In this document: piece by piece, positions 1 to 64,000 of the stretch
Numbering within the stretch: position 1 is the stretch's first letter
Layout: every line of letters begins with the position of its first letter
NCBI RefSeq assembly: GCF_021134715.1
Contig: NC_060019.1
Coordinates: 8,246,001 to 8,310,000, forward strand
DNA: 64,000 bases
Reading direction: 5' to 3'
Source: Daphnia pulex
Lineage: Eukaryota > Arthropoda > Branchiopoda > Diplostraca > Daphniidae
The notes under the pieces: model-generated
Database searches by the model: none
What the model was told of the DNA's origin: nothing
Seen by the model: only the letters and a program-made list of their open reading frames with translations
Translations under genes and position numbers: made by a program

Positions 1-838
1 GGGTGCTACCGGGCAGGAGCAGCAGTGGAGCTACTCACGTCTCCTTTTTGTGTTCACCGGACTCTTTTTTAAGACGCCTCCAGCGGCGTCTCGTATTCCA
101 ATGACGTGTGGTGGTGGTGTGTAAATACGAGAATAGAACAAGAGACGTGCTCGGTTTTTTTCCTCTTATTACATCACATGCTGCATTTCTCCTATAGACG
201 AAAAAATATATAATAATAATCTCGGGATGAATAATGTATCGTCCTAGTCTTTCTTGATGGATATCGATCTCCGTTCTACTGGTCCTACAAGAGAAAAACA
301 CAAACTGGGAAAAATCTTGTTTTGCGGATCTATCTTTTTTCTTCTTAGGCGGATGGCGCCGTCCATCAGGTGTCCATACACAGCCGGACTGCACCCTCTC
401 TCTTTCTTTTCTTATTCTCTTTTTATCGCTCTTTCGAAATCTTTTACCTGGAGGGAAAAGAAGAAGAAGAGCTTTTTGGTTTGTTCCCCTTATGTGTCGT
501 ATATACTCGGGAAAAGAAGAAGAAGAAGAGGGAGGTGGTCCACCTTGTCCAATTCAAAGTAGAGAGCTGCAGGCTATGGCAGCAGCCAAAGAAGGGGGGG
601 AACGCCAGACGAAGTTCGAATCTTTTTATTCTGTGTGTGTCTATATACCCACCCACTAACCTAACCGACCCTCCGACCGACCACCAGAGACCCTTTTTGT
701 GTGTGTGTGTACCTGTACCTGTTGGGAAGCTGGAGGCTATCTCACCTTGACAGAGAGAACAGCAGCGTACCAGCAGCTCGTGTATTCAAATGCACCGTTT
801 CTCTTTCTATTCTTTAATAACGTTGCGGGTCAAAAGAC

Positions 839-873
<35 letters not shown>
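839..873. repeat. T tract plus (ATT)n microsatellite
   Basis: A run of T is followed by about seven ATT units. This is a simple sequence repeat in noncoding DNA. Confidence 0.9.
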
Positions 874-2058
874 ATTTCTTTTTCCCAACCACCACAACCC
901 AAAAAGCTTTTTTTTCTTCTTCTTTTTAAAAAGTAATAATCACACAACAAGTATTATAAATATATGATTTTTTCTTCTTTAAAAAAAAAAAAAAGACTTT
1001 TTTGATGGGGGTCAGATCCATCTATTGGAGCGACACACCAACTTTCGCACCCCGCACTCACCCGGGCTCATCAAAAACCCAAATTTGTTTCGAATAAATT
1101 TCCGCGCTCCTAAAATGCTTTTATTGTAAGTTGATCGATTGGACGGAATTAGAAATGATAAAACACAAAATCATTTGAAACCTGTTGGACAAGGATCGAT
1201 GGATCACTGTGGGTCTTTCCCCAAAGACCCTGGGCCAATCGAGGAAAACAAAAAACCTGTCCAGAAATTTTTTTAAAAAAAGAACAATGGCGCACACACA
1301 AAAGTTCTTTTTATTTAATCTCGATAAACTTCTTTTATATAAAAGAAACTCGTTTTCCTCCCTCACTAATCGGTCAGCATCATCTGGTGCAAGTGACCAG
1401 ACGATGTGTGTCGTCCATTTGTACCATTCGCCTTATTTTTTTATTTTATTTATTTCGTTTTTTTTTTAGAATTTGACAAGACTCCCAAAATAAAACAAGC
1501 GGTAGTGTCTAAATAAGAAATGGGTATTCCGTGACCTATAGACAAAGTGTATTATCGGTTGTGTTCTCTTTTATCATTCCCCCCTTCACCGAAATATAAA
1601 GAAGATTTCTTCTTTCTTCTGACGAAAATTGGAGACGGTTGTTTTTCTCGCTCCGATGGATTAAGAGATTGAGAGACTTTGCCTCCGGGAGGGTTTTCCT
1701 CCTTTTTTTCTTTTCTTTTTTTTTTACTATACGTGATGGGCGACAATGAGCTGCGGATTGTATTGATATTGTAGAAAAAGAAGGAACCTGAAACATCTTC
1801 CGGCGCTCCTTCTCTCTGTTCATTTGTTTCTCTCGTTTCCCTTTTGGCTCATGTCGAAACAACACACACACGGAACAACTAGTTAGTGTGCAGAAAAATC
1901 GGAAAAAGATGGGATACGCTTGATAGGCTCATTAAGCGAGCGACAAACACAAGAAGAAAGGAGGAGGACCTTATTGGTTCGAGGTTTTCCATCATCGAAT
2001 CTTTTCTTTTCTTTTTCCCCTTTGATGTGTCCCGTGGATTTCTTCACTAGAACTGGGT

Positions 2059-2072
2059 GGGGGGGGGGGGGG
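2059..2072. repeat. G14 homopolymer
   Basis: Fourteen consecutive G bases lie in noncoding DNA. Such a run is G-quadruplex prone and its length may be unreliable in sequencing. Confidence 0.85.
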
Positions 2073-5033
2073 AAAGGAGGTCATTGATCACATAGAAATT
2101 AAAAAAAAAAAAGAAGATGAAACCCTTTCGGTAGATTTTTTGGGGGGTTGAAGAAAAAAGAAAACGTTGGGACTTTTGCTGCTGCTCATCAGAGCGCGTG
2201 TTAATCTTCGCATGTTTTCTACCTGTAGCAAAGTTTCTTTCGAGTTGAACAATTCTGCAGAATGGTAACGGTGGGGGAGAGAGACTTAGGGTTAAATATC
2301 GAGGGGGGTCTGCTGGATGTAGTGGTGATGGTGGTGGGGGGAGAAAACTCGAAAAGGAGGAGTTGGGTTATTACCTGAGGGGGCGCCAAAATCTTCCTCT
2401 TCTTGTGTACAACAACTTCCCCCCTCCGGTTGTTGTTGAGGAGCTAGGAGTTGAGGGGAGCAAGTTTTTGGCCCATACAACAACTCCCCCCTCCTCTGCA
2501 CGACTCCCTCCTCAACTGAATTCGATGAATTTCCATGTTTCAAAGTCTCTACTCTATTCTGTACGTATATAACATTCCTGGGCTTCTGTGTGTGTGTGTC
2601 TGCTATTCGCCGCTCTCTCCTGTATGCAGTAGACTCTAGCGAAAAAAGGAAAGAACCCTCTCTCCGGACTGGTGCAGTAGTAGTAGCGGAGTAGTAGTAG
2701 AGGGACGGACGGGAATGGATGGGCAGGAAGCATTTTTGAAATAGTCGAGTGGTGGCAGTGTCTCGGTGCTGTCGTCTTTTTCCATCCATCTCTACTCCCT
2801 CACGACGCTCTCTGCTCTTCTTCTTCTTTTAGACCGGCTGCTTCATTTAGTACACGTTCGTTGGCTATTGTTGTGGTGGGGATGTTGTCGTGTTGTCTCT
2901 TTGCAGTGTTGCGGATGTGACCTATCGGCAGAAAAAAAAACCATTTCAAACCAAATATACCTGGTCGTGATTTTTGAGTGATTTATTTTTCAACAGTTTT
3001 TATTTTCCAAGACGAGAAGAGTGTCGAGTTGTTTGTCTGCCGATCGTGTTGTTGATTGTGTCAATTCTTTTGCGGTTAAAGAAGAGGAGAGCCCCGTTTT
3101 GTGGGGGCTGTGGATGAAGGATTCGTTTCGCATGTTCGCCCCACTAGCAGCAGCAGCCTGGCCTCTCGTCAGTCCCGGTAAAAACATTTAAAGAAAAGAA
3201 ACAAATTTGAAAAAAACTATCCTCCAATTTGGCGCGTCGTCTTAATTAGCATAGAATCGTGAAAAATCGGATGTTGTCGTGTGTGTGCCACTTCACCAAT
3301 TAGCACCTTTCACCAGCCGTAGTTCCCCCTCCTGTCGACATACTACTACAATCTTCTTCTTCTTCTTGTGTGTAGTACATTTTTATTCTCATAAAAGAAA
3401 AGAAAACGGATCCTCCTAGTTTCCCGCCCAACGTCCGTTTGATTTTCTTAGTACCCCCTGTGTGCGGTCACACTATCGAATCATCAGTGGAAAAAAATAA
3501 TAATAAAGGTGTTGCGTGTTGTTGTTGTTGTTGAAAAAAAGAAGAACGTTTCCATTCCAGCTCTTCCGGCCGCCACCGCCGCCGCCTTTCTTGGAAAAAA
3601 AGGCGCCAAGACAAAACAAACGAAATGGGAACTTTTATTTTATTTCATTTTGAGTTGGATGATGAAAAAACAGCCAACCACAGACACACAAACAGACACC
3701 CAAGGGGCATTGCAGCTCTTATGCAACAAGATAATGTTGCTCGCTCTCTCTGTGTGTGTGTGTGTAAGATAGCAATCAGGGCCGCCTGCTATGAAAAAAA
3801 AAAACCCAAAAAAACTGGTTGGCCGTACATGTTTAATCTATTCTTCAATTTCTGGGAATCGCCATGTTATTTTATATATCTACGTGTGGCAATGCAGCCC
3901 CGGATCCTTTTGCACACACAGACATTTCGATACGTCTATTTCATTTCTACTTGGAAAAAAAGGGGCTACTATTGGCCAGCTGTTGTTTTATACTCGGAAG
4001 GCCTAAAAAGACAAAGATATTGGGCAATCCCTTTGCGTCATTCGAGTGAATCATCTTTTTCGACAGAGGGAAAACATTTTCTTATTTTGGTTTTTTTTTA
4101 ACGGTCCGTTTGAATAATGACACATCCGGTCATCTATCCTTGTGTATAGTTCTCCCTTTTTATTATTTTTCTCTTAGCTTCTTGAGCAACCTGTTTGGGT
4201 CTGCCTTTGTGTCATCAACTACGTTGGAGAGAGAAAGAAAAAAGGCTCTCTGACTGGCAGCTCAATCAGATCGGTTTTCTCTTTGATATTATGCAATCTC
4301 TCCCTTTTTTCTTTGAGGGGCCACTGCGATTTGTTCCGCTGCGTTGAACCTCTTTGCCCGTCTAGTCTCTTCTCGGACCGGTCCGCCTTTTCCATGTCGG
4401 CGTCTAGTCGCTTCACAAAGTCGTCGTCCTATCTGTCCTGTCCGTTTATTTACATTTTTCCATCACACACACATAGAGAAAAAGAAGAAAATATCTCCTT
4501 TTTTTGGAAACAAGAAAAGGTAAAATGGAATGGAATCCAATCCGGAGAGCGTGCGCGCGCTCGACCGTTTCCGGGCGTCGCTCGGCCGACCGAAGTTGAA
4601 AGCAAAGTAGAATAGGAGGGGATAGGAGGGTGGACTTTGCGTCATCGCCTCCCCTCCCGACGACGACTGACTGTTGTATGTGTGTCTCTGGATAATGTCG
4701 ACAGAACCTTTTGGCTTTGATGTCTGCGCAATTAGCCTTATCCTCGCAACCATTTTGTATTCGTTTGATGATGAACATCGTCAACTCAAAGAGTCTCCCC
4801 CCTCTCTCTCTCTTCGGAAAAGAATGGCACGTGAAAAAATAGGTAGAAAAATCAAAAAGGAGTAGAAGAAGAGGCTTATCTGCCACATCAAAGGAAATCG
4901 ATTCAAAGGCCACCCTCATAATACAAATATATATATCTAGATGAATGGAAATGAAATTATTTGTGATTGAATTTTTAATTTTTTTTTCCCGTTGATAATA
5001 ATAATAATTATTATTTTGTTGTGTGGTGCACAG

Positions 5034-11010
<5,977 letters not shown>

Positions 11011-12025
11011 CCCGACACCACCACCCGCCAGCAGAGTGAGGCCGTCATCATCACTTCAAGCAGGGGCTTTTAGTGTTGGTTTTCTTACTTTGTGAAATCA
11101 AAGGAGAAAGAAAAAAAAAAGGAAGTTATCAAAGAAGAAAAAAAGACGATTCTAAATATATATATGCATTGCGATGTGTGTGTGTGATACGCCATGGCAG
11201 CAAAAATAAGATGGAAGAGGAGCCAAGAGAAAACAGACAACCCCCGGGCATCTTTTGATTTATATATTATTATATATAAATATATATATCCCCCCTCTCC
11301 CGTTTTCTTCTTCCGTACGGTTGCAGCTATTTTCCGAGTTCTACTTTTTGATTTCAAAAAAACAAAACAAACAAAACAAAACTGGTTTTCTTTTGTTGGA
11401 AGTGATGGAACTTTTTTTTTTTTTTTTTAAGTTGTGGGTAGGGGGAGGTCTGTTTTTGTGGGTAGTAGACCCGTGTCCAATACCAAGGCGATATCAAATC
11501 TCTTGTCTCCCTTTAATGTAATTTTTTTTTTTAAATCACACACATACGCCCATATTTTTGGGGGGTCTTTCTGTTTCAATTTTTTTGTTCGTGATTTCTC
11601 TCGTTACGTGTCCGGAATTTTAGCGAAATTTTTAGTTGAATTTTCCTCGAAAACGGGAGATGGCGAGTGAAATTGAACAGATGTGTGTTGTGTGTAGTTT
11701 GTTTTTATTATTATTATTGGAATAATCAGGGGCGGATTATTTCATTGGGGCGATGAAAACCAATCAGTGGCGGCTTATTGTCTGTAATTTTTTCTCTTTC
11801 GTAGGTGGGATTAAAATTTGTGTTTTGTCCCTTTCCGTCGAAACATTTAAATCAAGTTGTTCTGTTTTTTGTTTTGTTTCATTTTTTTTTTTCTTACCCC
11901 TTTTTAATTGTTTTTTATGTTCTATATTTTGGGAATGATCGACAATACCAGATCTCAATTAGATGACGTTAAACAAAACAACAAAAAAAAGTAACATGTG
12001 TAAAATGATATAATAATAATAACTT

Positions 12026-12060
<35 letters not shown>

Positions 12061-15000
12061 CGTGTGCATCTCTTTCCCCCCCCCCTTCTATCTTATTTCT
12101 TTATATTTCAATATCATATTTTTAATAGACATATTATCAATGGGAGGAGGAGGAGGGGAACCCGTCCTCTTTTCTTCACGAGATTGCGTGCGGCTGCTAT
12201 TTAGAAATAATTCGTGAGTGTGTGGTGTGTGTGTCCCTATTTTTTTTCCATCTTTATTTCCCGTGCCAAGAGACTCGATTTTTTTATTCTTCCTTTTTTA
12301 TTTTAAAAAGAACAACATCCGCCTCTTCCGCAAATCGTTACTCTACCTGTCTTTTTTTTTTTGAAAAACAAACAAAATAACATTTCAAAAATATAGAAAA
12401 TCGCGCCATATCGGTACTGCCATATCAAATCCCTGAAACTATTGAAAAATTGTCCTTTTTCCCGCCCTTGTCATTTTGACGCGTTTAAATTTATCGAAGG
12501 GAATGAATTGATTTTGTTCCTCTTTTTTTTTTTTGAAAACAATTAAGCAGATCACATTCACACACTTGATTCATCATCATCACCCTTTAATTTTTTAAAA
12601 AGTACAGTATGTATTGTTTGTTCAGCAACATACAGTGCCTTGGCCCGGTTTAATTCTTCTTCATTTCTTTTTTTGGATTTCAAAAAAAAGAAATTTTCAC
12701 TTTGTTCTCATCAATCCCACCAACTCGAACGTGGTCTCTACTCGGCTAAAACCACGTTTTTCTTTTGATTTTTTTTAAACTTCATTTTTTTTGTTGTTGA
12801 GGCATAATCTATGCAAAATCTTGGAAATCATTTGAAGCAAAGAAAAATGCTATTTTTTTTATTTCTTCCCCCCTCCCTCCACTTCCGCAAAAATAATGGC
12901 AATGTCTTCCGATCCAAGTTTTTTTTTTCTCTTCCCATTTGGCTCGTCGGAAGTAATATTTTTTTTCCTCCTTTTTATTATTTTTATTTTGATGTAATTA
13001 AGGATGTGTATACTCCTCTCATGTGATCCCCCTCGTCTCTTTCGTGTGTCAGTGTGTGTGTATTTTTTTTAATATTTCGAATATTATTTTCTATGACGTA
13101 AAACAAAAATTTGATGTGTTAAATTCCAACGGCCATCTAATACTTAAAAAAAAAACCAATTTTGGGGGGAATTTACGACAATCAAACGCGAAATGAGAGA
13201 AAAACCAACGCTGCTAAAGAGACTGCTAAATCAAACCAAAATAATATCAATCGTTTCCATATCAGACGACTTTCTTTCTAACAATTTACTATCCAACACA
13301 CACACACACACACATGGGCTTGAAAAACAAAAGAATTATTATTATTTTTTAAACCTCTAAATCCAATCTATGGTTCTCTCTTCCCTCTATATTAACCTAT
13401 CATTATGTGCGTGTGACATCTGTCTTGTTCTTGTGCTGCTGCCCCTCCGGTCTCTCATGAAGAAAAAATTCAAAAATTCAAAACAAAAAACTTGAAAAAA
13501 AAAAGAAAATCTACAAAAAACAAAAACAAAATTGTGAAATGTACAGTTTTACCATGAATTTTGAATGTGTGTGTGTGTGTGTATGTGGTGAAATTATGTC
13601 GACGCAAAATGTGTCCGATGATGTCAGTATAAAACGGAAACAGAAAAAATATGAAAGAAATGTCTTGAAAATGGCGTTTTTTTATTATTTATTCAAATTT
13701 TTTATTTTTTTCTTGGGAGGGGGGAGCAAAGCGGAAGAGAATGATATACAATAAGAGAGAAGGAGAGAGATATAGTTTGGACATATTGAAAAATTCTTCC
13801 GCCGCACGATGTCAACAGAAAGGGACTGGGGGGAGAAAAATTATTAATTGCGTCGGTCGAGTTCAAACGTCTCGAGCGAAACAAAAAAAGAAAAGTAGAA
13901 AAGTTGGTTTCCGTTTGTATCCATCATTCCAGCCTTGGCATTCCTACCGTGCTGCTGCTGTGTGTCTATGTAGTAGAGAGAGAGATGGAATGTTGCGTTT
14001 CGATTGAAAGGATCTTATATATATTTTTTACCTCGAAATTTTGTTTCGTCAATTCTTATACACAGCGCGGAGAGAAAGGAAAGACAATTAAACTTTTGCA
14101 TTTCAGAGACATGGGAAAAAGAAAAAATGGAAGCATTCCAACCTCCTCCTCCTCCTCTCGACTTGTTCCATTGTCCATGAGAAAAAATGCGTGTGTGACT
14201 TCCATATCATCGAAGAAAATATAGAAAATCCCGCTTCTTTCTCAAATGTGACATTCCCTGCGTGTTTGATATTTTCCCGTTCAATGTGATCCTCGGATAG
14301 CCGGAGCGTTCGGACGAAAAAGAAATGTATCGGGACAGACGCACACATTTTTATTTTTTTGTTTTTGTTTTTTTGTTTTTGTTTTTACCCGCTGTATGTT
14401 ATATACTTACGGAATGTCATTTCTGATTTTCTCTCTGTTTTTACCTTCCTCAAGGAAAATCCCGCCGCCGCCGCCGCCGATGGATGTGATGGTGCATAAC
14501 TTGGAACAAAACACAACCAGAGATTTTTCAAATTGTGTATGTATTCTAAGATGTAAACTTCAATGAATTTCAACGAAACGTGACCGGATTATATGCGGCA
14601 TCTTTATATTCAGAAATAAAAAGGAAGACCCACAACAACAACCAAGAAATTGTGAACGTGAAAATGGCGAACGTGACTGCGATACAATTTTTTCGACACA
14701 CACACATCCAAGAAGAAGAAGAACTTTGATAGATCCTTAGCCCCGGAATCCGCCGCTGCTATACACTGCACGTTTTTTTTTTCCAGAGTTATTTTTTTTT
14801 GTTTTAACCAAATAATAATCAGCTTGGCAACTGGATACACCTTCCATCAGTGTCTCTATCTTTTTTGAGAACATGAAAATAAAACCCCCCTCGAAAAAAG
14901 AAAAAAAGTTATTTTTGATTTATTTATTTCCCGGGCGAACCGTTTAGTCGCATGCAAATTCGGGTCGGGAACTATTGGAAATGGATCGCCTTTTATTTAT

Positions 15001-15766
15001 TTGAACCACGAGGAAAATTTATGCATAAGGCATATCGGGTGTCGACTGAACGTCATTTATTACTCCATCATTGACGCCCCTCTGGCGCACAACACAATAT
15101 ACCAAAAAGGCGAAGGAGATGAGGAGATCCAGGAACCGATGATTGGAAAATTGCATGAGGTTCTATTGAATGCCTTCATTAAGGTGGTGGTCAGAGTTTC
15201 ACCTTTTCGGTTCCTACCTGCGCCACAACAAACACCGCGCATCCATCAAGTTTGATGACGCGAACCAAATGGCTCCCCGTTTTCTGTTCTCTTCTCGGCA
15301 GGTATCGATTCCTTTCTTGAGCTTCCGTATGTCTACGTATTTTCAAATCAACTGTTGCTGCCCCCACCGTCAGCAACGTGTTACAATGAATCATCAAACT
15401 GGTTGCTCTTTTCTCTCTCTCTCTCTTCTCCGCTTTTGTAATTTTTTCCTTTTGATTTTCTTTTCTTGTAAGACAAAAGACCACCTAAGCTTTCTGATGG
15501 GATTTTCTCGGCTGCTGATAAAGCTGATGGGATATTGGAAAGGGCAGAACGATTATTCATTATTTTTCAGAAAAAGAGATTATAACGACGGGGGGAATCG
15601 AAACTCAACTATCGGCCGCCAGGTGACACTAGTTCGCTGTTGTCGTGGGGCGACTGCTGCTCACGACACACAACAAATACATGCTTGTGCTAATTGAGGA
15701 CGTTTTCTAGTGCGATATTTTGCTGCGCATATTAAACAATTTCAATAGCCTCTCTGGGCGCTAGTC
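11011..15766. other. Scalloped 3' UTR and AT-rich spacer
   Basis: No conserved coding exon is visible. The sequence is rich in T and A runs and includes (TG)n near 12.03 kb, (CA)n near 13.3 kb and (GT)n near 13.57 kb. The part next to 11010 must hold the scalloped 3' UTR, whose length cannot be fixed from sequence alone. The part just before 15767 must hold the WDR45 promoter. Confidence 0.5.
12031..12059. repeat. (TG)n microsatellite
   Basis: About fourteen uninterrupted TG units lie in noncoding DNA downstream of scalloped. Confidence 0.95.
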
Positions 15767-17397
15767 ATGACGTCCAGAGGTGGTGCAAAAGTTTTGAGCT
15801 TGAAGTTTAATCAAGATCGCAGTAAGTACACAGCCTTCATTTACGACGTAACGTCGAGCAACCCTTTGTTATCGTTGCTTCTTCTTTTATTTTTAAATTT
15901 CAGGCTGTTTCACTTGCTGCACTGATGCTGGCGTACGTATTCACAACGTCGAGCCCCTGACAGAGAAAGCACATTATGGTAATAGTGGGAATGATTGCAC
16001 GTTTTAATGGAACAACATCTTTGTGAACTCCAATGTCTTTAATGTCTCTCTCATTCTTGTATACACAGACACATCTGAAATGGGTACCATCATTCATTGC
16101 GAAATGCTGCACAGGACAAACTTGATTGCCGTGGTTGGTGGTGGTCCACGTCCAAAGTTTGCAGATAACACAATATTGATTTATGATGATGTATTGAAAA
16201 AGTTTGTCCTTGACTATACTTTCACTCAACCAGTTGTTGCTGTTCACCTCAAAAGAGACAGGTACAGTCAGCTGGCTTTGTTTGACATTGCACAACATGA
16301 CATTGCACAATTTAAATCTAATTTTTTCCCCCCATTTCCCATTCTCTTTTTTTTTACACAAGCAGACTGATAGCAGTTTTGAGGAGGCAAATCCACGTCT
16401 TTTCTTTTCCCAATAACTCAAGAAAGCTCTTCACCTTAGAAACTAGGGACAACCCAAAAGGACTGTGTCAAATAAACTCTCTAATTTCATCAGAAAAACA
16501 GTTGCTGGTTTGCCTAGGTCATAAACTAGGAAGCATTCAACTAGTGGTATACACATAAATCATATGTTTTAAATTCATCCACTTGTGCTCATCATTTATC
16601 CTTTAATCGATTGAATAGGATCTGTCAGTCACTGAATTAGGAATTTCTAGTGCTCCACAAACAATAAGTGCTCATCAAGGAGAGGTAGCCTGCTTAGCTT
16701 TGAATTCACAAGGTACTGTTGTTGCCACTGCTTCGGACAAAGGTACTCTCATACGTGTATGGGACACGGTGAAACGAACTCTTCTGGTCGAACTCCGACG
16801 AGGATCGGATCCCGCTACTCTATATTGGTATATTTTCTCTAAATCACAAATTCTAAAACCACAATAATTACCACGAAAAAAATCTCTTTGCAGTATTAAT
16901 TTTAGTCCCGATTCCGAGTTCCTCTGTTGTTCCAGCGACAAGGGAACTATTCACATATTCGCCCTTAAGGAAACGCATTTGAACCGACGTTCTTCGTAAG
17001 GACAATCTTTTTCAAATTTTGTTTACGCGTTTATAATGAAATAACACGAGACTTGTGATTGAATTTCTAGATTAAAGAAAATGAGCTTTCTTGGTAACTA
17101 TATCGAATCGCAATGGGCCCTAGCCAATTTCACGGTGCCACCCGAGTGCGCCTGCATCTGTGCTTTCGGCAGCAATAAATCCAGCGTCGTAGGTAGGAAA
17201 CCCCTTTCAATTACTTTGTAGTTTCCTAGCACTTTTGATTTCATATTTTGGGTGGGCATTTTTTTTTTTTTGTCATTTATGATTCAGCCATCTGCATGGA
17301 CGGCACGTTCCACAAATATGTTTTTACACCGACCGGGAACTGCAATCGCGAATCGTTCGATGTGTACTTGGACGTCTGCGAAGACGATGATTTCTGA
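15767..17397 (+). CDS. WDR45: WD-repeat phosphoinositide-binding autophagy protein WDR45/WIPI4
   Basis: A PROPPIN beta-propeller that binds PI3P and acts in autophagosome formation. Eight exons: 15767-15821, 15904-15978, 16069-16261, 16366-16546, 16619-16827, 16894-16995, 17071-17192, 17288-17397. All phases agree, giving 348 residues, close to the roughly 360 of animal WIPI4. The phosphoinositide-binding loop is LRRG (about residues 227-230, the FRRG/LRRG position), followed by SDPATLYCINFS. The C-terminus [20 protein letters not shown] and the terminal acidic EDDDF are strong WIPI4 features and favour WDR45 over WDR45B. The start is the first ATG, giving [17 protein letters not shown], which matches the first blade. 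Its 3' end faces SMIM20, with 225 bases between the two stop codons. Confidence 0.96.
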
Positions 17398-17622
17398 CAT
17401 CGATCAGCGAAAACAAAAACGATCAATGCGTGTAATTTTTCAGGTGTTTTAATGTTTCATACACAAAGGGTTTTTTCTATTATATATAGCTATGAGATAC
17501 TCTTCACTTTTCTTCTGCCTTTGGTCTGGCGAAGGGATCTGACCAAACTTTCATGTCTGTTTTTTTTAATCGAAAAAAAAAATTTACAAGTCAGTTATCT
17601 AAGCAATCTAGCATTTAAAAAA

Positions 17623-17878
17623 TCATCTCTTACTTCCTGGTTGAACTTCCTCTTGCTTGATTCCACTTCTGTTGACAGCTTGCTGTTTTTCTGTAAAGAA
17701 GAGAGATGAGTTTTTTGTAGCAACCGCGAGGTTGTTGCATAACTGTAGAGATGGTTAACTTACTGTAAGGCTCCGGATTCATCATGGGACTGACAATTAT
17801 GGGATAAATCGCTAAACCTATCGCGCCAACAACAGTGCCAACCATTGCAGCAAATTTCCATCCTTTTAACAAAACCAT
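17623..17878 (-). CDS. SMIM20: Small integral membrane protein 20 (MITRAC7-like)
   Basis: Two exons on the minus strand, 17764-17878 and 17623-17690, give a 60-residue protein. In mammals SMIM20/MITRAC7 is a mitochondrial inner-membrane chaperone that holds newly made COX1 during cytochrome c oxidase assembly. A single membrane segment (about residues 8-30, AAMVGTVVGAIGLAIYPIIV) is followed by PYKKQQAVNRSGIKQEEVQP, which matches the vertebrate pattern YKKEQAINRAGI...Q.DVQP. The donor GTAAGT and acceptor CTTTACAG are canonical and the joined frame restores the motif, which supports the model. An ATTAAA polyadenylation-like signal follows near 17570. The protein is slightly shorter at the C-terminus than the mammalian one. 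Gene order is tail to tail with WDR45. Confidence 0.88.
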
Positions 17879-19706
17879 GGTGAGAGAAATTTCAGGTTAC
17901 TTTTCTGTTTTTGCGAGTTTGTACTTTGTTTGTTACAGTACAGCAGACGACTTTAGCTTTTCTGAAATAGTTACATTTTCGACTCCTAGATGACAGTTTC
18001 GTTGCGCAACAACTACTTCGTTTAAAAAAAAAAGGAAATGCGAAACGTTCCTTTTCACCTTTCCCTCCTCCGTATCTATTTAATGTCCACTAATTCGTAT
18101 CCTGTTAACTCTGACTGTTGGCTTTTCATGGATTTTTCAGAGACTCAAAGGTTAAAGCGTTGGAAAGGCAAATGATCTCTTTTCTCGACTTAGCGTTATT
18201 TTCGTATTCATGATAAAAGTCTCAGTAGTATTATTATCTCGCCAGAAGAGTAAATCGTTACGCTGCCGCAGTAGGTGTATCAAAAGTTTCCGATCTATTT
18301 TTCATTTAGGTTTCGTACTAAAGAATCGTGTTATTTTTTCTATTCCTCCCCCGGAGTATTAAACCTGAGGTTTCCTCTCAACTTTCGGTTAATGGTCATG
18401 GTCGTACTGGAAAAAGAGAGATGTGGGGGAGAAAAAAAAAAGTTGAGTGCGCACGTGTTATTCCAACCTACGTAAGGTAATATTCGATCATCAGAACATA
18501 AATCCTGGTCGTAGGAAGCCATGGAATGCCTACACGATTCCACTCTACAATGGAAATAATCGCTGGTATATTATGTACAAGTGTAGTCATTGACTAGAAA
18601 TTCGAATTCATTTCTTTTTCACGAAAATGCCTCGCCCGATTTTTATTGGAGAAATCGTAGAAATTGAAAAATTCTATGCCGAATTGTAGCAATTCTTTAC
18701 ATTTCCAGTAGAAAAAAAAAGAAAACAAAAGGCACATCGAGATTATTTGGGTGCATGTGAGACGCCCGTGGTGTGTTAGATTTATAGGATAGAAGACTAC
18801 CGCAGCTAGTAAACAAACCAACCATCAAAGAGCTTCGTGGTTCATCCAAGCTTGAAGGTGTCGAGCCGCGTGCGGTGGCAATAAGGGATTTTCACGTTCG
18901 ACGCTAGAGATCCACCCGCGTTTGCGGCCATCTGATTTCCTAAGCACGGAGGCTCGACATCCAATCCAATATTCATAGTTTTTTTTCGAAATAAGAAATC
19001 GGCAATTTGTTTCGGGAAAAATAATAAAAAAAGGCAAAGAAAAGCGACAAATTAAAACCTTTTTTTTCTTCGAACGCGCGCGAAATGGGCATCTCGTCGA
19101 AATCCAATCTGTTTCTTTTTTTCGCCAATTGAATATTTGATTTAGTTCCTTTTTATGGATGCGGCCGGGTAACAACAACGACACAGCAGCAGCAGCAGCA
19201 GCCGGCACGATCTTTTTTTTTTTTTTTAATAAAGCCGTTCGTCATTTCAACCCCCGAGCTATATTTTAGATGCGTCTATAAGAAACTGGCCGTGGGTTTT
19301 TTTTTATAGAACGGCCGAAGTTGCGCGGGTGCAAGAAATTGCCACTTATTTGAACGGTGAAATCGCGTCGATACTTGAAAAGGTTCCGCTGGCCGCATTG
19401 ATTGATGTAGACACAGCAGAAATTCTTCTCTTTCTCTCTGCATAGTACTTTTTATGTACGCATGTCATTGTGGTGGTGGCAAACTCTGCTGATCCGTAGA
19501 TGGCCGGCAGACAAGGAATCTGTTGACCTTGCGTGTTTCCTCTATCCATGCGTGAATAAAAACAGCCAGGAGTTGAGAGAGTAGAGAGCCACTTGAGTCT
19601 TCTCACTGGCCCGGTCATCACCCCTCAGCTGACAGGCAGATTACGAATGCACCGTCACGTCCCGTATAGATTCAGAGTAGTCCTCTCTTTCTCTCTCTCT
19701 CTCGCT

Positions 19707-19737
<31 letters not shown>

Positions 19738-22700
19738 TCACTCCAAAAAATAGTAAATGGTCTCATTAGCAATTCGGGGACGAGTAGATAGTATAGGCGG
19801 GAAGGGTCAACTCGATTCGGTTATTTTTGCCTCGGGATGTTTTTGTACCGACAAAAAAGAAAAATTTATTCCGCGCAATGAGGTACATGCCCGAGCTTAA
19901 TGGACCTCTCTCTGCTCTTCTATGCGATTTACAACAAATAATATTTCACACGATGGCGTCGCAGTTGTGCGGGAAAGAGCGATGGCTCAACTTTGCCATC
20001 TCTAATTGAGCCCGAGAGAAATCAGAGGTGAACGGGACGGGCGCGCTTGTCGGTTGTGATGATCAGGACTCACGGCGTGTGATCATCGGCGTGAAAAAGG
20101 GTGGGGGTGGGTAACTGAGCAAGAAAGTGGGTAGGATATCGTTCATCAACCGACGATGAAAAGAAAAGCGGATGACAGAAGAAAAAGGCCTACTACTTTC
20201 CCCCTTTCGATATCATAGAGTTGAGTGGTACAATGGTAGTTGCTCTACTTGGAGGCAGACGGCTCTTTTATGATGTGCGGATCGGACCGAGTCATCCGTC
20301 AACTTACCCCCGTACAGGGCTCCCTCATCCTGCCATTCCCAGAAACGGAACAAAATAGTTGCACCATCCAGTCGTGAAGCCCACGGCAATCTGTTCGTTT
20401 GCCATCGCGTACGGCCTCGCGCCCGTGTTTTTAAAAGCTTCCGTTACTCATCTTCTTCTTCTTCTTCTTCTCGGCGCTCTGCTGATCGACTGCCTCTCTC
20501 GGTATAGCGAATGATTGCACGGTCGTCTTTTTTTTATCACGAAGATGGGAGACTAGATTCCCAGCCAGCACCCAAGGTATATATATACATCCTTCATCCG
20601 CACTTGATTCTCTCCGGCTCCTAGCCGGGCTCTTGATTCCCATTAGTTGGCGTCAGTGTCGGGCTGCTGCCACTTGCTGTACATTTGTACAAGGTTCGAA
20701 CGGATCGATCGACATTGCCAGTCAAGTACTAGCTTGGTAGTAGTACCTAGTACACTGGAACTGTGTATAATACAGAGAGAGAGAGAGAGAAGGTCTTGCT
20801 GCTCGTACACACACAGAGCAGAGTAAAGTTCAATCATTTCTGCAATTGTCCCGAAAAGTTCGTTTAGGATCCTCTACACGTCAAAACTGCTGGGCTAGTA
20901 TGTGCCAGTCAGAGAGAGAGAGAGAGCAAGAGCAATCAACGGATGGCTTGTGATGTTCAATATTGCACACAGACTTTAGTTGCGCGCTATTTGACAGCTG
21001 ATGCCCCCCCCCCCCTCTGTGTTTTTATTTTCTGCTTACGACTAGAATTTACAGCGTATTATATCGAACTTTAGACGGCCATGAAAATAATTGATGTCTG
21101 CTCGACTACATTAGCATGGACAATCAGTTAAACGACCGCGAAAGGAAAAAAGAAAATGGAAATGAATGAAAGGGGAATGATGAGGCCGTGTAAACCCGTG
21201 TGAAACAAAGTCACGCATAGAGACCGCAGCGGCAGGGCTGGACGCGAGGACCAGGTGTCGGTCGGGCTCTAACGGACTTACGCAAGCGCTCAACTGGTTC
21301 GCAACACCTGCGGGTTTCCAAATGGCAAACTAACACGATCCCGTTTATCAGCTCGCAGTTTTGTTTTTTCTTTTTTTTTTCCCCCCCAATTTCTGTGTTT
21401 AAAAATTATAACGAAAACAGCTGATTAAAAGTGAAGCATCAACTGCTGTTAGCCCGAGTCAAACAAGGGGAAATTGTTTTGAATTTGGTTTTTATTTCGT
21501 TTGGCTATTTTATTTTATTTTATTTTATTTTTTTTTTGTTGGGTGGGTGGGAGTGAAATAAGGAGATAAGGAAAGTGAAATCTGCTGTACACCAGCCAGT
21601 CGGCTGCTATATTATACACACCCGTGTTACTTGACCATGCAGTTGAGCGCGGCGACTTAACGCTACCGTTGGGAAATCCAGAAGTATTTTTTTGGGGGGG
21701 TGGGTTTTCTTTTTATCTTCTTTTTGTGCGTTTGGTGTTTTTGAAAATCCCGCCAAGCGCGCGCGGGGCTCTCCCCGCAAGCCTTTGGATCTCGTCGCCT
21801 TTCGTTTTTTTTTTTTTTCTGGTCAACCTCAATCTGTATCTGTGCTGACGCCCAAGTCGACGCGAGTGTAAGAGAACCGCGGTCGGTAATAGAGTGAACC
21901 ACCGACCTCTCTTGACAGATCAATGGCGGTCGTGAATCCACTCACGGGATTTTTCCTCACACCTCGTAAGATAGCGGTGCGCGCTACTTTATTTTTTCTC
22001 CCATTGACTTTGATCATTGCCTGTCTTCCTATCGAAACCCGTACCCCTCCCTCCGCTTTTTCCACCATTTGCTTTTACACACTTCCGTCCCCCCTCCCCC
22101 CTCCTTACTTTTTATAGAAATCTCTGCTGGGTGAAATCATTTTTTTGAAAAATAATTTCTCCTCCATCGACAAATGTCTTAACACTAACACCGTCTCTCC
22201 CAATCTTTGGCCGTATAAAACAGAGAGAGAGAGAGAGAGAGGCAAGGCGGATGTGAGCGAATTCCGGTCCGATGGAGCAGTAAATGATGTCGACATGGCA
22301 AGTTTGTCTCCCCGCTGAACCCCCCCCCCCCTCACCACCGACTTGTGCACACAAGTTCCAAATTCACTAATCACGTGACAGACTAACAGTTAACACACGC
22401 ACTCAGACTAAATGAATGTTGAAATGAAGAGATGAAATGATGATTATCGCCCGCTTAGATAGACATACAATCACGGACGCATTATTTAATGACATCCGGG
22501 GAAATCAGGTTTATCATTCATGCCCGACTCACAATTTCATTCTTTTATCCATACGTGACATCTTCTGAATCGGCGGCATATTTAAATGAGCGAATCAAAT
22601 GAAAACCGAGAGAAAGAAGAAAAATAAAAAGCCGGGAGATAATAAATCAACTGCGCGCGTCTGTATATTTTATTACGCCGGGAAATCATTCCCGGGTAAC

Positions 22701-23217
22701 ATTTGTACAGCTGCGCCGCCGGCCTGCGTTTCGCCCGCCCGCATATCGGGTCTCATATACTACTACTCCACGACTCTCTGCTTTTCCCTGGTGGAAAGGG
22801 TGGCCACGGTGGTGGTAGTAGTAGTAGGGGTGGGTGGGGGGGGTCTATGAGGACTTATATTACACGGCGGCCAGCACTGGGTTACGAGTTTGTATAGTTC
22901 CAGCCTTCTGGTCGGACGAACTGGCCGGCTTTTTTTCCCCCCCTCACCCGCAATCTCGTCGTCTGCGCCCACCTTCGTTCCCGCCGCCGTAAATATTGAC
23001 AGACAATCTCGAAACGAATCTTTGAACGACGAATCTTTTATACATACTCTTGTGTGTGTCGGAGATGCGTACTCGCTCCTCCGTCAAAGTGATTACCAAG
23101 CCGTGGCTCGTTATTACGGACTTGATTGTGCGTCATTACCGACTCTGAAAAAACATCCGGAAACAAGACAAGTGGATGAAGATTTCAAGTTGCTTCTTCG
23201 TTATGTCACATACAACA
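17879..23217. other. Long intergenic region upstream of the DIP gene
   Basis: More than 5 kb holds no recognised coding exon. Short open frames here look like chance, several being Ala- or Ser-rich from repeats. Visible elements are (CT)n/(CA)n at about 19.68-19.73 kb, (GA)n near 20.78 and 22.22 kb, and C and T homopolymers. The proximal part should contain the 5' untranslated exons and neural regulatory DNA of the adhesion gene starting at 23218. Confidence 0.5.
19707..19733. repeat. (CA)n microsatellite preceded by (CT)n
   Basis: About thirteen CA units directly follow a TC-rich tract. Confidence 0.93.
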
Positions 23218-26200
23218 ATGCCGACGGATTGTCTCTTCTTGATCTTCTCTCTGGCCATCATCAGCAGCAGCACCTGTCAAGGTAAAAAATAAAATAAAAT
23301 TCGTGAACAAGTTGTTGCTTTGTTGTTTCCCCCCCTTGTCCGTGTCTGAAACCCAATCTTGTTATCTCTCCCGTCCGACAAATGTTACAGCCAAATGGCG
23401 AGAAAAGAAAAAAGGGAAAAAGAAGGGGAAAAAAATGGACAAGAGTTGGGTTGATACTTTATTGAACCAGCCACAATCTGGCGATGAAGCCTGAAAAAGT
23501 CAAAGTTGATCCTCCGCGCTACAACACACAGGGAGGAGGACTTGACGACATTTGAAAGGGGGGAGGTCGACAGATTTATTTGTCAAAAAATGTTGTTGGG
23601 GCGGGTGAACTAGATTCATTTGAACGCTTTCTTTTTTGATCTCGGTAACTTTATTGCTTTGGGTTCGTCGAACCCTATTGGTGTTGATCCTAACCGAAAT
23701 TCTTTCTGGCTTTTATAAAATTTAAAAAAATGGATTTCACATGGCGAGTGGGTGTCAAAGTGTAGTTTAGCGAAAACTCATTTGCTCATAGCAGATGGCG
23801 GAGCTGAAATGGATTGTAACTTTTTTGTTTTTTTCGCTCTCTCTCTCGTCGCAGGTTCGCGCCATCATTTGAAAACGGCGACGAGTCAGCAACAGCCTGC
23901 GACGGAAGTCGACTACGGCCATCAGGACGTCTTCGACAACAGTAAGCCATTTTTATTATTTACGGCACCTTGGATATGCACTTGGTGGATGGAAAGAAAA
24001 GAAAAGCAGTGGCACCTGCGCTGTCAATAAAGAATGAACAGGGAAGAATGATGAGATTTTCCTTTACTGTTGCACACGACGTTGATATATATATATTTGA
24101 AGCCAGAGAACATTGAGAGTCGATGAAGGAGAATGAGGTAGACGACAGCAGCGCTCTGGTGAAGCGAAACATTTCCGAATGGTTTCACTTTCAATTGTTG
24201 TTGTTGTTGTTGTGTTGGATTTATTTTTGATTCATTTCCCCCCCCCCATTTCGACGAGTTTAGAGAAAAATAGTGTTTCCCTCGGAATGTCTATAAAGTA
24301 CGTATCTATCTGCAGTTTAATAACTTTTCAACGACGGCGGAAGGATCTCGTATATTAGTATTATTGTTATTGTTTTATTTGTCTTCTTTCTTTTTCCACC
24401 CAACATACTAACTTGAAAGTATATGTTTTATTTCAATTGAGGGTATGAAACTTTTTGATTTTCGTGTTTGGGATTCCATTCGACGAGATATCCCGAGAAA
24501 GGCACTCCATCCACCACCGGAAACAGCCAGGGAGGAGGGGTGGAAAATCAATAGATTTGAAATAAAAAATAAATAAAATAAAAAATTGAAGAAAAATAGT
24601 TTCAGCAGCTCGCCATTTCTCCGGCCGTCTTTCAATATCTTTTTTTTTTCTTCTTTTAAATGTGTTTGTAGGGTGGTAGGAATATCCGTTGATCAAACAT
24701 GATTGGTCGGAGAAATGAAGCTTGCCAATGAGAACAAATGAATGTCAAGTAGAATTTGAAGGATTGACAACAAAAAAGAAGGATTTCTGCTGCTCGCGAG
24801 TTCCCAAAAAAGATGGACAGGAAATAAACATCAATGGGGGAGTCAAACAATCGAATTGACCTTATACAACTCAGATTGGGAGTTCCGTCGTATTATTACT
24901 TTTCTCTCCCTTTTGTGTTAACGGATACATCGCTCTCCCATCGCTGTATTGTATGTATTCGAGTATTGCCCGTTACTTTCTCATCTCTGGGCGCACTTCA
25001 GTAACAAAGTCACTTTGTACTCCATCACTTATTCGCTCCCACTCAGTTCCGGTGTAGTCGCCCTTCTATTTTTTTCCCCCTTTTTTTTTCTTCTTCTTCT
25101 TTCGTGTTACTCTTAGTTTCACGCTACCGTCGGTAATTCAATGGACATTTCCGTTTTCCCGGTAGTCGATCAACACTTGTATATTCTATAAGGCCTCCTA
25201 TTTATTTATTTATGATGCATAGAGATATAACTCTGTGCTCTGGATCTTATTTCAGCAAAACTATTTTGGTGAGCGCTGAAACTTTTTCGCGATTTCTCCG
25301 AAAGGTGATGATGACACTCTTTTTAATTCATCAATTTGATTTCTTTTTCGTAGGCCTCTGGTCGCCCAAGCAGCTCAACAACAATGAACATTCCCATCCG
25401 ATGGCCGGAGGACACGATTTCGGTAACTTTAGTAGCATGTGCAAGTATTGAATGTTGAATTGAATAGCTATTCAATTTCTTTCCATTCCTGCCGAGTCTG
25501 TCAAGTCCCCGAAATGATATTTCAAGCAATTAATAACCAATAACGGCACTGTCAATTTCAATTTTCAAAAGTCTTTCCAGAAATTGCAGTCGCCTCATTA
25601 ACACATTCTATCGTATTGCTTTATTTGCCCAATTTTTTTTATTTATTAATTGATTGAAAGGATGTTTTTTCAAGGATTTTTTTTTTTTTGTGCTTTCTCC
25701 CAATGTGTTGACAGTTCTTCCCAGATTCGCCGAGCCCGTTAATAATGTCACGGTAGTGGCGGGGAGAGACGCCACTCTGCACTGCGTCGTCGACAACCTC
25801 CAGAAATTCAAGGTACGTCGCATTTGCTTGGTCTAGAAACTCTCGATACTACTCCGTAGTGATTTGAAGGAAATTACCGAGTCGACGTCAGCAGCATCCA
25901 ACTCTTCAAAAAGTTGATTACAATTATTTAACTATGCACTTCTTCTTCTTCTTTTACGCTCTACGACCAGTTTAGAGAGATGGAAAGTAGCACATATATA
26001 AAACTTTGATGTGGGAGGGGGATACGTAGATAGTGCCGCCGCCCGGAGCGCTTTGATTCCCGTCTATCTATACGGCGGTTGGTGCTGGCATTCTCCCGCT
26101 TCCTAGTATTTCATTTTCTATTTTTTTTCCTCATCGACTCATTCGGTATGCATGGTCGATGCTGCCGGTGGCATACGAGTTGACGGCCCTATTAGTCGAC

Positions 26201-29200
26201 TCTTTATCCGTGTGGAGGAGGGGACAAGACGGTGAGGTGTGCAGTCGTCGTCGGCTGTCTCTTTAATTCTCTTCTTTATTAGACCAGCAGCTGACGTTCA
26301 CGTTTGACAATTACAAATCTTTCCGGTCGGACTGCCCCGCTAATTATTGTTCTGGCAGGCAAGGGCAGGAGAACGAGCGCTCTATGGTGGATTGCTGCAT
26401 CCATTGCATACACAATGAATGCCAGGGAGATGGGCAGGGGCGTCAGCTTTACAAAAGAAAAATAAAAACCAGATAGAGAAAAGTTGTCAGCGAAATAGTC
26501 GACGGTATTTCTTTTTTCTTTAGACTTTATCTGTTTGTTATCTGCTCTTAAGACGGCAAAGATCCAGTTGCTTGTCTCTTCTCGTCCAAATGAATCCGGG
26601 AAAACACATCAGCGCCGTGCGGATCCATCCTGTCGACCCAATTCCTCTTTTTCTCTTTCTTGTGTAATCTTGGCCGCTGGACGTATCCACTCAGTTATGC
26701 GTCGCCAGTGTGTATAAAAGATGCGGCAATCCTATCTATACACCGGTTCTTCATTTCTACCCTGTAATTCCGCTTAGATTGCGCCCCCCACTGCCACAGT
26801 CGGATGAGTTCTGATGATCGGAAAACGGCTGTCTTCTTCTTCTTCCTTTTTTTCTCTCATCTGTGTCGTCCGCCTCTACTTGGACTTTGTGAACTAATCC
26901 TCCTGGATGTTTGTATTCCATTCAAAGAGAGATCTGTGTGTGTGGCTGGCAAAAACGAAACGCGGACGAAAAGAGGGCCGAAAGATATCCATCAGAATAT
27001 AATAGCGTATTCATAGCGCATCACAGTTTGCCAAGCGTAAAGCGCGTTTGTGGATTACATCCGCAGCTCGCTTCCGTTTTCTTTAGTCCTGTGTTTTTGA
27101 TTCTCTCGAATTTGCGGATAAACGTGAATAACTGTACTTTTTTTGTGTATTTCTGGGGTTGGGCCCGTTGGGGATTTGTTTTCCAGGTGGCGTGGGTGCG
27201 GGTAGACACCCATTCCATCTTGACGATTCACAATAAAGTCATCACACGGAATTACCGGATCGGATTAGCGCAAGCGGATGGTCGCAACTGGGACCTGAAA
27301 ATCAGCAACGCCGCCGAAAACGATCGGGGATTCTACATGTGCCAGGTATTATCTTGTCCGTGTCGTTTGAGAGATGACATTAATGAAATTGCGCGTTTTT
27401 ACGGGGGTTTTTATGAAGATTAACACGGATCCCATGCGCTACCAAGAGGCTTACGTCGAAGTCGTCGGTAAATATATGAGTTTTTTTTCCATTTGAAAAG
27501 TTGCCTGGAATTTTGTTTTTTTCAACGTTGTGTTTGTTTGTTTAGTGCCTCCGGATATTATCGATGGCGAATCCAGCACAGACACAGTGGTCCGCGAGGG
27601 ATCCAATGTGTCGCTGACATGCGCGGCCAGTGGCCATCCGCAGCCCCACATCCTGTGGAGGCGAGAGGATGGCGCTTCCATTGCCAGAGGCAAACTCAAA
27701 GGTTAGGTTATACATTCGGTCGCTTTTGATATTATTTGTTGTTCACTTTTCGTATCTGTAATCTCTCCGTATATTTGTACTCGATTTTTTCCCCATTTAT
27801 GTCGTTCAATCGCCTTTTTATTCTGACGCGCTCCGCTGGTTTTTCTTCGGTATCGTCGATAGCCAACTCCTTCGAAGGCGAAGTCCTCGGTCTGGCGCGC
27901 GTCTCCAGGCTTCACATTGGAGCTTACCTTTGTATCGCATCCAACGGCGTACCGCCGTCAGTTTCCAAGCGAATCGTCCTCAATGTTCAGTGTAAGGAAA
28001 TCAGATGAGAGATCACAAGGCTGGAAATGTCTCCCATTTTTGTTTTGTTTGGTTTGGTTTTGTTTATTTTTGTTCCTTTTACGGTTGAAGTGGTTGTCAC
28101 ACGGTTTCTTTTCTATTTGGCAGTTGCTCCGGTTTTGTGGATCCCTAACCAGCTGGAAGGAACCGTGGTCGGACAGCAAGTCTCACTCGTCTGTCAGATC
28201 GAAGCTTTCCCCATTCCCATTGTTTACTGGACGACAGAGAGCGGCGAAATCATCATCGACAGTATGAAAAAATGATGTTCAAACTGAAGAGATTTTCTCT
28301 GGCAGGTCGATAATCAATGATCAATTTCGGATTTATTTCCAACAGATTCTCGTTTTAGTATGAAGGTCAGTCTGGAGAATGAATATAAAATGACGATGAC
28401 GCTGACCATACGTAATCTATCGGCCGAGTTTTTCGGAGGCTACCGGTGCATTGTTCGCAATTCACTGGGTGAAACAGACGGCATGATCCGGCTCTATGGT
28501 GAGTGGGAGAGACAACTAGAAAAAGGCCGGTTTTCATCCGCTGCAATCTATTCGTTGGTAGTAGAACAGCCGAGTAGACCGGTCTGTAGGCTACTAAACT
28601 AACTATAAATCCGATCATTCGACCGACTGAGAGATATCGATCGAAACGACGTATTTCCTTATTATTATGACGAGCCCACCCCCTTAGGCGCAACCCAATC
28701 GAGTATAGTACTAGAGAGCAGTCGCCAAAAACCTACTATAATACTCGGCTCATTTGACAATAGAATAGCCTATGGCAAATTGAATAGGCCTGCAGTTGGT
28801 GGGATTCAATTGTGGGTCACTGCGGATGGATTTTGAATGAAATTGCTGGTCCAGGTGAACGCCATTCTCCCTCAGACGAACGTGTATTTTTCTTGGCATT
28901 CCAGCTCACTAAATGTTGAATTTTAATGTGGTCAATCCGCCGTGAAAAATAGCGCCTAATTAATTGGATTTCCTTGTTTGTGCAGAAGTTCCGGCTGTGC
29001 CACGTTCGTCGGTCGACACGGAGCCTCCGTACGACACAGAAATGGAAGATTCACAATCGGACAATGTCCTGCTCAAAATTCGCGGTAAATATATCTCCCC
29101 TAAATCAATTCCGGCCGTTCGCGCGGCTCATTATTTGCCACATAATAAAAATTAAAAAGATTCCGGAGTTTATAGAATGATAATGTATCCGCACACAACC

Positions 29201-29500
29201 AAATAAACATTTTTTCCGTCTCCGTTTATACATCTATTGTCAGAGAGGAACAAGCATCCATCGACAAGCAACGGGCAGGAAGCCGGAAGCGTCAGTATTA
29301 AAGCCACCATGGATTCGACTGGAACGGGATCCGTTTCAGTTGGTCAGCCGAGTCCGGCTGCCGACAAGTCGAGCAACAATGGATCAGCATCGCTCTACTC
29401 CGCGGGCATCGTTGGGTTATTATCCCCATTTGCGATTCATCGTTTGCCCGTTGTTGTGGTTATTGTTGTGCTTCACTGCACACTCCACATCCCGGCATGA
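23218..29500 (+). CDS. Dpr-interacting-protein-like (IgLON/lachesin family) cell adhesion protein
   Basis: Neuronal surface immunoglobulin protein expected to bind Dpr partners. Twelve phase-consistent coding exons: 23218-23281, 23855-23941, 25354-25422, 25715-25812, 27187-27345, 27419-27467, 27546-27701, 27863-27991, 28124-28261, 28346-28498, 28986-29084, 29244-29500; 485 residues. Residues 1-21 form a signal peptide (MPTDCLFLIFSLAIISSSTC). A short acidic/His-rich segment precedes three Ig domains with cysteine pairs at about 97/158, 201/251 and 294/351. The first has the DIP hallmarks VAWVRVDTHSILTIHN and DRGFYMCQINTDPM. A Ser/Gly-rich stalk ends in a hydrophobic tail (LPVVVVIVVLHCTLHIPA) with no cytoplasmic part, which suggests a GPI anchor. 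The start is the only ATG giving a signal peptide in frame. An AATAAA lies at 29828. Which DIP paralogue this is cannot be told without a tree. Confidence 0.93.
23942..25353 (+). other. Long intron of the DIP-like gene
   Basis: A 1.4-kb intron lies between the exon ending VFDN and the exon starting LWSPKQ. I see no conserved coding exon inside. It contains T runs, (TTG)n at about 24.2 kb and (CTT)n at about 25.09 kb. Confidence 0.7.
25813..27186 (+). other. Long intron inside the first Ig domain
   Basis: A 1.4-kb phase-0 intron lies between NLQKFK and VAWVRV. I see nothing coding in it. Introns at this place inside Ig1 are usual for this family. Confidence 0.7.
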
Positions 29501-32500
29501 CAATAAGTTTCTATGGACATCATACTCCAGGCCATTTTATTCGCATGTCGATTCGACTATAACCTCTCCTTATTCTTTTTTCTCCCATTTCCCCTTCCGA
29601 GTTATGTTCCGTACCTACTGCAACGCTGCCGTTTTACTGCTGCATCTAATTAGCAATAACAATACCGCCCCTTTTCTCCATTCTATTCATTCCCACCCTC
29701 CCAGCCCACAGTCAACACCCACCATTATTCGCTCCTAGTCGCTCGGAAACTACTACCTGACGGATTTAATACGTTGTGAACTGATTGTAAAGCGCGTGCT
29801 GTATGCCTGCTGTATCATAGACAAGTAAATAAACAAAAACTTTGGTCGCTGTGGAGTCCAAGGAGAAATTCAAAATTCTAGGTAAGGCAGATGCCAGATT
29901 TCTTTAGCTTTAAAGACAATGTCCAATGCCCACCGGCATTGTTAGTTCAAGGCACCTGCGTGCACTGCTGCAACGGGATCTTTCTTTAGCTTTTGAAGCG
30001 TGTGGGACATTTGGCTTTTCCGTAATGTCATTGGATGTTGAATAAATCACATGATCAAGTTGCATTAGACTGAGGAATTGGGCTTGGCTTTGCTCGATGT
30101 CTACGCTCAGCTGTTATGCCCTTTTCGCCATCTATTGATGACTCCCTTCTTCAGTCTTTACACGTTACTACCAGATGTCACGAAAATCAGTTGTTGGTTG
30201 TTTGAAAATGGAAAGTTTGTCAAAATCTCTCTAGAATCGTTGGACAATGTTATAATTAGCATTCTTCATTCTCCAATTAGAATTTAGAAGTAACAATTGA
30301 GTTTTGATCCATAATCATCAAATAGTCGTCTTTCAGTTTTACTGAATGTAGAACAGGTTTACTTATTTTACGCATCAATCGAGTGCGCTCTAGTGTCCCA
30401 AGACGCCTACGGACTCCAGTCTCCGGAGTCTATGACAGTAGAACTAATGGAATAATATTTAATAGAATAATATTTAAAAAGGAGTGCTTATGTCTTTTAT
30501 TATAGATTGTTATGTTGAAAAAGTTGAGGAGAATGATCCGAAATAGCTAACTAAATCATTTGTATGTTGGGTCATAGGGAAAGCTGCTGGAGTAATCTAG
30601 TGTCCATCCCCACTTGATTCATTTCGTGCCAGCATGTGAAAGTCGTGACGAATTCAAATTTAGCTGCTACGTGCTGTCTGCAAGCAAGCAATCCAATTGG
30701 CTGTCGCTAGGTGGGGCGATGGTCTTCAGGGGACCAATTTCAGCCATTTTGTTCCTTGACGGAGCAGAAGAAGGACGCCAGTTGTGACGTTTCCCATGAC
30801 GAAAATGTAAAGGTATTTTTTGTTAATTTCTTAGGGTTATTTAATGTTAAATTTCGATGTGTAAATTGACAGGTGATTTCAATACCATTTTGTCAAATCA
30901 TGTAACTCGGACTTGAGTGCCTGTCCATTTGCCGAAATGTCGTTCCTCGTGTGTCTTGCAGCCTGCACCCAGTCGTACGTCTTGTCCCATGCAAAAGCAA
31001 AAGTAATTATTTTTATCCAATGTCCTACTAAAGTACTTTGTTAATATGACTAGAGATCAATTTGCAGTTTGATGCCAACTATGACTTCCTTTGTAAAATT
31101 TGAGATATCGGAGAGATCTGTTGGACTGCATAGTTTTGTCTTACTCCTGGTACTCTTTTGTCATAAAGAGTCCTGTGTAATTGTGCACACACTGTCCTTC
31201 CCTGACGGTAATTTTTTAATTTTCTTAAATAGGTCCGCTGTTGGTTACCTTGTTGCAGCCAGGTGGTTAAAGATGTGATGGAGACTAATTGAACTGTTGT
31301 ATGCAGCATGTGGTTCCAGTGTTATCCAGAAGTAGCTGTGCTGGCGGTATCCTGAACTAGCATGAAGCAGCCTGAAGTTGCCAGTGATATCCGGGTCGCT
31401 GACTTTAAATATTTTTCTGTTTGCATTTTGTGTATTTGCCCTGCCAATGTTATCCTGTGTTTGAAATCTGTTCTCTTTCGTGTTTTTTTTGCTCTACCAG
31501 TGATTTCCTGTGTTGCAGTCTTGAAATGGTTTCACTGTCGTCTTTGGCGTTTTTATTGTGCAGTATACGATTGAGGCAACCTGATCTATGTCAGGTTTGA
31601 CACAGTCGACAACTGCTAGATTAAATTCCGGCTTTCTGCACCAACAAAATAATAACGGCACATGTTATTATCGCGGTTGGGAAAGTCACAGGCCCTCCCC
31701 TCCCTGGGGGCCATAAATATATATCTATAATATTGTGTTTGAATAAATAAAATAAATGTTGTGCATAAATAAATATTTTGTTAATTTTTTTAATAAAAAA
31801 AAAAGAATGAAAGGACATCGCCAATTTTTGTCGAAAAAGACTTAGTTGGTTGTTTTTATAAAGCGGAAAAAAATGATAAAAATTTGGACAGGAAATTATT
31901 TATTTTGGTTATAGATTATATATAGGTAGTAATATTTAAAATCGTTGTCATTGTATGCATAGGGAAAAAAGAACAAAATAGGTGTGTTTCATATTTTATT
32001 GTAAGCGAAGTAATAATATTGATAATGGTCATATATGAAGAGCAAATAAGTTAAGACGGTTATATAAAGGAGGTAGGATTGCGAATCATAAGGGAATACA
32101 TCAGATCATTTTCATTGCTATTTTCCGTTCGACCAGACGAATAACCAACGGCGGAAACAGTTTACTTAGGGAAAAGGGAGAACATGCATGCCTTTTTAAT
32201 TTGTCTAAATCTATTATTGTATCAGTCTTCAATTTCTGCAACTCTTCTCAGTTTCACCAATGGATCAAGTCGATGGCAGCAAACGATTAAACTGAAACGA
32301 GAACGAAAATAAGTTACTTACAATAATTGAATGAAACTAGCCATCAAGCATTACCTTAACGTGTGTGCAGGTGGCAAGAGACGAGACGCCACATCGACAA
32401 AAGGCAGCCGATAAAACATGCCCAACAGCCACCAGGCAACACCGACTATTTTGCACAACAGCTCAACAAAAAAACATCAACATGGGCAAATAACACATTG

Positions 32501-34330
32501 AAGTATGATGTTGAACTGAATGTCTGCACAAGCTCCATTTCAAGACATCTCAACTGGAAAATGACTGCAAAACTGCTCACACCATGAACACTTCATCAAC
32601 ACCATTAGCAGCTCCAACATTTAAACTAACCAAGGAATCCTATAAATCAAGAGAAAAGAATGAACCAATTACATTTTCAAATACAAAAAAGGGCAAATTT
32701 CTGTTTAATAAAAAAATGTACAATTCTTAACAAGCTGATTGAGATCTTTTCACAAAAGCTCTTATTTAGAAACACAAAGTTGTTGTAAAATATGTCGTCT
32801 AAATCAAGAATTCAATGCCTAATCCGATTCCTAACAAAAAACACGTGTAGCACACATAGTTTTTACGTATACTAAAAATTTAAGCAAAGGCTAACCCACT
32901 CAAGTTTTCTAACAAGTTAAGTGCATGTCTGCAAAAGTTCTTGCATAACTCAACTGGATATTGAAAATTTGCTAATCAAAACACAATGAAGCTCAGACTT
33001 TACTACTCGACAGTGAATAGAATATTAAAACTTAATTACTATTTGAAACTAAGTCACAAAATTGTAATTCAGAAACAACGTCGTGAATTAAAAAGTTAAG
33101 TAACATAGGTACTTTTTACTGTTCTGCATAGAACGAAACGTGCAACATGTAGCAAGAGACGACATTTTGGAAATGTACAGCAGGCTCCATGCAATTCCCA
33201 ATTATATTAAAGGCGATGTTACACGCAATGAATTACACAAAAAATTACATTTCATAAAATTAAAGAATAAAAGATGGAGTTACCATGTCTAGGATCAGAA
33301 ATGTCACGTAAGAAAGGACCCAGCAATGACTAAATTCATCCTTTTCGGACAGCGTCTCCACAGAAAAAGAAAGAAGGTATTATCAGTCGCCTCAGCACTT
33401 TGACTTTTGACAGTTTGATGATGACCCACCCCCCTACATCGCTCTAGAAACCAACACACTAGAGCTGAATAGTTTAATCCCTAAACACACTGAAATATTT
33501 AGCCACCTAGTGACAGCCCTTAGCAACCACGGACGAGTAGAGTCGTACGGAAAGTAAACCAAAAGCAAACCAAATATTCGTCATCTCCGTGAAATACATT
33601 TAGTAGATAAAAAAAAATTTATCGAAAAATTAACAGGTGAGCTTTCTTGGTGGAATAATTTATTATTAAACAAACCGAGTTTAAAGCTATTGTCAACACA
33701 TACACAAAAAAACTGTAATCAACACGAAATATTTCACTGTTTTTTTAAATTTAAATGTAAAAAAAAGACACCCCATTTGCTGTGCAGCCTCTCGATGACA
33801 AATCAAGATGCGATGAGATATCTGATCAAAGAGATACGGCGATATCTGCAAATTAGAAGCGAAGCGAACCTGAAAAAGAATCTAACAAGTGCTGCGATAT
33901 GAAAAACAAACCCCACAATAGAAATATTCATTTTCCATTTCCCACAAAAAAAAAGAAACTAAAATAAAGCATGTAAATAGCAATAGCTTACTTTAAAACA
34001 AGAGTAGTTTGGCATTCCATATATAACCCTTCTGCTATTGTGTACTAACTACTAACTACTAAGACAACAAGCATGAGAGGTGAAAAGAGTTTATATATTA
34101 TTAACACAATTTTACCGATCGACCAAGGGTGTATTGTAGCTGTATACAGAGCACAAAAAATATCTTCTAAATTAGAAAACAAGAAACACAACAAATTTAG
34201 TAGGATGAATTTCAAGGCACAATAATATGAAAACTTCAATTTAAAATGAAATGAAATAAATTTTTCCATTTTTTTGTACATGTGTCACCATTGAATTTTA
34301 AATTTCTCCATTTGGATGTTACAGGTATTA
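29501..34330. other. DIP 3' UTR and unassigned 4.5-kb AT-rich spacer
   Basis: The left end holds the DIP 3' UTR, with AATAAA at 29828-29833. The rest shows no conserved open frame on either strand. A pair of good minus-strand splice sites (donor at 32353-32354, acceptor at 32292-32293) bounds a 63-base intron-like segment, so a noncoding or poorly conserved spliced transcript may be present. Further donor-like GTAAC/GTAAGC sites on the minus strand occur near 33290 and 33990. Confidence 0.45.
29828..29833 (+). terminator. AATAAA polyadenylation signal of the DIP-like gene
   Basis: A canonical hexamer lies 328 bases after the stop codon, the first one downstream in the right orientation that I noticed. 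Confidence 0.6.
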
Positions 34331-36557
34331 TCAGCAGGTTTTTGTAGAAACTAAACATGGCTTGCTGTCCAAGAAACCAAGCTCAGGATCAAGAAGCGAC
34401 AGAACTCCGCCCACCAGATGCAGTGAGCCAGTGACTAACACATCCAGCTGTATAAAACCAAATCATAATTTAACGACATATAAACCATTCTTAAAATGTA
34501 TAACAGATTGTATACCTCTTTTGCTTCATTGTTAACTAGATGATTGTTCACATAATCAAGCGCATTGTTAATAGTAGGGAAAGCTAGGACAAGTTGTTTG
34601 AACGAAGATGTACCAATCGGATGAAAACTGCTTTCAACCCAAGCATCCCTGTTAATGTTAGTTCGGCGGACTGTAAATTTAAAACAAAAAAATAAAATAT
34701 TATACACTTTGAAAAAAACTATCTGTATGAAAATATTTATTACCTTGTTGCTCTTTGGTAATCATAAGGTTAAGTAAATCTAGAATGAAAATTGAATTAC
34801 TGTACATCGCAAAAATCATTTGCACCAAGAATTGATTCTCTAACCTTTGGAAATTGATTCATTACTAACATCAATAATGTTTGAACAAAATAAAGCAACG
34901 TCAAAGTGGCAGCGTTTTAACGGAGCAAGTAGCAAATTGGCATTTCGATCTCCTGTTGTATTGAATATCAACACTCTCTTTGGTCTATTAATAAAATTTG
35001 CATATTAAAAAAAAACAATGAGAATTATAAAAATCACAGTACCTTAATTTTGGTGAAGCAGATGCCTGAATAAACCATTCAACGCAAGCCTCTATGCTCT
35101 CCGGTGTGTGCGCACCGTCGACGTAAAATGTCGAGCCTGGCAAGCGAAGAACTTGAGAGCGACCTGGCCAAAAAGTTTTTGCTAATCCAACAGCTTCAGG
35201 TGAATGGATTTGGAACGGCAATGCAGGGACTGGTAGGAAACAAAGCTCCTTTTCAGAGCGTTCAACTTCAATTTTAGGATTCAAAAATGCACGACTCAAT
35301 TGGAGCGCAAGTGAAGCATTTTTCCACTGGACTTTCCCAGATAAACCTAAATTAATGTGATAAGGAGCCCAATGGTATTCATCAAGTGCAGGGACAGCAT
35401 AAAGAGGACACTGTAAATTATATGAGTTTAACTATTTATTTATTTTTAAAATATTCAGTAAATATCACACCTTGATTTGTAATGCTTTCTCAGCTAGAAC
35501 ACTTAGGCTTTCTCCAGGCTGATCACTGACTGTATATGTTGGTACTGAAGGCTTCATTATACCTGCTTTATGAACAGCTATCTTTTCAACAGTATTGCCT
35601 AATAAGCTAACATGGTCCAATCCCAAAGAAGTGATCCCAACAACTGATGGTTTCCTACAAATTAAAACAGATTATGTTATCCAACTTTCTCATTTCCACT
35701 TCATATAATTACCTAATGACATTTGTACAGTCATATAGTCCACCAATTCCTACTTCAAAAATGGCCACATCAACTTTTTCATTCAAAAAGACATAAAATG
35801 CCATAATCGTCATGAATTTGAAGTAAGCAGGCATATCATTTTCATCATCCTTGAAATTCAAGGTCAACACATGGAAGTTGTTATTTTGTTTACTGTAACC
35901 ATGGGAAATAATATGATACCATGTAGTCCTTGAGAGGAGTGTAAACTTGCCAGAAATATGTAGCAAATTCCTCTTTACTGAGTGGCTTTCCATTTATTCT
36001 TATTCGTTCCCTTACTTCGATTAAGTGAGGAGATGAATAAAATCCTGTTTTGAGTCCATGATGACGGAGAATAGATTCACAAAATGCACATGTTGATCCT
36101 TTTCCCTGTGTAAAAAACACCATAAACATTGATTCAATAAGTTGTCAATAACTATAATTTAAAAGGCATCTACCTTAGTACCAGAAACATGAATAATTCT
36201 TAACTGTTGGTCAATTGTGTCAAGAGATATTCCAATGCGATTTAGATACTTTTCAGTGAAGGGAACATTTGAGATGGCTTGTCTATCTTTTTGAAGTCGA
36301 GCTTTTTCGAGAACCGCCGCATTAGACTGAAGTAAGTTTAAAGTTTCAACGGCAGCCTGTTTGACATGTAAAAACGTGATTACATTGGAAATATCACAAG
36401 ACAGTTAACTAACTTCGTAATTGTTTTCCAAGTAACATGAATAGGCCCTTGTCCTCGTACAATCCATGGCTTGAAATTTTGTCTGTGGTAAAAGTTTAAA
36501 GGCGTGCGAATAAGAGAATCTTAATCTTCTAACTGAATAAGTAAACAAGGCATGCAT
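34331..36557 (-). CDS. FPGS: Folylpolyglutamate synthase with mitochondrial and cytosolic starts
   Basis: ATP-dependent ligase that adds gamma-glutamates to folates and so retains them in cytosol and mitochondria. Ten exons on the minus strand: 36414-36557, 36174-36356, 35920-36105, 35713-35849, 35471-35654, 35043-35410, 34845-34984, 34744-34779, 34516-34670, 34331-34447; all phases agree; 549 residues against about 587 in human. The ATP-binding loop is GTKGKGSTCAF (about residues 107-117), the omega-loop/metal region is GIGGLYDCTNVI, and later motifs are YVDGAHTPESI, FNTTGDRNAN and the terminal VLVTGSLHLVGGVLSLL. From the first Met, residues 1-30 are rich in Arg and Lys with no acidic residue, like a mitochondrial presequence. 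Met31 (MDCTRTRAYS) would start the cytosolic form, as in mammalian FPGS. Confidence 0.96.
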
Positions 36558-37235
36558 GGTTTCTGTCGTATATGTTGCCAGATAATATTTCGAAAGTGCG
36601 GGGCTTCTTTCCTTTTAAACGCCCTCCACCAATCACGGTTCAGCCTTATATCACGTGACTATACTGATACTATCAGGGTATTATGCATTTTCTTTTTCTT
36701 TCAGCAGCTTTTAGTCACGTATCAGTTTTATACTTTTATCATTGATTTACAACGACAATACGCAACTTCACTCGTAACTTCGCACTTTAGCGTACGAAAC
36801 GTTAATTTTTAAACAACAATCCACTGAATCAATATATATAATTCATGTATGTATGCAGCTACATCCCTGCTTGAAAATTCAACTAAAAAATCAATAGAAA
36901 AAATTTAAAAAAAAATTATTAAAATCTTTTGACGCCGAATTCCCTCTTATTCTTATCGTCGCGTGTTTATTCAATCAAAAGCATTCATTGGGGAATTGCC
37001 CTATAAACGACTAGGACTAACAAGATGACTGGCTGGTCTCATATCATAAAATGTACTTATAATATACATCAAGCTGACAATTTGTTGACGAGCGTTGACG
37101 AGTAGGTATGGAAGATGAATTTTTTCTCTAGACATTAACACTTTTTCGTTAAATCGAAAAATCAAAATCAATCGAATTCCAGATTTAAACGCGGTGTGAG
37201 ATGGAATAATAAGTCAGTTGGTAAATAAAACTACG
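36558..37235. other. Spacer between FPGS and tRNA-His
   Basis: No coding region is visible. The part next to 36557 should contain the FPGS promoter. The right end, 37227-37230, holds the T4 terminator of the tRNA on the minus strand. Confidence 0.6.
37227..37230 (-). terminator. RNA polymerase III T4 terminator of tRNA-His
   Basis: Four T residues on the minus strand start six bases after the mature 3' end of the tRNA. This supports an active gene rather than a relic. Confidence 0.7.
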
Positions 37236-37319
37236 TGCCGTGACCAGGATTCGAACCTGGGTTACTACGGTTTTGCCAGACTCCACAACGTAGGGTCCTA
37301 ACCACTAGACGATCACGGC
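37236..37319 (-). tRNA. tRNA-His (GTG anticodon) with a 12-base intron
   Basis: The minus strand reads GCCGTGA...TCACGGC for a perfect 7-bp acceptor stem, a D arm GTCT/GGAC, an anticodon stem CTACG/CGTAG, a T arm CCAGG-TTCGAAT-CCTGG, and A as discriminator. The A box (TAGTGGTTAGG) and B box (GGTTCGAATCC) are intact. Without the insertion the length is the standard 72 bases. The anticodon loop is TTGTGG-C with AGTCTGGCAAAA inserted after position 37, the canonical site of nuclear tRNA introns. The base before the 5' end is A, so the G-1 of mature tRNA-His would be added after transcription, as in other eukaryotes. An intron in tRNA-His is unusual; a tRNA-derived pseudogene is the alternative, but all stems pair. 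Confidence 0.9.
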
Positions 37320-38204
37320 TTGTTGGTGAAAAAATATTATTTGGTGTGATCCAAATACAATTGTTACAACTTATTTTTGTTTTCTTTCTTGCGAACTAAA
37401 ACGTAGACGGTAGACCCAACTGAGGATTCTACTGACGTAACAAAATTTTACTTAAAATGGTTTTATATTTATCGAAATCAGTGGGTGCTGGCAAATCTTT
37501 GTCTTTAAAAATGCCTTTCAGCTTTCACTTTTTCGGATAAAGAGATGTACAGTCGTCGCATGCTTGAACTAATGATAGAACTGTCACGACTCATCTAAAG
37601 GGACAGATCTTACAAAGGCGGAAAGGCCATCTTACCTTTTCCCTTAACTCTAAATTGATCGCCTACGCCAAACGAAACAGGTTTGGGTGGAGTTTCTGCC
37701 ACCCCTATGGTCTTGTCGTGATTTCAGCAATTCGGACTGTAGGATATCAGTAATCACACCAATGCTAAGACGAAATCGGTATAAAAAGGGACAGCTGTGA
37801 AAAAGAAAGCGGATTCCCCACCCCCCTTCGATGTATCATACGACATTGGAATTTGGAGACTAAACAAAGGGAAAATGTATTCTTTTTCTTAGACCATCAC
37901 TGCTGGCCTGTTGCAATACTCGTAAGGATTACCACCATCTGAGCGTGCACCGTGTTTCGTGAGAGATTTGCTGAAATGATTAAAGAGTAAAAGTTGATCA
38001 TACAGGTCATCCGGATGGCCTGGTATGGTGATAAGAGAGGCGATGATGTTTCTTTTTGTTTCCTCCTACGCTCCCTTTCTTCTCTGTACATATAAAGACG
38101 CAAGTCCCATTCGATTCGTCAGTCGCTTCAACGAGTTTCGATCTCAGTAATATTACAATTTCGTCCTTCGCTGTTTATATCGTCGGAGATTATAAAAGCT
38201 GGAA
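37320..38204. other. Promoter region of the cuticular protein gene
   Basis: No coding region is seen between the tRNA and the cuticular gene. The core promoter is at 38091-38123, and the 5' UTR follows up to the ATG at 38205. Confidence 0.6.
38091..38123 (+). promoter_or_regulatory. TATA box and arthropod initiator of the cuticular gene
   Basis: TATAAA at 38091-38096 is followed by TCAGT at 38119-38123, the arthropod initiator consensus, at the usual spacing of about 28 bases. This predicts transcription starting near 38121 and a short 5' UTR before the ATG at 38205. Confidence 0.75.
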
Positions 38205-39436
38205 ATGAATTCCATCACTGTAAGTTGTTTTCTGATTAAATTTGATTGGTTTAAAACTGAATTGAAATTTGAATTTCTATGGAATATTTAGTTGCTGTTG
38301 ACGCTCACTGTGGCCTACTCACTGGCCACGCCTACTAATTATGTGAATAGCAAATCTTCGACGGCATCCTATGCCACGCCTGCCGTAACCATTTTAAAAC
38401 AAATCAATCAACTCAACGAAGATGGCTCTTACACTTTCGGCTACGAAGCCTCTGACGGATCGTTCCGATTCGAGAATATGGACGCCAATGGTTATTTGAC
38501 CGGTAGATATGGTTACGTCGATTCCTACGGAAAAACACAAGAAACGGGTAGTTTTCTTTAAAATGTTAGTCACCCACCGCTTTGTGTGTTATTATTATTA
38601 AATTATGAATAGAATACGTTGCCGGCAAGCTTTCTGGCCAGTCTGTGGGATTCCAAGCTAGAGGAACGTCGATCTCACAAGATGGTCGAACATCTCTACC
38701 GTTCCCTTTCATTCAGACAGCACCTAAATCAGTCGAACAAAAAGCTTTAGATTACCAATACACCAGCGTGGATGATGATGAAGATGGCTTCCCCGATTCG
38801 GCACCATTTAACGGGAATAACGGTGGAAACGTTCGAGTAGTTTCTCTGGCCAAAGATGCTTACAGCAGTGGAACAACAGTCGTCCGTGTTGCTGATCAAA
38901 ATTATGCAGTTTCTGATGTCCGTGTTTCGACACCCACGAAAACGACATACGAGACAACTGCAGGGAATATCCGCCTTGTGACTCCATCTAAAAGCTCATA
39001 CGGCCCTGTAGTCGGCGTTGTAGAAAAAAATCAAAAGATTGAAGATAATTATGGTAAAATTGCAGATACAAGGGTTTCCTACGTACCTGCGGTCGTCCGT
39101 GTAACAAATGCTGCAGAGGCAGACACTCCTTTCATAAAGCCGAATGCTAAGCCCATTACCACGAACATCCAACAACTTTCTGGGCAGGTGAGCATTATCC
39201 GATCTCCTACTACAAGTTACGGCAACTCTGCTGTCAAGTCGACTGGAAAATTGGATGAGTTTCTTAAGTCACTCGAGACCAACACCAAAATCGTCGGTAA
39301 CAGCTACAACACGAACCAGCCAAGTGGCGCAATCACCTCGAATCAGGACCAATTCCAGCAGGATTTCCAAATTCAAGATGTTCAACCAATTCAAGGCGAC
39401 TCAATCAGTGTAGATTCAATTGGATTCTCCTTCTAG
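38205..39436 (+). CDS. Cuticular protein with chitin-binding (Rebers-Riddiford-like) domain
   Basis: Secreted structural protein of the exoskeleton. Three exons: 38205-38219 (MNSIT only), 38292-38547, 38613-39436; 364 residues. The very short first exon encoding the start of the signal peptide is the usual layout of arthropod cuticle genes. The signal peptide runs MNSITLLLTLTVAYSLA, with cleavage predicted soon after. The chitin-binding domain contains GSYTFGYEASDGSFRFE, YGYVDSYGKTQETEY and ends near VGFQARG, consistent with the chitin_bind_4 family, though its aromatic spacing is loose. The long C-terminal part is low in complexity, rich in Ser, Thr, Val and Asn, with degenerate repeats of the type VR-V-TPTKTTY. 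No cysteines or transmembrane segments are evident after the signal peptide. Confidence 0.9.
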
Positions 39437-40215
39437 CAGTCTACCGTAGTTGACCCATGAATGAAATAATGATGACCCATTCAATTATTTCCATACTTTC
39501 CATAATTTGCATGAGACGTAGACTACTCCTTTGATTTAATATATGATACAATTTTTGAACTTTAACTTTAGTCATCTTCATTTCAGCTTCAATTACAGTG
39601 ATTAATACTGCACCCCAAAACAATTCAAGAAAACCTGCTTATGTTTTCTATATCAAAATGAGATGCACATAAACTTTGTGATTTTCAACAACACTGGAAT
39701 ACTTTGCTGACAAACGACTTAGATCTTTGTTTCACAACTTAAAAATTATTAATTATTTTCAAATTAAAAATATTTTAACTAGGAAATTTTCATGTTTACC
39801 AAGAATTTTTTGGAACACAATCACTCTCTAGATTGATTTAAAAGTTTAAACATTTAAGAAAACTTTATCAAATACATTTCAAATTGAATTTTACCTTCAG
39901 CTCAATTTCGAATGACATCAATCTGTTTTGCATTTTTAAATTAAACTTCGTCCAAGACTTCGTCTCAATTTTCACAAACAAAACAAAGCAGACGACACTA
40001 TTCTTCACTACTCTATCAACTACCACAGACAAGATAATAAACTAAAAATTAGAAGCCAAAAGGGAATAATACTTTTATTACCACCGTGTACTTAATAAAC
40101 CAGTTCGTGATGCGAATTTCGATACAGCATAATGAAGGATGAAAAAAAACCACCAATCTGGGGGATTACATGACATCTCGATTTTACCGGGGGTCCGGAA
40201 TAAAATATCGGCCGA
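39437..40215. other. Convergent 3' region of the cuticular gene and CNBP-like copy A
   Basis: AT-rich DNA without coding signals between two convergent genes. AATAAA on the minus strand at 40074-40079 lies 137 bases beyond the CNBP copy A stop codon and is a likely polyadenylation signal. Confidence 0.6.
40074..40079 (-). terminator. AATAAA polyadenylation signal of CNBP-like copy A
   Basis: A canonical hexamer on the minus strand lies about 140 bases downstream of the stop codon. Confidence 0.6.
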
Positions 40216-41171
40216 TTAACGATAGTTGGCTTCGTCGTCGTGATCTCCACCACGATTGTTTGGACAATCCCGAGAAATGTGGCCAACATTTCCGCATCCG
40301 TAACATTTACGATCTCCACCTCCATATCCGCCGCCGCCACCTCGGCCTCCGCTGCCGCCATCGGGGCAGTCACGAGAAATGTGTCCAGATTTACCGCAGC
40401 TGTAGCACTGATGATAATATAATCAATAATTAGACTAGAAATAAAAATTCAGAAGTTTTAATTAATTTTAACTTACATCACGGTTTCGTCCACCGTAGTT
40501 GCCACCGCCACCGCTTCCGCGGTTATCAGGGGCGTCACATTCACGAGAAATGTGACCGTTCTTGCCGCAATTGTAGCACGTCTTTGATCCCGATTCGGGA
40601 CAATCGCGAGCAATGTGACCCGGTTTGTTGCAGTTGTAGCATGATGCTGCAATAATGAAAAGAAAACGTTAAAAAAACCGAGAAACAAAATTTGTGATCA
40701 CCAAAAATCAATTGATCTCGCATTGAATCGAGCAATCGAATTAAGTCGTCACGGCTATAACAAGATAATAAATAGACTTCGGGATTGCAAGACATCATCA
40801 TAACGATTCTGTACCGTGTTCAGTTGTGTTACTGCACCGGTGTTTTAAGACTACGACTTTTATTTTTTGATGGATGTTTGTGTCGTATGGAAACATAATA
40901 ATCGCTGATGCTCAAGCTCTCAACTCCTTTCGGCCCACAAAATCAATAACTCAGGTACAAACTCACACTCACCACGGCCGAAGCCGCCTGCATTTTCACT
41001 ACGGCCAAAGCCGCCTCCACCACTACCACGTGGGCCACCACGTCCTCCGCGTGACCCACTCCCGAAGCCTCCGCCGAAGCTTCCGTAACCTCCACCACCG
41101 CCTCCGCCTTGGCTACATTCACGGGCAAAGTGACCCGTCTCGTTACATCTGTAACATACTGTACTGCTCAT
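40216..41171 (-). CDS. CNBP: CNBP-like zinc-knuckle nucleic-acid-binding protein, copy A
   Basis: Small RNA/single-stranded-DNA binding protein; vertebrate CNBP promotes translation of ribosomal-protein (TOP) mRNAs. Coding exons on the minus strand: 40973-41171, 40477-40646, 40216-40407; 186 residues. Five CCHC knuckles (C-x2-C-x4-H-x4-C): [56 protein letters not shown] and [14 protein letters not shown]. They are separated by Gly/Arg-rich linkers, with a long GGRGG-type segment after the first knuckle as in CNBP. Vertebrate CNBP usually has seven knuckles. A noncoding 5' exon ends at about 41692 (donor GTAAAT), and its intron acceptor is just upstream of the ATG. A tandem duplicate lies about 1.1 kb upstream in the same orientation. 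Confidence 0.93.
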
Positions 41172-42320
41172 TTTCCACCTTCTTCCTTCTGCAAACCAAC
41201 ATATCAATCATCACTTCCGTTACTCACAATACAACACTGATCACACACTCTGCGCAACAAATAAACGTGGCGTTGACATAAAAACCACACCCTCTTTTAA
41301 CAATCCAATCTGCCGCCCAACACAAATACATTCTTAATTAATGTTTTTTTAAATTTTAGTGTGCATACCTGGAAATTTTTACCTGAAACTTTTGTTTCAG
41401 ACGTCAAACATTTTTTTTTTAAATACATCTATTGTCGTTTCTTTTTAAATCTTTCACATTCCAATGCTTCTTTAAAATGTAAATCTTGTTCAAGGTTTTT
41501 AACATTAAAATTCTTCATCTTTCAACAAGGGACAACCATGACATTGGCCTTGAACTTTTAAAAAATCTACCTTATTAAAACGACCACAAATACAACTTTT
41601 CCCTCTTGAGAGAAAAAGGATTTTTAAACTTTAAAGGTAAAAATAATTTTACAGGTAGACAAATTTTTTAAATTAAAATCAAGTTATTTACCGTTTATGA
41701 AATCGAGGAAACGCGATGCAGCTTGCTCGAAAGGTACGCCAACGAATGAATTCACAAGTCGGCGAGCCTATTCTCTAAAAAGATGCTTTGCGCACGGCAC
41801 TACCGGCCGTGCCGTGTGCGTTTCAGATGTATTTCAGCCCGGCACTACCCTACCACGCCGTGCCGTGGCAAAAATGAAAGATGTATGCTCTTATCGATGC
41901 GGTAGTAATGGCCGTTAAAATACATATTCCCCACGTGCCCACTATATTGATGCGTACTACGCCTTATCTACTAACCTTGGCTCGCTTTTTGACTAGTCCA
42001 ATTAAATTTTAAATATTCTCACGCTCTCAATTTATGTACAACATCTGTCAGTTCATTCACAGAATCTTCACTCATCTTACTATGGATTCCAAACAGTTCA
42101 CTGAGGACTTATTGAAAATTGACCAGCATATCTGTCGACATCGGTCTTAATAGTATGATAATCAGATAAGGAGGACAATTGAACATTCTTTTACCACCGT
42201 GTAATTAAGTTCGTGATGCGAAATTCGAAACGACACACAAGGATGAAAAAACCACCAGTCTGCAGATTACATGACATCTCGACACCAAAAGAGAATATAT
42301 TTAACTCGTCTTGTTCTTGT
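41172..42320 (-). promoter_or_regulatory. Intergenic region with 5' exon and promoter of CNBP-like copy A
   Basis: On the minus strand a splice acceptor (TTTGCAG) precedes the leader sequence shared with copy B, and a donor CG|GTAAAT ends the likely noncoding exon at 41692. Further upstream, at 41795-41815 and 41839-41868, are two copies of an inverted motif CGGCACTACC...GTGCCG that is also present in front of copy B. The remainder, up to 42320, contains the 3' UTR of copy B. Confidence 0.6.
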
Positions 42321-43316
42321 TTATCGGTAGTTGGCCTCATCATCATCACCGCCGCCGCCACCACGTTGGGAATTCGGGCAATCCCGAGAAATGTGGCCGA
42401 CATTTCCGCATCCGTAACATTTACGATCTCCACCTCCATATCCGCCGCCGCCACCTCGGCCTCCGCTGCCGCCATCGGGGCAGTCACGAGAAATGTGTCC
42501 AGATTTGCCGCAGCTGTAGCACTATAAATATAAAAAGAAAATTGTAATTAACAAGAACTTGATAGCGTCAATTAGAAGTTATTCTTACGTCACGGCTTTG
42601 TCCACCGTATCCACCACCGCCACCACCACCACGTCCACCTCCTCCGCTTCCGCGGTTGTCGGGAGCGTCACATTCACGGGAGATGTGTCCACTCTTGCCG
42701 CAGTTGTAGCAAGACTTTGATCCTGATTCAGGACAATCGCGAGCGATGTGGCCGGATTTGTTGCAATTGTAGCATGATGCTAAATACGAAATAAGAAGAG
42801 AATATAAAAATAACTGATTGACAAGAGCGATGACAATTCGATAGCAAGTCCATTTCATAAGTGAAAAACTAGACCAACGAATTGACACTAGCGCCATGGG
42901 CAAACGAGACACACAAAGACATCGGGTCCTGCAAGACAACAGAACCGAAGAACAAATATTCAGGTGAAGACCACGTCGACTGCTATCGCATCAATTCCGA
43001 ACTCAAATCGTCACGAAGAAGAAATTAGAGAAATACGGATTTTGAGATACACGCACGTCCAACGGGTGAATATTGTTGGTTGTAACTGATGCTCACTCGT
43101 ATCCTCTCCGCCTGATAATCATCAAAACTCTGGATCAAACTCACACTCACCACGGCCGAAGCCGCCTCCACCACTACCACCACGTGGGCCACCTCGTCCG
43201 CCACGTGACCCTCCAAAGCCACCTCCGCCGTAACCTCCACCACCGCCTCCGCCTTGGCTACATTCACGGGCAAAGTGACCCGTCTCGTTACATTTGTAAC
43301 ACACTGAACTGCTCAT
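42321..43316 (-). CDS. CNBP: CNBP-like zinc-knuckle nucleic-acid-binding protein, copy B
   Basis: Tandem duplicate of copy A with the same structure: coding exons 43151-43316, 42589-42779, 42321-42521 on the minus strand; 185 residues. Five CCHC knuckles in the same order: [70 protein letters not shown]. The glycine-rich linkers differ in length from copy A, shorter after knuckle 1 and longer after knuckle 3. The last exon is nearly identical to that of copy A at DNA level, while exon 2 has many silent differences. A noncoding 5' exon probably ends at 43752 (donor GTAAGC). Both copies have intact frames, splice sites and zinc ligands, so both are probably expressed. Confidence 0.93.
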
Positions 43317-44699
43317 TTTCCACCTTCTTCCTTCTGCAAACCAAGATACAATCATGACTTCCGTTACTCAGTACACACAGCGGCGCACCAGAGAAGCACG
43401 CCGCCAAAACAAAATGTCACCCCACTGTTCCCACACACATTTCCAGCAAATGGCGCCCACACGTTTTACTAACGTCGTCATTTCTGTGCATTGCGACATA
43501 ACATTCAGAGAATATTTGTCACAATTCCTTTCAATAATCAAGTTTAACTACGTGACAAATTTTTAAGGTGACAAATTCAAGTGATTCTAAGTCAAATTCT
43601 ATTCAAATATTCCAACGACCAACAATTACCTTTACTTCAACTTTTTTTTTTACTGTCTCCCTAATTTACTACTTTAACATTACACTTTAATAATTTAAAC
43701 AATATATACAGGTAAATGCATCTTATCAAGTTAAATAGAAATAAAGCTTACCGAATTAATGTAATTTAGACGTCAAACACGAGACTGCTTGCTCGGAAGA
43801 GGAGATAAAGAACGACTGAGACTGGGGTAGCGTTTCCCTTGCCTTAAGAAGACTATTTGCACGTGTTTTCAGCTATTTTGTGCCCGGCACTACCCGTGTG
43901 CCGTGGACAAAACAGGGTTGTCAGCTTGATTTTTATTTTCGCGTCAATTACATTTGGATTTGAATTTTATTCTCTGAATCTCTGCTTGTCTGGCTTTTTT
44001 ACCTGCTAGACAGCCACTTTCCTGCTGACCCTAATTTATATTTACCATGGTTTATCGACGTTTAAAATCTAAAGTATCATTGAATATTAATATGATTTTA
44101 ATTACTTTTTTCGGAAATAATGCTGTCGTCTGTTGTTTCATAATAATGTTTCCGATTTCAGACAGTACTTACACATGGTTAAAAATGCGCTGTGAAAGAT
44201 AAAACTTAATATTGCAGTTTGTGAAAAGAGTGCAGTCTGGACTGGTCTGGAAGGATCAACATTTCTTATATGCGCGTTTGTGTTGCCGGTGTCAGTTAAC
44301 CGAAACCGACACGTATTTTATATTTTCAACCTCAATATGTTTTCTTTATTTAGAACTCACTAACTAGCTGAACCTGTTTTTGTTTTTTATTTTATTTTAT
44401 TCATTATAATCCGGTTTCTTAGAAAAATTCCCCCTCAACTGTTTTTACGTCCTTGAGAGGATTATTAGTTTAATACCTTTATTTTTAAAAATGAGATTAT
44501 AAAAAAATGGCCAAGGTGATTCTTTTTTTACTAATGAATTAGTGATATATTAGCAACCGTATTTTACGCCTACAAGCAACATTTTTGAAACATTCGAAAC
44601 ACTTGTGATCAGCTTACACTGTCAAAACGTAGCAGAAGGCACTTTGACTGATCTATAAAGGTGCATTCAAATTCCGTCTATGATTAAGAAAATGGTAAG
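43317..44699. other. 5' exon and promoter of CNBP-like copy B, then spacer
   Basis: A splice acceptor just upstream of the ATG and a donor at 43750-43751 on the minus strand delimit the leader intron of copy B. The shared inverted promoter motif is at 43884-43906. From about 44.0 to 44.7 kb I see no gene; this includes the 3' flank of the swiss cheese gene. Confidence 0.55.
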
Positions 44700-47600
44700 T
44701 TATGTTGAAGAGAGGATTTCACTGTCGGTGCACGACAAGGAACTGCGCTTTCGTCTATGTCGGAGATTTAGGTGGTCCACAAGATCTTGGTCATCATACG
44801 TTTCAGAAACGTTACTGACTTCATCGTTATCGTATTCCAAATCACTTCCTGATTCGGATGTTTCATCATCGGGTATTCGATTGACTGGGCCTCGTACTTT
44901 GGCTACCATTTCCGCTAGATCCGTAAATGTTTGCGGCCCTAAGACAAAAAAAATATTGAAGGAAATTTGTTTTATTACAAAATTGTGCATCCGACTAAAT
45001 TACCTCGTCGACCTTGAGATCGGTGTTGAGTATCATTCGTTCCGTAACGCTGGTTGTACGGATAACAAGAGTTGGCTGAAGGGTAAGTTGTTGGCGAAGA
45101 TTTCTTCGATTCCCGGTAATGAACACCTGGTTTAGTGTACGTCCCGAGAAGTCCAGCCTTTTGCAGTCCAATAAAGTAGGTTTTTCCATGATTGTACCCA
45201 ACATCCTGGTTAGTTAACCGATTAAAATCTGTTAGTTTCAATATTTTATGACATGAAAAGTAAATTAAGAAACTTGCCTTGATTTCATGAAAGCTACCAA
45301 ATTGTAACGTTTTGTACTTGTCAATGGGTGGTCTAATGTACTCACAATAGTCACTTTTCTTCACCTCCTGTAATTCAATTGGTAAAAACATCAAATAATG
45401 AAGTCAAAATATAAAAAGAAAATAGAAAATACTTCTAATTGACGAACGCAGGAAACGTAAGCAAGTCGAGACTGAATGTCGGGAAGATTAGGCACTTTTA
45501 CTGGGCTGGCGAAAGGATTCCACTTTTTCCACAGTAACCACCATCCAGATAGACAATCTCCATAATTTGTCAAATCGGTATCATCTTGTGAACCTACGTC
45601 GATGGCCAAAATGTGTTTGGCCCCTCGGCTTCTCATTACGTCAGCTTAGAAAAACATCACAAAATTAGATTTTTTTTTTTGCAATTCTAACATGTGGTTT
45701 TGAGGGGAAATAAACGACAACAATTAGCAAATCTGTCTTCACGAGTAAAATGACAATGGAACCTGCTCACCTGAATGCATCTTCCGAACCAGACTAATGC
45801 CAGATATTTAAAAGACTATACGAAGTAAAGAAGAAAACGAGGAAAAAAAGTACACTCATACGTTACCGGGTACATTGTTGACGTAGCATCCTATTTGAAA
45901 AAGAAAGAAAAAATTTAATAGTAAATCGTAATGAAAATAGATGATGTAATTTTACCGTCAACTAGCAGATGCCCATCGATCTCGTCGCACATGGGAGGTA
46001 GCCTGTTTGTAAAACATTCAAGGTATGTTAAAAGTAATTAATCCGTGCAACACAAATTTCGATTCAAAATATTACCATCCGGCAATCGACATGGAGGCCC
46101 GAATACTTCGCCATAGTGAGCCTGGTATTAGTGTTTAGGTGTTACAATCATAAGCGACTGTTTATTATTTTTTTTCCACACGCAGATAACAAGAATGGTG
46201 CAAGGCTATATGCTGTCCCTCTAAAAAATAAGAATGAAAATTGCATGCTTCCTACCTGCGTCATAGTTGGGGTGGTTTATTGTTAGCATGCATCCACCAA
46301 GTCTACCATCCGGTCCAACGAACTTAACATTCAAATAAAAGCAAAGGTTGAACGCGCGCAAGTACTACCTGGAAGGTTATTAACATAGCCGCCATCGAGA
46401 AGCAAGTGGCCGTCTTTAGGATCGCATAAAGGCGGCATGTAACCACTCAAAGACATCGATGCTCGAACATATCGCCACACGGATCCTACAATATGCCCAA
46501 AATGAATGCTTTCTTTAATTAATAAAAAGAAACATTTACCTCCAATTTTCAAACACGCCCGACACCACTAAAAAAAAAACACATGTATACACCAGTCCCT
46601 AGCAAAATGTTGGGATTTAGGAAGGAAGGGAACTAAAAAATATACTACGAGGGTTATAACCACCGATGCATGCATACCTTCTAATTAAATAGCAACCCAG
46701 CCTTGCACTCACTCAACTATTGAAAATTGTGCAAAAAATGTCAAAGCAGTAAAATACCATGACTATGAAGCCGCATGCAGCTGGATGTGATGTCTGTAGT
46801 GATGGTAAAATAAGGAAGCCACAAATCTTCAATAAGTGAATCTTCTCCAAAAGTTTCACGAATCATCGTGTTAAACCCAGCCCCGCTAAACATTGATGTT
46901 ACAGGATACGTTAGATCAACGAGCTGTCGCCAAAGCTGCGTCATTTTCTATGAAACGCAATGGAAAAAATATGTAGGATGAACATTGGCTGAAATCAAAA
47001 ATAATCTAGCCAACAAATTTCTTTAGAAAACGTACATGCGACCAGGAACTGGCTTTGCGAGTGACTTCGTGAATATCTTTTTCCATACACCAAAGTGCAC
47101 CCATGAACGCCCCGATGCTTACACCACCAACCATATCAATAGGAATACCGGCCTCCTGTTATTCCAAAGTTAAAATATCGAAATGAGCAATGACTTGGAA
47201 TAAAAGATTAAGCATATACCAGACCTGAATCGCTTGAATCATGCCAACGTGAGCTGCTCCTCTCGCACCACCTCCACCGAGTACCAGCCCGACGGATTCT
47301 CCCGTCAATAGACGAGCCAAACGAGAAAAGTCGGAATGAATGTTGCGATCCAAAAGTTGTGCCGGTTTGGTCGCTCCATCAGCCTTGAAAAAGAAAAACA
47401 ATGCATAATAAGGACGGACACGTTAAAAACACAAATGGATCAAGTAAAAAATTAATACCAGTCGTGAAGCATGTTTTCTGGAAAATATTCTTGGTGGACA
47501 TTGAATGTGATGGTGAGATGAACACCAAGAACGAGCATTTAGCCAATGAACAGTGTTTCGAGGTTTGTCACCTCCTTCTTTATGCAACAGAATCAATTCC

Positions 47601-50600
47601 TTTTGTGTGCGAACAGCAATCGTCTCGAGCTGCTTTTCAATAGTGCCAACGGAAGGCTCCATGGTGGCCAGGGCTACAATCAGGATGCAATCGGCCTGTC
47701 GAATGCATCGTTGAGTCCAAGGTGTAAGGGACTGGTCACATTGGTAGAGAACAATTTTGTGTTGATCTTCTTGTTGCCCGAGCCATGCAGAGAGTTTGTA
47801 TTCATTAGCTGATTCCATGATTGTAGGGCCGAGAGTTCGACGAATATAGTCCGATGTCAATAAAACTGTGGGACCTGGAAATGAATCGTTGATTAATAAG
47901 ATTTAACGAACCAAAAGTAAACTAAGTCTTACCAATCCAACTCAATGATGTGTACAGTTCATGACTAAACGGAGAAAGGGGAACGTCATCGGAAACTGGC
48001 AGTATGGCAACGGTTGAAAAATTTGATTGCACGGAACGCTGTTGTAACGCTTGATTAAAGCTAGAACTTTGTGTTTGCCATGTGCCTAACAAAAATAAAT
48101 TTGCCCATAAGATAAAGTTACAATATTACAAAATGTATGAAAAATAATACCAAGAATTCGGTGCCCAAGAAGATTGATGAGACGTGATACGACCATAGGA
48201 AATTTGAGCTTGATGGCATCCAAAAGACCTTCAGGCAGCTTGGCTAATTCAGTATCACGGACAGCCATGACAGTAGTGCTGCGAGGGTTTTGCGTAAGTG
48301 TTTCGACGATGCCTACCAAATCACCACGTCCGTACTCCCCCACTAATTCTTTCTTCCCGTCATGATGCGTAATGACGGATCGAAGGCGACCACTTAACAC
48401 TATATACGTGCAGTCGGATTCATCTTCTTGCCTTTAATATTGACAAAATAATTAGATCATAAATGATAAGATTAATATAAAAAATGTGATTAGCCGAGCA
48501 AATACCTGTATAAGGCTCTTCCACTTTCTATATAAACCCAATCTAAAGCAAAATCAATTTGACGCACAAATGGAGACAAGCGATAAATGACGGTGCGTGC
48601 AATATGTAACACCACCTTTGGCCGCTCGGACATGATTCTAAACAAAAATGTTGAACTCTAGTCAGTACACTACAGACATCGTAGATTAAATTTGTTTATA
48701 ACTTACGAATAAAATGTTGATTTTGAAAGCATAGCAACGCATGTTGTGTGACGTGAGCGGACTGTAAAGAAGCTTGGCTCTCCAGTTAACACGGCCAATC
48801 CACCAACCAATTCACCCGAATGAGCTAAAAACATTTGAACATCCTCATTTTTACTAGCGGCGCGCTGAGAGACACAAAGAGTTCCAGAAATGACGTAGAC
48901 TAGTGCTACATCTTTCATAGCATCTTCTTTCATAATATAAGTTCCGGGAATCAATTCTCGAACCTCAATGTGACCTATGACAAAAAACTTGATGATGACA
49001 AACGCCTAGAGTACTTGGAAAAACGTATTACCATCCAGCAATGACTGGTCTTCAAGACCCAATAACTTAACGAAGCCATCGATACCAACTTGCAGTAGTA
49101 GTTGGTAATCTTTTTCATCCTTCACTCGTCGTTTACCTTCCGACAAGGGAGTCGTCGGAGGTGTGGCGCAGTCCATCGGATCATTGACATTTATTGGCTT
49201 CTGAACGAAAGCATGTTCTCGCATACGAAGTTTGATGGGTGACGTACTTCCTCCGTGGTGTTTTGCTGGAAACGATTTGACCAGCTCAGCGCTGAGACCG
49301 AGGTATTGATGAAGTGCCAAAAACGTGACACGTTGTAGGCGAACCATAATGATTTGTATAGCGCGAACCAAAGCGTCCGGATGCTTGTCAAAAACATCTT
49401 GAAAGGCAGAGACGGGCAGTTGAAGAACTGAAGATTCTTCCATAGCTTGGGCAGAAACAGTTTTGAAAACACTGGGCTGACCAGTTAGGTAGTCGGTGAA
49501 ACTCAGCAAGGAACAAATAGCTTCTCCTCCCTTTACTTCCTTTAGTGTTATGGTTGAGCCATCAGCTTCTGTGCTGTAGACTCGAAGTCTACCACTCTGG
49601 ACTATGTACATATTTGTATCCTGATCGCCTGTACAGAACCAATATTTCAAAATTTCAGTGTGAAGACAGAAAATAGCAAAATGAATCATTACCGATCATA
49701 AACAAATGCTGATTGCATCGAAGATCTACAGTTTCAATGTGTTTGATGAGTTCTAGGAATAACGGTTTCTCGAAGCATCCAAACATTCTCATATTTTGGA
49801 GCATGTAAACTACTTCTGGGGGCAATCTTTGATCTATAGATTCCGATATGTCCTCTTGAAGATATTCCACAGGCGGCTCTACATTTTTTAGTTGAGACTG
49901 CGGCATGTGATCGCGACGTGGTAGAAGCCTCCGAGCCAGTTTCATGACTAGTTTTCTTTTTCGACCAGGTGGACCTCGAACTTGACCTGAAATCATCTTT
50001 ACTTTCTGTTTCACAGAAGAGATTTTGCGCAGCATTTTTCGTCCGTAGAACATGACCTTGTCCCTTTTTCGGAAACGGGGCTTGTTCATTCCAGATCTGA
50101 CGAGTTCTTTTACTTCAGCAACTAGGTTTAAAAGAAAAAAATTTGTCTTCACAAACAGCATCTTTAAAGGTATTACCAGGCCTATTACATAACATACTGC
50201 CTATGTAGGCAGTAGATAAGACGTAGCTATAAATATCAAAGAAACATAACCTAATTTCAAATGTATGTTGTCTAGAATTAAAAAAATAAGACTGAGAATT
50301 GAAATTGATTAGAAAATGAATTTTGCATCTTAAAACATCGCAGAAATACTATCAGCCTTACAAAGTAATGTATATAGTTGGTTCATGCATGAAGATTGGC
50401 ATTATTTAGAACAAACGGATCAATAAGTTATGTACACAGAACTCTAAAACTGTCAATAACTGTTAGACAAACCTTTAATTTTGATGGGCCTGGCCAGATA
50501 TATTCCAAACATTAGAAGTATAGCAATTGTGAGGACCGAACAAGCTGTCAAAAGGTACTGGAAATCATAAGACAAAAACGTTATTCCTTAGAAAATGATT

Positions 50601-50700
50601 ATTGATTATTTTTAAAAAGTATGAAAGAAAGGCATAGCATGGATATCAACGTTTTTGAAATTCTTACTTGACTATAGTAACTAGTTGAAAGCGAGTCCAT
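44700..50700 (-). CDS. sws: Swiss cheese / neuropathy target esterase (PNPLA6/7-type lysophospholipase)
   Basis: ER-membrane phospholipase B/lysophospholipase with regulatory cyclic-nucleotide-binding-like domains. Minus-strand exons: 50668-50700, 50473-50557, 49693-50121, 49032-49628, 48707-48974, 48506-48637, 48151-48431, 47933-48085, 47459-47874, 47225-47383, 47036-47155, 46758-46947, then either 46369-46485 or 46076-46121+45956-46002+45867-45890, then 45433-45644, 45278-45367, 45004-45205, 44700-44938. Either choice gives 1240 residues. There is an N-terminal membrane anchor (residues 12-32), three cNMP-binding-like domains (roughly 150-280, 400-500, 540-650), and a patatin domain with GGGGARG oxyanion loop (834-840), GVSIG nucleophile Ser864, and catalytic Asp985 in DGG or [19 protein letters not shown] and [13 protein letters not shown] are family signatures. 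The C-terminus is acidic and variable. One intron (45206-45277) has a GC donor. Confidence 0.96.
45867..46121 (-). other. sws: Alternative catalytic segment v2 of swiss cheese (three exons)
   Basis: Exons 46076-46121, 45956-46002 and 45867-45890 (46+47+24 = 117 bases) enter and leave in phase 1, exactly like the single exon v1. Joined, they encode 39 residues beginning [16 protein letters not shown] and ending [15 protein letters not shown]. The alignment to v1 is gapless, with about 26 of 39 identities and the catalytic Asp kept in DGC. Splicing exon 12 to v1 and then to v2 would put a second copy of the same structural element into the fold, so the two are most simply mutually exclusive. 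Confidence 0.85.
46369..46485 (-). other. sws: Alternative catalytic segment v1 of swiss cheese (one exon)
   Basis: A single 117-base exon, phase 1 to phase 1, encodes 39 residues from [16 protein letters not shown] to [15 protein letters not shown]. It carries the catalytic Asp in the DGG form, which is the form in vertebrate PNPLA6. It has good acceptor (TTGTAG) and donor (GTAGTA) sites and lies directly after the exon ending CMRLHSHG. Confidence 0.88.
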
Positions 50701-51408
50701 TTTGCTCTCAAGTTTATAGGTCTATCTACGAAGAAATCTTGTCACGAACTTTGACTACGCACATGATTTGTATTTTTATAAATAAATTCCCACTAGCACG
50801 ACTGGGAGTCTGGGACGATGAGGAATGGGAATGCGAAAAAGTGAAATGGATAACCATTCTTCGAGCAGACGATAACAGCTTTTCCATCTAGCGGAAAATT
50901 TGTAAGCATGTTTGAAAAGCTCAAATGAAATCCTCTAAATCTAAATCACTGTATTACGTGATGTAATAATTGGAAGCAACCGAAATCTTACTTAATGCGC
51001 GCTAAATTTTTCACATGATGAATTTTTTATTGCAATACTAAAGAGGACTTATGTAGCGAAACATAAATTATTTAATGAGAAAAGAATTTTTGGCTCATTG
51101 TTTTTGTTTACAAATACATTTGCCGTCTGCTAGTTGACTACGCAATTCACTAGCCTAGGTCAACAGTCCAACAACAATTTCACAATTCAGCCTTATGACA
51201 GGCTGAGCACATAGATAATAAGATTATTAGATTGACATTCTGACACCCAGACGCCCAGACAAAAACAAATTTTGATAGGTAATCATAAAGTTTGACATTT
51301 GACAGCATCACACTGACAAACATCCTGCATCAGCATCCTGTACTGCCTTAAACAAGTTTGTTTCTTCTCTCTGTTAGCACTAACATAGTGCATAGTTTGT
51401 GAGGAAAA
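50701..51408. promoter_or_regulatory. Bidirectional promoter region of sws and alpha-aspartyl dipeptidase
   Basis: The two start codons are divergent and 708 bases apart. No coding exon is seen between them. The two 5' UTRs and promoters must lie here; I see no clear TATA box for either. Confidence 0.55.
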
Positions 51409-52428
51409 ATGAGAAAATTACTTCTTCTTAGCACTTCAGTGTTACAAAATGGGAAATACCTAGACTACGCCTCTGATGTCATCAAAGCCTTTTTTGCTGA
51501 GTATTCACCCTGATCCATCTATAAAATTTAGTGTACTCATTTTATTCCAATGATTTAGAAATGGTGTGTCTAAAATTGTGTTTATACCATATGCAGCGCA
51601 TGACCATGATGCCTATGAAAAGAAAGTGAAGGATGCATTTTTAGAATTTGGTATTTATTCATCTAGAAGTTCTGTTTTGTTTGTTTGTTTGTTTTGGTGT
51701 ATAATTGATTAACTGTATTTTTTGTTGTTTTGGTTGCAGGGCTGGAACTCAATAGCATTCACAAGTCAGACAATTTACTGGCAACTGTAAAGGAAGCTCA
51801 AAGCTTTTTTGTTGGAGGAGGAAATACTTTCTTGTTGCTTAAAACACTCTATGACTTAAATCTACTTGAAGCCATAAAAAGCAGAGTTTTACAAGTATAT
51901 AGTGTTATTACATTATCACATCAAAGATTTTCTGAAAACAAAACTTTAAAAATTCTAAAATCTAGGATGGAATTCCTTACATGGGCTCAAGTGCTGGAAC
52001 AAATTTAGCTACCATCAACATTTGCACAACAAATGATATGCCTATAGTGCATCCACCCACATTAGATGCCTTTGGCTTTCTTCCTTTCAACATAAATCCA
52101 CACTACCTTGATCATGACCCAACATCTAAACATATGGGGGTTAGTGACTGCCATTTGGCAATAAAAACACCGGTACTATTTTTAATATATATATATTTTT
52201 AATTCACAGGAATCTAGAGAAACGCGTTTATCAGAATACCATGGCATTCCGAATGCAAAATCTCCACCGGTATTGGGTTTGAGGGAGGGAAGCTGGTTAC
52301 AAGTGAAAGATGATCAAATTCTTCTTAAAGGAAGCATATCCAATCAAACCGCAAGATTGTTTGTCCGTGGCCAGCAAACGAAAGAACATGAAGTCAACTC
52401 TGACCTCAGTTTTCTATTGAAAATGTAA
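51409..52428 (+). CDS. Alpha-aspartyl dipeptidase (PepE, peptidase family S51)
   Basis: Cytosolic serine dipeptidase that cleaves N-terminal Asp-X dipeptides. Five exons: 51409-51500, 51559-51650, 51740-51894, 51966-52139, 52210-52428; 243 residues, close to the 229 of E. coli PepE. Motifs in order: N-terminal KLLLLSTSVLQNGKYLDYA; VFIPYAAHDHDAYE; VGGGNTFLLLKTLYD; the nucleophile elbow GSSAGTNLA (Ser122); TNDMPIV; NINPHYLD (His159); ETRLSEYHG; and GLREGSWLQV. The Ser and His correspond to Ser120 and His157 of the bacterial enzyme. The family is common in bacteria and also present in flies, fish and frogs. The five introns-phase-consistent exons show this is a genuine animal gene, not contamination. 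AATAAA follows 26 bases after the stop. Confidence 0.95.
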
Positions 52429-53301
52429 TGTCATCAAACATTTTTGTGATGAAAATAAAAAAAAACACACCTATGCATGCCGCATTTAGAATCTTGTAGC
52501 TCGACAATAGATGTACTTATCACGAATTTAAAAAAAATATCATTAGGAAAAATGTCTGCTGATATTCCCTAATCATCAATTGAAAATAGCTGTTAAAATA
52601 TATTTCGCATGACATTGATTTCTATTGCCAGTCGGTCTGCGCAAATTGTAAAAGCAAAACCGCATCCCTGGTTATTATTTGGGAATTAAAGTTTAAACAT
52701 TTTTTAAAGATTTATAGTTCGATGGTTTAAAGTTGGAAGTCTTTAGATTCATTGCCAGGCCAACTACACCTACATCTAAGGCACACTATTCTAGAGCCTA
52801 TCGGATAAGGTGAGTACCGATATTAAATGGGTCAAACATTTTAGAATAATAGAGAAACGTAATAAGCAATACATAATAAGAGAAAGACTTAGCATCGTCT
52901 CGGCTGCTGTAACTTCTCGCGTTGGTAGTATCCTATGGAAAACATTAGGCTAAACAAGGCAAACGAACTGAAGCAAAATCTATATATTTACAAAATGAGG
53001 TAAACTATGATGAACAAGAACTAAAAATGTCATGAAACAAGCTTTCCATCACGATCTTGATTGCTAATATTCTTATCGCAACCCTCTGAAATGCCAAATA
53101 AAGTACTAACTCTGCAACAAATAACAAATATGTACAATGACATGTACAGTTTCCTCTGCTTACTGTCAACAATATGAGCAAACCAAAAATGTAAAAGGTA
53201 CGTTATTTAAACCACCACAAAAGAGATTAATAATGTTCTATAGCAGAACAAGTATCCTGTAACTTATGGCACGGATTTTTTTGCCGCACTTTATGTGGCG
53301 C
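52429..53301. other. Convergent 3' spacer between the dipeptidase gene and GAPVD1
   Basis: AT-rich DNA with no coding signal that I can support. It holds the two 3' UTRs. Confidence 0.6.
52454..52459 (+). terminator. AATAAA polyadenylation signal of the dipeptidase gene
   Basis: A canonical hexamer lies 26 bases beyond the stop codon, implying a very short 3' UTR. Confidence 0.7.
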
Positions 53302-56300
53302 TTAATGTCCGTAATCCATCGTCTTGACGAATTCGATAGCCGAGCAGAATTGCGTCCACCAATACTGATCTTCTCCTTCCAAGCGGTTGCCAAAGAAACT
53401 GTTGACGTACTCAACGGTCGACAGCAGACAAGGAGGATTAGCCTTAACAGATTACGTAAATTTTAAATATGAGTTGTGAATAAAGAAATTCCTTTTTTTT
53501 TAAGTAGTACCTTGATTATGACGAAGACAAAAACGGGCATGAAATCATCAGCGGCCGGGACGCCACGTTCAGCTGCAGCAGCGGCTAGTGAAAGGAGATT
53601 CATAATGGTTGTGGCGCAGCGGATGACGCAAGCTACTTTATCACGAGGTGTTTTGTAAGCACTAATAGAGACCAATTCCGCCTGGGCTGATGGCCAAGGA
53701 CATTCGTAGCGATAAATTTTAGGAATTCTCAAATCCTTGTGGCTAGGAGTAACCACTTGTCCCAACTTTTCAATGTGCTCGTAGAGAACCTGTGGATATA
53801 AAACAAATTATTCATCAATGAAACCTCCTTATTAGTTGGTTCACACATACCTGATCTCTAGAAACGTCGCCATCGCCATTTGGATAAAGAGCATAATTAT
53901 AAATCAAAGCCATCAACCTTTGTTCAACAGCAGTCTGGGCTAGCTCAATTTGGTATCGACTAGCAGATTGCCACATGGAATCGCGTTCTAATTCTGCTGA
54001 AAGACGATGCAGAAATGATTCAAGCCAGTCAGCCTTCTCGTCAGCTGCGTGCAATTGCTGGAATTCAACGACGAAATCGTTGAGTTGCTTTTCTCGCCTC
54101 TCAAGAAACAGGCGGACGCAAACGGATATGAGGAAACGGTGACAGACAGCCTTGTCCTGCTCTACGCGATTAGCCAATCGCTCTAAATGAGCCAAAACGG
54201 AGAGCAATGACTGACGACATTGGATCAAGTATGAAAGGTAAGGTGCTCGACCCTTGTAGTCCTCTTTAAGAGAATGAAAGAGCTTAGAGCATCCAATCGC
54301 GTCAAAGAGTCGGACGCAACGCAACGTCTCATGAAGCTGGGCGACCAGTGAGCGATCCTGCAGGTTAATGGCTTCAGCTAGTTGCAGTTTGAGAAATATG
54401 ATCAATTCGTGCTCTGTGCTATTGCTGGCAGCAGTGGCATTGTTCATGACGTGAAGTGACTGGACGTCCGCCGTGCTAAGAACGAGTCTCAGCTTCCTCT
54501 TTGCATCAGCAAAAGCATATGATGACTCGATATTTAATGGGTCGATATGCTGGCGTTCATCTTCACCCTCATCCTCATCCACTGAATGTTCTTCAGCCAA
54601 ATTGAAGGCCACCATCGATTGAGTTCCATTAGATGCGCTGGCATCTCCTTGGCCGGCGAGGTTAGATCCTTTAGAACGATACTTCGCCAAAATGTCATCT
54701 GAACTTTCGGTTGCTAATGCAGTGCGGGCCTCTTCCGATGCTGATCTACGTAAGGAGCGGTTATAACTAGCGTAATTTACGTTGTCCGGATGATCAACTG
54801 CACTTGAACGGTCTTTAGTACGCCCTCCTCGTTTGAAAGGAAGTTTAAAGTTGCGGAAAAACCCTCGCTTGTTTTTGTTCTCGTCATCGTAGCAATTTTC
54901 TTTATCACCGCGATCAGCTGTTTTGTCAAAACTGATGCTCTTAGGAATGGCACCTGTTGACGCTTGTTGACCACCATTTGATATTGAAGTTGCCGTTCCA
55001 ATTGCAGAAGACGAAGTCGTATTCACCATAGCCCCGACAGCTGCAGTTGAGGTTGCCAATCCTTTTGCACTGCTAGCTATACTGCCATGACTGCTGCAAG
55101 ATGAAGAGGAAGAAGACATTGGGCCGTTGGAAACGTTGGAAGAAGATTCCTGCTGGGGTGCTGAGCGTGACTGAAGGCTTAAGTTTTGAAGCTGTTCCAC
55201 ACTTGCTTCTCGTATTGGACGGAAAAGGCTGCCCGACATTCTCCCACGAATTCGCTGGATGGCGCCCAAATGAGATGACCCAGCGTTGACAGCGAGCATG
55301 GATGTTGTAGAGTCTTGCTCGCTGTCAGCTTCCGAACGAGCCACACTACTGGTTTCATCTGTATCCACTTCCGCCATTCGTTCAGTGTCCGAGGTAACAA
55401 CGTCAGTGCTCCAGGCTTCAGATGCCGTCTCTGAGACGTCAAATAGTCCTGCTTCTGCTTCCACGAGTAAGTGACGGCCTGGAAGAACAATATCTTCAAG
55501 TGGCGGTCTAGGGATGGAAAAACCAAACGTTAACAACGTGTCCTTGAATGTGTTTTAGACATCATATAAATCACCTGTCAGACTGTCGATCCCTATCAGC
55601 GGTCTCGTTTGCTAGTTCACTATCACTACCCAAAACATCGGTGCTCCAAGAATCACTAACAAGCGATCGGGTCTCATCGCCTAGAATCAGATCTTTAACA
55701 TCAAAACGACCAAACCGGTCATCAATGTCCGAAGGCTTGGGCGGAACGGCCTGCATTAACAACGGCCGTTGTTCATTAATGCCACTTCTCGAAGCACCCT
55801 CATCTCCTTCAGTAACCTTGAGGGGAAAACAACATTTGATTAAAACAGTTAACACAAGATAACAAAGTTTTTTTTGTTACCTGAGAAGACGGAGTATCTC
55901 TTCCAGAGACATTAGGCGAACCTCTACCTGAAACATTAGCTGATACCATATCCGAAAGATTGTCAATCGGATCTTGCTCTGCTTCGTCGTTCTCCGACTC
56001 CACTGAGGATTCAACACTGTGGTTAGATGCAGCTTCTGATACAGCCTCAAGGTTGTCGCTTGTATTTCCGATAGATCCTTCGTCGTGCGACAAAGAGAAA
56101 CGAGTCCGTTTTTCTTGTACGGGATTTTGCTGCATTTCTTCGGCGCCTTGAACAGAACTGCCATCCAACGATGCTCGAGTTGACTCTTTTTCCTGTTCAA
56201 TTGCCAAGACTTGTTGCTCTGACAACATGCCAATGCATTCTTCATTTTTGCTACTAAAGGGGATGACTAGGACGTGCCCGATGACAGCCCCTGACGAACT

Positions 56301-58314
56301 AGGAGATTCTTCGCCGTTTGAATGACGAGGCGTGCCCAATTCACCAGAATCGTCAGAACTGGACCAAATGCCAAAAGAATGGTCGCTGTCTCTTTGAAGA
56401 AGATTGGCAGCTTTAGAGCGAACACGAATATTGACTTTATCTAGGAGATTCCGTTTTCCTTTCGGCGAAGACCCGGAAGATTCTACAGTTAATCCATTTG
56501 AGGAAGGAGTCAAATCTCCGTTACTCTGCGACAGAGTAGATTTGACTGGGGAGCATAACAGGGGTACAGGCTGCAGCAAACTTTCAAGCGTTCTCTTATC
56601 ATTTGCTTCTAGTCCATCATTTGCTAGTACGGTCCGAAGGAATTGAACGAAAGTCTGCAATTCGCTTTCGGTCACCAGAGCGACAGAGCGATTCAAACCT
56701 AATAAAAGTCTATGAGTATCGACTGACGGATCTGCCGATGGAGATGACTGAGTTGATGAAGGAGAAAAGGGGGTCACATTGGCTGATGGAGTTCCGTCAT
56801 CTAGAATTGCATCCAAAATCGATGACACACAGTCTTTGTCGAAACGAGAGTAAAGGTCATCCAGTTTAGGATCAAAAGGTTCCCATTTAGAGTGAACCAA
56901 CACCTGAAGGATCTGGGCCACTTGAATCAAATTGGACCGGGCTATTGGCGAGATTGGGGCCTCGACGATACCACATGGATCTGGGTTGACAATGGCAGGA
57001 CAGATGAAGAATGCGAAGACCAAATCAACGCAAATAGCGTGAACTTGCCGTGCATCAATTCGCATTGAATGGGTTAAGAGTGATCGCATTTGACGAACTA
57101 ACCAGGCGACACTACGATAGAAAAAAAAAAATGATTAGTGGTTTCCATTAGAAAATTGGCATAAATCATTTTGTTAGATACCTCGATGGAAAACAAGCGA
57201 CACTGGCAGCTAAACCTGACACAAATCTTTGTGTCAGCTGAACTAGACGATCGATAGCAGTGGTGCGATATTTTTGAATAGCGGAATTAAACTCTGGTGT
57301 GCCTTCGCGACCAAATCGTTTCTCTCGCTCATAGGATGGGTAGCGGTTGATGGCCCGGATTGGATCAACGTCAAGATACATCTCATCTTCCATTAACAGG
57401 AAAAGAATAGGGTCGTGAAGGGCAGCCGTTAGAAAAACTTTGGCTGAGAATAGCCCCTCGGTAAATGCTTTGTACAACCGACTAAAGGCGCAGCTTCCAT
57501 GTCGGAGAAGTCTTTAAATACAATTACCAAGTTAGATCTAATTCATAGCCACACAAATATATGCTGGAAATTACCTCCTTGGGTTTTCAGAACTAACAAG
57601 TTGCAATTCCATCAAATGCTTCAAGAGTTGTAGGCAGTACTTTTCATCATCACCCAACAGGAAGTTTGCATAAAGACTGGAAGTGACGACACTGATGACT
57701 GTGGGCATGGTTTCAGGGCTGAGCTTCTCGCCACTGGCCAAGCACACAGCTAACAAGGGTGCATTTTCTCTTAACCGTTGGAGGAATTCACTGAAGAGAG
57801 CTTCATGGAAACCCAAGTGTCTATAACCCTCAATGAAACAGGCTCCCTCCAGAGCATTAGCCTGTTGGCAGGAAAAGGATGGACTGACCTCAAGACGGGA
57901 GATTATTAGGCCATCAAGATTGATTCTTTGCTGACTGGCAACCCAAGCAAGTTGATGAAGCTTTTCAAGTGCCTCTGACACCTACAATTGAACAAAAAAA
58001 TAATTTAGTTTCATGCCATATTTGGTCACATACAAGCAATGACATTTTAACAGTTAAATCAAGGTTATACAAGAAGATGTTATGTTGGAGACATTGGTGG
58101 AGAATATAGACAATCAGTAGAACAATCGTGTTAGTGCTAGTTGCTATGTATAGACAGGAATGCTCTTACTGTTTCGGCCTTAAACATGAATTACCTTTTT
58201 ATTGAGAGTCTGTAGATTCTGTCGTTCGGAACCAATGAGTAATCTCTCTTGGCGTAAATTGCGCGCTAGGTCAAGTAGCATTTCGTTCTGTAACTTAGAA
58301 CTGACAGGAACCAT
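53302..58314 (-). CDS. GAPVD1: GTPase-activating protein and VPS9 domain-containing protein 1 (RME-6/Gapex-5)
   Basis: Endocytic regulator with an N-terminal RasGAP-like domain and a C-terminal VPS9 exchange domain for Rab5. Eight exons on the minus strand: 58195-58314, 57575-57981, 57182-57511, 55881-57111, 55575-55816, 53851-55507, 53511-53789, 53302-53442; all phases agree; 1468 residues, very near the 1478 of human. The RasGAP-like part (about residues 60-480) includes [15 protein letters not shown] and the signature [16 protein letters not shown] long Ser- and acidic-rich middle (about 500-1080) is probably disordered. The VPS9 part includes [20 protein letters not shown] and [17 protein letters not shown] and ends YGH. 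The start [20 protein letters not shown] matches the family N-terminus. It is divergent from SCAI across a long inverted repeat. Confidence 0.96.
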
Positions 58315-58493
58315 GATGATGGAACAACTTTACACAGTTTGATAACCCTTTAAGACTGGGTGATCTGATCAGCTTCCGGCCACTTTTAATTAAGTGGAAC
58401 AATGAAGTATATTTCGAGGGAAAAGGGGCGTTCCGTTTGGAAAACCCTTTACTCTTGCAATTCCAAAATAAAATAAAGTGACACACACAACAA

Positions 58494-58762
58494 ATAGACA
58501 AGTTCGGGATGCTGAGTTGCACAACCGCAAAATTAGGATCGTGCGCCAACGAGTTTTTGTAACGTTGTGGGGATAGTAGAAAGCGGGTTTTTTATTATTT
58601 AAGCATAGAATTACTTATCTAATCTTAGAAATGTTCAGGATTATCGTTGTTTAGAACATTCTGCTTTTTATAGAGTAATTTGAAATGTATAATTCAGCTT
58701 AGTTTACCCATTAAAATTAAAGAAAGTCCAAGCCTGGGATGCTGTTTAGTCTTTTCTTGTGT
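58494..58762 (+). repeat. Left arm of a 269-base inverted repeat
   Basis: Reading by eye, this arm is the exact reverse complement of 58800-59068, with no substitution or gap found. The spacer between the arms is 37 bases (58763-58799). The left arm lies on the GAPVD1 side, starting 180 bases upstream of its ATG. Confidence 0.93.
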
Positions 58763-58799
58763 TTTTTGACAGATCTGCTGACAAGTGACAAGCTCAAAC

Positions 58800-59068
58800 A
58801 CACAAGAAAAGACTAAACAGCATCCCAGGCTTGGACTTTCTTTAATTTTAATGGGTAAACTAAGCTGAATTATACATTTCAAATTACTCTATAAAAAGCA
58901 GAATGTTCTAAACAACGATAATCCTGAACATTTCTAAGATTAGATAAGTAATTCTATGCTTAAATAATAAAAAACCCGCTTTCTACTATCCCCACAACGT
59001 TACAAAAACTCGTTGGCGCACGATCCTAATTTTGCGGTTGTGCAACTCAGCATCCCGAACTTGTCTAT
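58800..59068 (-). repeat. Right arm of a 269-base inverted repeat
   Basis: Reverse complement of 58494-58762. It ends 249 bases before the SCAI start codon. Equal arm lengths and no visible mismatch imply recent origin, active conversion, or an assembly artefact. Confidence 0.93.
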
Positions 59069-59316
59069 GGCCTAGGTTTAGGGCTTTGCGAAAAGTTGCC
59101 GAATGGAAATATTTACAAATTATAAAAAAACGTACTGAATTGAATTATTTTAAATTCATTTATTAAATTCAATGTTTATTCTATCGATGAATAACGATAT
59201 GAAAATATAAAGTTTTATTCATATCTTTAAAGGCAACCCCGAATTCTCGACTCCTGAGGCAATTGAATTGTCAACAGTAAGAAGAAAAAATAAAATATAG
59301 TGGAAAAAGCCAACGA

Positions 59317-61774
59317 ATGGCTGAACTGGATGAAAATGAACGTAGGATTATCAATGAGTTTTGCCAACTACAAGAAAAATCAAAACAACTTTTCAATGGA
59401 TTAAGGTAATTTTGTTTTGTTATTGAGGAAGATTATCCAAGTACTGTAACCAGCAGTGGATGAACCAACCTCTTCCATATAACGGCCATCGGCTTTATAA
59501 TACGACAAGGATTGAGAAAATGTTATGATTTTCTTTATTTTCTTCATGTTTTTAGAGACTTGCCTCAGTATGGCCATAAACAATGGCAGGCATACTTTGG
59601 GCGCACTTTTGACGTGTACACAAAATTGTGGAAATTTCAGCAACAACATAGGCAAATCCTTGATGTCAAGTATGACCTAAAGAGGTGGCAAATAGGTGAA
59701 ATTGCATCTAAAATAGGACAGCTTTATTACCATTACTAGTAAGAAATATATATAATCAAATAACATACAATATACATTTCTTAACATTCACTCAATATTT
59801 TAAACTCTGTTTGCAGCCTTCGGACAAGTGAAACTAACTATTTAAATGAAGCCTTTTCATTCTACTCTGCAATCAGAGCAAGGTCATATTATTCTAGGAT
59901 TACCAAAGAAGATCACCATGGAGGCTCTAAGTATTTTTCCTATTGATATGAAGATGATTCCTAATTATGAGTGTTATCAATCATGTTTGGTCTACTTTTA
60001 AAAATAGGTCTGATCTAGTTGTGAAAAAGCTGAGATACTATGCCAGATTCATAGTTGTGTGTCTTTTGCTGAAGAAAATGAAACTAGTCAGAGAATTAGT
60101 TAGGGTAATACTTTAAAATACTTAAAAAAATTAAATTTGATTTAGTAGCTTTTAAACTGATATTGAACCTCTTAATAACAATTCAAGGAGCTTTCAAAGT
60201 ATGTTGATGAATACACCAGTACATATGAACCAGATGATCAACTAGAGTGGTCTTTGGTTCTAGGTGAAATCAAGTCCTTTCTAGAGGCCGACGCCATTTT
60301 AAACATACTGGATGCCGATTCTAATCCCATGGTCATTTCTCATAGGTATGTATTATGTTAACGTTGTAATGTATCCAATATAATAACTATTCTTACCTGA
60401 AATTTTCCAGGCTAAGCCCGCTCACTACTCCTCCGGTGGAGAAAAGTCCTGCGATGGATTTAACTCTCCAAGAAGTTCTGATTTTTGGAAATAATAATGA
60501 TCAAGTGAAATTCAGTGAATTGACTCTTGACATGTTCCGTATATTACAAACTCTTGAAAGAGAGCCCCAGGAAGATGCTTCATACCAAGCTTACTCCCTT
60601 CCGTCACGGGCACCGTCCATGGTAAATTATAATTTTTAAAGTTTAAGATTAAGATTAACCCTTAATTTGTATTAATTGGATACTTATTGCAGGAGGCTAA
60701 TGATCGTCCCTTGAAACGAGAGAATCCACACAAATATCTTCTGTATAAACCAACACTTAGTCAACTGTTGGTATTTCTCGCATCGGGTTTTAAAGAGTTA
60801 CCCTTAAACGGCGCCCTGTTACTCTACATTTCGGCTGACGGCCTGTTTCCATCTTCCAGTTCTTCTGAAGACCGTATGTGATCAGATATTAGTTTTCTTA
60901 TTTTCAATTGAATAATATCGTTTGTTGTTTTGGGCTTCATTTTCTTTGATTAAATTTTAGGATACGATATGGGTGGTGTTTGTACCAACAGTAAACGAGA
61001 GCCGGATCAAAGTGGAAATAAGCGTGGTTCTCAAGTGAAGGAACTGAACTGTTTATATCCTGGTGATTTAATCCCCTTTATGCGAAAACCCCTCTTTCTC
61101 ATCGTGGATTCCGACAACAGTTGGGTCTTCCAGAGTGTTCCGATACTATTCGGCCAACCTTTGGTGATACTCATGTCCCCACAGGACGTCCCATCCCAGT
61201 ACCAAGGTTATTGCTTAAAGTTTACGTCCATAACGTATGCGGTCCATATTAATGATTATTATTCTTTCGTGCAGACTTGCATCCTAAAGGAGGCCTCCTT
61301 ACTCTTTTTCTGCACAGTCCTCTCACCGCCATATGCGTCCTTGGTAAAATCAAAGAAATACCCTATCACCTCTGGGAAACGGGCCAAGCTTTTGTTGATC
61401 GATTCTTGGCAGAAGCTAGTCGGCTATTGACCCGCGTTAAAGGCATTGGTATTAATTGAACCACGGGATTCTCTCTTAAATGAACATGATCTGATTCGAA
61501 TATTATTTGATTTGTTTTTACAGAGTCATCTTATCTGCCTTTCCTTGGCGACGACTTCTTACGGCTACTGTTACTGCGTTTCATCTTCTGTTGCGTGGCC
61601 CTTCGCCTTCACCGGGCCTTTAAACATTGGCCAGCTCTACTTCCCCGTTCGCAGCCCCCTCTTCCCGAAAGCGAGCTCTTGCTGCAAACTTCGCTCGAAC
61701 GGGCCATGTATACGTTGATCGATCATTTGGAACTCAGTTCCGTTTTTATAGAACCAAGCAGAGAGATCCTTTGA
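59317..61774 (+). CDS. SCAI: Protein SCAI (suppressor of cancer cell invasion)
   Basis: Nuclear cofactor known in mammals to inhibit MRTF/SRF transcription and to act with 53BP1 in DNA break repair. Ten exons: 59317-59405, 59556-59738, 59817-59930, 60008-60104, 60188-60345, 60411-60621, 60693-60873, 60961-61206, 61275-61448, 61524-61774; phases agree; 567 residues against 606 in human. The N-terminus is strongly conserved: EKSKQLFNGLRDLPQYG, KRWQIGEIASKIGQLYYHYY, LRTSETNYLNEAFSFYSAIR and KLRYYARFIVVCLLL. Later segments are RRENPHKYLLYKPT-like (KRENPHKYLLYKPTLSQLL), GFKELPLNGALLLYISADG, YDMGGVCTNS, YPGDLIPFMRKPLFLIVDSD and LFGQPLVILMSP. The C-terminal FLGDDFLRLLLLRFIFCCVA corresponds to the vertebrate FFGDEFLRLLLTRFIF segment, after which it diverges and is shorter. 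Confidence 0.95.
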
Positions 61775-62824
61775 GCTGCGATCACGACGGATTCGGAAAT
61801 CTGCTTCTTTTCCGGTGGAGATTCCCTATTGTGATCCAGTCATTTGTAGACGCACAGAGCATCATCGTTTTGACATCCTCACTTTGTTCTTCCGAATAAC
61901 TTTCCATTCTTGATTGATTTTTCTCCGACGAAACTCGGTCGGTCTTACTTCTCTGCCATTCACATTTCTTTCCAATGCGTCTCGTACTCTGCACATGCCA
62001 ACCAATTCAAGCACGGATGTTTTCTCAACATAATTCGAAATCGATCCTTACCGAAGGATTCTATCATTTCTTTGATGTAGACTAGCTATTGTAATTTGCA
62101 TATCACACCATAGCGTTTTCAGTGTGTTGTTTTGCCTTTCTCTGTTCACAATGCACTATGTATTTCTTCGAACCCTCAATGCTGAGCGAAAATGTTTGGC
62201 CAGTCATTTGATCTCGTCCTCTGTAATGGAACTTCAGTCAGTTTACCAGTGATCTCAGTCGTTCTAATGAAAAAGTAAAAATGAATCGTCTGTGTCTTTT
62301 TTTTAAATTATTCGTTTAAATCCATTGCCAATTTAATGTTCTCAATTAAATTATGCGTAGGTTAGTTATTGCCTTTCCTTTCTACCTGTACGGGTTCTCA
62401 ACCGGATCAAATAGAAACCTTTGGAATTAGAATAAATTGAATGAACTCAAATACATATGAGCCTATCAATTCATTTTAAAATGATTAGTAGATTTCGTTA
62501 TGAAGAGCTGCAATAACATCATAATTTAATTTAAACTTGTTCTTTACTAAAATAATCTTCAAATTATAACTGATACAATAAGTATAGTGCTATAAAAATA
62601 TAATCCTGGAAATAATACCATATAACTTAATTACTTTCCGTTACCTTCAGTTACTTATGATGCCATCATTGCTTCAGAGAAAACATAAAGATGCTCTTTG
62701 AAGTTTTTTAGTTGCGCGCATTCCATTCCGTACAAATAAAAACCAACATAATATTACGCGTGAATCTGAGGGCTAAGCACGATTATAGAAGCTTTATATC
62801 GATTAGGTTTCTCTGGCGATTGAT
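61775..62824. other. Convergent 3' spacer between SCAI and the MFS transporter
   Basis: No coding region is recognised. The open frame across 61.63-61.90 kb overlaps the SCAI last exon in another frame and is a shadow. The region holds the two 3' UTRs. Confidence 0.6.
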
Positions 62825-63973
62825 TCAGTCATCGGTAGCCAGAGTCGATGCGCTTCCATAATTAGAGGGCAATTGAGATTGGGATCCTTCATTAGTTTCA
62901 ATTTTCTTGTCCTGCTGTTGTTTGATGTACTCAATATCACGTTGCAGAACAACCAGTGAGACGAGAAATAGTAAGGCACCCAGAATATATTCTCCGGGGA
63001 AAAACAAATAAAGGGTATCTGTGAAAGTTGAAATAAAAAGATGTTTTAATCAGAATAATCAAGTTGAACTAAGACTTTAAACTCACTCCGCAAAGAATCA
63101 ACCTCCCCATAACCAGCGTCGATGAAAGCTTTCTTGACAGGAGGCACTAAAAGAGGCATGTTTCCACCAATATTCGAAATGATGAAAAAGTAAGCTGCTA
63201 CAGCAGTAGTCCTGACGTCGGCTGGCACAAGTTCAACCAGTACGGCAAGAGCTACACCTACCCACATTTCGCCTAGAAAAATGTAAAACAAATTAAGTTT
63301 CATAGCCTAAGGAGGACCAACTTATCTAACAAACCGATAATGTAATTAGGTAGTAGGCTAAAGTAACAGTAAGGTGGATCAAGAAACAGGACTCCCGCAG
63401 CGAAAGGAGACGAGATGATCTGACTTAATGCCAAAACCCAAATCCTTCCATGGGGTCCCGTTCGCTTAACAACTCGGTCAGAAATAAAACCGCCAAAGAC
63501 AACACCTAAGTTGCACAAATACAAAGTTAAGGTGCTACAAAACACATTTCCTCAATTTTGGTTTAAAAAAATTATACCAATGGAACCGCCAACAACCGGG
63601 ATCCAAGACATCCAAGTGCCAATCTGAGTTGGAGTTTGACCGAGCCCATCGAAGTACACTTGCGTGTTATAGGCCCACACGTAGCCAGCTACGTAAAGAA
63701 AAGCAGATATGTAACTTAGAATAAATAGAAATAGCAAATATCTGCCTACCAGCGTTACGAATAGAGCTTGCAATGCACAACAGCAACAAGGACGGTCGTA
63801 TCAATTTGAACATCTGTTTGAATTTTTCTTTGGTTGAAGGTTCTGCGTTTCCGACAGAAACCTCTACTTTCACCGTTAAAGGAACATTTTTTTCGCCGCG
63901 TTTCGGTTCTCTGACCGTCAATAAAATGATAAAACCAATGACAATTCCTGGAATTCCAGCGATGATAAAAGAC
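62825..63973 (-). CDS. Major facilitator superfamily transporter, spinster-like (5' part beyond the window)
   Basis: Membrane transporter fragment. Minus-strand exons, phase-consistent: 63750-63973, 63578-63688, 63335-63505, 63087-63272, 62825-63018 (TGA). The N-terminal half lies beyond the right edge. Visible: a hydrophobic helix (FIIAGIPGIVIGFIILL) followed by the charged central loop TVREPKRGEKN, then roughly six helices of the second half. GGFISDRVVKRTGPHGR fits the MFS loop motif between helices 8 and 9, and GEMWVGVALAVLVELVPAD and VRTTAVAAYFFIISNIGG resemble the late helices of spinster-type transporters. The cytosolic tail is short and polar, ending ASTLATDD. Substrate unknown; spinster-like is my best guess from overall layout, and another MFS subfamily is possible. 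Confidence 0.8.
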
Positions 63974-64000
63974 CTTGATATAAATCAGATGTTTTCAAAT

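Follow-up and report, generated by a model that had tools for sequence, protein, structure and literature searches.

The swiss cheese (sws)/NTE gene of Daphnia pulex raises the question of whether a single gene can supply two versions of one enzyme. The 39-residue segment that carries the catalytic aspartate of its patatin domain is present twice in the window (the whole 64-kb stretch of DNA analysed), once as a single exon (v1) and once as a trio of short exons (v2). The answer depends on whether the second version is alive or decayed, on whether the two are used as alternatives or together, and on what would choose between them. The explanation favoured here, which we consider quite likely as a whole, is that an ancient tandem duplication created two segments that are spliced either-or, the choice being most likely in the hands of a trans-acting regulator for which RBFOX is the leading candidate, and that both of the resulting enzymes are probably active.

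The NTE gene and its two catalytic-aspartate segments

The coding span is that of a complete gene, running in a single unbroken frame from the ATG at 50700 to the stop codon that ends at 44700, and its splice sites are of the GT-AG type throughout with the exception of one GC-AG intron (intron 15, at 45277 on the minus strand, which begins with GC in the context TCAAG/GCAAGT). The encoded protein combines in one chain an NTE_Ploop domain (PF24179, 219.1 bits), three cNMP-binding stretches (PF00027, 147 bits) and a C-terminal patatin domain (PF01734, 90.1 bits), which is the architecture of NTE/swiss cheese (PNPLA6/7), and by this set of Pfam domains the gene is NTE/sws. A search of the assembly (133,188,837 bases in 13 contigs) with the NTE_Ploop family matched this gene only, so that one NTE locus was found, and five of the six matches of a patatin-domain search lie outside the window, i.e. 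other patatin loci exist. A comparison of a 110-aa v1 segment with solved structures gave the bacterial PlpD (5fqu, E 5e-8) as its closest match; the other three of the four matches (E up to 1) are apparently unrelated.

Within this gene v1 is exon 13, and the v2 trio sits inside the 724-nt intron that follows it (Table 1). Both v1 and each of the v2 exons are preceded by AG and followed by GT, the three v2 exons add up to the same 117 nt as v1, and both versions are entered in phase 1 from exon 12 (46758) and left in phase 1 towards exon 14 (45644). The two protein segments align without a gap, with 26 of 39 residues identical and 13 different, the differences including DGGYVNNLP in v1 against DGCYVNNVP in v2 and PPLCDPKD against PPMCDEID, and Asp985 is kept in each. 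An earlier note on this DNA had claimed this arrangement, and its coordinates, exon lengths and phases, the gapless alignment at about 26 of 39 positions, the residue differences and the catalytic Asp in both versions are all borne out in the sequence.

Table 1. Features of the sws/NTE locus, in positions of the window. Splice-site scores come from a model built on 20 introns, 14 of sws and six of the neighbouring RasGAP gene (read by eye).
Feature	Position	Strand	Remarks
swiss cheese/NTE gene, ATG to stop	44700..50700	-	17 exons with v1, 1240 aa
Exon 12, shared, upstream of v1 and v2	46758..46947	-	donor for v1 or v2, score 7.7
v1, single exon, 117 nt	46369..46485	-	catalytic Asp, DGGYVNNLP; acceptor 2.2 (below 17 of 20 reference acceptors), donor 7.1
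v2 exon a (v2a), 46 nt	46076..46121	-	acceptor 0.4 (below 20 of 20), donor 7.3
v2 exon b (v2b), 47 nt	45956..46002	-	catalytic Asp codon; acceptor 8.7, donor 2.8 (below 20 of 20 reference donors)
v2 exon c (v2c), 24 nt	45867..45890	-	end of the segment, CYVNNVP; acceptor 8.6, donor 5.5
Exon 14, common downstream exon	45433..45644	-	acceptor 7.7
TGCATG, RBFOX-type	46669..46674	-	intron upstream of v1, about 184 nt away
TGCATG, RBFOX-type	46287..46292	-	76 nt downstream of v1 donor, upstream of v2
AGCATG, RBFOX-type	46244..46249	-	119 nt downstream of v1 donor, upstream of v2

Mutually exclusive exons are defined in WebScipio as neighbouring, internal, homologous exons that agree in length, splice pattern and reading phase (PMC3228551). 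The Daphnia pair has length, splice sites, phase and homology in common with the pairs collected there, the two versions being neighbouring internal sequences of equal length with GT-AG borders, the same frame and similar sequence. It differs from them in that v2 consists of three exons, and since three genes with alternatives made of exon groups were set aside in that study, the one-versus-three layout looks uncommon.

With 39 aa of v1 as the query (E up to 10), the assembly returned v1 itself and the middle v2 exon only (E 0.04, a weak match), and v2 together with downstream residues matched v1, v2a, v2b and exon 14, only the best candidates having been scored in either search. A derivation of v2 from another gene was rejected, as no NTE P-loop match was found beyond sws, nor any v1-like or v2-like match among these best candidates.

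Divergence, selection and the catalytic site

At the nucleotide level the two versions differ at 48 of 117 positions, distributed as 12, 5 and 31 over the first, second and third codon positions. By the Nei-Gojobori method, 28.0 of 28.2 synonymous sites are changed (pS 0.99), against 20 of 88.8 nonsynonymous sites (pN 0.23). When 48 random changes were placed on v1 in 20,000 neutral simulations, the mean number of identical residues was 12.1 and the maximum 20, and the observed 26 identities were reached in none of the runs, which puts the resemblance beyond chance. Because the silent sites are saturated under purifying selection, the duplication of the segment is judged to be old, and the previous proposal of an old exon duplication is thereby upheld, with a tandem arrangement and a frame kept by selection.

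The same figures bear on the reading of v2 as a decaying relic of the duplication that is seldom or never spliced in. Its weak entry acceptor, the weak donor of v2b and the change of DGG to DGC are what such a relic might display. We nevertheless regard it as highly improbable, given that purifying selection is evident despite saturated synonymous divergence, that three exons all retain AG and GT with their phase sum preserved, and that v2 has family residues at places where v1 departs from them, DGC itself being found in bacterial members of the family. It is thus probable from sequence comparison that v2 is an ancient, active alternative and not a relic.

With regard to the catalytic machinery, both forms of the protein possess the patatin Ser/Asp pair, consisting of Ser864 (in GVSIG) and Asp985, which are 121 residues apart; the corresponding pair of human NTE is Ser1014/Asp1134, with a spacing of 120 (PMC9025805). 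The Pfam patatin profile scores the v1 form at 93.2 bits and the v2 form at 90.5 bits, a slight preference for v1. The fit to the family was further assessed with the best 80 of 374 bacterial NTE relatives, which were gathered by a query whose first sequence was v1 and should therefore be biased toward v1-like residues, and which are not independent of one another, 17 of the 80 titles naming Microvirga. An upstream motif, IE[DE]LWLP[YF], is present in all 80, and a second pattern, which contains DGG, is present in four as well. The Asp and the Gly that follows it are found in 80 of these best 80 relatives, and the third residue is G in 41, A in 33, C in four, S in one and N in one. The DGC of v2 thus falls outside DG[GA] at its third residue, yet the occurrence of C in 4 of 80 relatives makes Cys at this position rare but natural.

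L3 (68/80) and V30 (66/80, where the L of v1 occurs in 0/80) are typical of the bacterial family and belong to v2, not v1, while G33 and L38 are family-typical residues that v1 has and v2 has not. Among the 13 positions at which the versions differ, one falls in a gap throughout the 80 relatives; at the 12 that can be scored, the v2 residue is the commoner at seven and the v1 residue at three, and neither occurs at two, with the summed ln odds against the bacterial relatives amounting to +7.97 in favour of v2. By these measures neither v1 nor v2 looks decayed.

A different possibility is that v2 disables the esterase, so that the isoform is either catalytically dead or a dominant regulator and acts only through the cNMP/PKA-binding part of the protein. 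The uncommon Cys at the third DG[GA] position lends this some colour, as does the separate PKA-C3 role of fly SWS (PMC9025805). We think it unlikely, as v2 retains the Asp, the Gly, both Asn and the Pro, matches the bacterial relatives no worse than v1 does and is nearly its equal on the patatin profile. In the reading that we prefer, both enzyme forms are probably active, and the exchange of DGC for DGG, W for Y and EI for PK in v2 would probably alter the preference for acyl chains or lysophospholipids, or the reaction with organophosphates. In that, the suggestion of two esterase isoforms made in the earlier note holds to the extent that both are plausible esterases by Pfam and by their family residues, the proposed difference in substrates being our inference. 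Judged by the sequence comparisons, there is good support for describing v2 as an old and functional alternative version of the catalytic segment.

Proposed either-or splicing and the candidate regulator

In the model proposed here, the mature mRNA would link exon 12 to one of the two versions, v1 or the v2 trio, and continue into exon 14. The products would be two enzymes of 1240 aa, in which the half of the active site with Ser864 is common and the half with Asp985 is exchanged. The joining of exon 12, v1, v2 and exon 14 gives 1279 aa in frame, and the skipping of both versions gives 1201 aa, again in frame; it follows that neither frame nor the decay of faulty mRNA enforces exclusivity, and a frame-based mechanism was ruled out on this ground. 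Exclusion by an intron too short to be spliced was ruled out as well, the intron between v1 and v2 being 247 nt long in a gene that splices one of 57 nt. Incompatible introns of the U12 type were dismissed too, for all five donors in the block begin with GT and, by eye, GTATCC is seen at none of them.

The open frame is also what would permit v2 to be a cassette block included after v1, with a double-segment protein made beside the 1240-aa form. No sequence feature was found that forbids double inclusion, and the v1-v2 intron is long enough to splice. On the other side, two core segments each with a catalytic Asp are not expected to fit into one patatin fold, and similar neighbouring exons of the same phase are seldom annotated as constitutive or cassette exons, this having been reported for 90 of 16,180 exons and 6 of 1,705 genes on the fly X chromosome (PMC3228551). 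The cassette arrangement is thus considered very unlikely, and mutual exclusivity of v1 and v2 is, to judge from the exon architecture, likely.

The introns around the alternatives are 272, 247 and 222 nt long, and 19 of the 20 comparison introns measure 57-110 nt, the remaining one 351 nt. The acceptors at which the two versions would compete for exon 12, those of v1 and v2a, are weak, and those of v2b, v2c and exon 14 are ordinary (Table 1). The donor of exon 12 would accordingly have to pick between two weak acceptors, and once v2a was chosen, the ordinary inner acceptors would bring in v2b and v2c automatically. It has to be noted that the donor of v2b, weaker than every reference donor, counts against so simple a picture.

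A further qualification concerns the start of v1. A rival acceptor at 46512-46486 on the minus strand, 27 nt upstream, has an AG and a good pyrimidine tract and scores 10.6, and its use would lengthen v1 by nine residues, in frame and free of stops. The start at 46485 is supported by homology with v2 and with the relatives, though 46512 could be the true site, and if it were, the v1 acceptor would not be weak. Other acceptors for v2a, at 46220, 46218 and 46212, were rejected, as each introduces stops.

Several further splice-like signals were observed in these introns on the minus strand. Intron 12 has a pseudo-exon of 28 nt at 46567-46540, with a T-rich AG acceptor of 7.6 (higher than that of v1) and a donor, GAG/GTAAAT, of 6.2; it would shift the frame and may be a decoy or a poison exon. 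At 46677, AAG/GTATGC scores 5.8 as an acceptor and 6.1 as a donor and might be a zero-length splice point ahead of TGCATG. Good and seemingly unused donors are located at 46255 (CAG/GTAGGA, 7.3) in the v1-v2 intron and at 45770 (CAG/GTGAGC, 5.2) after v2.

With respect to what would make the choice, competing base pairing between introns, of the Dscam type, had been put forward for checking, and the check was carried out on a single sequence by duplex folding of seven intron pairs with 200 shuffles each. The pairs ranked 37, 119, 154, 57, 177, 7 and 6 among their 200 shuffles (uncorrected), which is no convincing signal, with two of seven pairs near the top and the others between 37 and 177. 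The long flanking introns and the palindromic GCATGC stretches on either side of v1 also fit a pairing mechanism. The two top-ranked pairs, however, both involve the second inner intron of v2 and not the introns at which entry would compete, and five introns and the whole region, when folded on themselves, were all less stable than their shuffles (z 0.5 to 1.4). Selection by intron pairing therefore seems to us quite unlikely.

A trans-acting regulator is the selector that we consider most likely, rather than the reading frame, an intron too short to splice or RNA pairing, because the competing acceptors are weak and GCAUG sites are clustered around v1. The hexamer [TA]GCATG is the target motif of RBFOX, whose sites as a rule enhance an exon when downstream of it and repress it when upstream. 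The two introns that flank v1 (519 nt together) hold three copies and the remaining sws introns (1282 nt) hold one; the entire 64-kb window has 16 on the sense strand and 30 on the opposite strand. At least three copies were found in 7 of 3175 sliding 519-nt intervals; for the introns flanking v1, a Markov null gave P = 0.008. The motif was selected after the sequence had been viewed, and the cluster is for that reason to be taken as a lead only.

As to the protein itself, two exons of an RBFOX-type RRM were found in the genome, at C10:1491046 and C10:1494484, with 89% identity to the query over 35 residues and 92% over 24 residues, respectively; the middle exon of the RRM was not found in the assembly search. 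When the two exons were joined by eye, the best solved relatives were fox-1 homolog 1, RNA-binding protein 9 and ASD-1. Two features that mark an RBFOX-regulated exon, sites in the flanking introns and an RBFOX-type protein encoded by the species, are thus both seen at the level of sequence. RBFOX acting on the GCAUG sites that flank v1 is the leading candidate regulator, and under the RBFOX rule the GCATG pair downstream of v1 would favour v1 and disfavour v2.

Counterparts in other animals and neighbouring genes

The two Drosophila sws isoforms in UniProt presumably differ in this same 39-aa block, with DGGYVNNLP in one and DGCYTNNVP in the other. If so, the Daphnia pair is orthologous to an annotated fly pair, predates the split of insects and branchiopods and has perhaps gone undiscussed. 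Two isoforms of Drosophila sws, each of 1425 aa, are on record along with smaller predicted potential isoforms (PMC9025805). Coming from the same gene, their equal lengths resemble the same-length swap in the crustacean and are what a 39-aa exchange of this kind in flies would produce.

These fly isoforms make it doubtful that the pair is undescribed, although no paper on it was met in open-licence PubMed Central. The exon pair did not appear among the matches listed there, as judged by titles and the starts of abstracts, which is weak evidence, and the strings DGGYVNNLP and DGCYTNNVP occur in 0 papers of its full text. The novelty of the pair is accordingly limited.

Related solutions are known from other systems. 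In the muscle myosin heavy chain of Daphnia, also a water-flea gene, the choice of exons likewise swaps parts of a catalytic (motor) domain (PMC3228551), but the enzyme is a motor ATPase with several such clusters and not a lipid hydrolase. Vertebrates likewise have two NTE-type lysophospholipases per organism, PNPLA6 and PNPLA7 (PMC13224342), but these are two genes, whereas here there are two exon sets in the single NTE_Ploop locus found. A wider proposal, which we hold to be possible but doubtful, is that arthropods with a single NTE possess an ancient, RBFOX-controlled switch, probably older than the separation of insects and crustaceans, that yields two lysophospholipases in parallel to PNPLA6/PNPLA7. 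Were that so, rescue and organophosphate work on fly sws may have covered one enzyme of two.

Delayed neuropathy is caused by organophosphates that have NTE as their target, and when the enzyme is lost or mutated, flies undergo neurodegeneration and people develop disease (PMC9025805). If splicing does swap half of the catalytic site, arthropod NTE amounts to two enzymes, and results on substrate range, on sensitivity to organophosphates and on rescue have to be interpreted for each isoform separately. The pair would at the same time provide a natural experiment, with two proteins that differ solely at 13 residues of the catalytic-Asp segment.

The surroundings of the gene were noted in passing. 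The nearest neighbour of sws on the minus strand (53320-58000) encodes RasGAP and DUF5601 domains and resembles GAPVD1. An open frame at 60954-61427 on the plus strand encodes a partial SCAI protein (PF12070, 86.8 bits), and exons that look peptidase-E-like by eye lie at 51400-52440 on the plus strand, between sws and the RasGAP gene.
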